A stretch of DNA of 64,000 bases from Phycisphaerae bacterium (GTDB taxonomy: Bacteria; Planctomycetota; Phycisphaerae; Phycisphaerales; SM1A02), in NCBI GenBank assembly GCA_002705085.1, contig PAHO01000008.1:1-64000 (forward strand), written 5' to 3'. The notes under the pieces are model-generated. The model saw nothing but the letters and a program-made list of their open reading frames with translations, made no database searches and was not told where the DNA came from. This document shows, piece after piece, positions 1 to 64,000 of this stretch; the first letter of the stretch is position 1, and every line of letters starts with the position of its first letter. The translations under genes were made by a program, and so were the position numbers.

Positions 1-170
1 AGCACCAGTTCAACCGCTTTCGAATCGGCAGGTCCAACAATGCGGGACGACTCTCGGTAACCCACACGAAGAAACGCCAAAACGACCAAGACGGCCGTGG
101 TCACGACCAAAAGGCCACGTGCCGCACCAAAGGCTGGGGCAAGAACCGAGTTTTGAAACCCGCGTCGCAT
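1..170 (-). CDS. N-terminal part of a membrane protein, cut by window start
   Basis: Reading leftward from an ATG at 170 gives 56 codons without a stop, running off the window edge. The fragment has a basic start (MRRGFQ), then a hydrophobic stretch at about residues 19-34 (GLLVVTTAVLVVLAFL), which looks like a signal anchor or first membrane segment, followed by a polar region. The family cannot be named from 56 residues. No Shine-Dalgarno sequence precedes the ATG. Instead a perfect TATAAT (minus strand) ends 8 nt before it, so a leaderless message is possible. It is divergent from the amylase gene and shares a palindromic -10 with it. A competing reading frame over the same bases gives a Cys/Trp-rich product with no sensible features and was rejected. 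Confidence 0.6.
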   Translation of the reverse strand, partial: MRRGFQNSVLAPAFGAARGLLVVTTAVLVVLAFLRVGYRESSRIVGPADSKAVELV

Positions 171-178
171 TCAAAAAA

Positions 179-186
179 ATTATAAT
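179..186. promoter_or_regulatory. Palindromic -10 box serving two divergent genes
   Basis: ATTATAAT is its own reverse complement, so it offers a perfect TATAAT on each strand. On the plus strand 8 nt separate it from the ATG at 195; on the minus strand 8 nt separate it from the ATG at 170. No good -35 hexamer was found at 16-18 nt on either side. The symmetric spacing suggests bidirectional transcription starting at or next to both start codons. This is an inference from sequence only. Confidence 0.5.
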
Positions 187-194
187 TGGCAACC

Positions 195-2600
195 ATGAAC
201 ATCATCACCGGTGTATTGGTTTCTTCCTGTGTGATCTACACCTTCAACGGGGACATCCAATTCGTTCACGCTGGCTGGCCGCCTGATGTTGCGGTTGCGG
301 CCATCTCCACCGACCGGGTTCAGCGGACCCCAGAGCATCTCCAAGCCACGCCTTTGGATGATGATCGGTGGTCCGTCCGCTTCTCAATCAAGGATCCGAA
401 TGCTCAGCGGATGCGTCTGGCCGGTTCTTTCAACATGTGGAACCCCAACGAAGGGGAGATGGCCAAGAGCCCGAGCGGAGAGTGGACCTTGACGCTTGAG
501 CTCTGGGACGACACGCACCTGTACAAATTTGTCCGAAACGACGGTGAGTGGCAACCTGATCCTTTGAATGACTTTCGAGCCCCCGATGGGCACGGGGGAC
601 AAAACACGATCATCGCTTTGGGTGCTGAAGCCCTGCTGAACCCCAACCAAGCCAAAACCGGTGACGGTGCCATCGTCGGCGCCGCACTCCGGCACAACCC
701 AACCGACTGGCGTGACCTACAGCCCTTCGGCGATCAGGGGTTCGACGTCTCGACCCAAACCCTGCGCAATGATGTCGAGAAAGTGTGGATCGTTTTCGAT
801 GATGGCCACACCCAGCCACTAAAGCCCAAGGGCGGATCGGATCTATTCGACCGGTGGACCACTAGGCTTTCACCCGATAGAGAAGGCCACCAATACACTT
901 TTGTGTTCCAAGACGGAGAACTCCGAGTGCGACATCCAGACGTGTACCAACTCGACCAAGCTACTGCCCCCAACATCCGCACGCCCGATTGGGCCAAGGA
1001 TGCCATTTGGTACCAAGTCATGGTGGAGCGGTTCCGTGACGGTTCACCTCTCAACAACCATGACCCCGTTCGCCCCTGGACCTTCCCTTGGTACCAATCC
1101 AGTCCGTGGGAAGGGAAAGACGGGCAATCTTTCTACAAATACTTCGTCTTTGATCGACATTACGGCGGAGACCTGCAAGGCCTGCAAGAGCAACTCCCCT
1201 ACCTCAAGTCTCTGGGAGTGAACGCGATCTATTTGAATCCAATCTTCCAGGCCAGCACCCATCACAAATACAACGCCACCGACTTCCGGCACATCGATGA
1301 GCATTACGGCACCGGCGAGCCGGACTTTACTGAGACGATTGCTAAAGAAAACTTGACCAATCCATCATCGTGGACGTGGTCCAAAAGCGACGAGTTCTTC
1401 TTGCAGTTTCTCCGCGCGGCCAAAGGCCAAGGCTTCCGGGTCATCATTGACGGTGTCTTCAATCATGTCGGAACCGCCCACCCCGCCTTCGTCGATGTGC
1501 AAAAGAACGGTCAGAACTCCCCATTCGCCGATTGGTTCAGCATTCGCAGCTGGGATCCCTTTGAGTACGACGGCTGGGCTGGCTTCGGCGAGCTTCCCGC
1601 CTTCCGTAAGAACGATGAACACGGGCTCGCTTCCGAGTCCCTTCGGGAACATATTTTCGCCATCACCAAACGCTGGATGGACCCCGACGGTGACGGCGAT
1701 CCGTCCGACGGTGTCGACGGTTGGAGGCTCGATGTGCCCGAAGAAGTGCCCATGGCTTTCTGGGTGGAGTGGTGCGCCTACGTCCGGTCCATCAACCCTG
1801 ACGCGTACATCGTGGGGGAAATCTGGAAGGCCAAGCCCGAGTGGCTCGATGGCCGAACCTTCGACGCGCTCATGAATTATCCCTTCGCCGAGATCGCGCT
1901 GGAGTGGATTGGCAATCAAGAGCAGAAGATCTCGGCCTCTGAGGCGGCTCGGCGATTCGCCGACCACCGGGAGTCCTATCCCTCGGAAGTCACTTACGCC
2001 CTGCAGAATCTGGTCGACAGCCACGACACCGATCGACTGGTCTCCAAATTGCACAACCCCGATCGCGCGTACGACAGCGGAAACCGAGAACAAGAAGACC
2101 AAACGTACGACGGCTCGAAGCCCCCGGCCCGTGCCTATCAACAAGCACGACTGGTCGCCCTCTTGCAAATGACTTCGCCCGGAGCCCCCATGATCTACTA
2201 TGGCGATGAAGTTGGCCTTTGGGGTTCCGACGATCCCAACAACCGCAAACCAATGCTCTGGAAAGACCTCGAGCCCTACGAAGAGTCTGGCATGGCGGTG
2301 ATGGATGATCATCTGGCGTTCTACCAGTCCGCGGTCGCGCTCCGAAACCAGTACGCCGCCCTGCGGACCGGCTCCATCGAGACCATCCTGACCGATGACG
2401 AACAAGATGTCATGGCGTTTGTCCGTGAAGACGATGCCAGCCGGCTGCTGGTGATCCTGAATGCCCGCGACGCAGCGGCCAACCTGTCGGTGCCCGTTGA
2501 TGGCGAATGGGAACGCGTCTTCGGTACCGCCAGCGGCACTCCCCAAGATTGCACAGTGCAAGGGATCTCTGGGGCGGTCTACCTTCACTCCAAGCCCTAA
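195..2600 (+). CDS. GH13 alpha-amylase/neopullulanase-type glycosidase
   Basis: An 801-residue glycoside hydrolase that should cleave or rearrange alpha-1,4-glucans, maltodextrins or cyclodextrins. After a roughly 50-residue leader comes a CBM48/AMPK-like glycogen-binding module (LAGSFNMWNP to about residue 140), then a cyclodextrinase-type N domain, then the GH13 barrel starting at DAIWYQVMVERF. Conserved regions are visible: VIIDGVFNH (region I), GWRLD with nucleophile D513, VGEIW with acid/base E542, and SHDTD with D611. The first 20 residues are mildly hydrophobic but not a convincing signal peptide, so location is open. ATG at 195 was chosen; an in-frame TTG at 186 lies inside the -10 box. 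It heads an operon with malQ (2 nt gap) and glgP. Family certain, exact substrate not. Confidence 0.92.
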   Translation: MNIITGVLVSSCVIYTFNGDIQFVHAGWPPDVAVAAISTDRVQRTPEHLQATPLDDDRWSVRFSIKDPNAQRMRLAGSFNMWNPNEGEMAKSPSGEWTLTLELWDDTHLYKFVRNDGEWQPDPLNDFRAPDGHGGQNTIIALGAEALLNPNQAKTGDGAIVGAALRHNPTDWRDLQPFGDQGFDVSTQTLRNDVEKVWIVFDDGHTQPLKPKGGSDLFDRWTTRLSPDREGHQYTFVFQDGELRVRHPDVYQLDQATAPNIRTPDWAKDAIWYQVMVERFRDGSPLNNHDPVRPWTFPWYQSSPWEGKDGQSFYKYFVFDRHYGGDLQGLQEQLPYLKSLGVNAIYLNPIFQASTHHKYNATDFRHIDEHYGTGEPDFTETIAKENLTNPSSWTWSKSDEFFLQFLRAAKGQGFRVIIDGVFNHVGTAHPAFVDVQKNGQNSPFADWFSIRSWDPFEYDGWAGFGELPAFRKNDEHGLASESLREHIFAITKRWMDPDGDGDPSDGVDGWRLDVPEEVPMAFWVEWCAYVRSINPDAYIVGEIWKAKPEWLDGRTFDALMNYPFAEIALEWIGNQEQKISASEAARRFADHRESYPSEVTYALQNLVDSHDTDRLVSKLHNPDRAYDSGNREQEDQTYDGSKPPARAYQQARLVALLQMTSPGAPMIYYGDEVGLWGSDDPNNRKPMLWKDLEPYEESGMAVMDDHLAFYQSAVALRNQYAALRTGSIETILTDDEQDVMAFVREDDASRLLVILNARDAAANLSVPVDGEWERVFGTASGTPQDCTVQGISGAVYLHSKP

Positions 2601-2602
2601 TC

Positions 2603-4078
2603 ATGCCGCACCGCATCCATCCACTTTTGGAAGAACGGACCGCTGGCGTCCTGCTGCACCCCACCTCACTGCCCGGCGCGCGCGGGACCGCTGGGGTTGG
2701 TGATCTTGGACCCGCGGCCCGAAAGTTCTGCGACTGGATGCATCGCGCTGGTCTGAAGCGTTGGCAAATGCTGCCCATCGGTCCCGTCGGTGCCGGGGAC
2801 TCTCCCTACAGCGCGCTTTCAAGCTTCGCGATCGAGCCCATGCTGGCTTCCCTGGCCGACCTGGTTTCAGATGGGTGGCTGCCCGCCTCGGTCCTTCGAC
2901 AATCAGAAGGTCAGAAGAAGGCTGAACGCGGGGATCGGTCCTCTTGGTCCCGGGCTCGCAAGCATAAGCTTCCTTTGCTGGAGCAGGCCTACTTCAACTT
3001 CCGTCAACAAAGCAGACGGCATCGTCGCGCCAGCACGCAGTTCCAAACCTTTCGGAAATGCCAATCGCACTGGCTCGACCCTTGGACAGACTTTGCCGTC
3101 CGCCAAGCCGACCCGAAGAGTTCGAACATCTCAGCCCATCCTGAATACCACGCATTTGTGCAGTGGATCTTGGATCGTCAGTGGCACGCATTGCGGAAGT
3201 ACGCACGCAGCCTCGACATCAAATTAATTGGAGACTTGCCCATCTTCTGTGGAGCCGACAGCGCTGATGTCGAAGGCAACCCCGAACTGTTCCGGTTGGA
3301 CCGCTCGGGCCAACCTCAAGTGCTGACAGGCTGCCCACCCGATCCCTTTGCGGTGGACGGTCAACTGTGGGGGCACCCCCACTACCGATGGTCGGCCCAC
3401 CGCAAGGACCACTTCTCATGGTGGACCGAGCGGGTGAAGGTAACGCTGGACCGATTCGATCTCGTGCGCATCGACCACTTCATCGGATTTGTTCGAGCCT
3501 ACGAAGTGCCCGGAAACGCCCAAAACGCCCGCAACGGAAAATGGGGACGAACGCCCGGTCGTGAGTTGCTCACGCAGTTGGCCAAAGAACTCGGGCAACT
3601 TCCCTTCATCGCGGAAGACCTCGGCGACATCACCGCCGCGGTCCACCGGCTCCGCGATGAATTCGAACTTCCAGGCATGCGCATCTTGCAGTGGGCCTTC
3701 TTTGATGCCGAGGGTGGGTCGAATGATTTGCCCCACCACCATCCCAAGCACTGCGTGGTGTACCCGGGGACCCACGACAACGACACCATCCAAGGGTGGC
3801 ACCAAGGCCTCGACCGAGCCACCAAAAAGAACCTCCTGAGCTACATCGGTGAAGGCAGCCAGCTCTCGCCGAGTGACATGCTGATCCAAGTGGCTCTCCA
3901 CAGCCCTGCAAACACCGCCGTCATCCAGATGCAAGACTTCCTCGGTCACGGTCGCCGATCGCGGATGAATGTCCCCGGCCGTCCACAAGGGAATTGGCTC
4001 TGGCGACTGAAGTCCTCTGACCTCAAAATGGCCCACGCCTCCAAGCTGCACACCCACATCAAAATGTCGGGCCGCTAA
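2603..4078 (+). CDS. malQ: 4-alpha-glucanotransferase (GH77, amylomaltase)
   Basis: A 491-residue GH77 enzyme that transfers alpha-1,4-glucan segments between maltodextrins and releases glucose, cytoplasmic in known members. The family signature starts at once (RTAGVLLHPTSLPG, GAGDSPYSALSSFA). Catalytic elements are visible: nucleophile D291 in VRIDHFIGF, acid/base E338 in AEDLGD, and D392 in GTHDND, and the C-terminal LGHGRRSRMNVPG block is typical. The ATG at 2603 is used because it begins just before the conserved N-terminus and only 2 nt after the amylase stop; a longer open frame upstream overlaps the amylase and is not conserved. Length fits the roughly 500-residue bacterial amylomaltases. 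Together with its neighbours it forms a maltodextrin/glycogen degradation set. Confidence 0.95.
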   Translation: MPHRIHPLLEERTAGVLLHPTSLPGARGTAGVGDLGPAARKFCDWMHRAGLKRWQMLPIGPVGAGDSPYSALSSFAIEPMLASLADLVSDGWLPASVLRQSEGQKKAERGDRSSWSRARKHKLPLLEQAYFNFRQQSRRHRRASTQFQTFRKCQSHWLDPWTDFAVRQADPKSSNISAHPEYHAFVQWILDRQWHALRKYARSLDIKLIGDLPIFCGADSADVEGNPELFRLDRSGQPQVLTGCPPDPFAVDGQLWGHPHYRWSAHRKDHFSWWTERVKVTLDRFDLVRIDHFIGFVRAYEVPGNAQNARNGKWGRTPGRELLTQLAKELGQLPFIAEDLGDITAAVHRLRDEFELPGMRILQWAFFDAEGGSNDLPHHHPKHCVVYPGTHDNDTIQGWHQGLDRATKKNLLSYIGEGSQLSPSDMLIQVALHSPANTAVIQMQDFLGHGRRSRMNVPGRPQGNWLWRLKSSDLKMAHASKLHTHIKMSGR

Positions 4079-4110
4079 GCCCACCCATCTTTTAGTCAAG
4101 AAAGAACACC

Positions 4111-6252
4111 ATGCCAAAGCAAGCATCAACCAAGACCTCCTCCGGGACTGACCGGGTGATCGGTCGACTTTTGGCCGTCGCAGAGAACCTCACTTGGACG
4201 TGGCACGAGCCCGCCCAGCGGCCATTTGCCATGCTCGACCCCATCGCATGGGAAACCACAAACCACGCTCCCATCGAGACGATGCTCCAAACCAGTCGAG
4301 CCCGCATCGAAGCCGTTGCGGGTGATCCGAACTTTCTGCAGGTCCTGAACGAGGCGGAGCGCACGCTGGCCAAAGCCGGCTCGCAACCCAAATGGTTCAA
4401 CAAGAACCATCGGGGGCGAGATCGCAAGCTCAAGGTGGCGTACTACTGCTCTGAGTTTGCCATTCACGAATCCATGCAGCAATACTCGGGCGGCCTTGGG
4501 GTCTTGGCTGGAGATCATCTCAAGAGCGCCGAAGACTTGGGCGTCCCCATGGTTGGGGTGGGCCTCTTGTACCAACACGGCTACTACCGGCAGCACTTCG
4601 AGCAGGATGGTAGTCAACGCGTGCTCTATCCCCAGTACGACTTTGACTGCTACCCGATCGAAGAAACCGGCATCACCGTTTCGTGCCCGATTGGGACCAG
4701 AACCGTGATCGCCCGGGTGATGTGCATGCATGTCGGATCGACCCCCATCTTGCTCCTCGACGCCAACTTGCCCGAGAATCGCAAAGAAGATCGGAAGTTG
4801 ACGGAGGGCCTGTACAAGGGCGATGCCGATCTCCGCATGCGTCAACAGGTGCTCTTGGGGGTAGGCGGCGCGATGGCCGTCGAAGCTGCGGATTTGGGTG
4901 TGACGGTTCACCATCTGAACGAGGGCCACGCCGCCTTTGCCGCCATGGAGCGGGTCGCACGGCTGGTGGAGCAAGGACATGATCTTGCGGACGCGATGGC
5001 CACGGTCAGGGAAACTACGGTCTTCACCACCCACACCCCAGTGCCAGCCGGGCATGATCGATATGACCCCGCCGCGGTACGAAGGGTCATTGGCAAGGTC
5101 ATTCGTCGCGCGGGCATTGCCCCGTCCACTTTTGTGGACTTTGGTCGCGAACGTCCCGGCGACAGGCAAGAATCATTCTGCATGACCGTCTTGGCCTTGC
5201 GGTTCGCCAACCACGTCAACGGTGTTGCCAAACTCCATGGTGAAGTCAGCCGTGACATGTGGGTCGGCGCGTTCCCCGAACTCGACCAACCCAAAGATGT
5301 CCCTATTGGTTCGGTCACCAACGGCGTGCATCCCGGCACGTGGATGGACCCCGCCGCCCAAGCGTTCTGGATCAGGCACATCAAGCTCGACCAGAGCATG
5401 CAAACCCCTGAGCAGCCGCAATGGAAGAAGGCCGCCAAAGTGGATGCCACAAAAGCATGGGAACTCCGCAATCTACTCCGAGCGCGTTTGGTTCGGTTCG
5501 TTCGGGAGCGGTCCGTGCGTCAAGCGGTAGCAAACGGCGCTGGACCAGACGAGGTTCTTGCCGCAGGACAAGTCCTGCAAGAAGATGCACTCACCATCTG
5601 TTTTGCCCGGCGGTTTGCCACCTACAAGCGTGCGCCACTAGTCTTTCGGGACACCAAACGATTGGCCAAAATCCTGAACAACCCCGAACACCCGGTACAA
5701 TTGATCTTTGCCGGAAAAGCGCACCCACGGGATGCTGAGGGCCAGGCCTTTGCCCAAAAGATCTTCAAGATGTCACGCCGACCCGAATTCATTGGCAAAG
5801 TTGTGGTGCTGGACGAGTACGACATGCGGGTTGGACGGGAACTGACCTCAGGCGCTGATGTGTGGCTCAACACCCCCATCCGCCCCCACGAAGCCAGCGG
5901 CACCAGTGGCATGAAACCACCAATGCACCTTGGGGTGAACTGTTCGATTCTCGATGGCTGGTGGCCCGAAGGGTTTGACGGAAAAAATGGGTTCGCCATC
6001 GTTGGATCGCCCTCCCGCTCCGGCGCGGCAGCTCGCGACCAAGCCGACGCAGAAGCCCTCTACGCGGTGTTGGAAGACGAACTCATCCCAGAATTCTTCT
6101 CCAGAAACCGGAAGGGACTCCCAACCCGCTGGATGAAGCGCGCCTTGCGGAGTGCCGCTACCGTTCCCGGGGCATTCAGCACCCACCGTATGGTTGGTGA
6201 CTATGTGGACCAGGCCTACTTGCCTGCCCACCGGAACAAGCCGGCCAAATAG
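4111..6252 (+). CDS. glgP: Alpha-glucan phosphorylase (short GlgP type)
   Basis: A 713-residue phosphorylase that releases glucose-1-phosphate from glycogen or maltodextrin with inorganic phosphate, using pyridoxal phosphate. Landmarks are SEFAIHESMQQYSGGLGVLAGD near residue 110, HLNEGHAAF, TTHTPVPAGHDRY, VTNGVHPGTW, RRFATYKRAPL and SGTSGMKPPMHLG, where K602 is the expected PLP lysine. The length and the N-terminal YYCSEFAIHES block match the short bacterial/archaeal phosphorylase family rather than the 800-residue GlgP of E. coli. It follows malQ by 32 nt and ends the glucan operon: the amylase debranches or trims, MalQ reshuffles and GlgP phosphorolyses. No terminator with a U-run was seen after it; the symporter converges from the other side. 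Confidence 0.94.
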   Translation: MPKQASTKTSSGTDRVIGRLLAVAENLTWTWHEPAQRPFAMLDPIAWETTNHAPIETMLQTSRARIEAVAGDPNFLQVLNEAERTLAKAGSQPKWFNKNHRGRDRKLKVAYYCSEFAIHESMQQYSGGLGVLAGDHLKSAEDLGVPMVGVGLLYQHGYYRQHFEQDGSQRVLYPQYDFDCYPIEETGITVSCPIGTRTVIARVMCMHVGSTPILLLDANLPENRKEDRKLTEGLYKGDADLRMRQQVLLGVGGAMAVEAADLGVTVHHLNEGHAAFAAMERVARLVEQGHDLADAMATVRETTVFTTHTPVPAGHDRYDPAAVRRVIGKVIRRAGIAPSTFVDFGRERPGDRQESFCMTVLALRFANHVNGVAKLHGEVSRDMWVGAFPELDQPKDVPIGSVTNGVHPGTWMDPAAQAFWIRHIKLDQSMQTPEQPQWKKAAKVDATKAWELRNLLRARLVRFVRERSVRQAVANGAGPDEVLAAGQVLQEDALTICFARRFATYKRAPLVFRDTKRLAKILNNPEHPVQLIFAGKAHPRDAEGQAFAQKIFKMSRRPEFIGKVVVLDEYDMRVGRELTSGADVWLNTPIRPHEASGTSGMKPPMHLGVNCSILDGWWPEGFDGKNGFAIVGSPSRSGAAARDQADAEALYAVLEDELIPEFFSRNRKGLPTRWMKRALRSAATVPGAFSTHRMVGDYVDQAYLPAHRNKPAK

Positions 6253-6310
6253 CAGGTAGTGAAATCACTCCGAAGGTCCATCCACGGCAATCGATCCGCA
6301 CCAAAGGGAA

Positions 6311-7930
6311 TCAACCCGACGAAAAGAACACCAAGCCGACATACAGCCCCACGGCCGCCAAAGCGATCATCATCGCAATAGGCTTGGCCATGGACCAAGG
6401 ATTCATGTCCACGGGTGAAGCACATGATTGCGGGTCTTCAGTGTGCACTCGAGGTTGACCAAAGAAAACCACCACTGTGGCAAAAGCCAACGCCACACTG
6501 ATGCCGTAGCCATGGAGCCAGTGGTACCAAGTGGGCCATTGCAGATCTGAAATCAGAACGTCGGCAAAGGTGAATACAGCGTAAGAGAGAACCCCCACCG
6601 CCATGGCCGCCTTCGCCCCACGAGCATTGGCCTTTCGGGTCAAGATACCCATCAAGAAGATCACAATGATGGGGACGCTGTACAGCCCGTTGACCTTTTG
6701 CAGATAGTCAAAGATCGACTGCATCTGGGCGAGCAGAGGCGCGACGATCATGGCCAAAATGGCAATACCTGCGGCAAAGATCTGTCCGGCGGCGACCACC
6801 CGCTTGTCATCGGCGCTCTCGTTCACCCGGGCCGTCATCGGTCGGTAAAAATCGATACAGAACAGCGTCGAAGCCGAGTTGAGCGCGCTGTTGAAAGAGC
6901 TGAGAATGGACCCCACAATCACCGCGCCGAAGAGACCCAACGCCCACTTTGGCAGAACCGCGCGAACCAGTACCGGATAGACCGTGTCGGCTTGGTCGAT
7001 CTTGAGGGTGTCAGTCAGGTGCAAGGCAATGATGCCCGGCAGACAAAGCATCACCGGCCCAAGAATCTTGAGGCTTGCGGCAAACATCAAGCCTTGCTGG
7101 CCAGACTTGAGATCACGGGCCCCCATGGCCCGCTGCACAATCACCTGATTGGTGGACCAGTAGAACAACTGAATAAACATCATGCCGGTCAATAAGGTCG
7201 GCCAAGGCACCGAGACCTGAGCACCGTCTTGGTTGAGGGTGGTCAACGGATTGAGGGCTTCGGGCTTTTCCTGCACCAGGATGGATAGGCCCCCGGCAAT
7301 CGAACCTTCCCCCAGCAGGTTCAGGGCAAGCAGCGGCACGGCCACGCCGCCAACCAAGAGACCGACGCCATTGATGGTGTCACTGACGGCCACGGCACGG
7401 AGTCCACCAAAAATGGCGTAGCCACTGCCGAGAATGCCAATACCCACCACCACAAGCCAAAGATCAAGCTCAAGACCAAACATCCCGCGAACGGCAAGCG
7501 CACCGGTGTAAAGCACCACAGGCAACAGCACCGCGACGTAACCCGAGAGAAACAACGCTGACACCACCCGGCGGGTCATGCGGTCGTACCGCTGCTCGAG
7601 GTAACCGGTCGTAGTAGTAAAACCACTGGCCAAATACTTAGGCAAGAAGAGTAGGGCTGTGGCGATCATCGCAAACGCGGAAAGAACCTCCCAAGCGATG
7701 CCCACCAGTCGACCGTCTTGAAAGACAGCACCATTCAGGCCGACCAATTGTTCGGTTGACAAGTTGGTCAACAAGAGGGATCCCGCCACCACAGGCCACG
7801 CCAACGAACGCCCACCCGCAAAGTAGTCCTCGATGGCGTTTTCTGATCGTTTCATACGGCGGACAAAGAACACCGTGCCCACCGCAACTGCGGCGGTGGC
7901 CAGAATGAATGAAATCATGGTCCAGTTCAT
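6311..7930 (-). CDS. SSS-family sodium/solute (sugar-type) symporter
   Basis: A 539-residue inner-membrane protein with about 13-14 hydrophobic segments. The SSS signature is clear: EDYFAGGRSLAWPVVAGSLL then NLSTEQLVGLNGAVFQDG (about residues 56-72) and the TM8 block ILSSFNSALNSASTLFCID. These motifs place it near the SGLT-like branch, which imports sugars or polyols with Na+, but the substrate cannot be read from sequence. ATG at 7930 is preceded by a GAGGG-like ribosome site at a rather long distance. It converges with the glucan operon and lies downstream of, and in the same direction as, the oxidoreductase gene at 7964, with a 33-nt gap, so it may be the last gene of the 13389-6311 minus-strand unit. 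Confidence 0.9.
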   Translation of the reverse strand: MNWTMISFILATAAVAVGTVFFVRRMKRSENAIEDYFAGGRSLAWPVVAGSLLLTNLSTEQLVGLNGAVFQDGRLVGIAWEVLSAFAMIATALLFLPKYLASGFTTTTGYLEQRYDRMTRRVVSALFLSGYVAVLLPVVLYTGALAVRGMFGLELDLWLVVVGIGILGSGYAIFGGLRAVAVSDTINGVGLLVGGVAVPLLALNLLGEGSIAGGLSILVQEKPEALNPLTTLNQDGAQVSVPWPTLLTGMMFIQLFYWSTNQVIVQRAMGARDLKSGQQGLMFAASLKILGPVMLCLPGIIALHLTDTLKIDQADTVYPVLVRAVLPKWALGLFGAVIVGSILSSFNSALNSASTLFCIDFYRPMTARVNESADDKRVVAAGQIFAAGIAILAMIVAPLLAQMQSIFDYLQKVNGLYSVPIIVIFLMGILTRKANARGAKAAMAVGVLSYAVFTFADVLISDLQWPTWYHWLHGYGISVALAFATVVVFFGQPRVHTEDPQSCASPVDMNPWSMAKPIAMMIALAAVGLYVGLVFFSSG

Positions 7931-7963
7931 GCGATTGCCCTCAGTGCCCTAGGCAGCCATGGA

Positions 7964-8995
7964 TCATGCCGACAGAGGCGTCGACTTCCAAACATCGAGC
8001 AAATGGGCCAAGGCTCTGGATTCTTGGTGATCGACTTTTGGATATTCCATGGCGAGTCTCTTACTCTCAAGGGCTCGGCCCACGGCCTGAGCCTGCATGC
8101 CAAAACAGCACATGTCGGCTGAAACAGGGGTTCGGACACACGATCCATCGGGTCGGATCACGTCGATGGCCCCCTGGCGGCCATCACGGCGACCTTCAGG
8201 AAGAAAGACAGATGGAAGGACGAGAACGCCTTCGGTGCCATCGATCCGAAGTCCGAACCCCAGATCGCGATGAAACGAACACTGCAACCTGGCTCGGAGT
8301 CCCGAATCAAATCGAATCTCGGCTTCGGAATCGAGTTCGACATCCCGGTCCGATCGCACCTCTGACGAAACATCAAGATGCGTGACCCCACCATCCCCAC
8401 CAAGCATCCGATCAACGAACAGAGCGGCCGAAACCGGGTACCCCCCAATGTCAAGGATGGACCCGCCCCCCAAGGCTGGAGCAAGAATGCGTTCGGGAAG
8501 GTGGCCCGCACAAGAGACACCAAACGAGGCCACAACCTGATGCACTTCGCCGATTGTCCGGTCCTTCAAGAACGTGGCTAACGCTTCAATCTGAGGATGA
8601 AACCGATACATCCAACCTTCAACCAGAAGCGTGGATTGTCGCTGGGCCAAATCGATCAAACGGGAAGTCTCGGCCGGAGCGACTGTCATGGGTTTTTCGC
8701 ACAGCACGGCAATCCCGCGCTCTAGAGCACCCTCCACCGCCTCAGCATGCGCGGGGTGGGGCGACGCGACATAGATCACATCAACCTCGCCGGGCTGCAA
8801 CAACCCATCCAGTGAGTCTGCCGGGCGACCGCCGAATTCTCGGCAAAAGGCTTCACGACGACCGGGACGGCGCCCGTACACCGCCGCGACAGCGCCAAGG
8901 TTGTACTTCGCGAGCGCCCGGGCAAAGACATGGGCGATCTCACCCGGACCAACAATGCCCCACCGCGGCTTGGGGGGCAACGAACCCCTCGTCAC
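7964..8995 (-). CDS. Gfo/Idh/MocA family oxidoreductase
   Basis: A 343-residue NAD(P)-dependent oxidoreductase. The N-terminus has a Rossmann loop (WGIVGPGEIAHVFA, G13/G16/G18) and the family hallmark ASPHPAHAEA then CEKPMTVAP with the EKP motif at E100-P102. The C-terminal half has the GSILDIGGYPVSAA block seen in dihydrodiol/xylose dehydrogenase-like members. No Tat or Sec signal is present, so it is likely cytoplasmic. The start codon overlaps the stop of the DUF1501 gene by 4 nt (ATGA), showing translational coupling. In planctomycetes this family is greatly expanded and often acts in sugar catabolism; the DUF1501/PSCyt neighbours and the sugar-type symporter downstream fit that. Substrate unknown. 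Confidence 0.9.
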   Translation of the reverse strand: MTRGSLPPKPRWGIVGPGEIAHVFARALAKYNLGAVAAVYGRRPGRREAFCREFGGRPADSLDGLLQPGEVDVIYVASPHPAHAEAVEGALERGIAVLCEKPMTVAPAETSRLIDLAQRQSTLLVEGWMYRFHPQIEALATFLKDRTIGEVHQVVASFGVSCAGHLPERILAPALGGGSILDIGGYPVSAALFVDRMLGGDGGVTHLDVSSEVRSDRDVELDSEAEIRFDSGLRARLQCSFHRDLGFGLRIDGTEGVLVLPSVFLPEGRRDGRQGAIDVIRPDGSCVRTPVSADMCCFGMQAQAVGRALESKRLAMEYPKVDHQESRALAHLLDVWKSTPLSA

Positions 8996-10458
8996 GCCAG
9001 CACCTGCCGGATCGGCTCGGCCCCTTCAACCCCGACCAAAGATTCATCAAGCCCGTTGTGGAAGTACGTGAGATTGTTGGGATCCATGCCCATGAGATGA
9101 AGAATGGTCGCGTGGAGATTTTTGACATGGAAGCGGTCACGAACGGCTTTCGCGCCCAACTCGTCGGTTTCACCCACTGAGATGCCACCTTTGATACCAC
9201 CTCCCGCCATCCACATGGTGAATCCCCATGAGTTGTGGTCACGCCCGGTTTGGTTTTCATATTCCGCGGTGGGCTGCCGACCAAACTCACCTCCCCACAC
9301 CACTAAGGTTTCATCGAGCAAGCCGCGCTGCTTAAGATCTTTCAACAAACCCGCAATAGGCCGATCGGTTCGTCCTGCATGCCTAGTGTGGTTGAACTCG
9401 AGATCGCCATGCGCGTCCCAGTTGTCATCGTTGTGCCCACCTCCGGAATACAACTGAATGAAGCGAACGCCACGTTCCACCAGCCGACGGGCCATCAAAC
9501 ATTTGCGCCCAAAAGGATCGGTCTCCGCTTTTCCGATCCCATACAGATCAAGAATGCTCTGACGCTCTTGACTAAGGTCAACCGCTTCCGGGGCCTCACT
9601 CTGCATGCGATAGGCCAGCTCAAACTGATTGATCCTGGCGTTGAGCTCTGGATTGTCTGAGCGGCTCGCACCATGCAATAGATTTTCGGTCCGAAGGTGA
9701 TCAAGCAGTTCCCGCTGAAGAGGGCCCTGCAAATGCTCCGGCGGGTCCAAAGCAAGAATGGGTGGGCCTTCCGATCGAAGTTGGACCCCCTGGTGGGAGG
9801 CAGGCATGTAGCCACTTGTCCAGTTCTTCGCCCCACTGATGGGGCCGCCTGTCTCATCCAGCATGACCACGTAGCCCGGGAGGTTCTCATTGGCGCTGCC
9901 GAGGCCATAGTTCACCCATGACCCAAGACTGGGGTGACCGCTCGTGATGCGACCACAGTTCATGTTCAACAGAGCCGAGCCGTGGATAGGACTCTCGGCG
10001 TGCATCGAATGGAGAAAAGCCATGTCATCAACACATTCACCGAGACATGGGAACAAGTCGGAGACCATTTTCCCACACTGACCTCGGGGTTTGAAGTTCC
10101 ATTTCGGACCCACGATCCGGCCACCAGCACGCTTGCCCTGTCGACCGAAAGTTGGAATATCAATGGTCTTGCCGTCGAGACCGTACAGCTTGGGTTTGTG
10201 GTCAAACGTGTCGACTTGGCTGGGACCGCCGTACATGAAGAGGAAAATGACGCTCCGAGCCTTGGGCGCATGGGTGAGGAATGGACGGTGCGGATCGGCT
10301 GCGAGATTTGGGGAAAGACCATGAGCCGCCTGGGCTTGATCAGCAATCCACGCGTCACCGAGCAGGTTGGCCAAAGCGATGCCGGTGAATCCACCACCGG
10401 CCTGCCACAAGAATTCCCGGCGGGTGCGGCCACAGAAATGTGATGGATGATCGTGCAT
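8992..10458 (-). CDS. DUF1501 secreted protein (Tat signal, sulfatase-like fold)
   Basis: A 488-residue DUF1501 protein, a family highly expanded in Planctomycetes and distantly related to the alkaline phosphatase/sulfatase superfamily; the function is not established. The N-terminus carries a Tat signal, TRREFL at residues 12-17 followed by a Gly/Ala-rich hydrophobic stretch, implying export in folded form. Family blocks are visible: SVIFLFMYGGPSQVDTFDHKP, the SPIHGSALLNMN region, and the C-terminal LVVWGGEFGRQPTAE and GRDHNSWGFTMWMAGGGIKGG. It begins directly after the stop of the PSCyt gene (TGAATG), so the pair is translated together. DUF1501 and DUF1549/1553 proteins are normally found as such pairs, which supports a joint periplasmic or surface function. 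Confidence 0.93.
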   Translation of the reverse strand: MHDHPSHFCGRTRREFLWQAGGGFTGIALANLLGDAWIADQAQAAHGLSPNLAADPHRPFLTHAPKARSVIFLFMYGGPSQVDTFDHKPKLYGLDGKTIDIPTFGRQGKRAGGRIVGPKWNFKPRGQCGKMVSDLFPCLGECVDDMAFLHSMHAESPIHGSALLNMNCGRITSGHPSLGSWVNYGLGSANENLPGYVVMLDETGGPISGAKNWTSGYMPASHQGVQLRSEGPPILALDPPEHLQGPLQRELLDHLRTENLLHGASRSDNPELNARINQFELAYRMQSEAPEAVDLSQERQSILDLYGIGKAETDPFGRKCLMARRLVERGVRFIQLYSGGGHNDDNWDAHGDLEFNHTRHAGRTDRPIAGLLKDLKQRGLLDETLVVWGGEFGRQPTAEYENQTGRDHNSWGFTMWMAGGGIKGGISVGETDELGAKAVRDRFHVKNLHATILHLMGMDPNNLTYFHNGLDESLVGVEGAEPIRQVLA

Positions 10459-13389
10459 TCAGTCAATCCACATAAATTCGTTGGCATTCAAAAGGCCAAG
10501 GGCAAAATAGAGCAAGGCCGAAGCCTCGGAAAGGTCAAAATCTTTCGAGATACGCTGCACGAAGTCGACGTGGCGGTCCACTTCTTCTGAAGACGGAGCA
10601 CGACCAAAAGCCAGTCGAATGCCCCGTTCTATTTGCTGCGGAAGACCGGACGCCTCCTGTTGCAAACGATCCGAAAAGTGAAGAGCGGCGTCGTTGACAA
10701 AGTTGCCATTGAGCGTCAAAAGAGACTGCGTCGGCACATTGGTATCAAACCGCACCAAACAGGCAGAATCAGGCGAAGGCTGGTCGAAGCTTTCAAACAA
10801 TGGGAATCGAAGAGACCGTTTGGCAAAAACGTAGATGGATCTCCGGTTGGCCTCATCGGTGGAAGACCGCCCCCAAGCCTCGTTGGGTCGGGAAGCGGTG
10901 GCCAAAACTTCGGGTTCTATTTCGGGGTAGACCGAAGGGCCGAACATCTTCCGGTTGATCTGACCTGAAACTTGCAAAACGGCATCGCGATATTGCTCGG
11001 CCGTGAGACGACGAGGATCGCGACGTTGAAGCTGGTTGTTGTTGCGGTCGGTTGCCAAAGCGATGTCACTCGCGCGAGATGACATCCGGTAGGCCCGGCT
11101 CATCATGATCTCGCGGTGCATGGCCTTGAGGGACCACTTGTGGTCGAGCACCCGAGAGGCCAAGTGCTCCAAGAGTTCCGGATGGGTGGGGCGCTCTCCC
11201 AAACGGCCGAAGTCTCCGGAAGACCGCGCGAGACCTCGACCAAAATGGCCCTGCCACAGTTTGTTGGCCAAGACACGAGCCGTGATGTCTTTCGCATTGA
11301 CCGTCAACCATTCTGCGATCGCGCGGCGCCGGCCTGAAGAGTGCTTCAAACCGTCGGCGTCGAGATCAGGCTGACCAGCCCAAGCAAGAACAGCAGGGAT
11401 AGCTGGCTCAACCCGATCACCTTCTGCATGGGCACTCCCGCGAAGGTGGATGTGCTGGTCGGGGCTCTGGACCCCATACTCGGCAACAACGAGAGCTTCG
11501 TAAGGTTCAGCCACTGGGGCCTGCTTCAGACGATCCATGGCATCAATGAGGGATCGAACGGCCCCATGTTCCGCCGAACCGCCACGAATGACGGATCGAA
11601 GACGCTCAACCGTTGCCTCAGATGAATCCAACCACCCCGTTCTCAAGCCAACATCAATGTATTGCCCACCGGTGGATTGGCGACAGAGGACCACCAGGGT
11701 GTTCGAGCCAACGACCAGAGCGTCCAGTGCGGACGAGGGAAGTTGCACGTCAATGTAGTCGGTTCGAAACCCATCAAAGGCAGCTACCTGAATGCCATTC
11801 AAGAAGACCAGTGCGTCCTCGTCGTGGTGGATGGAGAGCACAAGACCATCCGGAAGATCACGCAGCACGAAGTCGTGCCGCAGGGAAATCTCTTGTGTGC
11901 GCCATGGTGATTGAACCAACGCACCCGGGGTCGAGGCCGCCCCAAAGCCGCCCCGCCCTTGGGGCCATGCAGAGTCATCGTACGCTTGGGCGGACACACC
12001 GTCTGGCTGGGGTTGGTCCCAGTACCGCCAGAGCGTCCCTCCATCCCGAGCGTCAGGAAGGAGCGTCTGGGTTGGCGTACGAGGGAGCGCTAGCTCTTGT
12101 GCTTCGGCAATAAGTTCGTTCTGGATTCGAACAACTTTCTCATCACGATCTTTGGCCGAAAGAAATTCTGGACCGTGGCCATCCGCCACCAGACGAACAC
12201 TTTCGGGACGGCTTGCCCACGCATGGTTGTCCCCGTAGCCGGTGATGTTGTTGAAGTAGGCGGTGAATGCAAAATAATCACGTTGCGAGATCGGATCCGC
12301 TTTGTGGTCGTGACACCGCGCGCAGCCAAGCGTCATACCCAACGCAAGCTGCGCGGTGGTGTCCACGATGTCTGCAGTTTGATTGGCTTTAGCCTGAATG
12401 CGATCAGCAGGCTCATCATCCCAGACTCCAAGTCGAAAGTATCCGGTCGCCAATTCGGGAGAAACAGGATACTCCTGTCGGTCAGACAGCGTGTCGTATT
12501 CGTCGCCGGCAAGCTGGTAACGGAGAAACGCGTCGTACGGAAGATCTTCATTCAAAGCACGAATGACCCAATCTCGGTACCGCCAGATATTCGGCTTTGT
12601 GCTGTCGCGCTCGTAACCGTTGGTTTCGGCGAACCGAACTTGATCCAACCAAAATCGTGCCCAGTGCTCGCCGTAGGCCGGCGAATCCAGCAGACGATCA
12701 ACCGCCGCGGCCCAGGTTGCAGAAGGATCTTGTCGCCAAGCCAAGACAAACGAATCGGTCTCTTCCGGCGTCGGTGGCAAGCCAATCAAATCGTAACTGG
12801 CACGACGCAGCAATTGCTCCGGAGACGCCTCGTCAGCCGCAGCCAAACCGAGAGCAGAAAGGTGTTCGTCGAAAAGAAGGTCAATCGCTTCACTGGGGGA
12901 TGCAAGATTAAGGTCCGCATGCTTCGGTTCGGCGAGAGGTTGATAGGACCACCACCCGGTGGCGGCATCACTGGTGCGATCAAGAACCGGAGAGGGTTCC
13001 GGGAATTCCGCAAGGACGCCCTCGGCATCCTTGGGCCAATGGGCACCAGACAGGACCCAAGACTCCAGCAGCATCCGCTCGGTCTCGGGCAGCATTCCCG
13101 ACGGAGGCATGGCCAATTCGGGATTGTCGTACGCAATGACTTGCAGAAGCAGACTGCTGGCCCAATCGCTCCGGTCCACAACTGCGCCCCGATCACCACC
13201 TCGAGCAAAGGCCGACGCATCGGTCATCACCAATCCGCCTTGCACCCGTTCGCCACCATGGCACGGCAAACAGCGGGACTCGATGATCGGGCGGACATCG
13301 GCCCAGTCTGCCCCAACAGCCACCGCCCTGTCGCTCCAAGAAGCGAGCACCGCACAGATGGTCAGCAGCGGCCATGGAATGGTTCGCAT
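10459..13389 (-). CDS. PSCyt1/DUF1549/DUF1553 planctomycete cytochrome-like protein
   Basis: A 976-residue exported protein. After a Sec-type signal (MRTIPWPLLTICAVLASWSD) comes a planctomycete cytochrome-c-like domain with CLPCH (C40, C43, H44), then DUF1549 (IDLLFDEHLSALGL, SYDLIGLPPTPEE, and CARCHDHKADPI, a second CxxCH), a central beta-sandwich region likely to be carbohydrate- or galactose-binding-like, and C-terminal DUF1553 (RVLANKLWQGHFGRGL, LLEHLASRVLDHKWSLKAMHREI). The ATG at 13389 is chosen because it begins the signal peptide; the open frame extends 67 codons upstream through a terminator. A TATCTT box lies 6 nt before this ATG. It is the first gene of the operon with DUF1501 and the oxidoreductase. 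Heme attachment and electron transfer are inferred from the CxxCH motifs. Confidence 0.92.
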   Translation of the reverse strand: MRTIPWPLLTICAVLASWSDRAVAVGADWADVRPIIESRCLPCHGGERVQGGLVMTDASAFARGGDRGAVVDRSDWASSLLLQVIAYDNPELAMPPSGMLPETERMLLESWVLSGAHWPKDAEGVLAEFPEPSPVLDRTSDAATGWWSYQPLAEPKHADLNLASPSEAIDLLFDEHLSALGLAAADEASPEQLLRRASYDLIGLPPTPEETDSFVLAWRQDPSATWAAAVDRLLDSPAYGEHWARFWLDQVRFAETNGYERDSTKPNIWRYRDWVIRALNEDLPYDAFLRYQLAGDEYDTLSDRQEYPVSPELATGYFRLGVWDDEPADRIQAKANQTADIVDTTAQLALGMTLGCARCHDHKADPISQRDYFAFTAYFNNITGYGDNHAWASRPESVRLVADGHGPEFLSAKDRDEKVVRIQNELIAEAQELALPRTPTQTLLPDARDGGTLWRYWDQPQPDGVSAQAYDDSAWPQGRGGFGAASTPGALVQSPWRTQEISLRHDFVLRDLPDGLVLSIHHDEDALVFLNGIQVAAFDGFRTDYIDVQLPSSALDALVVGSNTLVVLCRQSTGGQYIDVGLRTGWLDSSEATVERLRSVIRGGSAEHGAVRSLIDAMDRLKQAPVAEPYEALVVAEYGVQSPDQHIHLRGSAHAEGDRVEPAIPAVLAWAGQPDLDADGLKHSSGRRRAIAEWLTVNAKDITARVLANKLWQGHFGRGLARSSGDFGRLGERPTHPELLEHLASRVLDHKWSLKAMHREIMMSRAYRMSSRASDIALATDRNNNQLQRRDPRRLTAEQYRDAVLQVSGQINRKMFGPSVYPEIEPEVLATASRPNEAWGRSSTDEANRRSIYVFAKRSLRFPLFESFDQPSPDSACLVRFDTNVPTQSLLTLNGNFVNDAALHFSDRLQQEASGLPQQIERGIRLAFGRAPSSEEVDRHVDFVQRISKDFDLSEASALLYFALGLLNANEFMWID

Positions 13390-13395
13390 GCACAA

Positions 13396-13401
13396 AAGAT
13401 A
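13396..13401 (-). promoter_or_regulatory. Possible -10 box for the PSCyt operon
   Basis: TATCTT on the minus strand ends 6 nt before the ATG at 13389 and no Shine-Dalgarno sequence lies between them. The position would start the transcript at or next to the start codon. The match to TATAAT is 4 of 6, so this is tentative. Confidence 0.3.
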
Positions 13402-13450
13402 GCAGTCCGAGACCAAGGGGAAAGAGGTTGATCGCTGCGAAGACGTGAGA

Positions 13451-13478
13451 CAAAAAAGCCCCGGACGAACCGGGGCTT
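13451..13478 (-). terminator. Rho-independent terminator
   Basis: A perfect 9-bp stem, AAGCCCCGG (13456-13464) and CCGGGGCTT (13470-13478), with a 5-nt loop, followed on the minus strand by a run of U (13451-13457). It ends the transcript of the secreted protein gene at 13506-14513 and insulates the PSCyt operon downstream. Confidence 0.9.
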
Positions 13479-13505
13479 GAAAAGAACACTGATGCAGCGA
13501 GAGGC

Positions 13506-14513
13506 TTACTTTTTGGCCCGCTGGGTGGTGTAAGAGCCTTCGCTCCAGCTGAGCTTGTGACGCTTGCCATTGAGCGACATACCGGTCCATGAGTTGGTGA
13601 TCGACTTCGGCGTCACCACTTGCTTGGCCTGGGTGCTCATCGTCAAGTCGTGGTACCGGTTGCCTTCATGGTTGGAGATGATGGTGACCGTATCACCCGA
13701 CTTGGAAATAGACTCCACGGATCCATGGATCACCGTGCCATGATCATCCAAATACATGGTGGCGATGTGATCATGATGCGCATCCCAGTACCACACAAAG
13801 AGGCTGGAACTGGTCCACTCCCCGCCTGAAGCCGCTTGCTCAAAGCGTTCGTATTTCAACACGTGTTCCCCAGCAGCCCATGAAACGACCGTCCTGGATC
13901 GAGACCCGTCTGGATTTGTTGACATCCAGGTTCCCGGCAAGCCGGCATCGGCCAACATGGCCTTGGTGGGCTTCACACGGCGGTCAATCGTGACCCATGG
14001 TGCGTCGGAGGACCCTTTGACTTGGTAAGAATTTTCTCGGGTGTTGCGGCCGGTGTACTTCGTGCGCTGAACGTACGTGGTGGTCTCGCCGCGTGACATC
14101 TCGGTGTATTCCCAAGTCAGGGTGTCGCCGGTGGCTGAAGTGAGGACAGAACTCCCATGGAACGGCTTGCCCATGTCAAAACCAGAAAACGTTCCGACGA
14201 CGGTCCCCCGCTCGGCATCCCAAGTCATCACACCCGATCCGGTCGAGATGATGGTGCCATCTTCGGCTTGCATCTGACCATGGTCCACAAGGCGACCAGT
14301 ATCGACATCAAATTTTGACGTCATGGTGTGGGTGTACTCCAAGCCACTTGGGACCCCTGCCCACATATCTTTCGTGACTCCAGATGTCTGCCACTGGCCG
14401 CAAACGCCACGATCGAGGTTCCAGTTGACGAACTCTTCCATGGAAGAGGGGAGCGATTCAGCTGCGGCCGAGACCGAAACAACAAGCGAGAAAGAAATCA
14501 AATGTGTGAACAA
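13506..14513 (-). CDS. Secreted beta-rich protein with two DUF1579-like domains
   Basis: A 335-residue protein with a short Sec signal (FTHLISFSLVVSVSAAAES). The mature part has two related beta-rich halves: GQWQTSG...SKFDVDTG...GVMTWDAERGTVVGTFSGF (about residues 38-150) and GTWMSTNPDGS...LFVWYWDAHHDHIATMYLDDHG (about 195-300). The pattern W-DAE/DAHHD-V/IATM resembles DUF1579/lipocalin-like proteins that assess residual signal in a beta-barrel, but I do not recognise a precise family. The start is a TTG at 14513 with a perfect AGGAGG 5 nt upstream (14519-14524), which decides the start. It stands alone, followed by a strong terminator. Function unknown; ligand binding is a guess. Confidence 0.75.
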   Translation of the reverse strand: MFTHLISFSLVVSVSAAAESLPSSMEEFVNWNLDRGVCGQWQTSGVTKDMWAGVPSGLEYTHTMTSKFDVDTGRLVDHGQMQAEDGTIISTGSGVMTWDAERGTVVGTFSGFDMGKPFHGSSVLTSATGDTLTWEYTEMSRGETTTYVQRTKYTGRNTRENSYQVKGSSDAPWVTIDRRVKPTKAMLADAGLPGTWMSTNPDGSRSRTVVSWAAGEHVLKYERFEQAASGGEWTSSSLFVWYWDAHHDHIATMYLDDHGTVIHGSVESISKSGDTVTIISNHEGNRYHDLTMSTQAKQVVTPKSITNSWTGMSLNGKRHKLSWSEGSYTTQRAKK

Positions 14514-14651
14514 AACAACCTCCTAGTTCGGAACTCGTGGCAAGCGACGCCACATTAATTTTCCGATGAACGGGTACCATCGTCCAAGTTGACTGATTCA
14601 GCAACCCAGTTTGCCGGTTGAGGTAAGCAAAGCGAAAATGGTGTCCACCAG

Positions 14652-14963
14652 ATGTTAAAAAACCCACCAAAATCAACCAGATGGGGTTTTGAATCCAAGT
14701 TGCAATTCCTGATGGTCATGCTGACCTTCAGCGTCAATGGACCTCTAGCGCTGTGGATTTCCGGACCTGTTCTCGAGAGCCTTGGTATCGAACGCGATTC
14801 GTCGTCACCGTGGGTGTTTTGGCCCCTGAGAATTCTGGTCATGACGCCGACCTACCAGTTGCTTTTGATCGTGACGGGGACGATTCTCGGACAACACCGG
14901 TATTTCTGGCCCCGCTTCACGAAACGATTGCGCTGGATTGGACTCTTTCGCCGCATCGAGTAG
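14652..14963 (+). CDS. DUF6787-like small membrane protein
   Basis: A 103-residue protein with a basic start and two hydrophobic helices. It fits my memory of the DUF6787 family closely: RWGFESKLQFLMVMLTFSVNG, a short linker LESLGIE, then VFWPLRILVMTPTYQLLLIV and GTILGQHRYFWPRF near the C-terminus. The family occurs in Bacteroidetes and Planctomycetes and has no assigned function. The stop at 14963 is 9 nt from the next start, so it is probably co-transcribed with the methyltransferase. No clear Shine-Dalgarno sequence is visible. Assignment by recalled pattern, not by search. Confidence 0.75.
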   Translation: MLKNPPKSTRWGFESKLQFLMVMLTFSVNGPLALWISGPVLESLGIERDSSSPWVFWPLRILVMTPTYQLLLIVTGTILGQHRYFWPRFTKRLRWIGLFRRIE

Positions 14964-14972
14964 GTTCGAGGT

Positions 14973-15719
14973 ATGGCTGATGCACACGATCAAGATTTGA
15001 CAGCCCGAACGGGCTCCAATCTGTATCCCGCCACCATGCGGCAGCAGTTTGGAGATTTGTCGCTTGAGCTTGACGTTCCGGAAGGAGTGTGGAACCCCAC
15101 GCCGCACGGCATCCATCTGGGCAACATGCTGATGAAGCTTGATTTCAGCAACGAGCATGTCTTGGAAATTGGGACCGGCTGCGGCATCCATGCCATTTTG
15201 CTGGCCAAACGCGGCGCTCGAGAAATCACCATCACCGAGCTCCATGCCGAGACCAACGCCAACGCCGTACACAATCTCAGAAAACACGGCGTGGAGATTC
15301 CGATCCACCAACAGGTTGCCGACTGGATTCACATCGAGGGGGCCAACCATCAAGGTGGGCCTTGGGACACCTTGGTGACCAATCCCCCCACGGCCAAGGC
15401 TGGCAAGCACTACCGCCGGTACTTCCACGACACGTTGATCTTGGACGCCCACAAACTGGTGAAGCCTGGTGGGCGGTTGATCTTCATCAACTCATCGATG
15501 ATTGACATTCCGCGGACCATTGCCCTGATGGAAGAATGTGCCATGACGGTTCGCATCCTTGGCGAAACCAGCGGCCCGTTCCGCGACTACTACTTCGAAG
15601 ATGAGCGGTACATGCTGGAAATGGCCCGAATTCCCGGGGCGTACCAGATGATCGATGGTGTACACCATGAACGACTGGTGGTCTTTGAAGCACGGCTACC
15701 GGATTCCGCTTCGCTCTGA
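14973..15719 (+). CDS. PrmC/RlmG-like small SAM methyltransferase
   Basis: A 248-residue class I methyltransferase. The SAM-binding motif is LEIGTGCGI (about residues 64-72) and the catalytic motif is NPPT (N137-T140), the (N/D)PP(Y/F/W) type used for methylating amide or exocyclic amino nitrogens in glutamine or purines; here the aromatic fourth residue is replaced by Thr. Conserved post-motif GGRLIFINSSM follows. Substrate cannot be decided: release-factor-like protein N5-glutamine methylation and rRNA guanine methylation are both possible. The ATG at 14973 has a GAGG close upstream. It follows the DUF6787 gene by 9 nt. Confidence 0.8.
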   Translation: MADAHDQDLTARTGSNLYPATMRQQFGDLSLELDVPEGVWNPTPHGIHLGNMLMKLDFSNEHVLEIGTGCGIHAILLAKRGAREITITELHAETNANAVHNLRKHGVEIPIHQQVADWIHIEGANHQGGPWDTLVTNPPTAKAGKHYRRYFHDTLILDAHKLVKPGGRLIFINSSMIDIPRTIALMEECAMTVRILGETSGPFRDYYFEDERYMLEMARIPGAYQMIDGVHHERLVVFEARLPDSASL

Positions 15720-15863
15720 ACTGGAAGTCCCACAACAGATCTGGCCTCTGAGCCTCGCAGATCCTCAATTCTGCAGGGCCGGCTGAAGTTCTGATCCCCA
15801 TTGGGCCGAAGGGGAAGAAAATCGTGCAGTATTCGCCACGATCAAGGACAATAACCAGCAGTC

Positions 15864-17852
15864 ATGAACACGCCCAATGCAGTCGCGATGAACGGCCCCG
15901 GTGGACACCCTTGGCCCCTCTTCCAACTCTTTATGGTCGAAATGTGGGAACGGTTCTCGTTCTATGGCATGCGGGCCTTGCTCACGCTCTACATGATCAA
16001 AGGCTTCCTGCAAGCCGAAGACAGCCGGGCCTACAGCATCTACGCAGCCTACGGAGCTTTGGTCTACGCCACGCCGTACATCGGTGGCGTGCTGGCCGAT
16101 CAGTTCTTAGGCAAGCGACGGGCGGTCATCATCGGTGGACTCTTGATGAGTGCCGGGCACCTGCTGATGGGGGTGGAAAACGAACCAGCGTTCTACCACG
16201 CGCTCGCGTTGCTCATCGTTGGCAACGGCTTCTTCAAGCCGAACATCTCCACCATGGTCGGGGAGTTGTACCCCAAGGGTGCCAAACGAGACTCTGGGTT
16301 CACGATCTTCTACATCGGCATCAACTTGGGCGCCGCCTTGGCCCCTATTGCGTGCGGCTACATCGGTGAAGCCTACGGATGGCACTACGGCTTCGGCCTG
16401 GCCACCGTCGGCATGCTCTCAGGCTTGGTGCTGTTCGTCTTGCCTGGCACCATTGGGGCCCTCCTGATGATGGTGACGGCCCTCAGCCTGAGTGTCGGCA
16501 TGCTGCTGCTCCCGGTTGAATCAACCATCCAGGCCGGACTGCGTTGGCTGCTGGCGATCGCGTTGACCGCGGGTGGCGGTATCTCCGCCTTGTCCATGCT
16601 CAAGGGCGGACTTCCCGACTTTGTAGGACGTGCCCCTGACGGAGTGAAGAACATCAAAGGCAAACTGATCATGACTTTGGTGGGCATCTTGATCGCCATT
16701 CCAATCATCGCGCAAATGGTCCAACGCACCGAAATCTCTCGGTATTTCTTGTTCACCGCCGGATCACTGGCTTTCGGCTACATGATCTTGGAAGCGGCGA
16801 AGGCCACCAAGATCGAACGGGACCGAATGAAGGTCATCTTCGTGCTGATCTTCTTCCTGATGATCTTCTGGAGCTTCTTCGACCAAGGTGGATCATCCAT
16901 CAACTTGTTCACCGACCGAAACGTTGACCGGGTCCAAGAATCCGCGGTGGTTGAAGCCGACGCGGTTGGAACCACCATTCAGGATCTCACCCTGACCCAA
17001 GAACAACTGGGGTACACGGTTTCCGGCGAAGTCATCACCATCGAAGTGGTTGATGGCGCCCGTGAATTGGCCCGCTATCAAGCAGAAAATGGTGAAGGCA
17101 CCACTCCAGAAGCATCCGACACGAGCCCCGAAGCCAGCACCATCCAGAAAGCAATACTGCTGGCCCCAACCCTGATGGGAACGTTGGAAGCCAGCGGCGA
17201 TGGTGCCCTCACCCGCGCGACGGTGGACTGGCCGGTCGAAGCCTCCCATGTGGGCATGGGCCTCGGGGAATCGGAACTTCGCACCAGTGAATTCCAAGCC
17301 GCCAACCCCACGTTCATTTTGATCTTTGGCCTGCTGTTCAGTGCCCTTTGGGGCTGGATGGGCCGCAAAGGCATCGAACCCTCGACGCCGACCAAATTTG
17401 CTTTGGGCATCGCCCAATTGGCACTGGGCTTTTTGGCCCTTTGGTGGGGCGCAAAAAACCATGACGATCTCGGCATGGTCGCGGTGGGCTGGCTCCTCCT
17501 GTCCTACATGCTGCAAACCACTGGGGAACTCTGTCTGTCCCCTGTGGGACTTTCCATGGTGACCCGGCTTGCGCCTGCCCGAATTGTTTCGACAGTCATG
17601 GGCGCATGGTTCTTGGGCACCGCCCTGAGCCACGACTTGGCAGGCCTGATCGCGAAATTGACCGCCATCGAGTCCACCGAAGGCGAGGCCGGGGTCCCGG
17701 TACCACTCGAAACCGTTGATGTTTACGCGGGCGTATTTGGCCAAATAGGCGTTGCGGCTCTTGTGGTCAGCGCGATTTGCTTTGCCATGGTTCCACTGCT
17801 GAAGAAGTGGCAACACGAAGGGGTTGAAGACGTGCACGCTCTCGGCAACTAA
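15864..17852 (+). CDS. POT/PTR2 family proton-dependent oligopeptide transporter
   Basis: A 662-residue inner-membrane symporter importing di/tripeptides with protons. The family signatures are present: EMWERFSFYGMRALL near the N-terminus (ExxERFxYYG) and GNGFFKPNISTMVGELYP in the first half, plus the FFDQGGSSINLFTDRNVD block that starts the second half. About 12-14 hydrophobic segments are visible. A hydrophilic insert of about 130 residues (about 350-480, rich in E, T, S and A) interrupts the second bundle right after FTDRNVD, making it longer than the usual 450-550 residues. It stands alone between the methyltransferase and a convergent GT2 gene. Confidence 0.93.
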   Translation: MNTPNAVAMNGPGGHPWPLFQLFMVEMWERFSFYGMRALLTLYMIKGFLQAEDSRAYSIYAAYGALVYATPYIGGVLADQFLGKRRAVIIGGLLMSAGHLLMGVENEPAFYHALALLIVGNGFFKPNISTMVGELYPKGAKRDSGFTIFYIGINLGAALAPIACGYIGEAYGWHYGFGLATVGMLSGLVLFVLPGTIGALLMMVTALSLSVGMLLLPVESTIQAGLRWLLAIALTAGGGISALSMLKGGLPDFVGRAPDGVKNIKGKLIMTLVGILIAIPIIAQMVQRTEISRYFLFTAGSLAFGYMILEAAKATKIERDRMKVIFVLIFFLMIFWSFFDQGGSSINLFTDRNVDRVQESAVVEADAVGTTIQDLTLTQEQLGYTVSGEVITIEVVDGARELARYQAENGEGTTPEASDTSPEASTIQKAILLAPTLMGTLEASGDGALTRATVDWPVEASHVGMGLGESELRTSEFQAANPTFILIFGLLFSALWGWMGRKGIEPSTPTKFALGIAQLALGFLALWWGAKNHDDLGMVAVGWLLLSYMLQTTGELCLSPVGLSMVTRLAPARIVSTVMGAWFLGTALSHDLAGLIAKLTAIESTEGEAGVPVPLETVDVYAGVFGQIGVAALVVSAICFAMVPLLKKWQHEGVEDVHALGN

Positions 17853-17868
17853 GAGCCTGCCGGAAGGT

Positions 17869-18891
17869 TCACAAGGTCGAGTCCGGCCGTGCTGGTCCAT
17901 CCCTCTGCACCAGGCGTATCGCGGATGACATCGTCTCTCGAACCTCGTACGGTCGACGTCCTTGGCTTTCAAAGTAAGTACGCATCAGCAGCTCGGAAAT
18001 CACTCCCAAAAGGAGAGATTGAACACCCAGTCCCGCAAACAGAGTGGTCAGTTCAGGCAGCGGGGTCCGGCTGAAATTGGTCCCGAAGCCAAACTTGAGA
18101 ATCATCATGAAAATGAATGAAAGGATGGACAGTCCAAGTCCAAACAGACCCACTGTGCCGAACACATACACCGGACGCGTGAGGTAACGCTCCAAGAAGA
18201 GCACGACCAACAGGTCCAAACTGACTTTGATGACACGATCAATGCCATATTTACTTTGACCTGCCGATCTCGGATGATGGCGTACTGCGATCTCTGTGAC
18301 CTTGGCCCCCTGCATGGCGGCATACAACGGAAGGAATCGGTGCATCTCCCCGTAGAGTCGAACGCCCTTCACCACGGCCGAGCGATACGCTTTCAACGAG
18401 CAACCATAATCATGCAAGACGACCCCGGTCACCTTGCTGATCAGTCGGCTGGCCAATCGGCTTAGAAAATTTCTTCGCACCGGGGCATCAAGCCGCTGCT
18501 TTCGCCACCCGGACACAACGTCCCATCCCTGGTTCAATTTGTCCAACAGTCGAGGGATGTCTTCCGGATCATTTTGCAAATCTGCATCCATGGGCACGAT
18601 CACCTCATGGCGGGCGGCATCAATCCCGGCCTGCATTGCCGCGGTCTGCCCTGCGTTCCTTCGAAAGGAGAAAACGCGGACCCCAGTCCGTGTGTCAGCA
18701 ATCTCACGCAGCACCGCAAAGGACCCATCGGTAGACCCGTCGTCCACGAAGATCACTTCGACGTCCAGTGCGAGTGTTTCCAGAACGGGCCAGAGCCTCT
18801 CACTCAACGCAGCCAAATTGGCCTCTTCTTGGAAGACCGGGATCACCACAGAAATAGAGCGGATGCGATCTGGGGACATGGGTGAACTCAC
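17869..18891 (-). CDS. GT2 glycosyltransferase (polyprenyl-phosphate sugar synthase type)
   Basis: A 340-residue family 2 transferase with a GT-A domain and two C-terminal membrane helices, the layout of GtrB/ArnC/dolichol-phosphate mannosyl synthases that charge a polyprenyl phosphate with a sugar. The N-terminus shows SISVVIPVFQEEANL, IFVDDGSTDGS, and the metal site MDADLQNDPED with D102/D104. RHHPRSAGQSKYGIDRV precedes the membrane part. Its start overlaps the stop of the GT39 gene by 4 nt. The two enzymes plausibly work in sequence: this one makes the lipid-linked donor, and the GT39 protein transfers it outside the membrane. The acceptor is unknown. Confidence 0.92.
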   Translation of the reverse strand: MSSPMSPDRIRSISVVIPVFQEEANLAALSERLWPVLETLALDVEVIFVDDGSTDGSFAVLREIADTRTGVRVFSFRRNAGQTAAMQAGIDAARHEVIVPMDADLQNDPEDIPRLLDKLNQGWDVVSGWRKQRLDAPVRRNFLSRLASRLISKVTGVVLHDYGCSLKAYRSAVVKGVRLYGEMHRFLPLYAAMQGAKVTEIAVRHHPRSAGQSKYGIDRVIKVSLDLLVVLFLERYLTRPVYVFGTVGLFGLGLSILSFIFMMILKFGFGTNFSRTPLPELTTLFAGLGVQSLLLGVISELLMRTYFESQGRRPYEVRETMSSAIRLVQRDGPARPDSTL

Positions 18892-20555
18892 TGGGGACGG
18901 ATCAACCGGAGATCCATGGCCTTCCCCTCTGGGATGCAGTATCCGCGAATTTGTCGTTCAAGCACAAGATTTTCCGGCAAAGTGCCAAGGGAACCATCGT
19001 CCAAAAGCCAACGGTCAGGTCTTTCTTGGATCCACACCAGAGGAGCCTTCAGCCCCGTTGCCAATCGGTTACCGGTGGCAAAGATCAATGAAGGTTCTGA
19101 ATACCCAACAGCGCCAAGCTCTGGACCGTCAGGAGATGCCGGCGAACGCCCGGAAGACGACTCTAAAGCCGAGATGATCGCGTTGGTGATCCACACACCT
19201 TCGTGGCCGGGCAAGGCCTGGGTGCAGAACGCACAACTTGCTGCAGCGACCGTGCCGGACGCTGCACAGACCGCCGCAGCCGCTCTCCCCAACACCACAA
19301 GGTGGACTGCCAATCCCAACATAAAAAAAGACACACCCAGAGTTACGCAAAACCAGAGGGACGACCCAGAGGCATAGGGATCAAGCTGTTCGTTGAGCAT
19401 GGCATGGCCCCAGACCATCCAAACTCCAGCTGGCAAGAGCCCCCCCAAAATGCCCCAGAGGGAAACAAGCAACTTCCGGGGGCTGCCCTCAACTGGGCGC
19501 CACTCGGCCACTGCTGAGGCCAGCAGCAACGCCGCCAGTGGATACAACGGCAAGACGTGATGCCACTGCTTCCCCGGCAGAATCTCAAGCACAACCCAGC
19601 ACGGCACAATCCAAGCCAAAAGGAACATCCTGGAACGATCGCGATCAACCCAACACAATCGCAACGCATCGAAGAAGAACAGCGAGAGCGGCCAGAGGAA
19701 GATGGGAAGCATCAACAGATGCAAAAGGGGGCGGCGAGCCGGAGCCTTGGCCTCATCTGCAAACGGCATATGAAAGGCTGCTTCAAAGCTTGACACGATG
19801 GACGACCAGTCCTGCACTGGCGTAACCACCATGAAGCCTGCCAAGAGCGCGGCCAAAGCAACGCCAAGGACCGTCCATGGGCGCATCCCGCCCAAGCGAT
19901 GGAATGAGCGGTCAAACAGAACCAATGACAGGGCCGCAAACCCCAACATCAACGGCAAGGCCATCCCATTGATGAGCACACTGATGGCCACCACAAGACC
20001 GAGGGGCGTAACATCGCGGCGGGGAAGGGGCCGCGCACCTTCGGCCCGCCACATACGCCAGGCCAAAGAAGCGCCGGCCACCGTGGTTGCCATGAGCCAC
20101 ATATCGGGCTTGGCCTGTTTGGCATCCCACACCACCAGAGGGGCCGCGAGGGTGGCCAAAGCGGCGAGCCAGCCGACACGCCCATTGAACATGCGGCGGC
20201 CCAGACCAAAGATCAGGAGTGAAGCCACAACCGCCCCTAAGGCGGACGCCAATCGATAAGGAAGGATGTTGTCAGGGAGTTGCGTCAACTCAACGAAGGA
20301 CGCCTGGATGTGATGAACCAGCGGAGCGGGGAAAGCATCAGGCCCGTTGATCCAGTTTGAGTGATCGGATGCTCCCGAATGGGCGCGTGAGATTTGGACA
20401 AATCGCGACTCTTCTCGGTCAAGGACTGGAAGTTGTGTGATGCCGGGCAACATCAGAATTGCGGCGGCGAGGAGCAGCGTCAAGATCGCTCCGAACCCCG
20501 AAAGGGGCAACCAGCTGACCCAGCGCAAGCGATCGACTGCTGCCATGGGGGCCAT
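18888..20555 (-). CDS. GT39/ArnT-like membrane glycosyltransferase
   Basis: A 555-residue protein with about 10-12 membrane segments. The first periplasmic loop has the family acidic motif in the form LDREESRFVQISR (about residues 45-57), comparable to the DEARY/E motif of ArnT and PMT-type enzymes, followed by WINGPDAFPAPLVHHIQAS, the counterpart of the conserved KPPL loop. Such enzymes use polyprenyl-phosphate-linked sugars as donors and modify lipid A, glycans or proteins on the outer face of the inner membrane. ATG at 20555 starts a basic stretch before the first helix. It is translationally coupled to the GT2 gene. Acceptor not predictable. Confidence 0.85.
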   Translation of the reverse strand: MAPMAAVDRLRWVSWLPLSGFGAILTLLLAAAILMLPGITQLPVLDREESRFVQISRAHSGASDHSNWINGPDAFPAPLVHHIQASFVELTQLPDNILPYRLASALGAVVASLLIFGLGRRMFNGRVGWLAALATLAAPLVVWDAKQAKPDMWLMATTVAGASLAWRMWRAEGARPLPRRDVTPLGLVVAISVLINGMALPLMLGFAALSLVLFDRSFHRLGGMRPWTVLGVALAALLAGFMVVTPVQDWSSIVSSFEAAFHMPFADEAKAPARRPLLHLLMLPIFLWPLSLFFFDALRLCWVDRDRSRMFLLAWIVPCWVVLEILPGKQWHHVLPLYPLAALLLASAVAEWRPVEGSPRKLLVSLWGILGGLLPAGVWMVWGHAMLNEQLDPYASGSSLWFCVTLGVSFFMLGLAVHLVVLGRAAAAVCAASGTVAAASCAFCTQALPGHEGVWITNAIISALESSSGRSPASPDGPELGAVGYSEPSLIFATGNRLATGLKAPLVWIQERPDRWLLDDGSLGTLPENLVLERQIRGYCIPEGKAMDLRLIRPQ

Positions 20556-20631
20556 GCTACCGGTTGGATTGGAAATCCTGCGACCCCGTCAGTCAATGAA
20601 AGGCGCCCCCATTCGATCACGCATGGCAAAT

Positions 20632-20657
20632 AAAAACCGGAGCCCGAAGGCTCCGGT
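20632..20657 (-). terminator. Rho-independent terminator
   Basis: A 9-bp stem ACCGGAGCC/GGCTCCGGT with a CGAA loop (20636-20657), followed on the minus strand by five U. It lies 28 nt past the stop of the PEP-CTERM-like gene. Confidence 0.88.
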
Positions 20658-20684
20658 CCGTTTGTTTGGCAAGTCAGAAAAGAC

Positions 20685-21452
20685 TTACTTGCGGCGACGA
20701 CGGCCGGCGGCTGCCAGACCAATCAATGCCAAAGCACCAGGTGCTGGGACCTGGGTCAAGCTCAACTGACGGTTGTCCATGATGACGGCACCCCAGTCGG
20801 CACTGTCACCATCGTTGTGGATTCCGTACTTGAACTCGATGGCAACTTCATCGCCCGTCAGCGTGTAGGTGCCAACAAGGTTTTGAATGCCTTCGGTCAA
20901 CCAATCAAAGCTGTTTTGAGCTTGGATTTCAGCCTGCGATCCGTCGGCATAGGTGATGCCAAGGACAACATAGGCACGGTGGTTGGCCTTGTCGCGACCC
21001 AAGCCGTCACCAGCTGGGGTGTACATGTCAATGCTCCAATCAAGAACATCTCCGGCGCCCATCTTGCCCGTATCGAGGTTGATGGCGGAACCAGCACCTT
21101 GGCCGGCCCAAGGGGCGGAGTAGAACTTGTGCACCGCACCATCGAACAACCCATCGGGGGTATATGGATCGTCTGGGTTGTAGTCGTCATTCTCAAGCCA
21201 GAACTGACCAGCATCCCCGTAGGAATAGTTGTTCCATGCGTGCCAACCATCAACTTGCTGACCATCAGGGTGGACGAGGGTGTCCATTCCACTGGTGGCC
21301 TGAACGTACTGACCGGTGTAGTCGTAGTCAGGGCCACCGGCAGCACCGATGAGGTAACTGCTGGAATCCCAGGAGCTGGTCGCGAACAAGTCGATCGTGT
21401 TTGCAGAAGCAACAGTTGTTGTTGCTGCAACGATCAAAAGAGACTTCATCAT
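20685..21452 (-). CDS. PEP-CTERM-like sorted secreted protein
   Basis: A 255-residue exported protein. It starts with a signal peptide (MMKSLLIVAATTTVASA) and ends with VPAPGALALIGLAAAGRRRR plus K: a V-P-x-P-G box, a hydrophobic helix and an Arg cluster, which is the planctomycete variant of the PEP-CTERM sorting signal recognised by exosortases. The mature part is acidic and rich in Tyr, Asp and Gly (DYDYTGQYVQ, ENDDYNPDDPY), without a recognisable enzyme domain; a beta-sandwich structural or matrix role is possible. No exosortase gene is in the window. The first or second Met (21452 or 21449) could be used. A strong terminator follows. Confidence 0.85.
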   Translation of the reverse strand: MMKSLLIVAATTTVASANTIDLFATSSWDSSSYLIGAAGGPDYDYTGQYVQATSGMDTLVHPDGQQVDGWHAWNNYSYGDAGQFWLENDDYNPDDPYTPDGLFDGAVHKFYSAPWAGQGAGSAINLDTGKMGAGDVLDWSIDMYTPAGDGLGRDKANHRAYVVLGITYADGSQAEIQAQNSFDWLTEGIQNLVGTYTLTGDEVAIEFKYGIHNDGDSADWGAVIMDNRQLSLTQVPAPGALALIGLAAAGRRRRK

Positions 21453-21677
21453 TTTGAATTCTCACTTTCACTCTGAGAACCATCCTGTCGCGCGTGCAGG
21501 AAGAGTTCTTTAGAAACGAACAGAGGGGCAACATGCTTCCTCTGTCTCTCTCGTCTCCGAGTGCGCACCGTGTGGTGCATCGAGACAATGTAAGGCAAAA
21601 GATGAACGATCCAAGCCCGGATTTCGACATTTAAAGAGGAATATGAGGGAGAACGATTTCGCCATTTTGGGAGGCAT

Positions 21678-21709
21678 AAAAAAAGGCCGCATGCATCATG
21701 CGGCCTTTT
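21678..21709 (-). terminator. Rho-independent terminator
   Basis: A 12-bp perfect stem, AAAAGGCCGCAT (21681-21692) with ATGCGGCCTTTT (21698-21709) and a 5-nt loop, with a run of seven U on the minus strand (from 21684 down to 21678). It ends the pseudopilin transcript. The remaining sequence up to the PEP-CTERM gene start shows nothing further. Confidence 0.92.
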
Positions 21710-21729
21710 GAAGGTGCGATATGTCGCAA

Positions 21730-22872
21730 TCAGTCTGCCAAGATGTCGCGTCCCAAGATTCCATCCGTCGTCAGGACGTGAAACGAGGTGTTGGCATAGT
21801 CATACGAGCCACCAATGTGGTAACCATCTGCCCCCCAGTTGCCGCAATCTCTGCTCCACAGACCGTATCCCGCCTGAGCAGTCACTCGCCCATCGGCCCT
21901 TTCCGCCTTACGAACGCCAACGGTCTCAATATGCCCATCATAGAACAGGGTTGCCGGGTTTGATTCCCAACCGTGGTTGAAATACCAAGGCTCACAAGCC
22001 CCATCATCAAAGGTGCCTGGGGTGAAGTTGGGGTTGCACGAACTTCGGCGAGCCTGCAACCAATGGTGCTCAATAATATGAGTCTTCAGTGACGGGTAAC
22101 GGCACTGCCCCTTGCTGGGCGATCGGAAGCCACCGGGCATGGTCCAAGGGTTGGTCCACCCGCCTTTTTCCGGGTTCGCCATCACGCTTGGATTGAACAT
22201 GGCCGCTGGGGAAAGAACGTACGAAGACCAGATTGGCTTCGCCAACACCGAGGTCATGGCGGTGTCGTGGGCACAGAATTCGCCTGGATCGTCAAAGCAC
22301 CCCTGCTTCTCGACCTCCCGACGCACCACGTTGTCTTTGGGGGCGAAGTAGATTTCATCGTAGTACTTTGGCGCCATATAGACGTTCCACTGGCGGCAAT
22401 TGATCAGTCGAAACGAACCAAAGTATTCGCCGGAGTAGTAACCGCCTCCAGAAAAAACAATGGGCTGCACCATGCCTCTGGTTTCCGGGTGACCACCGTC
22501 GACAGGCCATTCGAAGTACAGGTACTCCCCGGTCGGCGCCGGAGGAAAGCCTGCTCGCACATATCCCCATCCCAAAATGACACCTTGGTGGTTGATGCCA
22601 TTGTGTGCGTTGCGGTACGCGGGGAACGCCTGGTCAGCATTGTTGGCGTACTGGGCAATGTTGTCTTCGAGCAGGGTGAACTGCCGGTCGTTCCATTCAG
22701 CGGCGTAGGAATCGCTCCCCGCACCCATGTTCCGCAAATTGGCCATGGACTGGGTGAGTTTGGCCTGATCTCTGGCTTTACCAATCGCGGGCAGCAAGAT
22801 CGAAACCAGAAGGGCAATGATGGCAATGACAACCAGCAGTTCAACAATGGTGAAAGCTCGACGTTGTTTCAT
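21730..22872 (-). CDS. Type II pseudopilin-like protein with H-X9-DG tail
   Basis: A 380-residue protein with a class III (type IV pilin) signal: MKQRRA then FTIVELLVVIAIIALLVSILLPA, where cleavage after A6 would leave F1 and the conserved E5. The helix continues as AIGKARDQAKLTQSMANLRNMG. The C-terminal globular part is rich in Trp, Tyr and Cys and holds NHGWESNPATLFYDGH, the H-X9-DG signature common in the very large pseudopilin families of Planctomycetes. A prepilin peptidase is not in the window. ATG at 22872 has no good Shine-Dalgarno sequence. The role may be in a type II secretion-like pseudopilus or in surface display; individual family members have no defined function. Confidence 0.88.
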   Translation of the reverse strand: MKQRRAFTIVELLVVIAIIALLVSILLPAIGKARDQAKLTQSMANLRNMGAGSDSYAAEWNDRQFTLLEDNIAQYANNADQAFPAYRNAHNGINHQGVILGWGYVRAGFPPAPTGEYLYFEWPVDGGHPETRGMVQPIVFSGGGYYSGEYFGSFRLINCRQWNVYMAPKYYDEIYFAPKDNVVRREVEKQGCFDDPGEFCAHDTAMTSVLAKPIWSSYVLSPAAMFNPSVMANPEKGGWTNPWTMPGGFRSPSKGQCRYPSLKTHIIEHHWLQARRSSCNPNFTPGTFDDGACEPWYFNHGWESNPATLFYDGHIETVGVRKAERADGRVTAQAGYGLWSRDCGNWGADGYHIGGSYDYANTSFHVLTTDGILGRDILAD

Positions 22873-22923
22873 GTTTGTAAGTATGTGGCAACAGGGAAAA
22901 AGAATCCAGCCACACCTCGAGAT

Positions 22924-23766
22924 TTAGTACGAGCCGTAAGAATCGTCCGCGGGAGCGGCCAGCGAACGCACTGTTGGCTGGAGCATCCATCCGAGCAACA
23001 CCACGATCAGCACCGCTCGAACAAGCCCTGAGAGCCAAGGAAGGCGGTCCCGGCCGGTTAAAGGGGGGCGAGGATCAAAAAACACCAGCACCAGAACCGG
23101 AAGCCCCGCCATGGCAGCCCATTGCCACCAAGGTGCTTCGGCGTAGTCGTAAGAAAAGCCACACCAAGCCAAAGTCGGCAACACCACGCCCAGAAGCATG
23201 GCTCCACTCCCCTCGGGTGAAAGGGCTTGAGGGGCCAAGACCAAGGCCCCAGAGATGGTGGCGGCCGAGGCGGCCAACACCATCAAGGTCGTGAATCCTC
23301 CATCAAACGCCATGGGCGCGAGGGCGACACAGGAGATCCACGCAGCAACTCCAACCAGACGCCCTAAGGAGCATGCCGAGGCAAGTATCCACAACCTAAC
23401 CGAGGCCGCAACGCTCAATCCCAAGAGCCACTGGTCAGCCGCGTCCATGCCCGGAAACTTTCCGAAAAGACCAGCCAAGGCGCCAAGCGTCAAGGGGGCG
23501 ACGTATTGGGTAGCCCCTTGGGGGAACAGAACAAGGACAGCGGATGCCAGGCCAGCACCAGCAAGTATCACGGGCAAACGATGCCAGTCGGAGAACGACG
23601 ATGGCCATGCTCCTTCATAAGCAAAGCCGATCAATGTGGCGATGGGCACGACAAGGCCGCCCAGCAGACCAGACCACTTCGGGCGCTGCTCCGCTTTGAG
23701 AACCAGCAAGGTCGCCAAGAAGGCAATGCCGGGCAGGAAGATCGGAACAAGCAATTCAGCCAGCAT
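22924..23766 (-). CDS. Hypothetical polytopic membrane protein
   Basis: A 280-residue protein, very rich in Leu, Ala, Val and Gly, with about eight predicted membrane helices starting at residue 5. No catalytic or transporter motif was recognised. A soluble C-terminal tail ends in APADDSYGSY. The ATG at 23766 follows the YceI stop by 5 nt and has GGAG at a suitable distance, so it is the second gene of a YceI operon. YceI proteins are lipid- or isoprenoid-binding and some operons pair them with membrane proteins such as cytochrome b561, but the helices here lack the paired His residues expected for that. Confidence 0.7.
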   Translation of the reverse strand: MLAELLVPIFLPGIAFLATLLVLKAEQRPKWSGLLGGLVVPIATLIGFAYEGAWPSSFSDWHRLPVILAGAGLASAVLVLFPQGATQYVAPLTLGALAGLFGKFPGMDAADQWLLGLSVAASVRLWILASACSLGRLVGVAAWISCVALAPMAFDGGFTTLMVLAASAATISGALVLAPQALSPEGSGAMLLGVVLPTLAWCGFSYDYAEAPWWQWAAMAGLPVLVLVFFDPRPPLTGRDRLPWLSGLVRAVLIVVLLGWMLQPTVRSLAAPADDSYGSY

Positions 23767-23771
23767 TTGTT

Positions 23772-24389
23772 TTACTCCGCCTTGCGCTCATCAGCTTCAA
23801 GTCCGACCACCAACCTGACTTTGTCACCGATAGCGCCACGAAGGATTCGGATGCCAAAAGCATTCCGATTGATTTCAAGCGTGCACTCAAAACCGATTTT
23901 TCGACCTTGAGGGCCTCCACCAATTCCGGTCAACTCTGTCATGACGTCGACTTCACGGGTGACGCCAGCGATGGTCAAATCTCCTTTGAGCCGCCAGTGG
24001 GTCTCGTCAATTTTTTCTCCTGCAGAAGAGACAAAGGTCATAGCTTCATGCTCTTTGCCGTTGAACCACTTGGGACCCAGCATGGTGCGATCCAATTTTT
24101 CGCTTCCTGTGTCAATGCTCTCAACCGCGCATCGGACTTTAAGCTTCGGCGGATTGCTTCCGTCCTCATGATGGATAACGGTGCCGGTCACGTCGTTAAA
24201 TCGGCCCCAAAACATCCCAGCATTCATGTGCTGCACCCGGAAAAGGCCAAAGGAATGCACGGGGTCGAGCTGCCATGCGACCGGTTGTCTTGGGGCTGGA
24301 GAACCTGCAGTCACTTGAGACAGAGGAAAGAGAACTAAAATCAATCCGGGTACCAATGCGGATCTCACAACCGAGGAAAGAATTTGCAT
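23772..24389 (-). CDS. YceI family periplasmic lipid-binding-like protein
   Basis: A 205-residue protein with a signal peptide (MQILSSVVRSALVPGLILVLF...VTAG) and a YceI lipocalin-like domain. Matching blocks are VAWQLDPVHSFGLFRVQHMNAGMFWGRF, SIDTGSEKLDRTMLGPKWFN, HWRLKGDLTIAGVTREV and the closing IGDKVRLVVGLEAD. Known YceI folds are beta-barrels that bind polyisoprenoids in the periplasm. ATG at 24389 is chosen because AAAGGA lies 8 nt upstream; an in-frame TTG at 24395 is the alternative. Divergent from the hydrolase-like gene at 24511. Export and fold are well supported, the ligand is inferred. Confidence 0.9.
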   Translation of the reverse strand: MQILSSVVRSALVPGLILVLFPLSQVTAGSPAPRQPVAWQLDPVHSFGLFRVQHMNAGMFWGRFNDVTGTVIHHEDGSNPPKLKVRCAVESIDTGSEKLDRTMLGPKWFNGKEHEAMTFVSSAGEKIDETHWRLKGDLTIAGVTREVDVMTELTGIGGGPQGRKIGFECTLEINRNAFGIRILRGAIGDKVRLVVGLEADERKAE

Positions 24390-24510
24390 GACCAAAGTCC
24401 TTTGAAATATGTTGAAGAAGCAAAATCAGACCCAACAACCCCCAAAAGAGGGCCAAAAGGTGTTGATTCTCGGCCCGTACACCATAACCTTATAAGTCAG
24501 GGGGAATTTT

Positions 24511-26037
24511 ATGATCTCGGTTCTGATGCTGTGCGCGCTGTCCTCATTCCAGCAACTGGAATTCGGACCAACCATTCAACCCAGCCAAATATGGACGTCC
24601 AACGGGACCTTTGATGCGGCCGTAACGACAGCCGACGGAAAGCCCATCCAAGAGCATTGGACCAAACAAGGCCTCGACCGATTGAAAGAACCGTTGCCCG
24701 AAGGGCAGGGGCTCGCGCTCTTGTACGAACTTCCAACGGATGGAGTTTTGATGCTGACGTGCAAAGGGCACAACGCAATCTATGGCAACAACGTCACCCA
24801 TCCGCGAGATCCCGGTGCAATTGGTGCGCACCAGTGGCCATTCCCTGTACAGAAAGGCGCAAACTGGATCTTTATCGAGGGAAACAGCAAGCCGCTCCTA
24901 CTCTCGGCACGGCCGGTCGCGGAGACATCCAAAGCCACGGTCAACATTTCGCAGTACGACCGAACCATCCCACAAGCCATCGACCTTATTGAGACCAATG
25001 CCCTCGGCGCAATGGTGGTCAGCAATTTGACCGAAAAAACCATTCGCGAGTGTTCACTTTGGGCACGTTGCCTGTTCAAACCCAATGAAAAATATGTTGG
25101 GCGCCTTTATCCAGAGGACTGGAAGCCAGGAGAGTGGACCCAAGGTTCGACTTGTGATCTTCAACCGTACGCTTCTCAAAAAGTGGAACTTCGTTTGATG
25201 GGCCCCCCGCCGTTTAAAGTCGATCCCCAGCCGTACCCGTTCGAACTGGAATTGCGGACGAAGGACGGGGAAGTGTTGGGCAAATCCTCAGTCAATTTGG
25301 CCGTAAGAGAGCACAAGGATCGCACCTGGGAGACTTTTCGGTCAGAAATTGATGGAAGCATTCAACGCTGGATCAAAATCCCTCGGACCGGGAACCATCA
25401 GGGACCAAATCCAGCAATTTTTGTAGTGCCGCACATACGCCAATCGATCAGCAATCAGGCGCTCTCGTACGAGCCAAGTGAACAGCACGACACTTTTGTG
25501 TGTTGGGGCAGACGCCCAAGCCCGAACGGACACAATGATGAGTTTCGAAGAGAAGCACTGCTAGAGACAATCGAGGCGGCCATTGATCGCCACGGACTTG
25601 ATCGGACTCGGATTGGACTGCTTGGGTTTGGAGAGGCAGGGCTGACCGCTTTTGAACTGCAAAGGCAGAACCCAAGCTTGTTCAGTGGTGTTGCGGCGGT
25701 TTCCACATTCCCACCGATCGACATGACCACAGGCTCAAACATCGTGCTCAATGAACTCCCAGGCCGCCTGTACCTGAGATGGGGGTCTGAGTATGGCGCA
25801 TGCCCTCCAGATGCCAAGGAAAGGTATGAGTACCTGGCCGCTGCAGATCAACTCCGCATTGAGATCGTTGCTGGAGAAGGAGAATGGTGGGGACGAGAGA
25901 CAGTTGATGTCCCTCAAATGCACGAATGGATTCTTGAAGGAAACGGCGATTTCCATTGGCAGAAATCTGAGGGAACAAAACTGCCTGAAAGCCAATCGGA
26001 AGCATGGACTGACTTAGACGCAGCCACTATTGATTGA
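24511..26037 (+). CDS. Secreted alpha/beta-hydrolase-like protein, likely non-catalytic
   Basis: A 508-residue protein with a short possible signal (MISVLMLCALSSF). Residues about 20-280 are beta-rich with no recognised family. From about residue 285 it resembles esterase/PHB-depolymerase-like alpha/beta hydrolases: GPNPAIFVVPHIR, an AAIDRHGLDRTRIGLLGFGEAG elbow, then SLFSGVAAVSTFPP. In the normal elbow G-x-S-x-G the Ser is replaced by Gly (G374) and the last Gly by Ala (A376), so the usual nucleophile is missing. An AGGGGG ribosome site lies 6 nt before the ATG. The gene is upstream of, and in the same direction as, the beta-helix genes, 303 nt from the first one. The fold is a moderate-confidence recognition; the function is unknown. 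Confidence 0.65.
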   Translation: MISVLMLCALSSFQQLEFGPTIQPSQIWTSNGTFDAAVTTADGKPIQEHWTKQGLDRLKEPLPEGQGLALLYELPTDGVLMLTCKGHNAIYGNNVTHPRDPGAIGAHQWPFPVQKGANWIFIEGNSKPLLLSARPVAETSKATVNISQYDRTIPQAIDLIETNALGAMVVSNLTEKTIRECSLWARCLFKPNEKYVGRLYPEDWKPGEWTQGSTCDLQPYASQKVELRLMGPPPFKVDPQPYPFELELRTKDGEVLGKSSVNLAVREHKDRTWETFRSEIDGSIQRWIKIPRTGNHQGPNPAIFVVPHIRQSISNQALSYEPSEQHDTFVCWGRRPSPNGHNDEFRREALLETIEAAIDRHGLDRTRIGLLGFGEAGLTAFELQRQNPSLFSGVAAVSTFPPIDMTTGSNIVLNELPGRLYLRWGSEYGACPPDAKERYEYLAAADQLRIEIVAGEGEWWGRETVDVPQMHEWILEGNGDFHWQKSEGTKLPESQSEAWTDLDAATID

Positions 26038-26277
26038 ATTCCTGAGAAAACAGAAACTTGGGCTTCAAGCGGATCCAGCACATGCAGCGATCAATCTGTG
26101 TCATTTGCATACAGAACGTGATCATCCTGTGGATGAGATGTAGCGAATTTGTATAGGCCACAGGGACGGGTCGTGAACGACTCAACCTGAAGAGTCGAAC
26201 CGACAGCTCGCCCACATTGCTATCAACAAGTCAAACAAAACAAAGGAAAGGAACACCGCCAAATTCATCTTTTCTAA
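26038..26277 (+). other. Intergenic region and upstream part of a long leader
   Basis: No gene was found. A small hairpin (TCATCC/GGATGA) lies near 26121-26136. TATAGG at about 26152-26157 is the best -10-like box. After it come two short overlapping hairpin options, GTCG-TGAA-CGAC and GACTC/GAGTC. If that -10 is used, the beta-helix gene has a leader of about 180 nt. All of this is by eye. Confidence 0.35.
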
Positions 26278-26331
26278 ATTTCTAAGTCAACCCGTTTCAA
26301 ACGGTTCCCTCCCATTTTTTGACTTAGGAGT
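26278..26331 (+). promoter_or_regulatory. 5' leader stem that sequesters the Shine-Dalgarno sequence
   Basis: Bases 26282-26290 (CTAAGTCAA) pair perfectly with 26319-26327 (TTGACTTAG). The stem extends outward through U-G, U-A, U-G and A-U pairs to 26278/26331, about 13 bp in all, and buries the AGGAG (26326-26330) that serves the ATG at 26341. Inside the loop is a second hairpin, CCGTT-TCA-AACGG (26292-26304), and a CCCTCCC tract that could also pair with the AGGAG. The arrangement would block ribosome entry unless the stem opens. Sensor (temperature, ligand, protein or upstream translation) is unknown. Confidence 0.55.
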
Positions 26332-26340
26332 CATAGCACC

Positions 26341-27882
26341 ATGCAAAATAAAATCTTTGCGCTAACCACTCTCGTCGCGAGCACTGTGACACTCGGGCAA
26401 GAGCTTCCAAACCCAAACCCGGCCCCACAAGCTGACGGCACTCAAATCTGGTACGTCGGTAACAACACCCAGTATCCAGTCATTCAAGACGTCCTTGCAG
26501 CATGCTCTGACGGTGATGAAATCGTCGTCAACGGTGAAACTGGAACTGACAGTGCTCTTTACGTCGAAAGCCTCGTCATCGACAACAAAGACATGCTGAC
26601 TCTTCGCCCACGAGTGCGACACGTATCTGTCACTGGTGGCGCTGGATTCATGGAATTCGATAACGTTGTATTCTTGAACCCTACTCAGGGATTCAACAAT
26701 GACAACAAATATGCAATTCACATCTCAGGATCCCGAGGCTCTTACATTGGGAACCCACGTTCTGTCAATGAGTTGCTGAATGGCCAAGAAGCTGTGGTTG
26801 TCCTCGATGACCAGGCGGCTTTCTCCGAGCCTGCTGCTCCAGGCGCCACCACGAGAATCGCCCAAGGCTCTGATGTCGCTTTCACGTTCCGAGCACGTTC
26901 CTTTGACGATGTCAGCATTCTTCTGGATGGCTCGTCTTGCACTGTCTCTGACTGTGCGCTGGAGCCACGACAAGGTGTTGGCGGCGGATTGATGTCGTAC
27001 AACGGTGACAACTCCACTGTGGTCGAATGCACAATTGTTGGATTTACCAGCACTGGCAACACCCACGACATCAGTGGACTTCCTGTGTGCGCTGTGTCCA
27101 TGAAGGACTCTTCCACCACGATGGCTTCTTGCACCATTACCGGCAACTTCGGCGCGAACTCGGGCATTGTGAATCTTGATGGTGGAGCGCCTAGGTTTGA
27201 GAAAACCTTAATTGCGAGCAACAACGCTCAGGCCTCACTTGGCACAGTCATGGGCTCGGGTGGCTCTGCAGAGTTCATGAGCTGCTCATTTGGCAAACAG
27301 ACAGACCCCGCCGTCGCCGGCGGCGGCACCGGCAACGTTTCAAACCTTGGCACCATCTACTGGGACGCTTCTGCATCCACAGGAATGTATGCGTTTACAC
27401 ATTGCGACTTTGACCGCAATACGACTGCGGAAGCCTCCCAAGGATGGGGCGAAATCGCTTACGTGTCTGACTCGACGGCAACTGGATCGGATCTTGATCC
27501 AAAGATTTCTTTCAGCGCTTGCGAGTACGTCACCGACGTGACCGATGATGGCCCATACGGCACCATGGATGGTTCAAATGGTGTTCCTGAAGAATCCGCC
27601 ATCTACACCCCCTATCTCCCTGAGTATCGCTTGCACTCCGATTGGGGTGACAGCACCGACTGGGGCGTGGGTGGCGGGCCTGCATCAGGCTTAAGTGTGG
27701 TTGACAATAGTGGAAGCGGCATCCCAGGTGATGTTGACGGCAATGACGCAGTCAACTTTGCGGACCTCGATGTTCTCATGTCACTGCTGGGAACTTGTCA
27801 ATATGACCCTACCCGCGACGGCGAAGTCGGATTCGCCGATGTGCTCTCCATCTTGAACAGCTGGGGCGAAATCTGCGAGTGA
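26341..27882 (+). CDS. Secreted beta-helix protein with dockerin-like C-terminus, copy 1
   Basis: A 513-residue exported protein. After the signal peptide (MQNKIFALTTLVASTVTLG) comes a conserved block, PNPAPQADGTQIWYVGNN then TQYPVIQDVLAACSDGDEIVV, which is the usual first turn of a right-handed parallel beta-helix (pectate-lyase-like) domain. The body has repeated short strands with Gly/Asn/Thr/Ser turns and several Cys. The C-terminus has two EF-hand-like dockerin loops (GDVDGNDAVNFADLDVL and DPTRDGEVGFADVLSIL) and ends WGEICE. No catalytic residues of a polysaccharide lyase are evident, so surface binding, scaffolding or adhesion is as likely as enzyme activity. Start supported by TTAGGAG 10 nt upstream. 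It is the most divergent of three paralogs (with 30751 and 32483). Confidence 0.8.
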   Translation: MQNKIFALTTLVASTVTLGQELPNPNPAPQADGTQIWYVGNNTQYPVIQDVLAACSDGDEIVVNGETGTDSALYVESLVIDNKDMLTLRPRVRHVSVTGGAGFMEFDNVVFLNPTQGFNNDNKYAIHISGSRGSYIGNPRSVNELLNGQEAVVVLDDQAAFSEPAAPGATTRIAQGSDVAFTFRARSFDDVSILLDGSSCTVSDCALEPRQGVGGGLMSYNGDNSTVVECTIVGFTSTGNTHDISGLPVCAVSMKDSSTTMASCTITGNFGANSGIVNLDGGAPRFEKTLIASNNAQASLGTVMGSGGSAEFMSCSFGKQTDPAVAGGGTGNVSNLGTIYWDASASTGMYAFTHCDFDRNTTAEASQGWGEIAYVSDSTATGSDLDPKISFSACEYVTDVTDDGPYGTMDGSNGVPEESAIYTPYLPEYRLHSDWGDSTDWGVGGGPASGLSVVDNSGSGIPGDVDGNDAVNFADLDVLMSLLGTCQYDPTRDGEVGFADVLSILNSWGEICE

Positions 27883-27890
27883 TGATCACT

Positions 27891-27947
27891 CACATTTACA
27901 CATAAATGTGGAATTGAAGTTGGCCCCGAAAAGGGGCCAACTTTTTT
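27891..27947 (+). terminator. Double hairpin terminator
   Basis: First hairpin: CACATTTA (27891-27898), CACA loop, TAAATGTG (27903-27910). Second: AAGTTGGCCCC (27917-27927), GAAAA loop, GGGGCCAACTT (27933-27943), followed by U6 (27942-27947). The second is a textbook Rho-independent terminator for copy 1 of the beta-helix genes. Confidence 0.93.
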
Positions 27948-27981
27948 CGCTGTGTACTTTGTTTTGAAGGATGATGTATCC

Positions 27982-30543
27982 ATGATTTTGATCTCCCTCA
28001 TTGCTATTGCCTCCACAGAACGCCCGTGGTTTGCGCTTGTAGACGACAGCAGTGGCCAAGGAAGTATCACCTCATCGATACCAAAGATCATGCGAGTCAA
28101 TGGGCCATTTTTTGATGAGCACGTCCTGTACACGGAACCAGCGTTGCCGCCTCTTTCTGCCTGCAACAACGAAATCAGAGCCGCGGTTTCCGTGGAAGCG
28201 TTGCAGTCGTATTTTCCGCTGTATGGCCAGAACCAATCTGTCTTTGTCCTTGACACGGGCTCGGCCGACGCGGCACACCCGGGATTTTCTGGAAGAGTGA
28301 TCAACCTTGAGGGTGGATTTGACGACGGACATGCCACACATGTCACTGGGACCATACTTTCGTCTTTTGATGTTGCAAAAGGTACTGCCCCTGCACTTTC
28401 GGCAGTGGTGAAACCATTTTTTGCAGACAGTCAGGGGGATGTCTTTTACACGAATCCGGGGCAGATCGAAACCGCGTTTACGGAAGCTGCTTCACGTGAC
28501 ATTTCGATTTTGAATGCCTCTATTGGTGTGAACGTCAATGTGAATGGCTACAGCTGCGATCTCCTCGGGCAATACGGTCTGGCGTCTTATGTGGTTGATC
28601 AGGCGGTTCGAGGGGCCTATGGGATCCCGGTTCTATCAATTTGGTCCGCTGGAAATGAACGAAGCTTTGACGCCTGCGGCGACTACGGAACAATCGCGCC
28701 TCCGGCGACCAACAGAAATGCCCTAACCGTTGGTGCAACATATTCCGACCTTGGCACCGTCACACTCTTCAGTTCATACGGTCCGACCAATGATGGAAGA
28801 ATCAAACCCGACCTGGTTGCCCCTGGCGCTCAGCTTTCACAAGACTTAGGGATTTCGAGCCTAGAGCCAGGAAATACGATTGGAGTGCGGAGTGGAACAT
28901 CCATGTCTGCACCGTGTGTCACGGGGACGGCAGCGCTGCTTCAAGAAGCATGGCTCATGTCGCCAGCCACCACGGATAGACCAACTCCAGAATGTTTACG
29001 AGCCATCCTTTGCGGTACGACAACCGATATCAGCACCCAAGGACCAGATTTCCGCAGTGGTTTTGGTCAACTCAATGCCTCATCTGCACTCGATGCTGTG
29101 ATGTTCGGAAATGCCTTGGATGAATCGCTTCAATTCGGGTCAACCACTGCTCGGCAAATTGTCTCCGATGGCTCACCCTTCCGCTGCACCATCGCTTGGT
29201 CAGATGCCCCTGCAGATGGCTCCGACAGCGTGATTCGACGGAACCTTGATTTAAAGTTGATCAGTCCATCCGGAACCATCCACTACCCGTGGCAACTTGA
29301 TCCAAACAATCCATCATGGCCGGCAACACGATCTGAAGGGACAGATATCCTCAACACAATTGAGCAGGTTTCAGTAGACCAGCCCGAGCCTGGGACCTGG
29401 TTTATGGTCATCACAGGAGACGGAGAAGGCCCGGGCATTCAAATTCCTGTCGGGGTGTGCGTGGATGGGGCCCACTTCACCGGCACCAGAATCGGCGTTC
29501 TGAGTGAACCATCACCTTCCCTGTTGGGCTCTGCTGAGATCGATGTCCAGATTTGGGCACTCAACGAAGGCGTCCCCGTCACTTCGTCGCTCGAGGCAGC
29601 TCGGGTCCTACACGGTGAACAAATACAATTGGAAGTTCACCAAATTCGCCCAGGTCAGTTCTCCACCAAAGCACCAGTTCCTCCATGTGACCAGACGGCC
29701 TCACTTTCGGTGAAGTTGTATGACAATCAACAACTTCTGGCCCAGTTCCCCACAGATGGCGAAAGAACCTTCACTGCCGGAGGTTCTACCATTTTAACTC
29801 GAATCGATGACACCCTGGCAAAGTACCAGAACTGGTCCGTAATTTATTCGGCTGGCGCAGGAGCTTGGCGGGCAGCCCGTTTGCTGGCCAGTCCGAACTG
29901 CTCATTTCTTGGAATACCCAACCAGGGGCCCGATGGATCAAGCAATGACGTGCTGATCACCGGCTACGACACTGGGCTTCCGTACTGTGGGAGCGGTCTC
30001 GAGGATAGTTACACCTCAGCAGAATCGACCCCATTCCCCGTTGGAACAAATACTTTGATCTTTGACTATTGGTTTTCACCAGGAATTGGAGTGCCCGCTC
30101 ATTCTGACGATGATCTCATCATTCAGGCGACATGGGACGAAGGGATCCATTGGCATGAGATTCACCGGTTTGTTGGAACCGAGGAGCACAATCCTGGACT
30201 CACAGCGTGGCGTGAAGTTGAGATTGATCTGAGCGAGTCCCCCGCTTTTGACATCTCTCAAGCACCACGCTTCAGATTTTTTGTTGAAGAAGCTGGATTC
30301 CCAAGCCTCGTGGTGGCCGCAGTGGCCAATATCCAAGGGATAAGCCGACAGTGCGATCCCGCAACGTCCATCTGCGATGGAGACGCCAATGGAGACAACC
30401 AAGTCGATTTTGAAGATGTACTGTCCGTTCTGCTTCTTTGGGCCGACAGCTGCCAAGGATGTCCAGAAGACGTCGACCACAACGGCACGATTGGATTCAA
30501 TGACCTCTTGATGGTGCTTCTGGAATGGGATAGCGAGTGCTGA
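27982..30543 (+). CDS. Secreted subtilisin-like (S8) protease with dockerin-like C-terminus
   Basis: An 853-residue serine protease. A short signal (MILISLIAIAST) is followed by a propeptide-like stretch and the S8 domain with the full triad: D91 in VFVLDTG, H117 in GHATHVTGT and S307 in SGTSMSAPCVTG, with oxyanion-type Asn in WSAGNE. A jelly-roll/P-domain-like region follows (RRNLDLKLISPSG, EQVSVDQPEPGTWFMVITG), then a beta-sandwich part, and at the end two EF-hand-like loops (DANGDNQVDFEDVLSVL, DVDHNGTIGFNDLLMVL) ending DSEC. ATG at 27982 is chosen because GAAGGA lies about 10 nt upstream; a GTG at 27952 is the alternative. It sits between paralogous beta-helix genes that share its tail type, so it may process or turn over these surface proteins (inference). 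Confidence 0.92.
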   Translation: MILISLIAIASTERPWFALVDDSSGQGSITSSIPKIMRVNGPFFDEHVLYTEPALPPLSACNNEIRAAVSVEALQSYFPLYGQNQSVFVLDTGSADAAHPGFSGRVINLEGGFDDGHATHVTGTILSSFDVAKGTAPALSAVVKPFFADSQGDVFYTNPGQIETAFTEAASRDISILNASIGVNVNVNGYSCDLLGQYGLASYVVDQAVRGAYGIPVLSIWSAGNERSFDACGDYGTIAPPATNRNALTVGATYSDLGTVTLFSSYGPTNDGRIKPDLVAPGAQLSQDLGISSLEPGNTIGVRSGTSMSAPCVTGTAALLQEAWLMSPATTDRPTPECLRAILCGTTTDISTQGPDFRSGFGQLNASSALDAVMFGNALDESLQFGSTTARQIVSDGSPFRCTIAWSDAPADGSDSVIRRNLDLKLISPSGTIHYPWQLDPNNPSWPATRSEGTDILNTIEQVSVDQPEPGTWFMVITGDGEGPGIQIPVGVCVDGAHFTGTRIGVLSEPSPSLLGSAEIDVQIWALNEGVPVTSSLEAARVLHGEQIQLEVHQIRPGQFSTKAPVPPCDQTASLSVKLYDNQQLLAQFPTDGERTFTAGGSTILTRIDDTLAKYQNWSVIYSAGAGAWRAARLLASPNCSFLGIPNQGPDGSSNDVLITGYDTGLPYCGSGLEDSYTSAESTPFPVGTNTLIFDYWFSPGIGVPAHSDDDLIIQATWDEGIHWHEIHRFVGTEEHNPGLTAWREVEIDLSESPAFDISQAPRFRFFVEEAGFPSLVVAAVANIQGISRQCDPATSICDGDANGDNQVDFEDVLSVLLLWADSCQGCPEDVDHNGTIGFNDLLMVLLEWDSEC

Positions 30544-30651
30544 AGCGGCCCGTAGTCTGAATTTGAGGCAATCTCGGGCAATCTGCAGTGGCTCTAAAAA
30601 AATTTGCGAATTTGCAGTTGCCAATCCCTAAATGTCTGATAAAAAAGGGCT

Positions 30652-30687
30652 TATAACCTACGGGCAGTCAGGGGGGGAACCACTGAC
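30652..30687 (+). promoter_or_regulatory. -10-like box and G-rich leader hairpin, copy A
   Basis: TATAAC at 30652-30657 is followed 9 nt later by GTCAG (30667-30671), an 11-nt loop GGGGGGAACCA, and CTGAC (30683-30687). Another G6 run follows at 30694-30699. The same stem and loop geometry occurs before the next beta-helix gene (32403-32423). It starts 84 nt before the ATG at 30751. Function unknown. Confidence 0.5.
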
Positions 30688-30750
30688 ATCAATGGGGGGA
30701 TGGTCTCACCAAAGGCCCAAGGTGGATGTTTGCGCCTGGAGATTGATCTC

Positions 30751-32247
30751 ATGCGTTTTGCACTTTCTATTGTTTCGACCCTCGCGGTCGGCTCTGTGGC
30801 CTTGGCACAAGAGTTTCCTGATCCCAATCCCGTTCCTCAAGCAGACGGGACATTCCTCTGGTACGTGGGCAACAACACCCAGTACCCCGTTATTCAAGAC
30901 GTGCTTGAAGCCGTCTCTGACGGCGATGAAGTCGTGGTCCGCGAGGGCCTCTATGTCGAGTCACTTCACATTGACAACAACGAAGTGACAATCCGTCCAT
31001 TTGTCTACAGAGCCCCCATGGACGGACCGGCAAGTTTTGAATCGGTCACCTTTTTGAATCCCACTGAAGGATTCAACAACAACAACGGGTGGGCCATGAA
31101 GATGGAAGGCGGACGTGGAACTTACGTCGGTCGTCCACGTCAATTCACCGAGCTGTCAAATGGCCTTGATGTGGAAACTCGCATTCAGCCTCGAGATACT
31201 TTTAGCTACGCCGCTGCCGGTGGCCTCGTCGAGGTCCCTCAAATTAACAAAGGGATTTACCAAACTGGTGCCTCAGGCACTGCGCCAGGAGTGATCCGAT
31301 TCCAATCACGTACGGTCGATGATGTTGCCATCCTTTCTGATTCTGGACTTGGAACGTTCCATGGAGCTTTGATCACCTCGATGCAAGGCTCTGGCGGCGG
31401 CATCATGGTCAGTGGCAGTGACAACCAAACTGCCTTTGTCGACTGTATGGTCATGAAGTTGTATGCCACCGGCAACGCTCACGATCAAGCTGGAGATCTT
31501 CCAGTATGCGTGATCGGCATCCATGGCGATTCAACAACTCGTCCGACTTTCCATAAGGTCACTGTGGAAAACAACGATTCTGCACAATACGGAACCGTGT
31601 ATCAAAACGGAGCTGACTCCACATGGTCGTTCTGCGACATTCACCACAACGACTCTCGTGCTGCTGATGGAGCCATCATGGCCAAGGATGGTCGATCCAC
31701 GTGGACCGACTGCCGAATCAGGGATAACAAGTCGGGCCGTGGCACCTTTTACTCGGAAGCCGATGGATCACTGGCGACCGACGAGCATCGATTCTTGAAC
31801 TCATGCTTCATTGATAATGAAACAGTGACAAGTTTGTACGGTGGCGTTGCCTGGGTTGATCATGCCGGTGCAGCTGGTGGTCAACCACAAATCATGTTCT
31901 CCGGATGCGCTTTCCAGAACAACAACGGACTCGACTTCCCGAATCCAACAACACCTTACGACTCCAATCTGGAGACAGAAGCTGACTACGCCATTCATAC
32001 TCCGTACTTCCCTGAGTATCGAATCGGGCTGGACAACTCCAACACCTGTGAGTCCTACGCGACACTGGTTCTTGATCCCCCTGCACCGATGGGCGATATG
32101 AACTCGGATGGAAGCGTCGATCAGATTGATCTTGATCAGATGTTGGAATTGCTTGGCACCTGCCGATCCGACGTCAACACTTCTGGAGACATCGAATTCG
32201 GTGACATCATCGAAGTCCTCTCCAACTTTGGCAGCAACTGCGACTGA
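30751..32247 (+). CDS. Secreted beta-helix protein with dockerin-like C-terminus, copy 2
   Basis: A 498-residue paralog of the protein at 26341 and a close relative of the one at 32483. Signal peptide MRFALSIVSTLAVGSVALA is followed by PDPNPVPQADGTFLWYVGNN and a first beta-helix turn, TQYPVIQDVLEAVSDGDEVV. Blocks shared with copy 3 include WAMKMEGGRGTYVGRPRQF, NGLDVETR, FHGALITSMQGSGGGIMVSG and YFPEYRIGLDNSN. The tail has two EF-hand-like loops (GDMNSDGSVDQIDLDQML, DVNTSGDIEFGDIIEVL) with Cys before and after, ending NCD. ATG at 30751 has GGAG 9 nt upstream. Likely exported or surface-attached; no enzymatic residues recognised. Confidence 0.82.
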   Translation: MRFALSIVSTLAVGSVALAQEFPDPNPVPQADGTFLWYVGNNTQYPVIQDVLEAVSDGDEVVVREGLYVESLHIDNNEVTIRPFVYRAPMDGPASFESVTFLNPTEGFNNNNGWAMKMEGGRGTYVGRPRQFTELSNGLDVETRIQPRDTFSYAAAGGLVEVPQINKGIYQTGASGTAPGVIRFQSRTVDDVAILSDSGLGTFHGALITSMQGSGGGIMVSGSDNQTAFVDCMVMKLYATGNAHDQAGDLPVCVIGIHGDSTTRPTFHKVTVENNDSAQYGTVYQNGADSTWSFCDIHHNDSRAADGAIMAKDGRSTWTDCRIRDNKSGRGTFYSEADGSLATDEHRFLNSCFIDNETVTSLYGGVAWVDHAGAAGGQPQIMFSGCAFQNNNGLDFPNPTTPYDSNLETEADYAIHTPYFPEYRIGLDNSNTCESYATLVLDPPAPMGDMNSDGSVDQIDLDQMLELLGTCRSDVNTSGDIEFGDIIEVLSNFGSNCD

Positions 32248-32274
32248 TCCAAGTCACAGAACCCTGCCCACAAG

Positions 32275-32303
32275 CCCCAGGGAGCGATCCCTGGGGTTTT
32301 TTT
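32275..32303 (+). terminator. Rho-independent terminator
   Basis: CCCCAGGGA (32275-32283), GCGA loop, TCCCTGGGG (32288-32296), then U7 (32297-32303). A 9-bp perfect stem ending beta-helix copy 2. Confidence 0.94.
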
Positions 32304-32375
32304 ACCAAAGTGCTACAAAACTTATGTTCCAATAAAAGCCGCTGGTTTAGACTACTAATGTGTAAGTTATTGGAA

Positions 32376-32423
32376 TATAATGACTTGCATCGTGCAACGG
32401 ATGTCAGGGGGGGATCCGCTGAC
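32376..32423 (+). promoter_or_regulatory. -10 box and G-rich leader hairpin, copy B
   Basis: A perfect TATAAT at 32376-32381 precedes GTCAG (32403-32407), an 11-nt loop GGGGGGATCCG, and CTGAC (32419-32423). The sequence continues with more G runs (GGGAGGGGTGGT, 32428-32439). The hairpin begins 80 nt before the ATG at 32483. Stem and loop length equal those of copy A; two loop positions differ. Confidence 0.55.
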
Positions 32424-32482
32424 GCATGGGAGGGGTGGTCCCGACCTACTGAAGCACGGGTTCGTTCCACGGAGTAAACCTC

Positions 32483-33970
32483 ATGCGTAATCACATTTCT
32501 CTGTTCGCGGCATCAGCCGTGACTGCAGTCGCACTCGGGCAAGAATTTCCCGATCCCAATCCCGTTCCTCAAGCAGACGGAACATTCCTCTGGTACGTGG
32601 GCAACAACACCCAGTACCCCGTCATCCAAGACGTACTTGAAGCTGTCGCAGACGGCGATGAAGTTGTGGTCCGTCAGGGCCTCTACGTCGAATCACTTCA
32701 CATCGACAACAATGAAGTAACCATCCGCCCGTTTGTGACCAGTTCAGACGAAGAGGCATCGTTTGAAGCCGTTACCTTTTTGAACCCAACTGAAGGATTC
32801 AATAACAACAACGGGTGGGCAATGAAAATGGAAGGCGGCCGTGGCACCTATGTGGGCCGTCCACGACAGTTCACCGAACTTTCCAATGGCCTGGATGTGG
32901 AAACCCGTGTTCAGCCTCGGGACACCTTTGACTACTCTGCTATTGGTGGATTGGTAGAAGTCCCATCAATTCAAAAATCCACTTACTCGACAGGTAGTGG
33001 TGGCTCTGCCGACGGTGTTATTCGATTCCAATCCCGTACGCTAGATGACGTCGCAATTCTTTCAGAGTCCGGCCTTGGAACCTTCCACGGTGCTTTGATC
33101 ACTTCCATGCAAGGATCCGGTGGCGGGATCATGGTCTCCGGAGTTGACAACCAGACTGCCTTTGTTGATTGTTCGCTGACCACGCTTTATGCAACCGGCA
33201 ATGCACACGATCAAGCCGGTGGCTTGCCGGTATGCGTTGTAGGGATCATTGGTGACTCGACGACGCGTCCGACCTTCCATGATGTTCGCATCTACGGAAA
33301 CGACTCTGCCCAATACGGCATCGTTTACCAAGAGAATGCCGACTCGACTTGGTCTTTCTGCGAAGTCACAGAGAATGACTCACGCGCTGCTGACGGCACC
33401 ATCCACGCTGCTGGGGGTAGAGGAACATTCACGGACTGCCTCATCGCAGATAACGAGTCGGGCCGCGGCACATTCTATTGGGATGCAGAAGGCTCCCTTG
33501 CCACCGATGAATTCCGCTTCCTGAACTCTTGCTTCATCAAGAATTACACCATCACCAACCTCTACGGAGGTGTTGGCTGGGTAGATCATCCATCTGCCGC
33601 AGGCGGACAGCCAAAGGTCATGTTCTCTGGGTGTGGATTCGTGGGCAATAATGACCTTGATTTCCCAAATCCCACCGATCCTGATGATTCCATGCTGGAA
33701 ACCGAAGCCGACTATGCGATTGATACTCCTTACTTCCCTGAGTATCGCATTGGCCTTGACAACTCGAATATCTGTGGCGACCTGACCCCAGTTGTCGAAA
33801 TCGTTGAGTCATCGGGCGACTTGAACAATGATGGAGAGATCAACGATTCCGATCTCGAAACATTGCTTGCCTTGCTCGGCACTTGTCGCACTGACGTCAA
33901 CAGTTCGGGCGACATTGAGTTCGGCGACATAATCGAAGTCCTTTCCAACTTCGGAAACGTCTGCGAGTAA
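32483..33970 (+). CDS. Secreted beta-helix protein with dockerin-like C-terminus, copy 3
   Basis: A 495-residue paralog, nearly colinear with copy 2. The signal peptide is MRNHISLFAASAVTAVALG; the conserved block PDPNPVPQADGTFLWYVGNN follows. The beta-helix body has Gly/Asn/Asp-rich turns, and the tail has two EF-hand-like loops (GDLNNDGEINDSDLETLL, DVNSSGDIEFGDIIEVL), ending VCE. Start supported by ACGGAG about 9 nt upstream of the ATG. Differences from copy 2 cluster in surface-turn regions (for example residues around SSDEEASFEA), consistent with diversification of exposed loops. It has its own promoter and terminator, so the copies can be expressed separately. Function likely surface or matrix binding; not shown. 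Confidence 0.82.
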   Translation: MRNHISLFAASAVTAVALGQEFPDPNPVPQADGTFLWYVGNNTQYPVIQDVLEAVADGDEVVVRQGLYVESLHIDNNEVTIRPFVTSSDEEASFEAVTFLNPTEGFNNNNGWAMKMEGGRGTYVGRPRQFTELSNGLDVETRVQPRDTFDYSAIGGLVEVPSIQKSTYSTGSGGSADGVIRFQSRTLDDVAILSESGLGTFHGALITSMQGSGGGIMVSGVDNQTAFVDCSLTTLYATGNAHDQAGGLPVCVVGIIGDSTTRPTFHDVRIYGNDSAQYGIVYQENADSTWSFCEVTENDSRAADGTIHAAGGRGTFTDCLIADNESGRGTFYWDAEGSLATDEFRFLNSCFIKNYTITNLYGGVGWVDHPSAAGGQPKVMFSGCGFVGNNDLDFPNPTDPDDSMLETEADYAIDTPYFPEYRIGLDNSNICGDLTPVVEIVESSGDLNNDGEINDSDLETLLALLGTCRTDVNSSGDIEFGDIIEVLSNFGNVCE

Positions 33971-33977
33971 TTAAAAT

Positions 33978-34046
33978 AAACATCTAAAGGATGTTTTTAA
34001 ACCAATAGAGGGGTCTCGGGCTGCAATCCGAGACCCCTCTAATTTT
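33978..34046 (+). terminator. Tandem terminator hairpins
   Basis: A weak hairpin AAACATC/GATGTTT (33978-33996) with a short U-run is followed by a strong one: AGAGGGGTCTCGG (34007-34019) pairing with CCGAGACCCCTCT (34028-34040), 13 bp with an 8-nt loop, then AAUUUU. It ends beta-helix copy 3. The stem lies between convergent genes and could also slow transcription from the lipoprotein side, although that side has no U-run. Confidence 0.88.
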
Positions 34047-34074
34047 GGCACAACTGAAATGTTGAGATCATTCT

Positions 34075-35298
34075 CTACTGTTCAGATTTCTTTGGCACGG
34101 GAATGGACATACCGGTTGTCTTGGCCAGCCAAAGTTGGCTTGATGGCCTTCCCTCCTGGTTTCTGTCCTGTCCTCGTTGAGCAGTCCACATCATCATGGA
34201 ACCATCAGGATTGAAGACAGGCAGCCCGTCAAATCCATTGGCATTTGTGATCCGGGTTGGCTCCTTCCTGACCGACATATCTCCAGTGACCGGCAGGGCA
34301 AAGACTTCATAGTTGCGGTGCGACACGCGACTTGTGGCGTAGACCAACCATTCCCCAGATGGATGAAAGAATGGCGCCCAGTTCACATGCCGATCCGCGG
34401 TGAGCGCATATTCGGCTTCAATGCCTGAGGGCACGCCATCTTCGATCTTCAATTTAGAAACTTGGATTTGCAGCAGGTTGTTGCCTTCTCGATCGGAGCG
34501 GTAGCAGATGAATTGGCCGTCTGGGGAAAAGAAAGGCCCCCCGTCGTAGCCTGGTGCGGCAACGATCTTTGTCTTCTTACCCGAGGCCATGTCATGCACG
34601 TACAAATCGGCGTCTTGGGTCTCCGGCAGGACTCGGGCGTACAGAATGGTCTTCCCGTCTGGGCTCCATGATCCTTCCGCGCAGTATCCAGGCATGTCGA
34701 CAACTGGCTCGAGGTTAAGAACACCAGCTTTTCCGACCATCTGCGGCACCACAGTTTGAACGATCGTCATCTCTTCTGGAAAGGCCCAGCGGTACTTGGA
34801 CTGTTCACGCTGGTAGCCAGGCACGTTGGTGCCGCTTGGAGGCACCAACGTGCAACCAAAAAGAATCCGACCTGGATCATGAGGATGGAACCAGCCACAG
34901 GTGTTTGCACTTCCCGGAGGAGACAGCAAGATGGGCTCTTCCAAGCCCGTCACCGCTCCATCTTGCTCCTGCAACTTCGCGACATACATGGCGTAGTGCT
35001 CATCGGGCGCCTGTCCTTCGGAGGGCTTTGCCACTGCCTGAAAGATGATCCAGTCGCCGTCTGGCGAAAAGTAGGCCTCCCCCGCCTTGTGGAACGACTC
35101 GGCGAAGGTCAACTGCACGTAATCAGTGAGGAAAGGCTCATCCCAATCGGAGACAACTGGCCCCACGGGGCCGGCATCGGGAATGACACAGGCACAAGAG
35201 ACGATGGCCGTCGGCAGCGCACCGGCGGAATAGTCACTGCTCTTGGGTAGGGCACATCCAGCCACCAGAAGCCCGATCAAACAAGAATGACAACGCAT
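34075..35298 (-). CDS. TolB-like beta-propeller lipoprotein
   Basis: A 407-residue lipoprotein with a PD40/WD40-like propeller. The N-terminus MRCHSCLIGLLVAGC carries a lipobox ending at C15. The propeller repeats are plain: FSPDGDWIIFQ, WSPDGKTILYAR, FSPDGQFICYRSDREGNN, FHPSGEWLVYATSR and FNPDGSMMMWTAQRG. Such proteins serve as periplasmic or outer-membrane protein-interaction platforms, or sit next to peptidases; here no Pal or Tol genes are near. ATG at 35298 gives the best signal peptide; an in-frame TTG three codons upstream is part of the promoter. There is no Shine-Dalgarno sequence, but TACAAT ends 8 nt before the ATG. Divergent from the merC-like gene, with only 26 nt between the start codons. 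Confidence 0.87.
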   Translation of the reverse strand: MRCHSCLIGLLVAGCALPKSSDYSAGALPTAIVSCACVIPDAGPVGPVVSDWDEPFLTDYVQLTFAESFHKAGEAYFSPDGDWIIFQAVAKPSEGQAPDEHYAMYVAKLQEQDGAVTGLEEPILLSPPGSANTCGWFHPHDPGRILFGCTLVPPSGTNVPGYQREQSKYRWAFPEEMTIVQTVVPQMVGKAGVLNLEPVVDMPGYCAEGSWSPDGKTILYARVLPETQDADLYVHDMASGKKTKIVAAPGYDGGPFFSPDGQFICYRSDREGNNLLQIQVSKLKIEDGVPSGIEAEYALTADRHVNWAPFFHPSGEWLVYATSRVSHRNYEVFALPVTGDMSVRKEPTRITNANGFDGLPVFNPDGSMMMWTAQRGQDRNQEGRPSSQLWLAKTTGMSIPVPKKSEQ

Positions 35299-35306
35299 AG
35301 TGGGCA

Positions 35307-35316
35307 ATTGTAGGAT
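35307..35316. promoter_or_regulatory. Overlapping divergent -10 boxes
   Basis: ATTGTAGGAT holds TACAAT on the minus strand (35307-35312) and TAGGAT on the plus strand (35311-35316), sharing the central TA. Each lies exactly 8 nt from its start codon (35298 minus, 35325 plus). For the plus direction ATGACA at 35287-35292 gives a -35 with an 18-nt spacer. AGGA inside the plus box could alternatively act as a weak ribosome site. Confidence 0.45.
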
Positions 35317-35324
35317 GCCCGTTC

Positions 35325-35879
35325 ATGCAAAATGAAAAAATCCGTCACCGACTGTGGGACCGCCTTGGAATATCAGCAAGCGCGTTGTGTCTGGTGCACT
35401 GCGTCGCCTTGCCCTTTTTGCTTGCGGGTATGCCCGCACTTGCTCAGTTTGAAGCATCCTTGGGGACTGGCTTTCATATTTTAATGGCCGTCTTGGTCAC
35501 CGCCGCGGTCATCCCCGCCCTGCGGGGAGGATTCAAGCGGCACCGAGATGTGCCGACTCTTGCGTTTGGGAGTTGGGGATTGGTCTTAATTCTGGTTGGG
35601 CTTCTGGCCGGAGATGGGCACGGCACGCATGAGCATGCTTCGCCTTTGGAGACCGAACATCATTCGACTCACGAACATTTTCATGAGCATGAGCACGAGC
35701 ACGCACCGCTCGCTGACCATGATGAACACGCCACCCATAGTGAGCACCAGCACAGCCTTCTCAGTAATGAGAGCATCTTGACCATGCTCGGATCAGTGTT
35801 CTTGGTAACCGCCCATGTGCGCAACCTCTCTAAGTGCCGCGAAGGCTGCGACCTTGAGGGGTGCGAACAGCACGCCTGA
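35325..35879 (+). CDS. MerC-domain membrane protein with His-rich insert
   Basis: A 184-residue inner-membrane protein. The MerC signature is the first helix, SASALCLVHCVALPFLL with C22, H25 and C26, the metal-binding type site of MerC mercury transporters. Two further helices follow (about residues 48-66 and 82-95). Then comes a His-rich segment (about residues 97-144) with 16 His in HxH patterns such as THEHFHEHEHEH, then a last helix and a Cys-containing tail (CREGCDLEGCEQHA). MerC-domain proteins of this length in Bacteroidetes and Planctomycetes usually lack mer operon partners, as here (no merR, merA or merT). The insert suggests binding of Zn, Ni, Cu or Co rather than mercury specifically. 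Confidence 0.82.
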   Translation: MQNEKIRHRLWDRLGISASALCLVHCVALPFLLAGMPALAQFEASLGTGFHILMAVLVTAAVIPALRGGFKRHRDVPTLAFGSWGLVLILVGLLAGDGHGTHEHASPLETEHHSTHEHFHEHEHEHAPLADHDEHATHSEHQHSLLSNESILTMLGSVFLVTAHVRNLSKCREGCDLEGCEQHA

Positions 35880-35889
35880 GGGGCCTTTT

Positions 35890-37266
35890 TCATCCTTGGG
35901 CATATCGCTCACGGAAAGGCCCGTGGACCGCCAAGGTCAGCCCACTGCCTTGCTCGTTGACAAACATTGTGTTTCCATCTGGGCTGAAACACACCCCGGT
36001 CAATTCTGAACTGGACAATCGGTTGGCCAAAAACGGCGTGCATCGACCTTGGGGATCAATACGAATCACCCGGTCGTGGCCTTCTCCATCTTCACTGACA
36101 AAGACATCGCCCCACGGCGCGACCACCAGATTGTCCGCGTAGTGGAGCGTGAGTTTGTCGGGTGACTCCACGAAGAGTTCGAGTCGACCGGGTTCAGCGG
36201 CCTCCCGATCGGTCCCTTCAAAGGGACTGGGGTGGTACCGCCAAATCTGACCAATTCGAGATCGACCACCATTGGTGCAGGCGACATACACGGAGTCATT
36301 GCCGGCCCAAATGCCTTCGCCCCGAGCAAAGCGAGCGGCCCCGTGAATCTCATAACCGCGAATTCGGAGATCCCCACGAGGGGCATGGATATCGAGCAAA
36401 TCAACCCACTCGACCGGAAGAGTGTCACCCGTCACCGGTGAAGGCCCCGGAGAATCTTGATCCCAATTGCGGAGATCCGAACCAGGCGAGTTCTGAATCG
36501 CCAAGGCCTGCAACTTGCCCGAGGTCAGGTCACCCTGAACGTTGGGCACAAATCGGTACAAGAGCCCATCATGTTCGTCTTCAGTGAGATACAGAACGCC
36601 CGATGTCTCATCGACCGCAACGGCCTCGTGACGGAACCGCCCCAGCGCGCGGAGTGGTTCTGGCATTGAGCATTCCCCATTGGCGATGGCTGGAACCTCG
36701 AACACCCAGCCGTGATCACGCTTGGTGGAGCGGTCATCAACATCAATCCACTCTTCGCAGGAGAGCCAAGTCCCCCACGGGGTCGCGCCGCCAGCACAAT
36801 TGTGGGCGGTTCCGGCCAATGCCAAGCGGTGGGATACGAGTGTTCGTTTTTTGGTGTCGTACACGACTGAAGTAACGCCACCAAGAAATGGGTCTTCGCC
36901 AAGGTCCCAAGCTTTGCCTTCAAGCCGTGAGGAAGGCGCGCTTTCGTGATAAGGCGACCACCCTTTAGGGGAGCGAACCTGCTCGTGATTGCGCATCAGG
37001 ATCACTTCATCACCAGAGCCTGGGAAGGCCGCCATGCCATCATGCTGACCAGGCACACGGAAACCATCAGTCATCTGCTCGCCCCGGCGAGAAATGATCG
37101 TGTAGTCAAAGCCTTCAGGGAGATCGAATTGCCCCTTGGGGTCGGAGATCAAACCGGGGCCGGGCCAACCGGGCGTGTTCCCGGCGTGAACGAACCGGTG
37201 CAGCCCACCAAAAGCCGCCGCGAAGGTGGCCGTCTGGACAAAGGAACGTCGATCGAGAGAAGCCAT
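35890..37266 (-). CDS. PhoX/DUF839 family secreted phosphatase-like protein
   Basis: A 458-residue exported protein of the PhoX (DUF839) family. It begins with a Tat signal, DRRSFVQTATFAAAFGG with R6/R7. The beta-propeller family blocks follow: LPEGFDYTIISRRGEQMTDG, GGVTSVVYDTKKRTLVSH, NCAGGATPWGTWLSCEEW and FRHEAVAVDETSGVLYLTEDEHDGLLYRF. PhoX enzymes are Ca/Fe-dependent alkaline phosphatases transported folded by Tat. This protein is shorter than the 600-700 residues of true PhoX, so phosphatase activity should not be taken for granted. No Shine-Dalgarno sequence is present; TAAGAT ends 6 nt before the ATG. It converges with the merC-like gene. Confidence 0.87.
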   Translation of the reverse strand: MASLDRRSFVQTATFAAAFGGLHRFVHAGNTPGWPGPGLISDPKGQFDLPEGFDYTIISRRGEQMTDGFRVPGQHDGMAAFPGSGDEVILMRNHEQVRSPKGWSPYHESAPSSRLEGKAWDLGEDPFLGGVTSVVYDTKKRTLVSHRLALAGTAHNCAGGATPWGTWLSCEEWIDVDDRSTKRDHGWVFEVPAIANGECSMPEPLRALGRFRHEAVAVDETSGVLYLTEDEHDGLLYRFVPNVQGDLTSGKLQALAIQNSPGSDLRNWDQDSPGPSPVTGDTLPVEWVDLLDIHAPRGDLRIRGYEIHGAARFARGEGIWAGNDSVYVACTNGGRSRIGQIWRYHPSPFEGTDREAAEPGRLELFVESPDKLTLHYADNLVVAPWGDVFVSEDGEGHDRVIRIDPQGRCTPFLANRLSSSELTGVCFSPDGNTMFVNEQGSGLTLAVHGPFRERYAQG

Positions 37267-37272
37267 GATGCC

Positions 37273-37278
37273 ATCTTA
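37273..37278 (-). promoter_or_regulatory. Possible leaderless -10 box for the PhoX-like gene
   Basis: TAAGAT on the minus strand (5 of 6 matches to TATAAT) ends 6 nt before the ATG at 37266. No ribosome site lies between, so transcription may begin at or near the start codon. Confidence 0.35.
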
Positions 37279-37321
37279 GGCACTCAGCGTTCTGGCCTGT
37301 CACACACAATTCAGTTTGGGT

Positions 37322-39172
37322 TCAGGCTGCCAATTCATCCAAAATGGATTGCAGGTGGGAAGAGGGGTCGCCACCAAGAAGAGCCGACCGACGCAGGGCA
37401 CAGGCACCAGCGCACGCTCGGAGGTTGGCCATCCGGCGGTCCGGATCATCGTCCGCCTCAAGTCCAGCGGCCTTGGCCATGGCACGAGGATCATCTGGAG
37501 CACCAGGCCCCTCCTCTGCAGAAAGGACCACCACCACCGCCAAAGTTCCAAATCGTCCCCTTTTCAGACCAGGACGGGTCTCCAAATCAACCGGCCAGAC
37601 GGCGCGAACGAACAAGCCCGCGGCATCAATCGCATGAGCCAGGTCGGTCCAGGAGGAAGATGCATTTTGCGCAAACATGAGAACAATGCGCCCACCTGCC
37701 CGCATGCGCGCCCGAAGATTGCAAAAAGCTTCTCCCAAGCCAGTGGAGAAGTCACCTGACTCCAAGGGCTGTCCGGGAATCGGATCCGGGAGAAAATCAC
37801 GGAGCCAGACTGAAAAGAATGAGGACAGTTCGTCGTAGTGAACAGCATCGTCATACGGGGGATCCGTAATGCAGAGATCAAAAGCGGGCCCCGGCGATCT
37901 TGCGTCGGCCATCGATGCTTCTCCAGTCAGGCCACCGTGCCCGGGGATGTTCCGAACTACCGCAGATTTCAAGGCGGGCCAAGATCTCACCCCAAAATCA
38001 GACAATGGGTTGAGAGCGAGGTTCGCAAAGGTCTGTTCTGTCTTCGCCAGATGCCGATTCCACATGCAAAGACGAGAGTTCCAATTCAACATCCGACCTA
38101 AGGCCAACGCGCCGACCAAATGTTCGTGATCATTCCGTGCACGCGAACGAATGACTTCCTGAAACCGGACCATTTGCAACAGTTGACGCGGGGCGAAGAG
38201 GTGATGCCAATGGGTCCAGCCTCGCTCTCGCGCCAATCGATCGGTCTCAACACCCGAGGGGATCGACGATTCGGGAATGAAGCCTGCATCGAACCATCCC
38301 TCCAGGGATTCGGTCACAAACTGAGCCAGCGCGTGATCGCGAAGGAGATCGTCCTTGGTCGGAACGACCCAGATCCTTTTGCCGCTTTCGTGGACGCGAA
38401 TGGCCCACGGGATCTCCAACCATGCATCCGGCCCGGCGACCACCTGCTCGGGATCCCAAGGGGGAAGGCCATCGCCACGAAGTTCATCAAACCGGACCAG
38501 CGCACCATCGATCAAAACCCGACCATTTTTGACCGTCCCGCCGGCATGCGGGTCATCGGTGGTACAGAGTTCACCGTCGATGATGGACAACTTGCAACGA
38601 TGATCAATACGACGCGAAGAAATGCAATCCACTCCGCGAAGGCGGCCGTGGTAAAGGGTCATGTCGATACGTCGCCCGCCGGCATCGTGGGTAAATCCAT
38701 CAGCATGCAAGCGGCGTTGGACTTCCTCGTACGCTCCGGTCAAAAAGCCATGCAAACTCTGCCGATCATCAACTGACAACGCCCCCAAGTGGAGCGAAGC
38801 ATTGGTCAAAAACACCGACTGGGGCTGCAGATCGGAAGCAAGACAATCCACGCCCAAGCTGGCACACGTCCAAGGGACCGACCCCCCGCCAACAAAAGGA
38901 TCAAGCACCCGTCCCAATGAGTCGGACGCCAAGTCCGTCTTGGACTGATCATCGTTTTCAAGAGCCATGCCCCACTGGTCCAGTATTGATTCGCGGTCGC
39001 CTTCATCGGGCATGCAACCCAACAGAATGGCCCTGATCAAACTGTGGGGCTTGCGACCCCACCACTTCCCGAAAGAAGGAAGAGGCTGTGCCGCCGCGGA
39101 GCGACGTTCCTTGGCCGCAAGGTCGGAGACCTTGGCCACCGGAAAGCACAAATCGATTCGACGGGTGTCCAC
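37322..39172 (-). CDS. DUF1156-type adenine-specific DNA methylase, orphan
   Basis: A 616-residue protein related to the large DUF1156-containing DNA methyltransferases. The N-terminus has FGKWWGRKPHSLIRAILLG (W37-W38), the counterpart of the WWARRPL motif, followed by DPFVGGGSVP (D91-S98) for SAM binding and ASDLQP. The catalytic DPPY motif is in TDPPYDDAVHYDELSSFF (D437-Y440). The order, with DPF-G-G-G first and DPPY much later, fits circularly permuted amino-methyltransferases acting on adenine N6 or cytosine N4. The start is a GTG at 39172; the frame opens right there. In other genomes such methylases sit in phage-defence islands with DUF499 or helicase genes; no such partner, nuclease or specificity subunit is in this window. 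Target site unknown. Confidence 0.8.
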   Translation of the reverse strand: MDTRRIDLCFPVAKVSDLAAKERRSAAAQPLPSFGKWWGRKPHSLIRAILLGCMPDEGDRESILDQWGMALENDDQSKTDLASDSLGRVLDPFVGGGSVPWTCASLGVDCLASDLQPQSVFLTNASLHLGALSVDDRQSLHGFLTGAYEEVQRRLHADGFTHDAGGRRIDMTLYHGRLRGVDCISSRRIDHRCKLSIIDGELCTTDDPHAGGTVKNGRVLIDGALVRFDELRGDGLPPWDPEQVVAGPDAWLEIPWAIRVHESGKRIWVVPTKDDLLRDHALAQFVTESLEGWFDAGFIPESSIPSGVETDRLARERGWTHWHHLFAPRQLLQMVRFQEVIRSRARNDHEHLVGALALGRMLNWNSRLCMWNRHLAKTEQTFANLALNPLSDFGVRSWPALKSAVVRNIPGHGGLTGEASMADARSPGPAFDLCITDPPYDDAVHYDELSSFFSVWLRDFLPDPIPGQPLESGDFSTGLGEAFCNLRARMRAGGRIVLMFAQNASSSWTDLAHAIDAAGLFVRAVWPVDLETRPGLKRGRFGTLAVVVVLSAEEGPGAPDDPRAMAKAAGLEADDDPDRRMANLRACAGACALRRSALLGGDPSSHLQSILDELAA

Positions 39173-39181
39173 AACGTGCGA

Positions 39182-39191
39182 AGCGTAGGAT
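39182..39191. promoter_or_regulatory. Overlapping divergent -10-like boxes
   Basis: AGCGTAGGAT holds TAGGAT on the plus strand (39186-39191, 7 nt before the ATG at 39199) and TACGCT on the minus strand (39182-39187, 9 nt before the GTG at 39172), sharing TA. The minus box is only a 3-of-6 match. AGGA in the plus box could also be a ribosome site for the nitroreductase. No good -35 was found. Confidence 0.35.
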
Positions 39192-39198
39192 TCTTTTT

Positions 39199-39852
39199 AT
39201 GTCCACGCAGCGTCCGCACCAGATTCTCCGTCCCAAGGACCCTGTCGCCGAAGCCGAATCGTTTTTTCAACACATGAGTGCCCGGAGGAGTGTTCGGCGG
39301 TTTTCCTCAGAACCCGTCCCCGAAGCATTGATTAGATCACTGATTGCAACCGCCGGAACCGCTCCCAGTGGCGCGAACAAACAACCCTGGCGATTCGTGG
39401 CGATCCAAACCCCTGCCCTGAAATCGAAAATCCGCGCTGCCGCCGAAATTGAGGAAAAGGCTTTCTACAACGGCCGGGCAAGTCAAGAGTGGCTTCAAGA
39501 TCTCGCCCATATTGGCACCGACGACCAGAAGCCATTTCTTGAAGAAGCCCCTTGGCTCATTGTTGTTCTCAAGCGCATGCGGGATGACCGTGACGATCGG
39601 GTTTCCGAAAAGGTGTACTACGTCAATGAATCCGTAGGGATCGCCACCGGCTTCTTGCTGGTGGCCGCCCAACAAGCCGGTCTCGCCACGCTGACCCACA
39701 CTCCTAGCCCCATGGGATTCCTTACCGACTGTTTGGGGGCATCCGAACACGAAAGACCTTTTGTGCTGATCCCAATCGGATGGCCGCACCCCGAAGCGAC
39801 CGTACCGGTGCAATCTCGAAAGCCATTGGATGACATCCTCAGCATCCAGTGA
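39199..39852 (+). CDS. Nitroreductase family FMN oxidoreductase (IYD/BluB-like branch)
   Basis: A 217-residue flavoprotein. Family motifs are MSARRSVRRFSSEPVP near residue 26 (phosphate-binding Arg residues), TAPSGANKQPWRFVAI, and AGLATLTHTPSPMGFL in the C-terminal half. The APSGANKQPW form resembles iodotyrosine deiodinase-like and related nitroreductases more than NfsB. The reaction is NAD(P)H-dependent two-electron reduction via FMN; the substrate cannot be told. ATG at 39199 begins the conserved region after a short tail and has AGGA 8 nt upstream; an open frame starting at 39088 lies inside the divergent methylase gene and was rejected. The 3' end overlaps the next gene by 23 nt. Confidence 0.88.
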   Translation: MSTQRPHQILRPKDPVAEAESFFQHMSARRSVRRFSSEPVPEALIRSLIATAGTAPSGANKQPWRFVAIQTPALKSKIRAAAEIEEKAFYNGRASQEWLQDLAHIGTDDQKPFLEEAPWLIVVLKRMRDDRDDRVSEKVYYVNESVGIATGFLLVAAQQAGLATLTHTPSPMGFLTDCLGASEHERPFVLIPIGWPHPEATVPVQSRKPLDDILSIQ

Positions 39853-40693
39853 ACTGCCTCCAGATTTGGTCACGGCGGTCAAAGCATCGTTGAACCCCGA
39901 CGATTTTGAACGCTGGCTGGCCGCCTTGCCGATGGGGCCCGGGCGCGTCGTCCGGGGTCACCAGCCCGGAGCAATCGAGGCACTCGAAGCCGAAGTTGGC
40001 CCCCTCCCCGTTCTTCCCGGGAGCGATGAAGCGAACATTCGAGTCATCCCCAACGCCCATCTCGAGGCCGTCAAAGCATGGGCCGGATTGCACGACGGGC
40101 GAGCGTGGATGCACACGCCGGGCAGCGTCCGGGTGGCCCCCAACCTGGGGCCCCTACCCGGGGAGCGGGTGCTCGATTTGTGTGCCGCCCCAGGGAGCAA
40201 GGCGAGCCATATGGGATGGTTGATGAACCATCAAGGAGAACTGGTGGTCAATGAATTGAGCCGCAACCGAAGTCAGCGCTTACAGAGAAATCTCAAACTG
40301 ATGAACATCAAAGCAACGGTGCTCACCGGTCCAGGAGAATCGCTGGGAAGACGTTTGGGCCCAACCTTTGATCGTGTGCTCGTCGATGTCCCGTGTTCAG
40401 GAACGGGCCGGGTCTGGCTTGGCGATCCTCGCACCTGGAGCGAATGGAGCCCACGTGCGGTCAAGAGACTCGCCAAACTCCAACGCATGCTTCTGCACTC
40501 GGGAATCGCCGCACTTAAGCCCGGCGGAACCTTGGTGTATTCCACCTGCTCACTGCTTACGGAAGAAAACGAAACGGTCCTGGAAAAAATACCCAACGAC
40601 GTGACGGTTGAGTTTTCGCAAAGATTCACGCCACAACCTGCAGATCCCATCATTGAGGAAGGTTTTTTCCTCGCTCGGCTCCGACGCGGGTGA
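39830..40693 (+). CDS. RsmB/NOP2-like RNA m5C methyltransferase
   Basis: A 287-residue SAM-dependent methyltransferase of the RsmB/RsmF/NOP2 group, which makes 5-methylcytosine in rRNA or tRNA. The SAM site is LDLCAAPGSKASHMGWLM (about residues 116-133). Two Cys required by this mechanism are present: C189 in DVPCSGTGR and C240 in YSTCS. The N-terminal NusB-like domain of RsmB and the C-terminal PUA-like domain of RsmF are absent, so it is a minimal catalytic form; the target RNA is not predictable. The first 23 nt overlap the nitroreductase end, and the last 44 nt overlap the convergent MFS gene on the other strand. Confidence 0.9.
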   Translation: MTSSASSELPPDLVTAVKASLNPDDFERWLAALPMGPGRVVRGHQPGAIEALEAEVGPLPVLPGSDEANIRVIPNAHLEAVKAWAGLHDGRAWMHTPGSVRVAPNLGPLPGERVLDLCAAPGSKASHMGWLMNHQGELVVNELSRNRSQRLQRNLKLMNIKATVLTGPGESLGRRLGPTFDRVLVDVPCSGTGRVWLGDPRTWSEWSPRAVKRLAKLQRMLLHSGIAALKPGGTLVYSTCSLLTEENETVLEKIPNDVTVEFSQRFTPQPADPIIEEGFFLARLRRG

Positions 40694-41882
40694 TGTGACT
40701 GGCTCGGCCCAAGAATCGCACGGCCAAGAGCAGGAACACCAACGACAAAGCCGTGGCCACCGCCAACTGGTCGTCACGATCAGGCCACATGGCCAAGAGC
40801 AACAACGTCAGTGAAAAAAGACCACGACCCAAGAGACTCTGAAGACTCAGCATCGTGGCTTTGCGATCTTCACCGATTCTTGAGAGCAAGGCGGCCCGGT
40901 GGGGCGCGTTGGCCGCCGCCCGTGGCATGCTTCTGCCCAACGCAAGGGCAACCGCCACGATTGTCATGATTTGATGATGCACCGCCAACCACAAAGACGC
41001 GTTCAAAATCGTGACGAAGAGGGTGCTGAACAACAACGTGCCCGAAAGACCAAATCGAGCTCGCAGCCAGGGCCCGAGGCCCGCCGCCCATGCCGCCAGC
41101 AGCATGGCCAGGGTCCAATGCACACCGGCGGTCACCCCAACAAAGGTGTCGCCCGAAAGATCTTGCAGTGCAGGTTGCAAATATTCCCAAGGGATGTGCC
41201 AGAGCACGATCATTCCCGCCCACCAGGCAACCAATCGCCACACGGCAGCATCGCGCAAGTCCTGCATGCAATTTTTCAATTGCCGCAGAGGCGGTGCAGC
41301 AAGTACAGACCGGGGCGGCTCCACCATTTTCAACAACAAGAGCAGTGCTGCCAACGATGCGACCGCGGTCAAGACATAGGCCAGACGGGGATCGACCAAC
41401 CAGCACACCCCACCCACGGCCGCGGCGATGGCCGACGCCAAAAAGCCCATTCGACTTGACCGGGCCTCTAAACGTTCGAAGCGGTCGTTGGCTGAGGATT
41501 GCAAGGTGTCATGCAAAAACGCGGCGTCAGTGCCACTTGTAAATGCAAATCCAGCCGCCAAGAAAAGTTGAGCGGCAGCAAGCAAAGCAAAATCACCTTC
41601 ACCCGATGTGGCAAACAGCAAGGCCGATACCACGTGAGCCGCCTTGGAAATCAACAACGTGGGGCGACGACCGATGCGGTCACTGAACCAACCACTGGGC
41701 ACTTCCAACAAAACCACGCCGGCGTAGTAAATGGCTTCCAGCTGAAGAACTTGAACCAAAGGCAAGCGGGCCAAGAAGTACAGAAAGAAAATGGGATACC
41801 AAAAGTGCAAGCCTGCCATGAAGCGATAAGGCAGCCACCAACGAAGATTCTGGTGCAAAGATGGTTCTGATGGAGTGGACAA
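40650..41882 (-). CDS. MFS transporter
   Basis: A 410-residue major facilitator with about 12 membrane helices. Motif A between helices 2 and 3 reads GWFSDRIGRRPTLL, and the helix 5 region has the repeated RMGFLASAIAAAVGG pattern typical of the family. The only in-frame start before the first helix is a TTG at 41882, because a stop codon lies six bases upstream of it; the next ATG is inside helix 1. Substrate unknown; drug export or metabolite efflux are both possible. The 3' end overlaps the m5C methyltransferase tail by 44 nt, tail to tail. Confidence 0.87.
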   Translation of the reverse strand: MSTPSEPSLHQNLRWWLPYRFMAGLHFWYPIFFLYFLARLPLVQVLQLEAIYYAGVVLLEVPSGWFSDRIGRRPTLLISKAAHVVSALLFATSGEGDFALLAAAQLFLAAGFAFTSGTDAAFLHDTLQSSANDRFERLEARSSRMGFLASAIAAAVGGVCWLVDPRLAYVLTAVASLAALLLLLKMVEPPRSVLAAPPLRQLKNCMQDLRDAAVWRLVAWWAGMIVLWHIPWEYLQPALQDLSGDTFVGVTAGVHWTLAMLLAAWAAGLGPWLRARFGLSGTLLFSTLFVTILNASLWLAVHHQIMTIVAVALALGRSMPRAAANAPHRAALLSRIGEDRKATMLSLQSLLGRGLFSLTLLLLAMWPDRDDQLAVATALSLVFLLLAVRFLGRASHITRVGAERGKNLPQ

Positions 41883-41942
41883 CGTTCATCTATCGGCACT
41901 GCGGCGGCCGTTCCTTGGAGGAACTGTCAGTTTTGAGGCACA

Positions 41943-42491
41943 ATGAAGGCTGTGAACACACCCACGAACAACATGTTCGGGAAAAATCGAACCTTGATCC
42001 GGATGGCCGAGTTGCAGTCCCGAGCTGACAGGTGGGCCAATCTGCTCCGAAGCAGTTTCATGGACCAAGGCGTGGATGTGCTTTTTCTTGAAGGCTCCCT
42101 CCTCGCAGTGGAAGCTTGGTGTGACCACGAACGCTTGTGGCGGGAATGCATCCGCGGGACCATGGCGGTTCCGGAGAATGAACTCCGCTTCGTCGAGCGC
42201 CTTTTGGCCGACCAAGGCTACCGATTTGGCCCCCCGCCCCGGGACATGGATCTGCTCATGGCCACAAAGCGCAGCGGTGGACGGTCCTGCCACGCCTTGG
42301 TGGATCAAGGCCATCCGTTCCGACACGACCCTCGAAGTGTGCGCGGTCGAATCGAACGTGGCCAATTCCTACAAGAAGCGATCGAACCGATCCAGAGCTA
42401 CTGGCATCGACACCAAACCAAGCAGCACGAGAACGAGCCCAGACTGGTGGCGGAGTGTTTGGGACTCCGGACCACAGCGTTTGGACAATGA
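41943..42491 (+). CDS. Hypothetical 182-residue protein
   Basis: A soluble, charged protein with no recognised domain. It has a moderately conserved look: FLEGSLLAVEAWCDHERLWREC and LRFVERLLADQGYRFGPPPRDMDLLM. Codon use (GAC, GAA, ATC, GCC, CGA) resembles the neighbouring genes, and GAGG lies 5 nt before the ATG, which favours it over the overlapping minus-strand frame 41886-42365. It lies between the divergent MFS gene and the convergent DUF1080 gene. Two Cys and several His could bind metal, but there is no clear motif. Function unknown. Confidence 0.6.
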   Translation: MKAVNTPTNNMFGKNRTLIRMAELQSRADRWANLLRSSFMDQGVDVLFLEGSLLAVEAWCDHERLWRECIRGTMAVPENELRFVERLLADQGYRFGPPPRDMDLLMATKRSGGRSCHALVDQGHPFRHDPRSVRGRIERGQFLQEAIEPIQSYWHRHQTKQHENEPRLVAECLGLRTTAFGQ

Positions 42492-42528
42492 ATCTCGCCG
42501 AACGGTCGAATCAGAGGTGCGGGAACCC

Positions 42529-43314
42529 CTACTCGGCCACCTGTGGGTCGGAGAGGGGACGCAGCCATACGTTCCGAAAGGCGATGGGGTCACCGTGGTC
42601 TTGGAATCGAAGCGGCCCAACTGGTTCGTGGGGCTCGTAAGACGTCCGAGCCTTGTGCTTGGTTGGCCCGAGGAGACTCACATGGTCTTGGACCAAGACA
42701 CCATTGATCATGACGGTAAGCGTTGCGGGACGAACCAGTTCTCCGGCTTCATCGAATCGAGGCCCACGAAAAACGATGTCGTAGAAATTCCACTGGTCCG
42801 CCGGCTTGATGGGGTTGGCCAATGGCGGGAATTGCCCATAAATCGAACCTGCCATCCCATCGGCATACGACTCATTCTCGAACGTGTGCAGAATTTGGAC
42901 TTCATACCGGTCCAAGAAGAAGACGCCACTGTTCCCGCCCATTTGTCCATTCACGCTGCGACCTTCGGGGAACTTCCATTCCAAGTGCAATTGACAATCG
43001 CCGAAGGATTCACGGGAGTGGATATCACCGGCCCCAGGGCCGACCGTCAGGACACCTTCAGAAAAAGGCCAGCGGCATGGATGGTCTCCCGAGCGAAGGG
43101 CTTGAACACCAGACCGCGGCCCCACCAGCACGATGGCGTCAGATGGCACGCCATTTTCAACCGCAACCACTGGTGGCTTGGGTCGATCTTCATCGTGCAC
43201 CCTCCACCGGAAACCGTCATCTTCCGTGGAGAGTCCACTGACCCCACTGGCGGCCAACGTCGACAGGGCGATTCCAATGGTGACGACCGACAACGCACGA
43301 ATTTGGCAGGGCAT
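42529..43314 (-). CDS. DUF1080 (3-keto-disaccharide hydrolase fold) secreted protein
   Basis: A 261-residue exported protein. The signal peptide is MPCQIRALSVVTIGIALSTLAASG. The concanavalin-like DUF1080 domain follows: RESFGDCQLHLEWKFPE, GNSGVFFLDRYEVQILHTFENESY, GMAGSIYGQFPPLANP, DQWNFYDIVFRGPRFD and TLTVMINGVLVQDHVSLLG. Members are extremely common in Planctomycetes; some were shown to cleave 3-keto-glycosides, others are only predicted carbohydrate-binding. ATG at 43314 is fixed by an AAGGAGGA ribosome site 7 nt upstream. It is divergent from the thioesterase gene. Confidence 0.92.
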   Translation of the reverse strand: MPCQIRALSVVTIGIALSTLAASGVSGLSTEDDGFRWRVHDEDRPKPPVVAVENGVPSDAIVLVGPRSGVQALRSGDHPCRWPFSEGVLTVGPGAGDIHSRESFGDCQLHLEWKFPEGRSVNGQMGGNSGVFFLDRYEVQILHTFENESYADGMAGSIYGQFPPLANPIKPADQWNFYDIVFRGPRFDEAGELVRPATLTVMINGVLVQDHVSLLGPTKHKARTSYEPHEPVGPLRFQDHGDPIAFRNVWLRPLSDPQVAE

Positions 43315-43341
43315 GAATCTTCCTCCTTGGGGCATAAAGAG

Positions 43342-43351
43342 ATGCTAACGT
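43342..43351. promoter_or_regulatory. Overlapping divergent -10-like boxes
   Basis: ATGCTAACGT contains TAGCAT on the minus strand (43342-43347) and TAACGT on the plus strand (43346-43351) sharing TA. The plus box is 7 nt before the ATG at 43359; the minus box leaves a leader with a good Shine-Dalgarno sequence for the DUF1080 gene. Matches to the consensus are weak (4 and 3 of 6). Confidence 0.3.
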
Positions 43352-43358
43352 CAAGGTG

Positions 43359-43754
43359 ATGATTCACGCGACGCCCTTTACCGTTGGTTTGGCCGATACC
43401 GATGCGCTGGGAGTGGCGTACCACCCGTACGCGCTTCAATTGGCCCAGCGCAACCTCGAGTCCTGGCTCGCCAGCTTGGGATTGCCCCTGACCGAGATCA
43501 TCAACAACCAGACGTGGGCGTTACCCGTGGTTCGGGTGGAACTTGATTGGCATCACCCCCTGCATCTCGGCACCGAAGGTGAGGCGCTCCTGACTGAGGT
43601 GGATCCCGGATCAAAATCACTCACGCTGACGCACGTGATCCGGGCGGTTGAACAAAAAGCCGCCACCGTCAAAGTGGTTCACGCTTGCCTGGACCGAACC
43701 ACTGGCCAAAGCATGCCGCTGCCCACGATGCTGACTGAGGCCTTACCTTCCTGA
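43359..43754 (+). CDS. Hotdog acyl-CoA thioesterase (4HBT type)
   Basis: A 131-residue hotdog-fold thioesterase. The start TPFTVGLADTDALGVAYHPYAL is the 4-hydroxybenzoyl-CoA thioesterase signature with D15 as the likely catalytic Asp, followed by the core helix AQRNLESWLASLGL and strands VVRVELDWHHPLHLG. It converges on menE with a 12-nt overlap. Because all other menaquinone genes to the demethyl stage are adjacent, it is a good candidate for the DHNA-CoA thioesterase step (MenI-like), which is otherwise missing from the operon; this is an inference from position. ATG at 43359 is preferred over the in-frame GTG just before it. Confidence 0.82.
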   Translation: MIHATPFTVGLADTDALGVAYHPYALQLAQRNLESWLASLGLPLTEIINNQTWALPVVRVELDWHHPLHLGTEGEALLTEVDPGSKSLTLTHVIRAVEQKAATVKVVHACLDRTTGQSMPLPTMLTEALPS

Positions 43755-44882
43755 GGCGGGGCGTTGCCAGACTGGGCTGGCCTCGGTCACCAGAGTGTCC
43801 AAGGAAGATTGACTCGGCTTCCGCCCCTCAAGATCCGGCAACCGGTACACGGCATGCGGCGTCGACCAAGGCTCGCGTTCACAGGCAAAGGCATCGAGCA
43901 CTTCCAAACTTGGCACCACATCCAAGAACGCGATGGGAACGTGCTGCCAGCGGGGATGGGGTTGAGCAACCACCACCGCCTGACGCACACCCGGCAATGA
44001 TCGCAGGGCTGACTCTAGGGTGGCCGGACGAACGTTGTGTCCACCGCACGTGAATCCATCGTCGCTTCGCCCCTCAATAATCAGGCTGCCGTCTTCGGCC
44101 AACCGCCCAAGGTCACCAGTGAGGACCGGACCTTCAGCAAACGGGCCGCGCACGACCACTTCACCGTCCTCGATCGACAACTGGACCCCGGGCAAGGGAT
44201 GGCCGGAATACCCGACGGGTTCACTCCCAGAGCGCCGACCAATGGTGACCGCCGCCGCGGTCTCGGTGGCCCCCCAAGTGGCGTACAAAGGCCACCCCAG
44301 TTCAAGCGCTTCATGGATCCATGCTGGCGGGGTGGGAGCTCCGCCAACCATCGCACAACGAAGCGTCGACGAAGGCCTGACTCCATCATCTAAAAGGTCA
44401 CGCAACTGCGTCGGCACCAACGAGATGTGGGTGCACCGCTGGACCAAGTCGGCCGGCGACCCAGGGTCCGCGACAGCGGAAGCCACCAAAGCCCTGACCA
44501 GCACCGAGATCCCACCAATGTGGTCGCAAGGCAAACACCAGCCCCAAGAGTCACCCGGACCAAAGGCAACCGCGTGGTTGACCAATGTGGCCATCTGCAC
44601 CATCGCCTCCCACCGCAACGTTCTCACCTTCGGCTCCCCCGTCGTACCGCTGGTCCGCAAATGCACCAAAGCGTCAGAAGAAATCTGTCCGGGAACCACC
44701 GTTCGGGTGGGACTTCCCACCGCGTTCCGAAGAAGTTCCACCACGCCTTGATCTTGCAGCGTGCCCAAAAAGCGGTTGGCAAAATCCTCACCCGGGGGCA
44801 AGTCAAAAGGGCCATCCCCAGCGCACAACCCAACGGAAGCGCCTCGAACCAGTTCAGACCGAAGCCGAGACGCTAGATCCAT
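43743..44882 (-). CDS. menE: o-Succinylbenzoate-CoA ligase
   Basis: A 379-residue adenylate-forming ligase that activates o-succinylbenzoate to its CoA ester in menaquinone synthesis. The ATP-binding loop is LRTSGTTGEPKVRTL. YATWGATETAAAVT and LTGDLGRLAEDGSLIIEGRSDDGF are the standard A5 and A7 motifs, and GHNVRPATLESAL follows. The C-terminal domain is somewhat short compared with the usual 450-490 residues. The start at 44882 overlaps the menC stop by 10 nt; a longer frame reaching 44948 lies inside menC. The final catalytic Lys of the C-terminal domain may be the one in EGRKPSQSSL. Last gene of the men operon. Confidence 0.9.
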   Translation of the reverse strand: MDLASRLRSELVRGASVGLCAGDGPFDLPPGEDFANRFLGTLQDQGVVELLRNAVGSPTRTVVPGQISSDALVHLRTSGTTGEPKVRTLRWEAMVQMATLVNHAVAFGPGDSWGWCLPCDHIGGISVLVRALVASAVADPGSPADLVQRCTHISLVPTQLRDLLDDGVRPSSTLRCAMVGGAPTPPAWIHEALELGWPLYATWGATETAAAVTIGRRSGSEPVGYSGHPLPGVQLSIEDGEVVVRGPFAEGPVLTGDLGRLAEDGSLIIEGRSDDGFTCGGHNVRPATLESALRSLPGVRQAVVVAQPHPRWQHVPIAFLDVVPSLEVLDAFACEREPWSTPHAVYRLPDLEGRKPSQSSLDTLVTEASPVWQRPASGR

Positions 44883-45769
44883 GGCTGCCAGTCCAGTTCG
44901 GGCAATTCGACCTCCGGCAATGAAGACGTCACATCGACCGCGGGCCAAGCTTCATAGAGGTCTGCCGTGCCAAGGCCTTGCGCGCGACTCAGTCCATATC
45001 GCTGAGCCACTCGGCACAGCACGCCCAAGGTCCAAGGCGACTCGAAGCAACTGGTCAAAACGACGTCTCGCTGAAGCTTCTCAGCACAGGTGATTTCATC
45101 GGCCAACTCTTCAAGGGAGCCAAGTCGCGTGGGCTTCATGACATGAACCCATGCACCCGGTTCATCCTCATGGCGGGAGGCCGTGGGGTCATGGAGCGAC
45201 TCATCGAGACCCACGGGGACCACTTTGGCGAGCTCAGGAAGTTGCGAAGGATCAACCAGAGGTTCTTCCACATATTCAATGCGGTCGTGAGGCAGAGAAG
45301 AAACCACTTCCAATACCTGCGCCAAACTCAGAAGCCGATTGCCATCCAATCGAAGTCGGCAATGTGGCAACTGCTCAAGCACCGAAAGCACTCGAGAAAC
45401 ATCTCGGCTTGGGTCACGCCCAATTTTCACTTTCACGACCGCGTGAGCATCAGAACCGGCCTCATCACCCACAACGAGAGCGTTCAGGGCCGGCAAACTT
45501 CTCGTCGCGTCGCGCTGCGTCCAAGACTCCCCGTCCTGCTGGGCTCGAAGAACACTCTCGGCGAACCGGGCTGACGGCGTACGCAACGTGCCGGCCGCCA
45601 AATCATCCAGAGCCTCCGAAAGACTTTCTTGATGCAAACCGGGAAGCGGAGAAACCTCAGCCACACATCCATCCACTTCCACGAAGGCCAACTCCCGTTC
45701 CAGCAACCCGCCCGCCACCGGCAAAGGGGGAGCCATCGGGACCGACAGTTTGGCAAAGCGTGTGATCAT
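44873..45769 (-). CDS. menC: o-Succinylbenzoate synthase
   Basis: A 298-residue enolase-superfamily enzyme that dehydrates SHCHC to o-succinylbenzoate. The catalytic set is visible: the KxK pair in AVVKVKIGRD, metal ligands in RLDGN, EYVEEPL and GLDES, and the second Lys in HVMKPTRLGS. TSCFESPWTL and the closing GTADLY match MenC. ATG at 45769 overlaps the menA stop by 4 nt (ATGA), and the frame starting further upstream was rejected. Slightly shorter than the 320-residue norm, with a compact N-terminal capping domain. Confidence 0.92.
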   Translation of the reverse strand: MITRFAKLSVPMAPPLPVAGGLLERELAFVEVDGCVAEVSPLPGLHQESLSEALDDLAAGTLRTPSARFAESVLRAQQDGESWTQRDATRSLPALNALVVGDEAGSDAHAVVKVKIGRDPSRDVSRVLSVLEQLPHCRLRLDGNRLLSLAQVLEVVSSLPHDRIEYVEEPLVDPSQLPELAKVVPVGLDESLHDPTASRHEDEPGAWVHVMKPTRLGSLEELADEITCAEKLQRDVVLTSCFESPWTLGVLCRVAQRYGLSRAQGLGTADLYEAWPAVDVTSSLPEVELPELDWQPWI

Positions 45770-46599
45770 CCCAAGACCAGACCCAACGCGGTCAACAACG
45801 ACCACCCAAACAATGCCACGGCAGTTGGGCCGAGTGCAAAAGGCTTCATCGCGGGAATGCCCAACGCCAGCACCCCCAGACCCGCCAGAAGATCAAGCTT
45901 GATTGCCAAGTACACGCTCAAAGCCGCCGAGCCGACCAACATCATCCGCCACTGCCAACGCACAAATGTGGGGCCACAACGAACCGCGAGCGTCTTTTTC
46001 CCCACCAGGGCATCCTCCGAATGGTCACGGAGATTGTTGATCGCCAGCAACGCAACCGCAAGGAACCCAGGGCCGAACCCCAGACCCCAACTGACTTCAT
46101 TCAATGAACCACCAGAGGCAAAGATGGTCCCCGAAACCGCCACGGGACCAAACATCAAGAGAACCACCGCATCCGCGGTGCCGCAATAGGCCATGGGGTA
46201 GGGGCCAGCCGTGTACGACCAGGCCAACAACGCGGAGAGGACACCAAGCGGCGCGAAGATCCATGAAACGGCAAACCCCAGCCATACTCCGATCGCAACC
46301 CCCAAGCCCAGCATCAGGGCCGCGGCCCTCCACATGGCTCGAGGGGAGATGCGACCGCTCGCCACTGCACGCTGGGGCTTGTCACCATCCATTCGATCAT
46401 GATCCGCCCCGCGTTCAAAGTCCGCGACGTCGTTGACAAAATTGCAGCCGATTTGAAAACACAGCGCTGCCAGAGCCGCCAACCCGACAGGCAACACCAG
46501 AAATTGATCGTGGGCCAGCAGCCACCCCGTGGCCAACACCAGCGGCGCAAAGGCGGCGGCCAGAGTCCGTGGGCGGGTCGCGGCGATCCAGTCTTGCAT
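45766..46599 (-). CDS. menA: 1,4-Dihydroxy-2-naphthoate polyprenyltransferase
   Basis: A 277-residue UbiA-family integral membrane enzyme with about 8-9 helices, attaching a polyprenyl chain to DHNA to give demethylmenaquinone. It starts with the MenA signature AATRPRTLAAAFAPLVLATG. The prenyl-diphosphate/Mg site is NFVNDVADFERGADHD, with DGDKPQRAVASGRIS after it, and the second Asp-rich loop is around LLAINNLRDHSEDALVGK. Its start shares one base with the menB stop. Membrane location and reaction follow from the family. Confidence 0.94.
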   Translation of the reverse strand: MQDWIAATRPRTLAAAFAPLVLATGWLLAHDQFLVLPVGLAALAALCFQIGCNFVNDVADFERGADHDRMDGDKPQRAVASGRISPRAMWRAAALMLGLGVAIGVWLGFAVSWIFAPLGVLSALLAWSYTAGPYPMAYCGTADAVVLLMFGPVAVSGTIFASGGSLNEVSWGLGFGPGFLAVALLAINNLRDHSEDALVGKKTLAVRCGPTFVRWQWRMMLVGSAALSVYLAIKLDLLAGLGVLALGIPAMKPFALGPTAVALFGWSLLTALGLVLG

Positions 46600-47417
46600 C
46601 AGGGCCGCCGAGGATATTTGGAGAAGTCAGGAGGACGCTTCTCCACGTAGGCATTGCGACCTTCTTGGCCTTCTTCACTCATGTAAAAGAGCATGGTTGC
46701 GTTGCCGGCCAACTCTTGGAGGCCGGCCTGTCCATCGCAATCGGCATTCAAGGCGGCCTTCAAACATCGAATGGCGATGGGTGATTTGCTCAAGATCTCC
46801 CGGCACCACTGCTCGGTCTCCGCCTCCAACTGGTCATACGGCACAACCGCATTCACCAAGCCCCAATCCAAGGCTTGCTTCGCGTCGTACTGTCGGCACA
46901 AGAACCAAATCTCCCGGGCCCGCTTCTGGCCAACGATGCGGGCCATGTAGGAAGCGCCCCATCCGCCATCAAAAGAACCAACCTTGGGCCCAGTCTGACC
47001 GAACCGTGCGTTTTCAGAACAAATGGTGAGGTCACACAACATGTGGAGCACGTGGCCGCCGCCGATGGCGTACCCCGCGACCGATGCGATCACCGGCTTG
47101 GGACAGGTACGAATCTCACGCTGAAAATCCAACACGTGCAATCCGGTGTGCCCATCTTCGTCACCGTACCCATCGTCCCCACGCACCTTCTGATCGCCCC
47201 CCGAACAGAACGCCAACTCGCCTTCGCCGCGAAGGATGACTACCCCAACCGATCCGTCCATCCGGGCCATCTGCAACGCTTCGCGCATTTCAATCACAGT
47301 TCGAGGACGGAAAGCGTTCCGAACTTCGGGACGGCAAATGGTGATCCTGGCAATCCCGTCGCCAGTGGTTTCGTAACTGATGTCCGTAAATTCACCTTGG
47401 AGGGTGTACACCGTCAT
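46599..47417 (-). CDS. menB: 1,4-Dihydroxy-2-naphthoyl-CoA synthase
   Basis: A 272-residue crotonase-fold enzyme that closes the second ring, turning OSB-CoA into DHNA-CoA. MenB-specific blocks are [66 protein letters not shown], and the terminal [21 protein letters not shown] at 47417 overlaps the menH stop by 4 nt and starts just before the conserved N-terminus; the longer frame to 47636 lies in menH and was rejected. Length equals that of known MenB. Confidence 0.96.
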
Positions 47418-48079
47418 GACTGCAACTCCTTGAAGAGCTCTTGAATGGCCAGCGCTGTGGCCTCTGGTGACTCCAAGTGGATGGCATGACCAGCTCGTGG
47501 GATCACCCGATGGGGAAAAGATTCTGGTGGTACACGATAGGCCTGATCGAGATTTCCGACCACAAACCCAAGGCCACCGCCCAAGGCGGGAACCGGCGTC
47601 CGACCCGGTGAAGCCGCCGCCAGCACGGCGGCCCACGCCTCAGATTGCTGCACCACACCACAGCGGCGCGCCTTGATGTCTTCCCAGCCCGGTGAAGATC
47701 GCAGGGCATCAAACAATGGCTGCTGATACCAAGCCTTGAGAAATGTCGGTGGATCCTGTCGCAGTTCTTCAGCCCGCACATCATCAATCTGGGCCCGGTG
47801 AGCACGGGCGTCAGCGCCATGAAGCCCTGTGCCTGCGGACAGAGCAAGGGTGGGCGTCCCGTCTTGGGCTGCCAGCAAGACCCTGCCCCCCATGGAATAC
47901 CCAATCCGAAGATCCGCCGAAATGCTCTGCAACTGGGTGGCCATGCTTGAGATGGAACCGCCCCCCAGATCAAGCGGGGTGAGCACTCGCCAAGACCAAT
48001 CTTTGGGGCACGCGGAACGCACTCCGTCGAAATCACAAGAAGCGCCAAGAAATCCGGTGACAGCTACGACACGCGGCAT
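47414..48079 (-). CDS. menH: SHCHC synthase, alpha/beta hydrolase
   Basis: A 221-residue alpha/beta hydrolase-fold lyase that eliminates pyruvate from SEPHCHC to give SHCHC. The nucleophile elbow is GYSMGGR (Ser in the centre), and the His of the triad is in [12 protein letters not shown] near the C-terminus. The sequence is short but matches the MenH pattern [14 protein letters not shown] at the start. The gene overlaps menD by 16 nt and menB by 4 nt. Assigned partly from position, since MenH resembles many small hydrolases. Confidence 0.88.
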
Positions 48080-49707
48080 GCCGAACTGACCATTTGATTG
48101 GCTGCGCGCCGAAGTTGTTCCGATTCCGGAGCCAACTTGGCGTGCAAGAAACCTGGTTCTCCGATGGCTGCCAAAGCGGCCAAGCCTTGAGCAAAGGAAC
48201 CACGATCTTCGGCCACAACGGTGCGGTATCCCAGAGCGGTGGCCACCGCCCCCAAATCAGTGGAGCGCGGAGAGACAAAGTCATCCAAAGGAACATCCGA
48301 GGCAAAAGGCAAGTCTCGGAAGATCTGGCCACCACCGTTATCAACCGCGACCACCACCACGGGCAAGTTGGTCTCCGCGAGCTGAGCCAGGCCAGAAAGA
48401 TCGTGACGAATGGTTTGATCGCCCAAGAGGGCAACCACCGGTCGACCGTCAAGCCCCAAACCGAAAGCAGTGGAGATCTGACCATCGATTCCCGACAGAC
48501 CGCGCGAAGCGTGGACATCGGCCACCACTTGGGTGGTCCAACGGTCCAGCTCACGCACCGAACGACTGTTGCCCACCAACAGTCTCGAAGTGGAAGGGGT
48601 TACCGAACCGACTTGGGCCGCAATCCAAGGTTCAGAGAACCCGCACTCCTCCAACGCGGTTTGACGTGCGGCTTGCACGGTTGAACAGAACGACTCAATG
48701 TCTGCAGGCAGCACCTTGGCTTGTGCATCAAGACCAGTGACGGCCATACTCAAATGCTCAAGGGTGGTTTCCAAGACCAAAGCGGGTTCGTCGTCCCCCT
48801 CCACGCGGCCATGCTCACCAGGAACAAGCAAGCGATTCGCTGAGTTTCGAGCCAGAAACGCACTGGTCGATCGACTTGTGGGGCGCCCCCCCAAGTGGAG
48901 CAGAACCGGACAACGGATGGGCGGCTCCCCGTCCAGCCATCCCCCCCATGGCAACGTCGATTCGATGTCACGAACGCCAGAAGCAATGTCAGCCAGCACA
49001 GGCCAACCCAAAGCCTGAACCAGAGCACGCGCCGCCCGCCGATCACGGGGCCGAGCCAATGGTCCGACAAAGACCACCCCCTGGTTTTCCTCCATCAACC
49101 GTTGGGCCACTTGCTGGGTACCCACACCGGGAGCTGTATCGAGAACCGTTCGACGACGCGGCAGTTCCAGTGCAGAAACTTCGGGAATCGGACTGGGCAA
49201 CAACGGTTCATCAAAACCAATGTTGACATGCACCACGCCGCGCTCCGCGGATCGCCATGCGTCCAAGGCCAAACCGGAAGCATGGGTACTTGCATCAGCA
49301 ACCAAGGAGCGGTTGACCGAACCCGACAACATGGCGACTTGATCTCCGGTCTGGTTGGCACCAGTGCCACGGAGCCTGACCGGTCGATCCGCGGTCACCA
49401 ACAACATCGGGATACCGGACTGACGGGCTTCAACGACCGACGGAAGGAGATTGGCCACCGCGCTGCCACTGGTGGTCACAATCGCAGCCGGACGGCCTTC
49501 GACACGGGCCCACCCCAGAGCGACAAATCCAGCCGATCGTTCGTCGTCGATGCGAACAACTTGTAAGTCATTTTCACGGGCCGCCAAGACCAATGGCGCA
49601 CAACGGGCTCCGGGTGCCAGCACAACACACCCGAGACCACAGGCTTTCCAGGTGGCGAACAACGATCGGGCAAAAGTCAAATTGTCAGACCCAGTGCAAC
49701 TGCTCAC
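48064..49707 (-). CDS. menD: SEPHCHC synthase (thiamine diphosphate enzyme)
   Basis: A 547-residue ThDP-dependent enzyme that joins isochorismate and 2-oxoglutarate. The MenD N-terminal signature is clear: VVLAPGARCAPLVLAA (usually GSRSTPL), DERSAGFVALGWARVEGRPAA, TSGSAVANLLPSVVEA and RGTGANQTGDQ. The ThDP/Mg region in the C-terminal third reads ALLGDQTIRHDLSGL...VVAVDNGGGQIF. It starts 3 nt after the menF stop. Reaction known from the family. Confidence 0.95.
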   Translation of the reverse strand: MSSCTGSDNLTFARSLFATWKACGLGCVVLAPGARCAPLVLAARENDLQVVRIDDERSAGFVALGWARVEGRPAAIVTTSGSAVANLLPSVVEARQSGIPMLLVTADRPVRLRGTGANQTGDQVAMLSGSVNRSLVADASTHASGLALDAWRSAERGVVHVNIGFDEPLLPSPIPEVSALELPRRRTVLDTAPGVGTQQVAQRLMEENQGVVFVGPLARPRDRRAARALVQALGWPVLADIASGVRDIESTLPWGGWLDGEPPIRCPVLLHLGGRPTSRSTSAFLARNSANRLLVPGEHGRVEGDDEPALVLETTLEHLSMAVTGLDAQAKVLPADIESFCSTVQAARQTALEECGFSEPWIAAQVGSVTPSTSRLLVGNSRSVRELDRWTTQVVADVHASRGLSGIDGQISTAFGLGLDGRPVVALLGDQTIRHDLSGLAQLAETNLPVVVVAVDNGGGQIFRDLPFASDVPLDDFVSPRSTDLGAVATALGYRTVVAEDRGSFAQGLAALAAIGEPGFLHAKLAPESEQLRRAANQMVSSACRVS

Positions 49708-49710
49708 CGA

Positions 49711-51042
49711 TCACCCCGTTCCGGGCAGCGCCGCGCGAGCCACCGCGAGCTTCGCTTCGGTTTCAACAAATTCCATCTCCGGCTGGGAATCACGAACAAT
49801 CCCCGCCCCGGCAAACAAGGTGGCCTTCTCCGGTGACAATCGCAGCGATCGGATTCCCACCGCAACGTCATGCCCCGATCCATCAAAAAGCCCGATGGGG
49901 CCGGCGTATAAGCCGCGGTCAAAGCCTTCTTGACCGGTCAAATGCGACCGGGCAGTGGTGGTGGGGCGCCCACAAACCGCAGGGGTGGGATGCAACAACC
50001 CCAACACTGCCGCATCATCCACACCCTCGTTCAGGATCAACTCAAGCTGTCGGCGCAAATGCCAAAGGCCGCCGGCTGCGGGGACCACCGCCAACTGATC
50101 ATGGCCTCTCGCGTCCCGCGCGATGGAAGCCATACGCTCGGAGACCGATCGCACCACCACATCGTGCTCATGACGATCTTTGCTGCTTTCCAGAAGCTGC
50201 ATGGCTTCGTCCGCCGATCGGGCCCGCACCGTGCCAGCCAACATTTCGGTGTGCAAACGTTGCCCATGTCTTCGTGACAAACGCTCTGGGCTGGAGCCGA
50301 GAAAGGCATGCTCTCCTGATTCCACCAAAAAGGCATAGTGGTTTCCGGTGGCGAGTTGATGCAAGACGTACGCCGCATCGATGGGCTCGGAAAGGCTGTA
50401 ACCCACACGTCGAGCGAGAACCACTTTTTCAAAATCACCAGACTCGATGGCCTGTACTGCATCTTGAACCAAGGCACAAAAGTCACGATCTTCTTCCTGG
50501 CGGTACATCCGAGCGGTCACCGGTGACCGACGTGGGACCAAGAGTGAAGCTCGCGCGGGCTCGATGGCTTCGGGCCGCTCACCCGGCAGCAAGTACCCCA
50601 CAAGCCGCTGGCGTCCTTCCCCAACTTCCAGTTGCAGGCGAGGCAACGTCCAACCCCGTCGACCAAAGGGCATCCATCCGGGACTGCTCTCCACCCCGGG
50701 ATCAAATCGGCTCCAGGCCACCACCGAAGCCTCCGGCATCAATTCCCTGAAAGCACTGAGCGTGGCGTCGTCGATCCAGTCACCTCGGAGAGCCGCATCA
50801 ACCCCGGCAATGGTCCGGCCGGCTCGGGTTTTGAAGACGACTCTTCGCCCCAAAGCCCGACCACACACTTCACGGATGGGGTCCAAAGGACTCGACAAAT
50901 CAACTACCAGTCGCCGCCAACCGTCCCCCGGGGCCGTAGCCAATCGCTGCAAGACGGCCAAAGCAGACGGCAGATCCGTCGCCGAAGCGGTGTGCATATC
51001 CACCGGGCCACTGGAAATCCTCGAGCGGGACATGTGGATCAT
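49711..51042 (-). CDS. menF: Isochorismate synthase
   Basis: A 443-residue chorismate-utilising enzyme converting chorismate to isochorismate, the first committed step to menaquinone. The conserved C-terminal domain shows SGDFEKVVLARRV, FLGSSPERLSRR, EMLAGTVRARS, LLHPTPAVCGRPT, RGLYAGPIG and FAGAGIVRDSQPEMEF. The N-terminal half is weakly conserved, as usual. ATG at 51042 is preferred because GAGG lies 6 nt upstream; an ATG three codons later is also possible. First gene of the seven-gene operon. Isochorismate synthase for a siderophore is excluded by the menD neighbour. Confidence 0.93.
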   Translation of the reverse strand: MIHMSRSRISSGPVDMHTASATDLPSALAVLQRLATAPGDGWRRLVVDLSSPLDPIREVCGRALGRRVVFKTRAGRTIAGVDAALRGDWIDDATLSAFRELMPEASVVAWSRFDPGVESSPGWMPFGRRGWTLPRLQLEVGEGRQRLVGYLLPGERPEAIEPARASLLVPRRSPVTARMYRQEEDRDFCALVQDAVQAIESGDFEKVVLARRVGYSLSEPIDAAYVLHQLATGNHYAFLVESGEHAFLGSSPERLSRRHGQRLHTEMLAGTVRARSADEAMQLLESSKDRHEHDVVVRSVSERMASIARDARGHDQLAVVPAAGGLWHLRRQLELILNEGVDDAAVLGLLHPTPAVCGRPTTTARSHLTGQEGFDRGLYAGPIGLFDGSGHDVAVGIRSLRLSPEKATLFAGAGIVRDSQPEMEFVETEAKLAVARAALPGTG

Positions 51043-51092
51043 TCTAGTCCTCGGGAATACCACCCGCCGAGACCGATATTCTCTGCAGAACC

Positions 51093-51845
51093 ATGCGAAA
51101 ATATCTTTCCCTTCTTTGCCTCACCGCCTGCACCACTGTCCCCGGGACCGGGCGAACCCAATTCAACATCTTTCCCCTTTCTGAAGATGTCCGATTGGGT
51201 GATGTCGTGTGGAAAAACACTCTGGAATCTGAAGAAATTCTTCCGGAGTCCTCGCCGGACCACCAGCGGGTGGATCAAATCATGCAACGACTGGTGACCG
51301 CCACCCAGCGGCGACACCCCAATCTTGCCTCCAGTTTCGACTGGGATTGGCGAGTTATCCAAGACGACAGCCAAATCAATGCTTGGTGTCTTCCTGGAGG
51401 CAAAATGGCGGTCTACACCGGCATGATCAACTTCGTCACCAGCGACGACCAATTGGCCGCAGTGATGGGTCACGAAATTGCCCACGCCGTGGCACGCCAT
51501 GGCACCGAACGTTTGAGCCAAACCCAAGCCGCCCAAGTTGTGCTGGCCGCCAGTGATGGCGAGCTCAACGATCGTGAAATGAGAATCGCAGAGTCCGCCT
51601 TTGGCCTGGGGGTCGCGCTTCCATTTTCCCGCGCCCACGAACACGAAGCCGATGAACTGGGGATCTACATCGCCGCTGCGGCTGGGTATGACCCCAGAGC
51701 CGCCATCGATTTGTGGAACGCCATGGAACAGCAAACCGGACGAACTCCTGAGTTCCTGTCCACCCACCCGAGTCCCACCACGCGTGCGGCAAAGCTCACG
51801 GCATTGCTCCCCACGGCCGAACGCATCCGAGAACGCAACGAATGA
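51093..51845 (+). CDS. M48-family metalloprotease lipoprotein
   Basis: A 250-residue zinc protease of the Oma1/LoiP/BepA type. The signal MRKYLSLLCLTAC ends in a lipobox with C13. The zinc site is HEIAH (H127-H131) followed by EHEADELG, where E185 is the expected third ligand. The typical STHPSPTTRAAKL sits near the end. Such enzymes degrade misfolded outer-membrane or periplasmic proteins. The gene is divergent from menF (50 nt between the starts) and overlaps murC by 4 nt, so it is co-transcribed with peptidoglycan genes. TATTCT ends 10 nt before the ATG, giving a possible short-leader start. Confidence 0.92.
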   Translation: MRKYLSLLCLTACTTVPGTGRTQFNIFPLSEDVRLGDVVWKNTLESEEILPESSPDHQRVDQIMQRLVTATQRRHPNLASSFDWDWRVIQDDSQINAWCLPGGKMAVYTGMINFVTSDDQLAAVMGHEIAHAVARHGTERLSQTQAAQVVLAASDGELNDREMRIAESAFGLGVALPFSRAHEHEADELGIYIAAAAGYDPRAAIDLWNAMEQQTGRTPEFLSTHPSPTTRAAKLTALLPTAERIRERNE

Positions 51846-53257
51846 CGCTGACCGGCCGGCATATCGAACTGATTGGGATCGGGGGATGCGGCATGAGCGG
51901 GTTGGCCAGAGTCCTTCACGCTCGGGGGGCCACCGTCTCCGGATCAGACACGGTTCCCAGCCCCATCACTGAGGCATTGCAACAAGACGGAATCGAGGTC
52001 TCCACCGATCAGTCCGTCGCGGGCCTGCGCCCTGATATTGATCTCATCATTGCCACGGCCGCTCTCCCGGCCAACCACCCAGTCCTTGAAGGAGCGGCTT
52101 CTCGAGGGGTTGAGGTCATTCGATATGCCGATGCCCTTGGAAGGCTTCAGGAAGAAGCCTTTGGTATTTCTATTGCCGGAACCCACGGAAAAAGCACCAG
52201 TTGCGCCATGTGCTGTCACGCCCTGGTCCACGCAGGATTGGCCCCTTCCTTCATCATTGGGGCTGAGGTGCCCCAGCTTGGCGGGGGAAGCCAAGTTGGC
52301 GAAGCCAAAATCCCCATTGGCCCGATGGCGGGGCTCCCCGGACTCATGGTGGCCGAGGCGTGCGAGTTCAATCGATCATTCCATGCCCATCGCCCCAAAC
52401 ACGCGGCCATCTTGAACATCGAAGAGGACCACTTGGACGTGTACCACAATCTTGATGGCGTCATCCAAGGCTTTGCTGATTTTGCCCAGAACATCCCGGA
52501 TGCCCAACAGGGCGGACGTCTTCTGATCGCGCACGAAGGCGCGCATCGACGGGAAGTCACTCGCGGTACAACCGCCCGGGTTGAAACCTTCGGGCTCTCA
52601 GGTGAGGCTGACTGGTCAATCACATTTAAAGTTGATTCGAGAGACGTGGAGCTCCACGGACCAGGCACCCATTTGCGTTGGCGAAACCTCATGCCGGGTG
52701 AACACAATGCGCTCAACGCAGGGGCGGCCGCCGTCTTGGCTCTTTGGGCTGGCGCAGACTCCGTCCGGGTTGAAGAGGCCATGGCCAACTTCACCGGCCT
52801 TTCTCGGCGGACAGAGTTCGTCGGCACCAAGACCTTGAGCAACGGCGAAGTACGGGTGTGGGACGATTACGGTCATCACCCCACTGAAATTGACCGAACG
52901 CTCCGAGCCCTTCGAGCCGCGGAAGACCCCCGCCGCTTGGTCTGCGTCTTCCAGCCGCACCAACACAGTCGCACCCGATTTCTGCTCGACGAATTCGCGT
53001 CAGCGTTCAGCGCCGCCGATGTGGTCATTGTGCCTGAGATTTATTTTGTCCGTGATTCCGAATCAGCGCAAGACCTGGTGAACCAACACACGTTGGTGGA
53101 CCGCCTTCGCCGCCGAGGAACGGACGCTCTTGCGACCAACTCATTGCAGGACACAGTGTCACTTTTGGATTCGGTGCTCCGCGGAGACGACCTGCTGGTT
53201 GTCATGGGGGCTGGACCAGTTGGATCAGTGGGCCCCACTTGGGTGCAAGCATCGTGA
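51842..53257 (+). CDS. murC: UDP-N-acetylmuramate--L-alanine ligase
   Basis: A 471-residue Mur ligase that adds L-Ala to UDP-MurNAc. The N-terminal fold begins IELIGIGGCGMSGLARVLHARG, the ATP site is GISIAGTHGKSTS (G113-S120), and the central and C-terminal motifs are MVAEACEFNRSF, NIEEDHLDVY, GEHNALNAGAA and VWDDYGHHPTEI. FQPHQHSRTRF is the MurC-typical motif separating it from MurD/E/F. Mpl is an alternative relative, but the context with murB and ddl favours MurC. ATGA overlap with the M48 gene and GTGA overlap with murB. Confidence 0.94.
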   Translation: MTLTGRHIELIGIGGCGMSGLARVLHARGATVSGSDTVPSPITEALQQDGIEVSTDQSVAGLRPDIDLIIATAALPANHPVLEGAASRGVEVIRYADALGRLQEEAFGISIAGTHGKSTSCAMCCHALVHAGLAPSFIIGAEVPQLGGGSQVGEAKIPIGPMAGLPGLMVAEACEFNRSFHAHRPKHAAILNIEEDHLDVYHNLDGVIQGFADFAQNIPDAQQGGRLLIAHEGAHRREVTRGTTARVETFGLSGEADWSITFKVDSRDVELHGPGTHLRWRNLMPGEHNALNAGAAAVLALWAGADSVRVEEAMANFTGLSRRTEFVGTKTLSNGEVRVWDDYGHHPTEIDRTLRALRAAEDPRRLVCVFQPHQHSRTRFLLDEFASAFSAADVVIVPEIYFVRDSESAQDLVNQHTLVDRLRRRGTDALATNSLQDTVSLLDSVLRGDDLLVVMGAGPVGSVGPTWVQAS

Positions 53258-54138
53258 AGAAGCACCCCAACGAACCCTTGGCCCGGCACTGCTGGAACAA
53301 ACTGGGGGGTCCCGCAGAATGCCTGGTTGATGTTGAAACCGAAGAAGAGCTGCATCGCGTCCTCTCTGAATCCCATGCCCAACAGACGCCAGTCAGCGTG
53401 CTTGGACTGGGCTCCAACCTGTTGGTGTCCGATGAAGGCGTCCCCGGGACGGTGATTCGCCTCAAGGGCGCTTTCACCGAATTTTCGTTTGAAGGACACG
53501 TGCTGCGTGCCGGAGCGGGTGCCGATCTTCGCAAAATTGTCTCGGAATCAGTGCGTCGAGGGATGGATGGCTTCTGGCAACTTGCCGGGTTTCCCGCCAC
53601 CATTGGTGGCGCGATCGCCATGAACGCCGGCGGCCGGTGGGGGGAGATAAGCGACACCCTTCTCCATTGCGCTGGATTCCACCTGGACGGCACCCCGTTT
53701 CAACAAACCGCTGAAGAATGCCAGTTCGCATACCGCGAGGCCCGGCTGCCGGGAATTGTGGCTCAAGCCACCTTTTCCCTCCAGCAGGGAGATCCCGACG
53801 AGCTTCGCCTCCAATTCAAGAGTGTCATGCGTGAGAAAGGCGCCGCGCAACCACTCGGGGCAAGCAACCCGAGTAGCGGCTGCGCCTTTCGAAACCCCAT
53901 GACCGGAGGCACTCGCCGCAGCGCTGGGCAACTCATTGACGAGGCTGGAGGCAAGGGAATGGCGGTTGGCGGCGCCTCGATCAGCATGGACCACGCCAAC
54001 TTCATCGTGACCACGCCTGATGCAACCTCGAAAGATGTCGAAACCCTGATGAAACAAATACAGCACCTGGTGGCGGCACACCACAAGGTGGATCTGCATC
54101 CGGAGGTGGTTCAATGGCCAAGCCCCAAGAACCACTAA
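53254..54138 (+). CDS. murB: UDP-N-acetylenolpyruvoylglucosamine reductase
   Basis: A 294-residue FAD enzyme reducing UDP-enolpyruvyl-GlcNAc to UDP-MurNAc. The FAD region reads VLGLGSNLLVSDEG, with DGFWQLAGFPATIGGAIAMNAGG next and NPSSGCAFRNP later, where the Ser is the proton donor of type II MurB; the C-terminal AGGKGMAVGGASIS then MDHANFIV is typical. A GTG at 53254 overlapping the murC stop is the chosen start; a TTG five codons upstream is possible. The stop overlaps ddl by 25 nt. Confidence 0.94.
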   Translation: MKKHPNEPLARHCWNKLGGPAECLVDVETEEELHRVLSESHAQQTPVSVLGLGSNLLVSDEGVPGTVIRLKGAFTEFSFEGHVLRAGAGADLRKIVSESVRRGMDGFWQLAGFPATIGGAIAMNAGGRWGEISDTLLHCAGFHLDGTPFQQTAEECQFAYREARLPGIVAQATFSLQQGDPDELRLQFKSVMREKGAAQPLGASNPSSGCAFRNPMTGGTRRSAGQLIDEAGGKGMAVGGASISMDHANFIVTTPDATSKDVETLMKQIQHLVAAHHKVDLHPEVVQWPSPKNH

Positions 54139-55034
54139 ACGTCACGGTGCTCTCGGGTGGACCCGATGCAGAGGCGGAGATTTCTCGAAAATCCGCGGCC
54201 GCCATCAGCCGGGCCTTGCGTTCGGCGGGCCACCGCGTGCACGAACTCAATCTCCCGACCGATCAACCTGAACTGCTTCTGCTTGACATCCCCCAAGACC
54301 ATGTCGTCTTCCCTGCCCTGCACGGACCGTGGGGAGAAGGAGGTGGCGCTCAAGTTGAGTTGACCAACCTCGGCCTCCCCTTCGTGGGCTTTGGTGCAGA
54401 AGCAGCCGAAGTTGCGATGGACAAGAGCCAAACCCGAGATCTCGCCACCCAACATGGCGTCGCGGTTGCACCAGGAGCCGTCATTCACCCTGGAAGCCCC
54501 TCCCCGTGTCCCCCGCCTTGCATCTTCAAGCCACTTGATGAAGGTTCAAGTGTTGGGCTTGAACTCCTACACACCGAGGAGGACGTAGCAAGGGCTTTGC
54601 AACATTTGACCGGACCCACGTTGTGCGAATCGTTCGTCCCGGGACGGGAGTTCACTGTGCCATGGGTGCTGGGGGAGATCCTGCCAATCGTGGAGATCAT
54701 TCCCGCCACTGGGATCTACGACCATGAAGCAAAATATCACCGCAGCGACACTGTATTTACGGTCGATCCCGCAATTCCATCAGATGTTCAAGCGGCACTC
54801 ATCATGGCCACGAAGGTGATGGCGGAAGGTCTTCGAGCACGACATCTCGGGCGAGCCGATTTTATTCTTGGCCCCCAAGGGCCCATCTTCCTCGAATGGA
54901 ACGCCATGCCTGGATTTACCACCAACAGCTTGCTCCCCCGAGCGGCCGCTCACATTGGCATCAGCCTTCCAGACCTCACAGACCGGCTGGTTCGCGCAGC
55001 TCATGCCCAAGGTCCAATCCAACCGATAGATTGA
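54114..55034 (+). CDS. ddl: D-alanine--D-alanine ligase
   Basis: A 306-residue ATP-grasp ligase making D-Ala-D-Ala for peptidoglycan. Signature blocks are VTVLSGGPDAEAEISRKSA, FPALHGPWGEGG, FVGFGAEAAEVAMDKSQTR, IFKPLDEGSSVGLEL, PGREFTVPWVLGEILP and FLEWNAMPGFTTNSLLPRAA (the normal E-x-N of the Mg site). Slightly divergent in the first box, where HG-x-x-GEDG has become GPWGEGGG. It overlaps murB and is followed after 1 nt by the FtsQ-like gene, the usual dcw order murC-murB-ddl-ftsQ. Confidence 0.94.
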   Translation: MAKPQEPLNVTVLSGGPDAEAEISRKSAAAISRALRSAGHRVHELNLPTDQPELLLLDIPQDHVVFPALHGPWGEGGGAQVELTNLGLPFVGFGAEAAEVAMDKSQTRDLATQHGVAVAPGAVIHPGSPSPCPPPCIFKPLDEGSSVGLELLHTEEDVARALQHLTGPTLCESFVPGREFTVPWVLGEILPIVEIIPATGIYDHEAKYHRSDTVFTVDPAIPSDVQAALIMATKVMAEGLRARHLGRADFILGPQGPIFLEWNAMPGFTTNSLLPRAAAHIGISLPDLTDRLVRAAHAQGPIQPID

Positions 55035-55035
55035 C

Positions 55036-55824
55036 GTGACCCGCAAAAAGGCCAAACCTGGCACCAGTAAAACCTATTGGCCCCTGGCCGCGGGAACAAT
55101 CGTGATGATGCTGGCTGTGGCAGTGGTCAACCACAGTGGCTGGCGTGGACAACACGGATCCATCAGTGGCTTCCGGATCAGTTACCGCCATATTGAAGAG
55201 CAATCAAGCGCCTTCCAGCCTCACTACCAAGAAGTCATCGCGAACACCGTCGACCACTGGTGGGCCACTGATCCCACCCAGAGCATCCAGTCCCTCCAAG
55301 CCAGACTGATGGGACTTGGGCATTTCAAATCCGCCAAAGTCTCCATCGCCTCCCCCGAGACGCTGGACATTTCTGTGCGTACCGGAGAGCGACTCTTTGA
55401 TTTCAATCCCTTGTTTGCGGATGAATCATGGCCCGAATCGACCTCTGACCTTTCCGGGTTCATTCCCCTCCCCTCGGAAACCGAGGCCATGGGTTTGCCC
55501 ACATTGGAGGTCACAACCGCCAGCGGTTTTCAAGCCGCAGTGGAGGTCTTTGCGCACGCCAAAGCACGAGGCTGGTCCACCTATATCCAGCAGATTCGAG
55601 AACCCCGCCCGAATCAACTGGAGCTGGTTGTTTTAGACGGCTCAGGCACCCAAGGATGGGTGGATTTTCGAAGCACCCCCTCTCATGAGGCCGGCACCGA
55701 GCCACTCTTTGCCTTGAAATTAAAAATCTTGGACAAGCAGGCGATGGTCTACCGATCGCTCACCCCCGGTGGAGGGCACTGGCGGATTGAGCCGCGCGGC
55801 ATGGTTCGTCGCCCCGCAGCATGA
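55036..55824 (+). CDS. FtsQ/DivIB-like single-pass membrane protein
   Basis: A 262-residue bitopic protein with a GTG start directly after ddl. A basic tail (MTRKKAKPGTSK) is followed by one membrane helix at about residues 14-32, then an extracytoplasmic region. A stretch around HWWATDPTQSIQSLQARLMGLGHFKSAKVSI and the following strands resembles the POTRA domain of FtsQ, in which a helix is followed by a conserved xxP/xxGxxxxAxV pattern. Primary similarity is weak; the call rests on position after murC-murB-ddl and on topology. No ftsA or ftsZ follows, as is normal in planctomycetes. If correct, it keeps a septal or envelope role without FtsZ. Confidence 0.6.
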   Translation: MTRKKAKPGTSKTYWPLAAGTIVMMLAVAVVNHSGWRGQHGSISGFRISYRHIEEQSSAFQPHYQEVIANTVDHWWATDPTQSIQSLQARLMGLGHFKSAKVSIASPETLDISVRTGERLFDFNPLFADESWPESTSDLSGFIPLPSETEAMGLPTLEVTTASGFQAAVEVFAHAKARGWSTYIQQIREPRPNQLELVVLDGSGTQGWVDFRSTPSHEAGTEPLFALKLKILDKQAMVYRSLTPGGGHWRIEPRGMVRRPAA

Positions 55825-56444
55825 TCCCGGCTCTGGAATACCGCTGGAAGCAACTGCTGTTGCTCGTCAGTTCGGCCTGGATCCTCCTTTCCTTTGTGGT
55901 GAATGTGTTGGCCGTCCCCAACCTCGTCCAAAATGCAGAAGCAAACCTGTGGGGATACCAGCAGCATCTGACCACGCTCTCCTTCGGACTGCTTGTGGCC
56001 TATCCCGGCGCCCGCGCCACCATCGGCCCCGCCCCCCGCCCAAAGCTGGAGTGGCAAGCCCTACTTATCCTCACCTTGGTCATCCAAGTCGCTTTGGCTC
56101 CGTTGGTATTGCTCCTCCAACAGCCACTTGAACTGCTCCTGAAGGCTGACGCTTGGCTGATGGGATGCGCTTTTTGGGGGTGCGGCACCGGTCGGATCAT
56201 GCGAGAACAGGTGCAATTCGGGGCCATCCTTCTGGCCACCCCACTCTTCGCCATGCTCTACGACACCAACTGGAGTGTGCCCACCGCGGCCGCTTCCATT
56301 GTTCACAAGCCAGGGACTCGCCCACCTCCACCCCTCTGGGTGGTTACGATTCTTGTTGGTTCGGGCTGGTTATGGATGACCAGACCACGCCGTCCTTTTC
56401 CGGGAGACAAACCACATGACCATGATTCCGAGGGAACCGTTTGA
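55821..56444 (+). CDS. Hypothetical polytopic membrane protein
   Basis: A 207-residue protein with about five hydrophobic segments (for example LLLLVSSAWILLSFVVNVLA, then LLILTLVIQVALAPLVLLL) and a charged C-terminal tail rich in His and Asp. No family recognised. Its ATG overlaps the FtsQ-like stop by 4 nt, so it belongs to the same operon. The position may mean a cell-envelope role; nothing in the sequence proves it. Confidence 0.65.
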   Translation: MIPALEYRWKQLLLLVSSAWILLSFVVNVLAVPNLVQNAEANLWGYQQHLTTLSFGLLVAYPGARATIGPAPRPKLEWQALLILTLVIQVALAPLVLLLQQPLELLLKADAWLMGCAFWGCGTGRIMREQVQFGAILLATPLFAMLYDTNWSVPTAAASIVHKPGTRPPPPLWVVTILVGSGWLWMTRPRRPFPGDKPHDHDSEGTV

Positions 56445-56805
56445 TCGCGCGCTCAGCGATCACATCGATGTTCTGGGCACTATTGGATTTGCCCAAAAAG
56501 CCGGAATGACCACGCGGCAGTTGAACCGCATCCGCTCCGGCGATCAACCAAACCCTTTTCAACGAGCCGCCGAATGGTCTCGCTTGGGCTCCGCAGAAAC
56601 CGCGAGCCGGCTGGTTTCCATGGTCTGCGAGGCCAATGACGGGTTCTTTGTCCAAGAAGGCGGCACGGACTCGAGCAATATTGAGGACACCATTCAAAAG
56701 GCCGCTGATGTCATCAAAGGATTGGCGGATGGATCGCTCGACGACGATGACCGCCGCTTGGTTCAGGATGCGGTCGCCGCAATGATTGGCCTGCTTCAAA
56801 AGTAG
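56416..56805 (+). CDS. Small HTH-like protein
   Basis: A 129-residue acidic protein overlapping the previous gene by 29 nt. Residues about 17-42 (HIDVLGTIGFAQKAGM, then TTRQLNRIRSGDQP) look like a helix-turn-helix of the type found in phage-type regulators. The rest is helical (SSNIEDTIQKAADVIKGLAD) and ends AAMIGLLQK. No family was recognised with certainty. It ends 44 nt before tRNA-Ser. It might regulate the envelope operon, but this is only suggested by position. A later ATG at 56422 is also possible. Confidence 0.6.
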   Translation: MTMIPREPFDRALSDHIDVLGTIGFAQKAGMTTRQLNRIRSGDQPNPFQRAAEWSRLGSAETASRLVSMVCEANDGFFVQEGGTDSSNIEDTIQKAADVIKGLADGSLDDDDRRLVQDAVAAMIGLLQK

Positions 56806-56849
56806 CCATTCACCGCCAACCGAGAAGTCGATAACATGTCTCGTCCACC

Positions 56850-56936
56850 GGTGGGGTGGCAGAGCGGTTGAATGCACCGGTCTTGAAAACCGGCATCGGG
56901 GAATCCCGATCAGGGGTTCGAATCCCCTCCCCACCG
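56850..56936 (+). tRNA. tRNA-Ser (anticodon UGA)
   Basis: An 87-nt type II tRNA. The acceptor GGTGGGG (56850-56856) pairs with CCCCACC (56929-56935), discriminator G at 56936. The anticodon stem-loop contains CTTGAAA, reading UGA, so it decodes UCA-type serine codons. A long variable arm (stem CGGG/CCCG) is characteristic of Ser, and the T-arm is GGGGTTCGAATCCCC. CCA is not encoded. Confidence 0.95.
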
Positions 56937-57782
56937 CTTCTCTGCACCACCAACTTCGGCGGTGTAGAAATGTTCATCAGCGTCGGAAGCCAAGCTCGTC
57001 CAGCTTGGCTTTCGTCCTCTTCGTCGATGCCCCAGCTGGGCGGTCGACTCGGGGCGGACCATCAGCAACCGGCCCAATCGACGGGCAGTCAGACTCTGCC
57101 ACCCTTTGGGCAAACCCGGCTGTCGATCGGGCTCGAGACCGAGGGCTTGTGAAAGAGAAGCGACCGTTGCGCTGACATCAGAAAGCACATCCTCCGCCCG
57201 AAACGTTGCCATCACTTGGGGCTGATCGGCCCACCGTTCGACATGAGCCGCCCAAGCCGATGGGCGGGATTGGCCATCCTCATTTTCATGACGCAACCAA
57301 TCAGAAAATGACAAATGTCGCGAATCCTCGCGCTGGATGTGCTGCATGAAATGGGAAGCCAGCACCGACCGACCTGACCGGTGCACGTAAAGCATTGTGG
57401 CCCGCGGTTGCAGCCACTTGAAAAAGATCTCACGGAAAGGGTCACCCTCGCTACTGCTCCACCAGGAAGATGCCCCGCCGGCAAAGTGGGTCTTGAGGAT
57501 GCACCTTGGTGATCGACGCAGGATGCGAATCAGGATTGATGGGAACGTGCTGAGAACCTGTTCGCCTCGAGTCGGACCTTGCCATCTGGGAAGTCCCAGC
57601 CAATCAACATCAACAAACAATCGCTCAAAAGGCTCCCCAGGCCATTTCCATCCCCGGCAATCGTTGAAGTGGCGACGGATCACATCGATCATGAGATGGG
57701 TTCCCGACCGAGGGTGACTGGCCACCACAACGGGACGCGTCGAAATCTCTTTCAGGCACGCGGCAAAATCGTCGGGTGTCAT
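56910..57782 (-). CDS. Sulfotransferase-domain protein
   Basis: A 290-residue PAPS-dependent sulfotransferase. The 5'-phosphosulfate loop is ASHPRSGTHLMID (about residues 21-33), and the 3'-phosphate motif is in YVHRSGRSVLASHFMQH. The stop lies inside tRNA-Ser on the opposite strand, so the last residues (RWGGDSNP) are encoded by antisense tRNA sequence. Its ATG overlaps the cysC stop by 4 nt (ATGA), so it is the second gene of a cysC-sulfotransferase operon and should use PAPS made by the adjacent enzymes. Acceptor could be a glycan or small molecule. Confidence 0.87.
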   Translation of the reverse strand: MTPDDFAACLKEISTRPVVVASHPRSGTHLMIDVIRRHFNDCRGWKWPGEPFERLFVDVDWLGLPRWQGPTRGEQVLSTFPSILIRILRRSPRCILKTHFAGGASSWWSSSEGDPFREIFFKWLQPRATMLYVHRSGRSVLASHFMQHIQREDSRHLSFSDWLRHENEDGQSRPSAWAAHVERWADQPQVMATFRAEDVLSDVSATVASLSQALGLEPDRQPGLPKGWQSLTARRLGRLLMVRPESTAQLGHRRRGRKPSWTSLASDADEHFYTAEVGGAEKRWGGDSNP

Positions 57783-58396
57783 GATGGAATCAAGCCACGT
57801 TGACGCAACAAATCAATGACGCTGGCCGTGGAATCCTCCAAGGAAAGCTCTGCGGTTGGAAGCCGAAGTTCCGGGGCATCTGGAGATTCATACGGTTGGT
57901 GGATACCCGTGAAGTGAGGGATTTCTCCCGCTCGCGCTTTCTTGTACAACCCTTTTGGATCTCGGGACTCCGCTACGTCCAGAGGAACGTCGACAAAAAC
58001 TTCCACGAATGGAAGCCCCGCGTCCTCATGCAACTTCCGGACCCGCGTTCGCTCGTTCCTGAACGGGCTGATAAAGCTTGAAAGCACCAGTAATCCCGAG
58101 TCGGCCATGAGGGTTGAGACTTCCCCCACGCGGCGGATGTTTTCGTCGCGGTCCTCAGGGCCAAACCCCAGATCACCGTTCAGGCCGTGGCGGACGTTGT
58201 CTCCATCAAGCCGGTAGGCGTGATGCCCCAATTGATGCAAGGCCTGTTCCACCGAAACCGCCACCGTGCTTTTCCCACTGCCCGACAGCCCTGTGAACCA
58301 AACTGTAGCCCCCCGCTGACCCAATCGATCCGCACGATCGGCGCGACTGACACTGCCGCCATGCCAAACCACATTTTTCGATCTTTCCTCAGACAA
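57779..58396 (-). CDS. cysC: Adenylylsulfate (APS) kinase
   Basis: A 205-residue kinase phosphorylating APS to PAPS. The P-loop is GLSGSGKST (G36-T44), followed by [17 protein letters not shown], and the conserved ISPFR loop has S110. [22 protein letters not shown] is the standard C-terminal block. The start is put at a TTG (58396) because AAAGG lies 7 nt upstream and the length then equals that of known CysC; the longer open frame enters cysD on the opposite strand. It is followed by the sulfotransferase. A second APS-kinase domain sits in CysNC at 59378. Confidence 0.92.
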
Positions 58397-58472
58397 AGCG
58401 GGGCCTTTCTGCTCGCAGAACTCCGATTTGGAGTCATGTTTCGCCGATACCTTACACTCACGAAGAAGCCAT

Positions 58473-59378
58473 ATGAGCCAGACCCTTACCCATCTCAAAG
58501 CCCTCGAGGCTGAAAGCATCCACATCATCCGTGAAGTGGTCTCGGAGTTTGAGAAACCGGTGATGCTCTACTCCGTTGGAAAAGACTCCGCGGTGATGTT
58601 GCACCTGGCCCGCAAGGCGTTTGCCCCTGCCATCCCCCCATTCCCCCTCATGCACGTCGATACCACCTGGAAGTTTCGGGAAATGATTGAATTCCGAGAC
58701 AAGATGGCCAAAGAGTCAGGCATGGAGCTGATTGTCCACATCAATCAGGAGGGGGTTGCCCAAGGGGTGGGACCTATCACCCATGGCTCCAAAGTTCACA
58801 CCGACATCATGAAAACCCAAGGCCTGAAACAAGCCCTCAATGAGCACAAGTTTGATGCTGCCTTTGGTGGCGCGAGGCGTGACGAAGAAAAGAGCCGGGC
58901 CAAGGAACGGGTGTACTCCTTCCGAGATGAGAACCACCGATGGGATCCCAAAAACCAACGCCCAGAACTGTGGAACATCTACAATGGCATGGTTCACCAA
59001 GGTGAATCCATCCGAGTCTTCCCTCTTTCCAATTGGACGGAACTCGATGTGTGGCAGTACATCTGGCTCGAGAACATCCCAATCGTCCCGTTGTACTTGT
59101 CTGCGAAACGTCCAATCGTCATGAGAAACGGTGTCCCAATCATGGTGGACGACGACCGCCTTCCCCTTGAGGAGGGCGAAGTTCCAGAAATGAAGATGGT
59201 TCGGTTCCGGACGCTCGGTTGCTACCCACTTACGGGCGCTGTTGAATCAGAGGCCACCACCCTGCCCGAGGTCATCCAAGAGATGCTCCTCACCAAGCAG
59301 TCAGAACGCCAAGGTCGAGTCATTGACTATGACCAATCGGGTTCGATGGAGGAAAAGAAACGGGAGGGTTACTTTTAA
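58473..59378 (+). CDS. cysD: Sulfate adenylyltransferase subunit 2
   Basis: A 301-residue ATP-PPase-fold subunit that adenylates sulfate to APS, working with CysN. Motifs are [20 protein letters not shown] (PP-loop), [48 protein letters not shown] and [20 protein letters not shown] at 58473 gives almost exactly the E. coli length; an earlier frame begins within the cysC region. It shares one base with the cysNC start (TAATG). The promoter lies between cysC and cysD, probably TACACT near 58453. Confidence 0.96.
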
Positions 59379-61309
59379 TGAGTCACCAGTCCGATCTGAT
59401 CGAAAGCGACATCATTGCTTACCTCAAGCAACACGAGCGAAAGGAGCTGCTGCGGCTCCTCACCTGTGGCAGTGTTGATGATGGGAAAAGCACGCTGATT
59501 GGCCGTCTGCTCCACGACTCAAAAATGGTGTACGAGGACCAACTTGAGGCTGTGACCCGCGACAGTGCCAAAAGCGGAACCACTGGAGAGCAACCCGATC
59601 TGTCGCTGTTGGTCGACGGACTCAAAAGTGAACGAGAACAGGGCATCACCATTGATGTGGCCTACCGGTATTTCAGCACCAGCAAGCGAAAATTCATCAT
59701 TGCTGACTGCCCAGGGCACGAGCAGTACACAAGGAACATGGCCACTGGCGCATCGACTTGCGACCTCGCCGTCATTCTGATCGACGCAAGACATGGCGTT
59801 CAAGTCCAAACCCGGCGGCATTCATACATCGTCCGTCTTCTGGGCATCAAGCATGTGGTTGTCGCCATCAACAAGATGGACATCGTTGATTGGAGCGAAG
59901 ATCGATTTGAAGAAATTCGATCTGAGTACGCCAATTTTGCCGCAAAATTGGGACTCGAAGATGTCCGGTTCTTGCCGATGAGTGCCTTGCTGGGCGACAA
60001 CGTTGTCGATCCTTCCGAAAACATGCCTTGGTACAACGGGCCCACCTTGATGCATGTGCTCGAGAACGTGCACATTGGCGGCGATCGAAACTTGCGAGAT
60101 TTCCGATTCCCGGTGCAGTGGGTCAACCGTCCAAACCTCAACTTCCGCGGCTTTGCCGGACAAGTGGCCTCGGGAGCGATCCGTCCAGGGGAATCCATCC
60201 AAGTCATGCCCTCTGGAAAAAGCACCACAATCAAAGAGGTGCTGGGGCCTGATGGCCCACTTGATGAAGCTTTTACCCCGATGAGTGTGACGCTCACCTT
60301 CAATGATGAAATCGACGCCTCGCGAGGGGACACCATCGTCCACGCCGAAGCAAGCCCAACCATCACCAACGTATTTGATGCCATGTTGGTCTGGATGCAC
60401 GAAGAGGAGCTGTCACCCGGTCGCGAGTACATCATCAAACACGGCCCACACCGAACCTATGGGACCGTCGACCGGATCCTCAACCGGGTTGATGTGAACA
60501 GCCTCGCGGAGCATGATGCGACGCGTCTGGAACTGAACGAGATTGCCCGGGTGGCCATCCGTACGAGCGCCCCAATGGTTCTTGATGACTATGAAAACAA
60601 TCGGGGAACCGGCGCTTTCGTCATCATCGACCGGCTGACCAACGTCACCGTCGGAGCGGGGATGATTCGACTCACCGGGCAAACGACTTCCGCCCATTGG
60701 GAAACCGAACCAGGGGCCATCTTGGCGCACCAAGGGTCCAGCGTGAGTGCCGAAGAACGACGCACTCGGTTTGGGCATGGGGCAGCAACCATTTTGCTCA
60801 CCGGACTGACCGGTTCCGGAAAAACAACCCTGGCCCTGGAACTGGAACGGCTGCTCTTCGAGCGGAATGTGCATGCCGCCGTCCTCGACGGACAAGCCAT
60901 GAGAATGGGCCTGAACCGAGACCTCGGGTTCAGCGCCGCCGAGCGATCAGAAAATCTACGCCGAAGCATGGAACTGGCGCGGATGATGAACAGCGTGGGG
61001 ACCATTTGCCTTGCCGCTTTCGTTGCACCAGAAGAGCGATCGCGAGAAGCCGCAAAGGAGTTGATCGGTGAAGATCGATTCCTTTTGGTCCACCTTGATG
61101 CACCGCTCGAAGTGTGCCGCGCACGCGACGCAAGTGGCCTATACGAACGGCAAGAGAGTGGTGAGCATGCATCAATTCCTGGCGTGACCCAACCGTACGA
61201 CGCCCCCCAAGAGCCAGATCTACGCATTGACACCAACGCCACTTCCACCGAAGACGCAGCCCGGCAGGTCATTGCATTGCTCAAGGATCGCAAGTTGATT
61301 GAAGGCTGA
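59378..61309 (+). CDS. cysNC: Sulfate adenylyltransferase subunit 1 / APS kinase fusion
   Basis: A 643-residue fusion. The N-terminal GTPase part (CysN) drives APS formation: GSVDDGKSTLIGRLL (P-loop, G31-T39), DCPGHEQYTRNMATGAS (G3) and NKMDIVD (G4), followed by two beta-barrel domains. The C-terminal kinase part (from about residue 465) has GLTGSGKTT (G476-T484) and DGQAMRMGLNRDLGFSAAERSENLRR. In the loop where CysC proteins have ISPFR, this domain has FVAPEERS, lacking the Ser. GGAGGG in front of the start supports strong translation. It is coupled to cysD and to the GT4 gene (TGATG, 1 nt overlap). Confidence 0.95.
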   Translation: MSHQSDLIESDIIAYLKQHERKELLRLLTCGSVDDGKSTLIGRLLHDSKMVYEDQLEAVTRDSAKSGTTGEQPDLSLLVDGLKSEREQGITIDVAYRYFSTSKRKFIIADCPGHEQYTRNMATGASTCDLAVILIDARHGVQVQTRRHSYIVRLLGIKHVVVAINKMDIVDWSEDRFEEIRSEYANFAAKLGLEDVRFLPMSALLGDNVVDPSENMPWYNGPTLMHVLENVHIGGDRNLRDFRFPVQWVNRPNLNFRGFAGQVASGAIRPGESIQVMPSGKSTTIKEVLGPDGPLDEAFTPMSVTLTFNDEIDASRGDTIVHAEASPTITNVFDAMLVWMHEEELSPGREYIIKHGPHRTYGTVDRILNRVDVNSLAEHDATRLELNEIARVAIRTSAPMVLDDYENNRGTGAFVIIDRLTNVTVGAGMIRLTGQTTSAHWETEPGAILAHQGSSVSAEERRTRFGHGAATILLTGLTGSGKTTLALELERLLFERNVHAAVLDGQAMRMGLNRDLGFSAAERSENLRRSMELARMMNSVGTICLAAFVAPEERSREAAKELIGEDRFLLVHLDAPLEVCRARDASGLYERQESGEHASIPGVTQPYDAPQEPDLRIDTNATSTEDAARQVIALLKDRKLIEG

Positions 61310-62430
61310 TGCGGATTCTCCACTACGAACCCGCCATCCGCCTTGAACTCGGAGGGGTCGTTCGCGCGGTGCTTGATATTGCCGCCGAACAAGCCAAAGC
61401 TGGCGCTAAGGTCACTCTCGTGACCCATGATGACCAAGACGTTCCCGCCGATTTCCCCGGAGAAGTCAAGGTGATCCCCGGCCCCGGGATTCTAGGACGG
61501 CTTGGCCCTGGCGTCGTTTCGGCCCATTCACTCTGTCAAGAAAGCGACGTCATCCATCTTCATGGCGCATGGTCCTTGGCCAACCTGCAATGGGCTGAAA
61601 TCGCCATCCAAGCCGGACGTTCTTATTTCATCAGCCCCCACGGGATGCTTGATGACTGGTGCATGGAACAAAAGAGCCTGAAGAAGAAATTCTTCCTGCG
61701 CTTCGGGGGGCGAAAATGGCTTGAACGTGCATCGGGCGTGCACCTCACCGCCACTGCTGAAGAACGACAATCGAAAAAGTGGGCCCCTTCCATGCGCAGC
61801 TTTGTCTGCCCACTCCCGATGGATCTGACCCCATTTCAGGAAATCCCCCCCCGCTCCCTAGCCGCCTCAGTTGAGCCGGCATACACGGAAGATCCTCCGA
61901 TCATTCTCTTCCTGTCACGTCTCCACGAAAAAAAGCGACCAGACCTGCTGATTGAAGTGGCCAGAGAGTTAAAAAACGAAGCGACGATCGTTCTCGCCGG
62001 AGACGGCGACCCGAATTACGTCGAATCTCTCAAGAGGCAAGCGGAAGGAACCTCGGTCCGCTTCCCGGGCTTTGTACGAGGTCCCGCCAAAGTCGCGATG
62101 TACGCACACGCGACTTGCTTTGCTCTCCCTACCAGCCAAGAAAATTTTGGCTATGTCCTGTTTGAAGCGTTGGCTGCTGGAGTTCCGGTGCTGACCACCA
62201 AAGGGGCCGACACCTGGCCCGAGATGGAGGCCTCAGGGGGAGCAATCGTCTTGGAAGCTTCGATCGATGCTTTCTGCACAGCGATCAGGCAACGCATCGC
62301 GTCTCCAGAAGAGTCCAAAGGGATGGGAGCCAAGGGCCGAGAATGGGCGCTTCAAAATCTTGACGCCCAAGCCGCGACCCGTCGACTCCTTCAACACTAC
62401 GAAGATCACAGTGGGGCCGGAATTGAGTAG
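61309..62430 (+). CDS. GT4 family glycosyltransferase
   Basis: A 373-residue GT-B enzyme. The start is MRILHYEPAIRLELGGVVRAVLDIAAEQAKAG-like with the Gly-rich acceptor loop. The C-terminal donor domain has IILFLSRLHEKKRPDLLIEVA and TSQENFGYVLFEALAAGVPVL, an EX7E motif with ENFGYVLFE. It probably transfers a nucleotide-activated sugar to a lipid-linked oligosaccharide or polysaccharide repeat. Cytoplasmic face of the inner membrane in known relatives. It is translationally coupled to cysNC, linking sulfate activation to glycan synthesis. Confidence 0.9.
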   Translation: MRILHYEPAIRLELGGVVRAVLDIAAEQAKAGAKVTLVTHDDQDVPADFPGEVKVIPGPGILGRLGPGVVSAHSLCQESDVIHLHGAWSLANLQWAEIAIQAGRSYFISPHGMLDDWCMEQKSLKKKFFLRFGGRKWLERASGVHLTATAEERQSKKWAPSMRSFVCPLPMDLTPFQEIPPRSLAASVEPAYTEDPPIILFLSRLHEKKRPDLLIEVARELKNEATIVLAGDGDPNYVESLKRQAEGTSVRFPGFVRGPAKVAMYAHATCFALPTSQENFGYVLFEALAAGVPVLTTKGADTWPEMEASGGAIVLEASIDAFCTAIRQRIASPEESKGMGAKGREWALQNLDAQAATRRLLQHYEDHSGAGIE

Positions 62431-62461
62431 ATCACACAACAACGGCCTGATACTTGCCGCG

Positions 62462-63277
62462 ATGCGGAAGATGTCCTCGAAGGCAAACCAGATTCTCGCC
62501 CCAAGATTTGGCCAGCATCTTGGCTACGTCTTGAATAGTGAATACCCAAAAGCCGGCGGGACATGGTTTGGAAAAATGGCGGCTGAAATCATGCAGTTGC
62601 CTTATCCCGAACACAACGCATTCCCAACCGGCTGCCCCTGCGTTCTTCATAACCACTGGAACTGGAGTCCAAGATTGCCCCGAGGCTTTTACCTCACCAG
62701 GGACGGCAGGGATGTCATGGTCTCGCTCTACTTCCACCGGGTCCGGGAACTCACCGCGAACAACCCCGTTGCCGAGCGCCGTTTTGGCAAACGCTACGAC
62801 AAGCTGTTTGGCAAAGGCTGGGACCCAAATGACTCCATCAAAAACCTCAGACCCTTCATTCGAGATGAGTTTGATCGCCCTCGGGACAGTCGCCAAAACT
62901 GGCGTGACCATGTCATGAACTGGCACGACGGAGGCCGAGGCCGCAAGAATGTCATCTATCTCAAATATGAAGAGCTGCTCAGCGACCCTCAAGCAACTGT
63001 GACACGCGTCGTCAGTGAAATGACAGGCCAAACGCCTGACCCCTGGGTCGTCAACCAAACGGTTGAAAAATACGACATGAAACGGCAGACTGGCGGGAGA
63101 GCCGCAGGGGTTGAGGATCGCTCCTCGTTCATCAGAAAAGGCGTAGCTGGGGACTGGGTCAACCATTTTTCAAATGAATCCGCCGAGCTGATGCACGAAC
63201 TTGCAGGCGATGCCATTCTCTCTCTGGGCTACGAAAAAGACCCCCAGTGGTGGCAAAATCGCACCTACCCAGATTGA
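62462..63277 (+). CDS. Second sulfotransferase-domain protein
   Basis: A 271-residue sulfotransferase with the PAPS motifs SEYPKAGGTWFGKMA (5'-PSB, where the usual S/T is Gly) and YLTRDGRDVMVSLYFH (3'-PB), and the KYEELLSDP block and GVAGDWVNHFSNES near the end, which are typical of this family. The start is uncertain: ATG at 62462 (used here) has no ribosome site; a TTG at 62423 overlapping the GT4 stop is equally possible and would fit translational coupling. It probably sulfates the glycan built by the neighbouring glycosyltransferase. A different acceptor from the enzyme at 56910 is likely because the two are not closely similar. Confidence 0.85.
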   Translation: MRKMSSKANQILAPRFGQHLGYVLNSEYPKAGGTWFGKMAAEIMQLPYPEHNAFPTGCPCVLHNHWNWSPRLPRGFYLTRDGRDVMVSLYFHRVRELTANNPVAERRFGKRYDKLFGKGWDPNDSIKNLRPFIRDEFDRPRDSRQNWRDHVMNWHDGGRGRKNVIYLKYEELLSDPQATVTRVVSEMTGQTPDPWVVNQTVEKYDMKRQTGGRAAGVEDRSSFIRKGVAGDWVNHFSNESAELMHELAGDAILSLGYEKDPQWWQNRTYPD

Positions 63278-63312
63278 ACGAAGTTGACACTTCTCACCGA
63301 TACAACCATCGG

Positions 63313-64000
63313 ATGCTGTCGATCCTGTTCATTGCTCAAGGGCTTCTGGTACTGACTCTCATCGTGAGAGATGGCGTGACCCGTCGGGTCGAAATCGCCT
63401 CTGCCCGCAACCTCTTCCTCATTGGATTTGTTGTCTTTCAGTCGTTCAGTGCGGCGACTGCGATGACTACCGGCATCTTTGGCGAAGTCCCCGTCCGAAC
63501 CCCATCGTCCACGGGATTTGTGTTCTTCATTCTCACCTCAATTGCTCTGGCCATTTTTCTCAGAACATGGAAGAAGTCCAAGATTGCCTCAGCCGCTTCA
63601 TCTCTTCCTGCGAAGTTGGACTTTAAAGAAACCAATTCACTGTGGCTTATGAGCGTCATCTGCTTGGGCTTTGGTCTGGTCTCAAAATTCATCCTCGCGT
63701 TTGTTCCGATTTTCGGCGTGCTCTCTGTACAGTTGGCCACAGGCATGTTTGCCGCATCGGTTGGTCTGGCCGCTTGGCAATGGAGCCGGTCACCGTGGAA
63801 CGCGGCAAGCCTCTGCTTGTTCTTGGCGATCAGCGTTGTGGTCGTCGGGGCCATGCTGTCGGGGGCTTTTGGGCGCCGCCCGCTCTTGACGGTAATGCTG
63901 GTTGTTGGATTCGCGTATTACTGGCGGGTCGCCAGATACAAAGACCCACGTCAGGTTTTTATCCGAGCCTTTTTCATCGCACTGATTGTTTCCGGCCCCA
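63313..64000 (+). CDS. Polymerase-like membrane protein, cut by window end
   Basis: An open frame of 229 codons to the end of the window, starting at ATG 63313 (or at a TTG at 63274 overlapping the previous stop). It has about six membrane segments so far, beginning LSILFIAQGLLVLTLIV, and short polar loops with Arg/Lys. The organisation resembles O-antigen/exopolysaccharide polymerases of the Wzy type, which also follow glycosyltransferases in such loci, but the loop signatures lie beyond the window. Reading frame and composition are good; the family is only suggested. Confidence 0.6.
   Translation, partial: MLSILFIAQGLLVLTLIVRDGVTRRVEIASARNLFLIGFVVFQSFSAATAMTTGIFGEVPVRTPSSTGFVFFILTSIALAIFLRTWKKSKIASAASSLPAKLDFKETNSLWLMSVICLGFGLVSKFILAFVPIFGVLSVQLATGMFAASVGLAAWQWSRSPWNAASLCLFLAISVVVVGAMLSGAFGRRPLLTVMLVVGFAYYWRVARYKDPRQVFIRAFFIALIVSGP

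What the first reader, a model, noticed from the sequence alone, without database searches (positions are those of the whole stretch)
26341..33970. Secreted module: three beta-helix paralogs around a subtilisin-like protease, all with the same tail type
The three beta-helix proteins share an N-terminal block (YVGNNTQYPVIQDVL) and two EF-hand-like loops at the end; the protease between copies 1 and 2 has the same loop type. Copies 1-3 each end in a strong terminator, so each can be tuned separately. This looks like a surface adhesion or matrix system with a built-in processing protease, and I do not recognise it as a described system.
Basis: partly seen in the sequence, partly recalled or inferred. 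Interest (0 to 1): 0.62.

Follow-up and report, generated by a model that had tools for sequence, protein, structure and literature searches.

The report
Tandem secreted beta-helix gene array
In marine planctomycete bacteria, a small gene cluster makes several copies of a secreted rod-like protein together with a protein-cutting enzyme and an esterase look-alike that in most species has lost its active site; the cluster recurs in related species, but its tail type is ordinary for these bacteria and its job is unproven.

Summary
In detail: three paralogous beta-helix genes (B1, B2, B3) surround an S8 protease. All four proteins end in a two-loop dockerin-like tail, and the three beta-helix genes each end in a strong hairpin.

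The tail marks nothing special, because about 73 loci in this 2 Mb genome carry it. The N-terminal block is the family's N-cap.

The protease link is real. Array-linked proteases form one clade (100/100) and sit beside the array in the window genome, four genomes of another genus (G037, G065, G086, G101) and MAG Nau_6. The protease is missing from a complete five-copy array in a sister species (G001), so it is an optional partner.

It heads every array whose head is assembled, and its close homologues occur only in array genomes. Its catalytic Ser and His are lost in six of seven members and kept in Nau_6, so it looks like a pseudo-esterase.

The beta-helix fold is confirmed by prediction. No carboxylate in the coil body is invariant, which argues against one shared lyase or hydrolase site. 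The best reading is a non-catalytic secreted scaffold or adhesin array with turnover protease; function is unproven.

The parts
24511..26037 (+). Est: secreted protein with a beta-rich N-terminal part plus an alpha/beta-hydrolase-like domain whose catalytic Ser is Gly (GFGEAG) and catalytic His is Glu (GEWWGRE); a pseudo-esterase that heads the array
   Evidence: Close homologues (E<1e-35) only in array genomes and at the array head; fold and nucleophile position
26341..27882 (+). B1: divergent right-handed beta-helix paralog with signal peptide and two-loop dockerin-like tail
   Evidence: long branch in the family tree
27727..27879 (+). Dockerin-like tail of B1
   Evidence: Profile A3, E 7e-22
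27916..27948 (+). Intrinsic terminator after B1
   Evidence: Fold -27.7 kcal/mol, z -6.8, then a T run
27982..30543 (+). S8 subtilase of KP-43/SubHal type with full D-H-N-S catalytic set, C-terminal jelly-roll-like region and dockerin-like tail; propeptide region shorter than in relatives; ATG at 27982 (a GTG at 27952 is possible)
   Evidence: Pfam PF00082 1e-33; 1wmd E 1e-35; triad; alignment; clade
30379..30540 (+). Dockerin-like tail of the protease
   Evidence: Profile A3, E 1e-19
30667..30710 (+). Leader element of B2: GTCAGGGGGGG(N)CTGAC inverted repeat followed by a G-rich stretch
   Evidence: Pattern found only upstream of array genes in the 4 genus genomes
30751..32247 (+). B2: right-handed beta-helix paralog with signal peptide and two-loop tail (tail 32092-32244)
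32272..32306 (+). Intrinsic terminator after B2
   Evidence: Fold -22.8 kcal/mol, z -3.7, then 7 T
32403..32446 (+). Leader element of B3, same inverted repeat plus TGGGAGGGGTGGTCCCGACC
32483..33970 (+). B3: right-handed beta-helix paralog (modelled by AlphaFold2), two-loop tail 33815-33967
34002..34048 (+). Hairpin terminator after B3, probably shared with the converging gene at 34075-35307
   Evidence: Fold -32.0 kcal/mol, z -6.1; scanner finds it on the - strand

Best explanation
This is a birth-and-death array of secreted, non-catalytic right-handed beta-helix proteins that are exported by signal peptide and held at the cell surface or in an extracellular complex by a calcium-binding dockerin-like tail. 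They act as a scaffold or adhesin (binding polysaccharide or particle surface). The array is headed by a pseudo-esterase that probably binds, and no longer cleaves, an ester-decorated glycan. A tail-bearing KP-43-type subtilase is an optional partner that trims or turns over the surface proteins. Shown: gene content, linkage, clade structure, fold prediction, loss of the esterase Ser and His, tail type. Inferred: surface location, calcium binding, scaffold or adhesive role, substrate of the protease.
For: Conserved neighbourhood Est - BH(n) - S8 in four genomes of another genus (the one in G101 split over two contigs) and in MAG Nau_6, with Est - B1 - S8 - B2 - B3 in the window. Est is found only in array genomes. 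Array-linked S8 form one clade, 100/100. Lineage-specific tandem copies in the tree. Beta-helix fold with top VIA-align Z about 25. In the coil body (about residues 86-430) the invariant or near-invariant charged residues are few (R128, R185, R422; E104 and D188 nearly) and no carboxylate is invariant, so no shared acid/base pair is evident. Est Ser is replaced by Gly or Ala and His by Glu or Arg in six of seven members, and both are kept in Nau_6. The subtilase of the window has an intact D-H-N-S set. In Nau_6 the last beta-helix stop overlaps the protease start (ATGA), which implies co-expression there.
Against: Right-handed beta-helix structures are mostly carbohydrate-active, and the nearest folds here are lyases, epimerases and tailspikes; single paralogs could still be enzymes. 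No Pfam cohesin was detected in the window genome, so the anchoring partner of the tails is unknown. G001 has the array without the protease. In the other array-linked proteases the catalytic Asp aligns with Glu, so their activity is uncertain. No expression, localisation or binding data.
Confidence: 0.45

Rival explanations
1. The beta-helix proteins are carbohydrate-active enzymes (lyase, hydrolase or epimerase of an undescribed family), and the locus is a secreted glycan-degradation cluster in which the protease frees glycan from glycoprotein and an ancestral esterase removed ester groups.
For: Best structural neighbours are polysaccharide lyases, epimerases, glycosidases and depolymerase tailspikes. 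Nau_6 keeps the esterase Ser and His. Hosts are marine Phycisphaerales MAGs.
Against: No invariant carboxylate pair or known lyase motif in the coil body. Pfam sees only a sub-threshold Beta_helix match and no lyase family. The esterase has lost its active site in six of seven loci. No transporters or glycosidases were recognised among the neighbouring genes mapped.
Confidence: 0.25
2. The protease is a general nutrient-scavenging enzyme that lies next to the array by shared inheritance; there is no functional link to the beta-helix proteins.
For: Related KP-43-type subtilases occur in about 45 of 201 relatives without the array, other tail-bearing genes crowd the same neighbourhoods, and the protease is missing from G001.
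Against: Array-linked proteases form a single clade distinct from the unlinked ones (100/100) and keep their place beside the array in three lineages, with coupled translation in Nau_6.
Confidence: 0.25
3. A canonical cellulosome-like or 'planctosome' complex in which the tails dock onto cohesins.
For: Tail has two calcium-loop repeats and resembles type I dockerin (sub-threshold Pfam; profile behaviour). A peptidase-bearing cohesin/dockerin complex was proposed for freshwater planctomycetes (PMC6461901).
Against: No Pfam cohesin in the window genome, G001 or G003, though six of 61 family genomes do pass the cut-off.
Confidence: 0.15

Closest known systems
KP-43 / SubHal type subtilases (PDB 1wmd, 5fax)
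   Same: S8 catalytic domain with Asp, His, Asn and Ser in the window protein, followed by the KP-43-type jelly-roll region (1wmd E 1e-35)
   Different: Adds a further C-terminal region and a dockerin-like tail; propeptide shortened relative to array-linked relatives, in which the catalytic Asp aligns with Glu
Right-handed parallel beta-helix proteins (Pfam Beta_helix PF13229 and pectin-lyase-like folds)
   Same: Predicted fold and N-terminal cap
   Different: Below the Pfam cut-off, no invariant carboxylate in the coil body, tandem paralog array with two-loop tails
Noncellulosomal dockerins and the hypothetical 'planctosome' (PMC6461901)
   Same: Dockerin-like tails on secreted peptidases and other proteins in planctomycetes
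   Different: Marine Phycisphaerales, no detected cohesin in this genome, beta-helix array and pseudo-esterase not part of that model
Alpha/beta-hydrolase esterases (LC-Est1C 3wyd, Thermotoga esterase 3doh, dienelactone hydrolase 3f67)
   Same: Fold and active-site positions
   Different: Ser and His lost in six of seven array members

Membership tests
Peptidase S8 (subtilase), KP-43 type | Catalytic Asp, His, Ser and oxyanion Asn in the S8 fold | tested here: met
   Window protein has VLDTG, GHATHV, SAGNE, SGTSMSAP aligned to 1wmd; Pfam 1e-33
Peptidase S8 (subtilase), KP-43 type | C-terminal jelly-roll region as in 1wmd | tested here: met
   phmmer alignment runs through to 1wmd residue 416
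Right-handed parallel beta-helix | Stacked three-strand coils forming a right-handed helix | tested here: met
   AlphaFold2 model of B3, pTM 0.78; Z about 25 to known beta-helices; Pfam score just under the cut-off
Pectate/polysaccharide lyase families | Conserved catalytic residues on one face of the helix | tested here: inconclusive
   No invariant carboxylate in the coil body over 33 sequences; no lyase Pfam/NCBIfam hit; activity not testable
Type I dockerin | Two calcium-loop/helix repeats | tested here: met
   Two D-x-N-x-D-G-type repeats in the alignment
Type I dockerin | Pfam Dockerin_1 score over the gathering cut-off | tested here: not met
   12.6 and 13.8 bits against a cut-off of 22.9
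Cellulosome/planctosome | Cohesin-bearing scaffold in the same genome | tested here: not met
   No PF00963 match in G000, a 90% complete assembly
Serine esterase (alpha/beta-hydrolase) | Ser-Asp-His triad | tested here: not met
   Window: Ser is Gly, His is Glu

The most novel reading that the evidence does not exclude
An undescribed extracellular system of marine Phycisphaerales in which tandemly duplicating beta-helix proteins are displayed together with a pseudo-esterase, with a dedicated subtilase clade that matures or remodels the displayed layer, so that copy number and copy identity set what the cell sticks to.
Probability: 0.25. Interest if true: 0.6.

Novelty: new variant of a known kind. 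Interest (0 to 1): 0.4.

Why it matters
Planctomycetes carry large numbers of dockerin-like tailed secreted proteins of unknown purpose. This locus picks out a small, conserved, testable set: one scaffold family, one pseudo-enzyme and one protease with traceable gain, loss and active-site decay across related marine genomes. If the link is functional, it would give a first defined case of what such tails assemble in this lineage.

Tried and rejected
(1) Shared tail as module mark: rejected, 96 matches in about 73 places genome-wide. (2) Obligate protease: rejected by the complete array in G001 without it. (3) Known RNA element in the leaders: no Rfam match in the window other than a tRNA, and single-sequence folds of the B2 and B3 leaders are no better than shuffles. 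(4) Cohesin partner: not found in this genome. (5) Receiver-HTH regulator as a core member: it lies next to Est in five arrays, but relatives of it occur in 180 of 201 genomes, one 52% identical in G112, where no array was detected, so it may be only a neighbour. (6) Strong positive selection among copies: pN is well below pS for all pairs, with pS near saturation. (7) Papers: no description of the cluster found.

Full report
What is there. The window lies in a 1.98 Mb, 90% complete genome whose relatives are marine Phycisphaerales MAGs. The four genes of the finding are real: B1, the S8 protease, B2 and B3, all on the + strand. B2 and B3 are 77% identical and B1 is about 40% identical to them. 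Each beta-helix protein starts with a signal-peptide-like stretch (judged by eye; no predictor was available) followed by a P-x-P-N-P-type segment and the block YVGNNTQYPVIQ, which is nearly invariant across 33 relatives. RNA folding supports the three hairpins after B1, B2 and B3.

The tail. A profile of the tails finds 96 matches, about 73 separate loci, in this genome. The tail is therefore the ordinary secretory tail of this lineage. It has two EF-hand-like loops, scores below the Dockerin_1 cut-off, and no cohesin was found in the genome. A cohesin/dockerin peptidase complex has been proposed for freshwater planctomycetes (PMC6461901).

The beta-helix family. Full-length relatives occur as tandem arrays in the window's genus (G001-G003), a second genus (G037, G065, G086, G101), MAG Nau_6 and, with a one-loop tail, in G051, G053 and G106. 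The tree shows lineage-specific duplications; B1 is on a long branch. AlphaFold2 gives a right-handed beta-helix (pLDDT 80.5, pTM 0.78) that aligns to lyases, epimerases, glycosidases and tailspikes at Z 20-25, which fixes the fold and not the function. In the coil body the conserved charged positions are few, and no carboxylate is invariant.

The protease. It matches KP-43 (1wmd) at 1e-35 with a complete D-H-N-S set. Proteases beside arrays form one clade with 100/100 support, separate from unlinked relatives. They lie at the downstream end of the array in G037, G065, G086, G101 and Nau_6, and between B1 and B2 in the window. In Nau_6 the start overlaps the preceding stop. G001 has five copies, contiguous between Est and the PD40 gene, and no such protease. 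Arrays of G002 and G003 are broken by contig ends, so absence there is not firm. In the five array-linked proteases other than the window's, the catalytic Asp aligns with Glu; their activity is open.

The missed partner. The gene at 24511-26037 has homologues with E below 1e-35 only in six of 201 genomes searched, all array genomes, each at the head of the array; Nau_6 has one as well. An uncorrected Fisher test gives p about 3e-10 for Est and 2e-8 for the array-clade protease against the 8 genomes with the two-loop family; relatedness of the genomes makes these overstated, and adjacency is the stronger evidence. The model is modest (pLDDT 67.6, pTM 0.49), but its hydrolase domain aligns to esterases at Z about 15-17. 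Alignment with LC-Est1C and a dienelactone hydrolase places the nucleophile and His. Nau_6 keeps both (GFSDAG, GHWWG); the second genus has Ala and Arg, the window and G001 have Gly and Glu. Est also evolves much faster than flanking genes (dN 0.48 between the window and G001, against 0.01-0.09 for three flanking genes compared with sister species), as expected after loss of catalysis.

Leader element. B2 and B3 share an upstream inverted repeat GTCAGGGGGG(N)CTGAC and a following G-rich stretch. Across the four genomes of the genus the repeat occurs five times, each time in front of an array gene. Single-sequence folding does not support a stable RNA structure, so a DNA operator is as likely as an RNA element.

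Conclusion. The surface-scaffold reading with protease turnover is the most likely, at 0.45. An enzyme reading and a no-link reading remain open.

Noticed in passing
window 30667-30710 and 32403-32446: Conserved leader element with inverted repeat GTCAG...CTGAC and a run of 6-7 G, found only upstream of array genes in four genomes of the genus; run length varies between copies.
   Followed up: partly
L064:2919-3563, L066:8897-9532, L067:15517-16170, L065:4049-4678, L084:1993-2586: Receiver plus HTH_17 regulator directly upstream of the pseudo-esterase in five arrays, not seen in the window's neighbourhood; family widespread in the order.
   Followed up: partly
L042-L045 and L084 proteases: Catalytic Asp of the S8 triad aligns with Glu in all array-linked proteases except the window's, with His, Asn and Ser kept.
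   Followed up: partly
window 27982-28170: Protease N-terminal and propeptide region is shortened compared with array-linked relatives and its signal peptide is short.
   Followed up: no
G051:C78 and G053:C58: Arrays of the one-loop-tail group hold broken or fused copies with in-frame stops between fragments, which suggests ongoing copy turnover.
   Followed up: no
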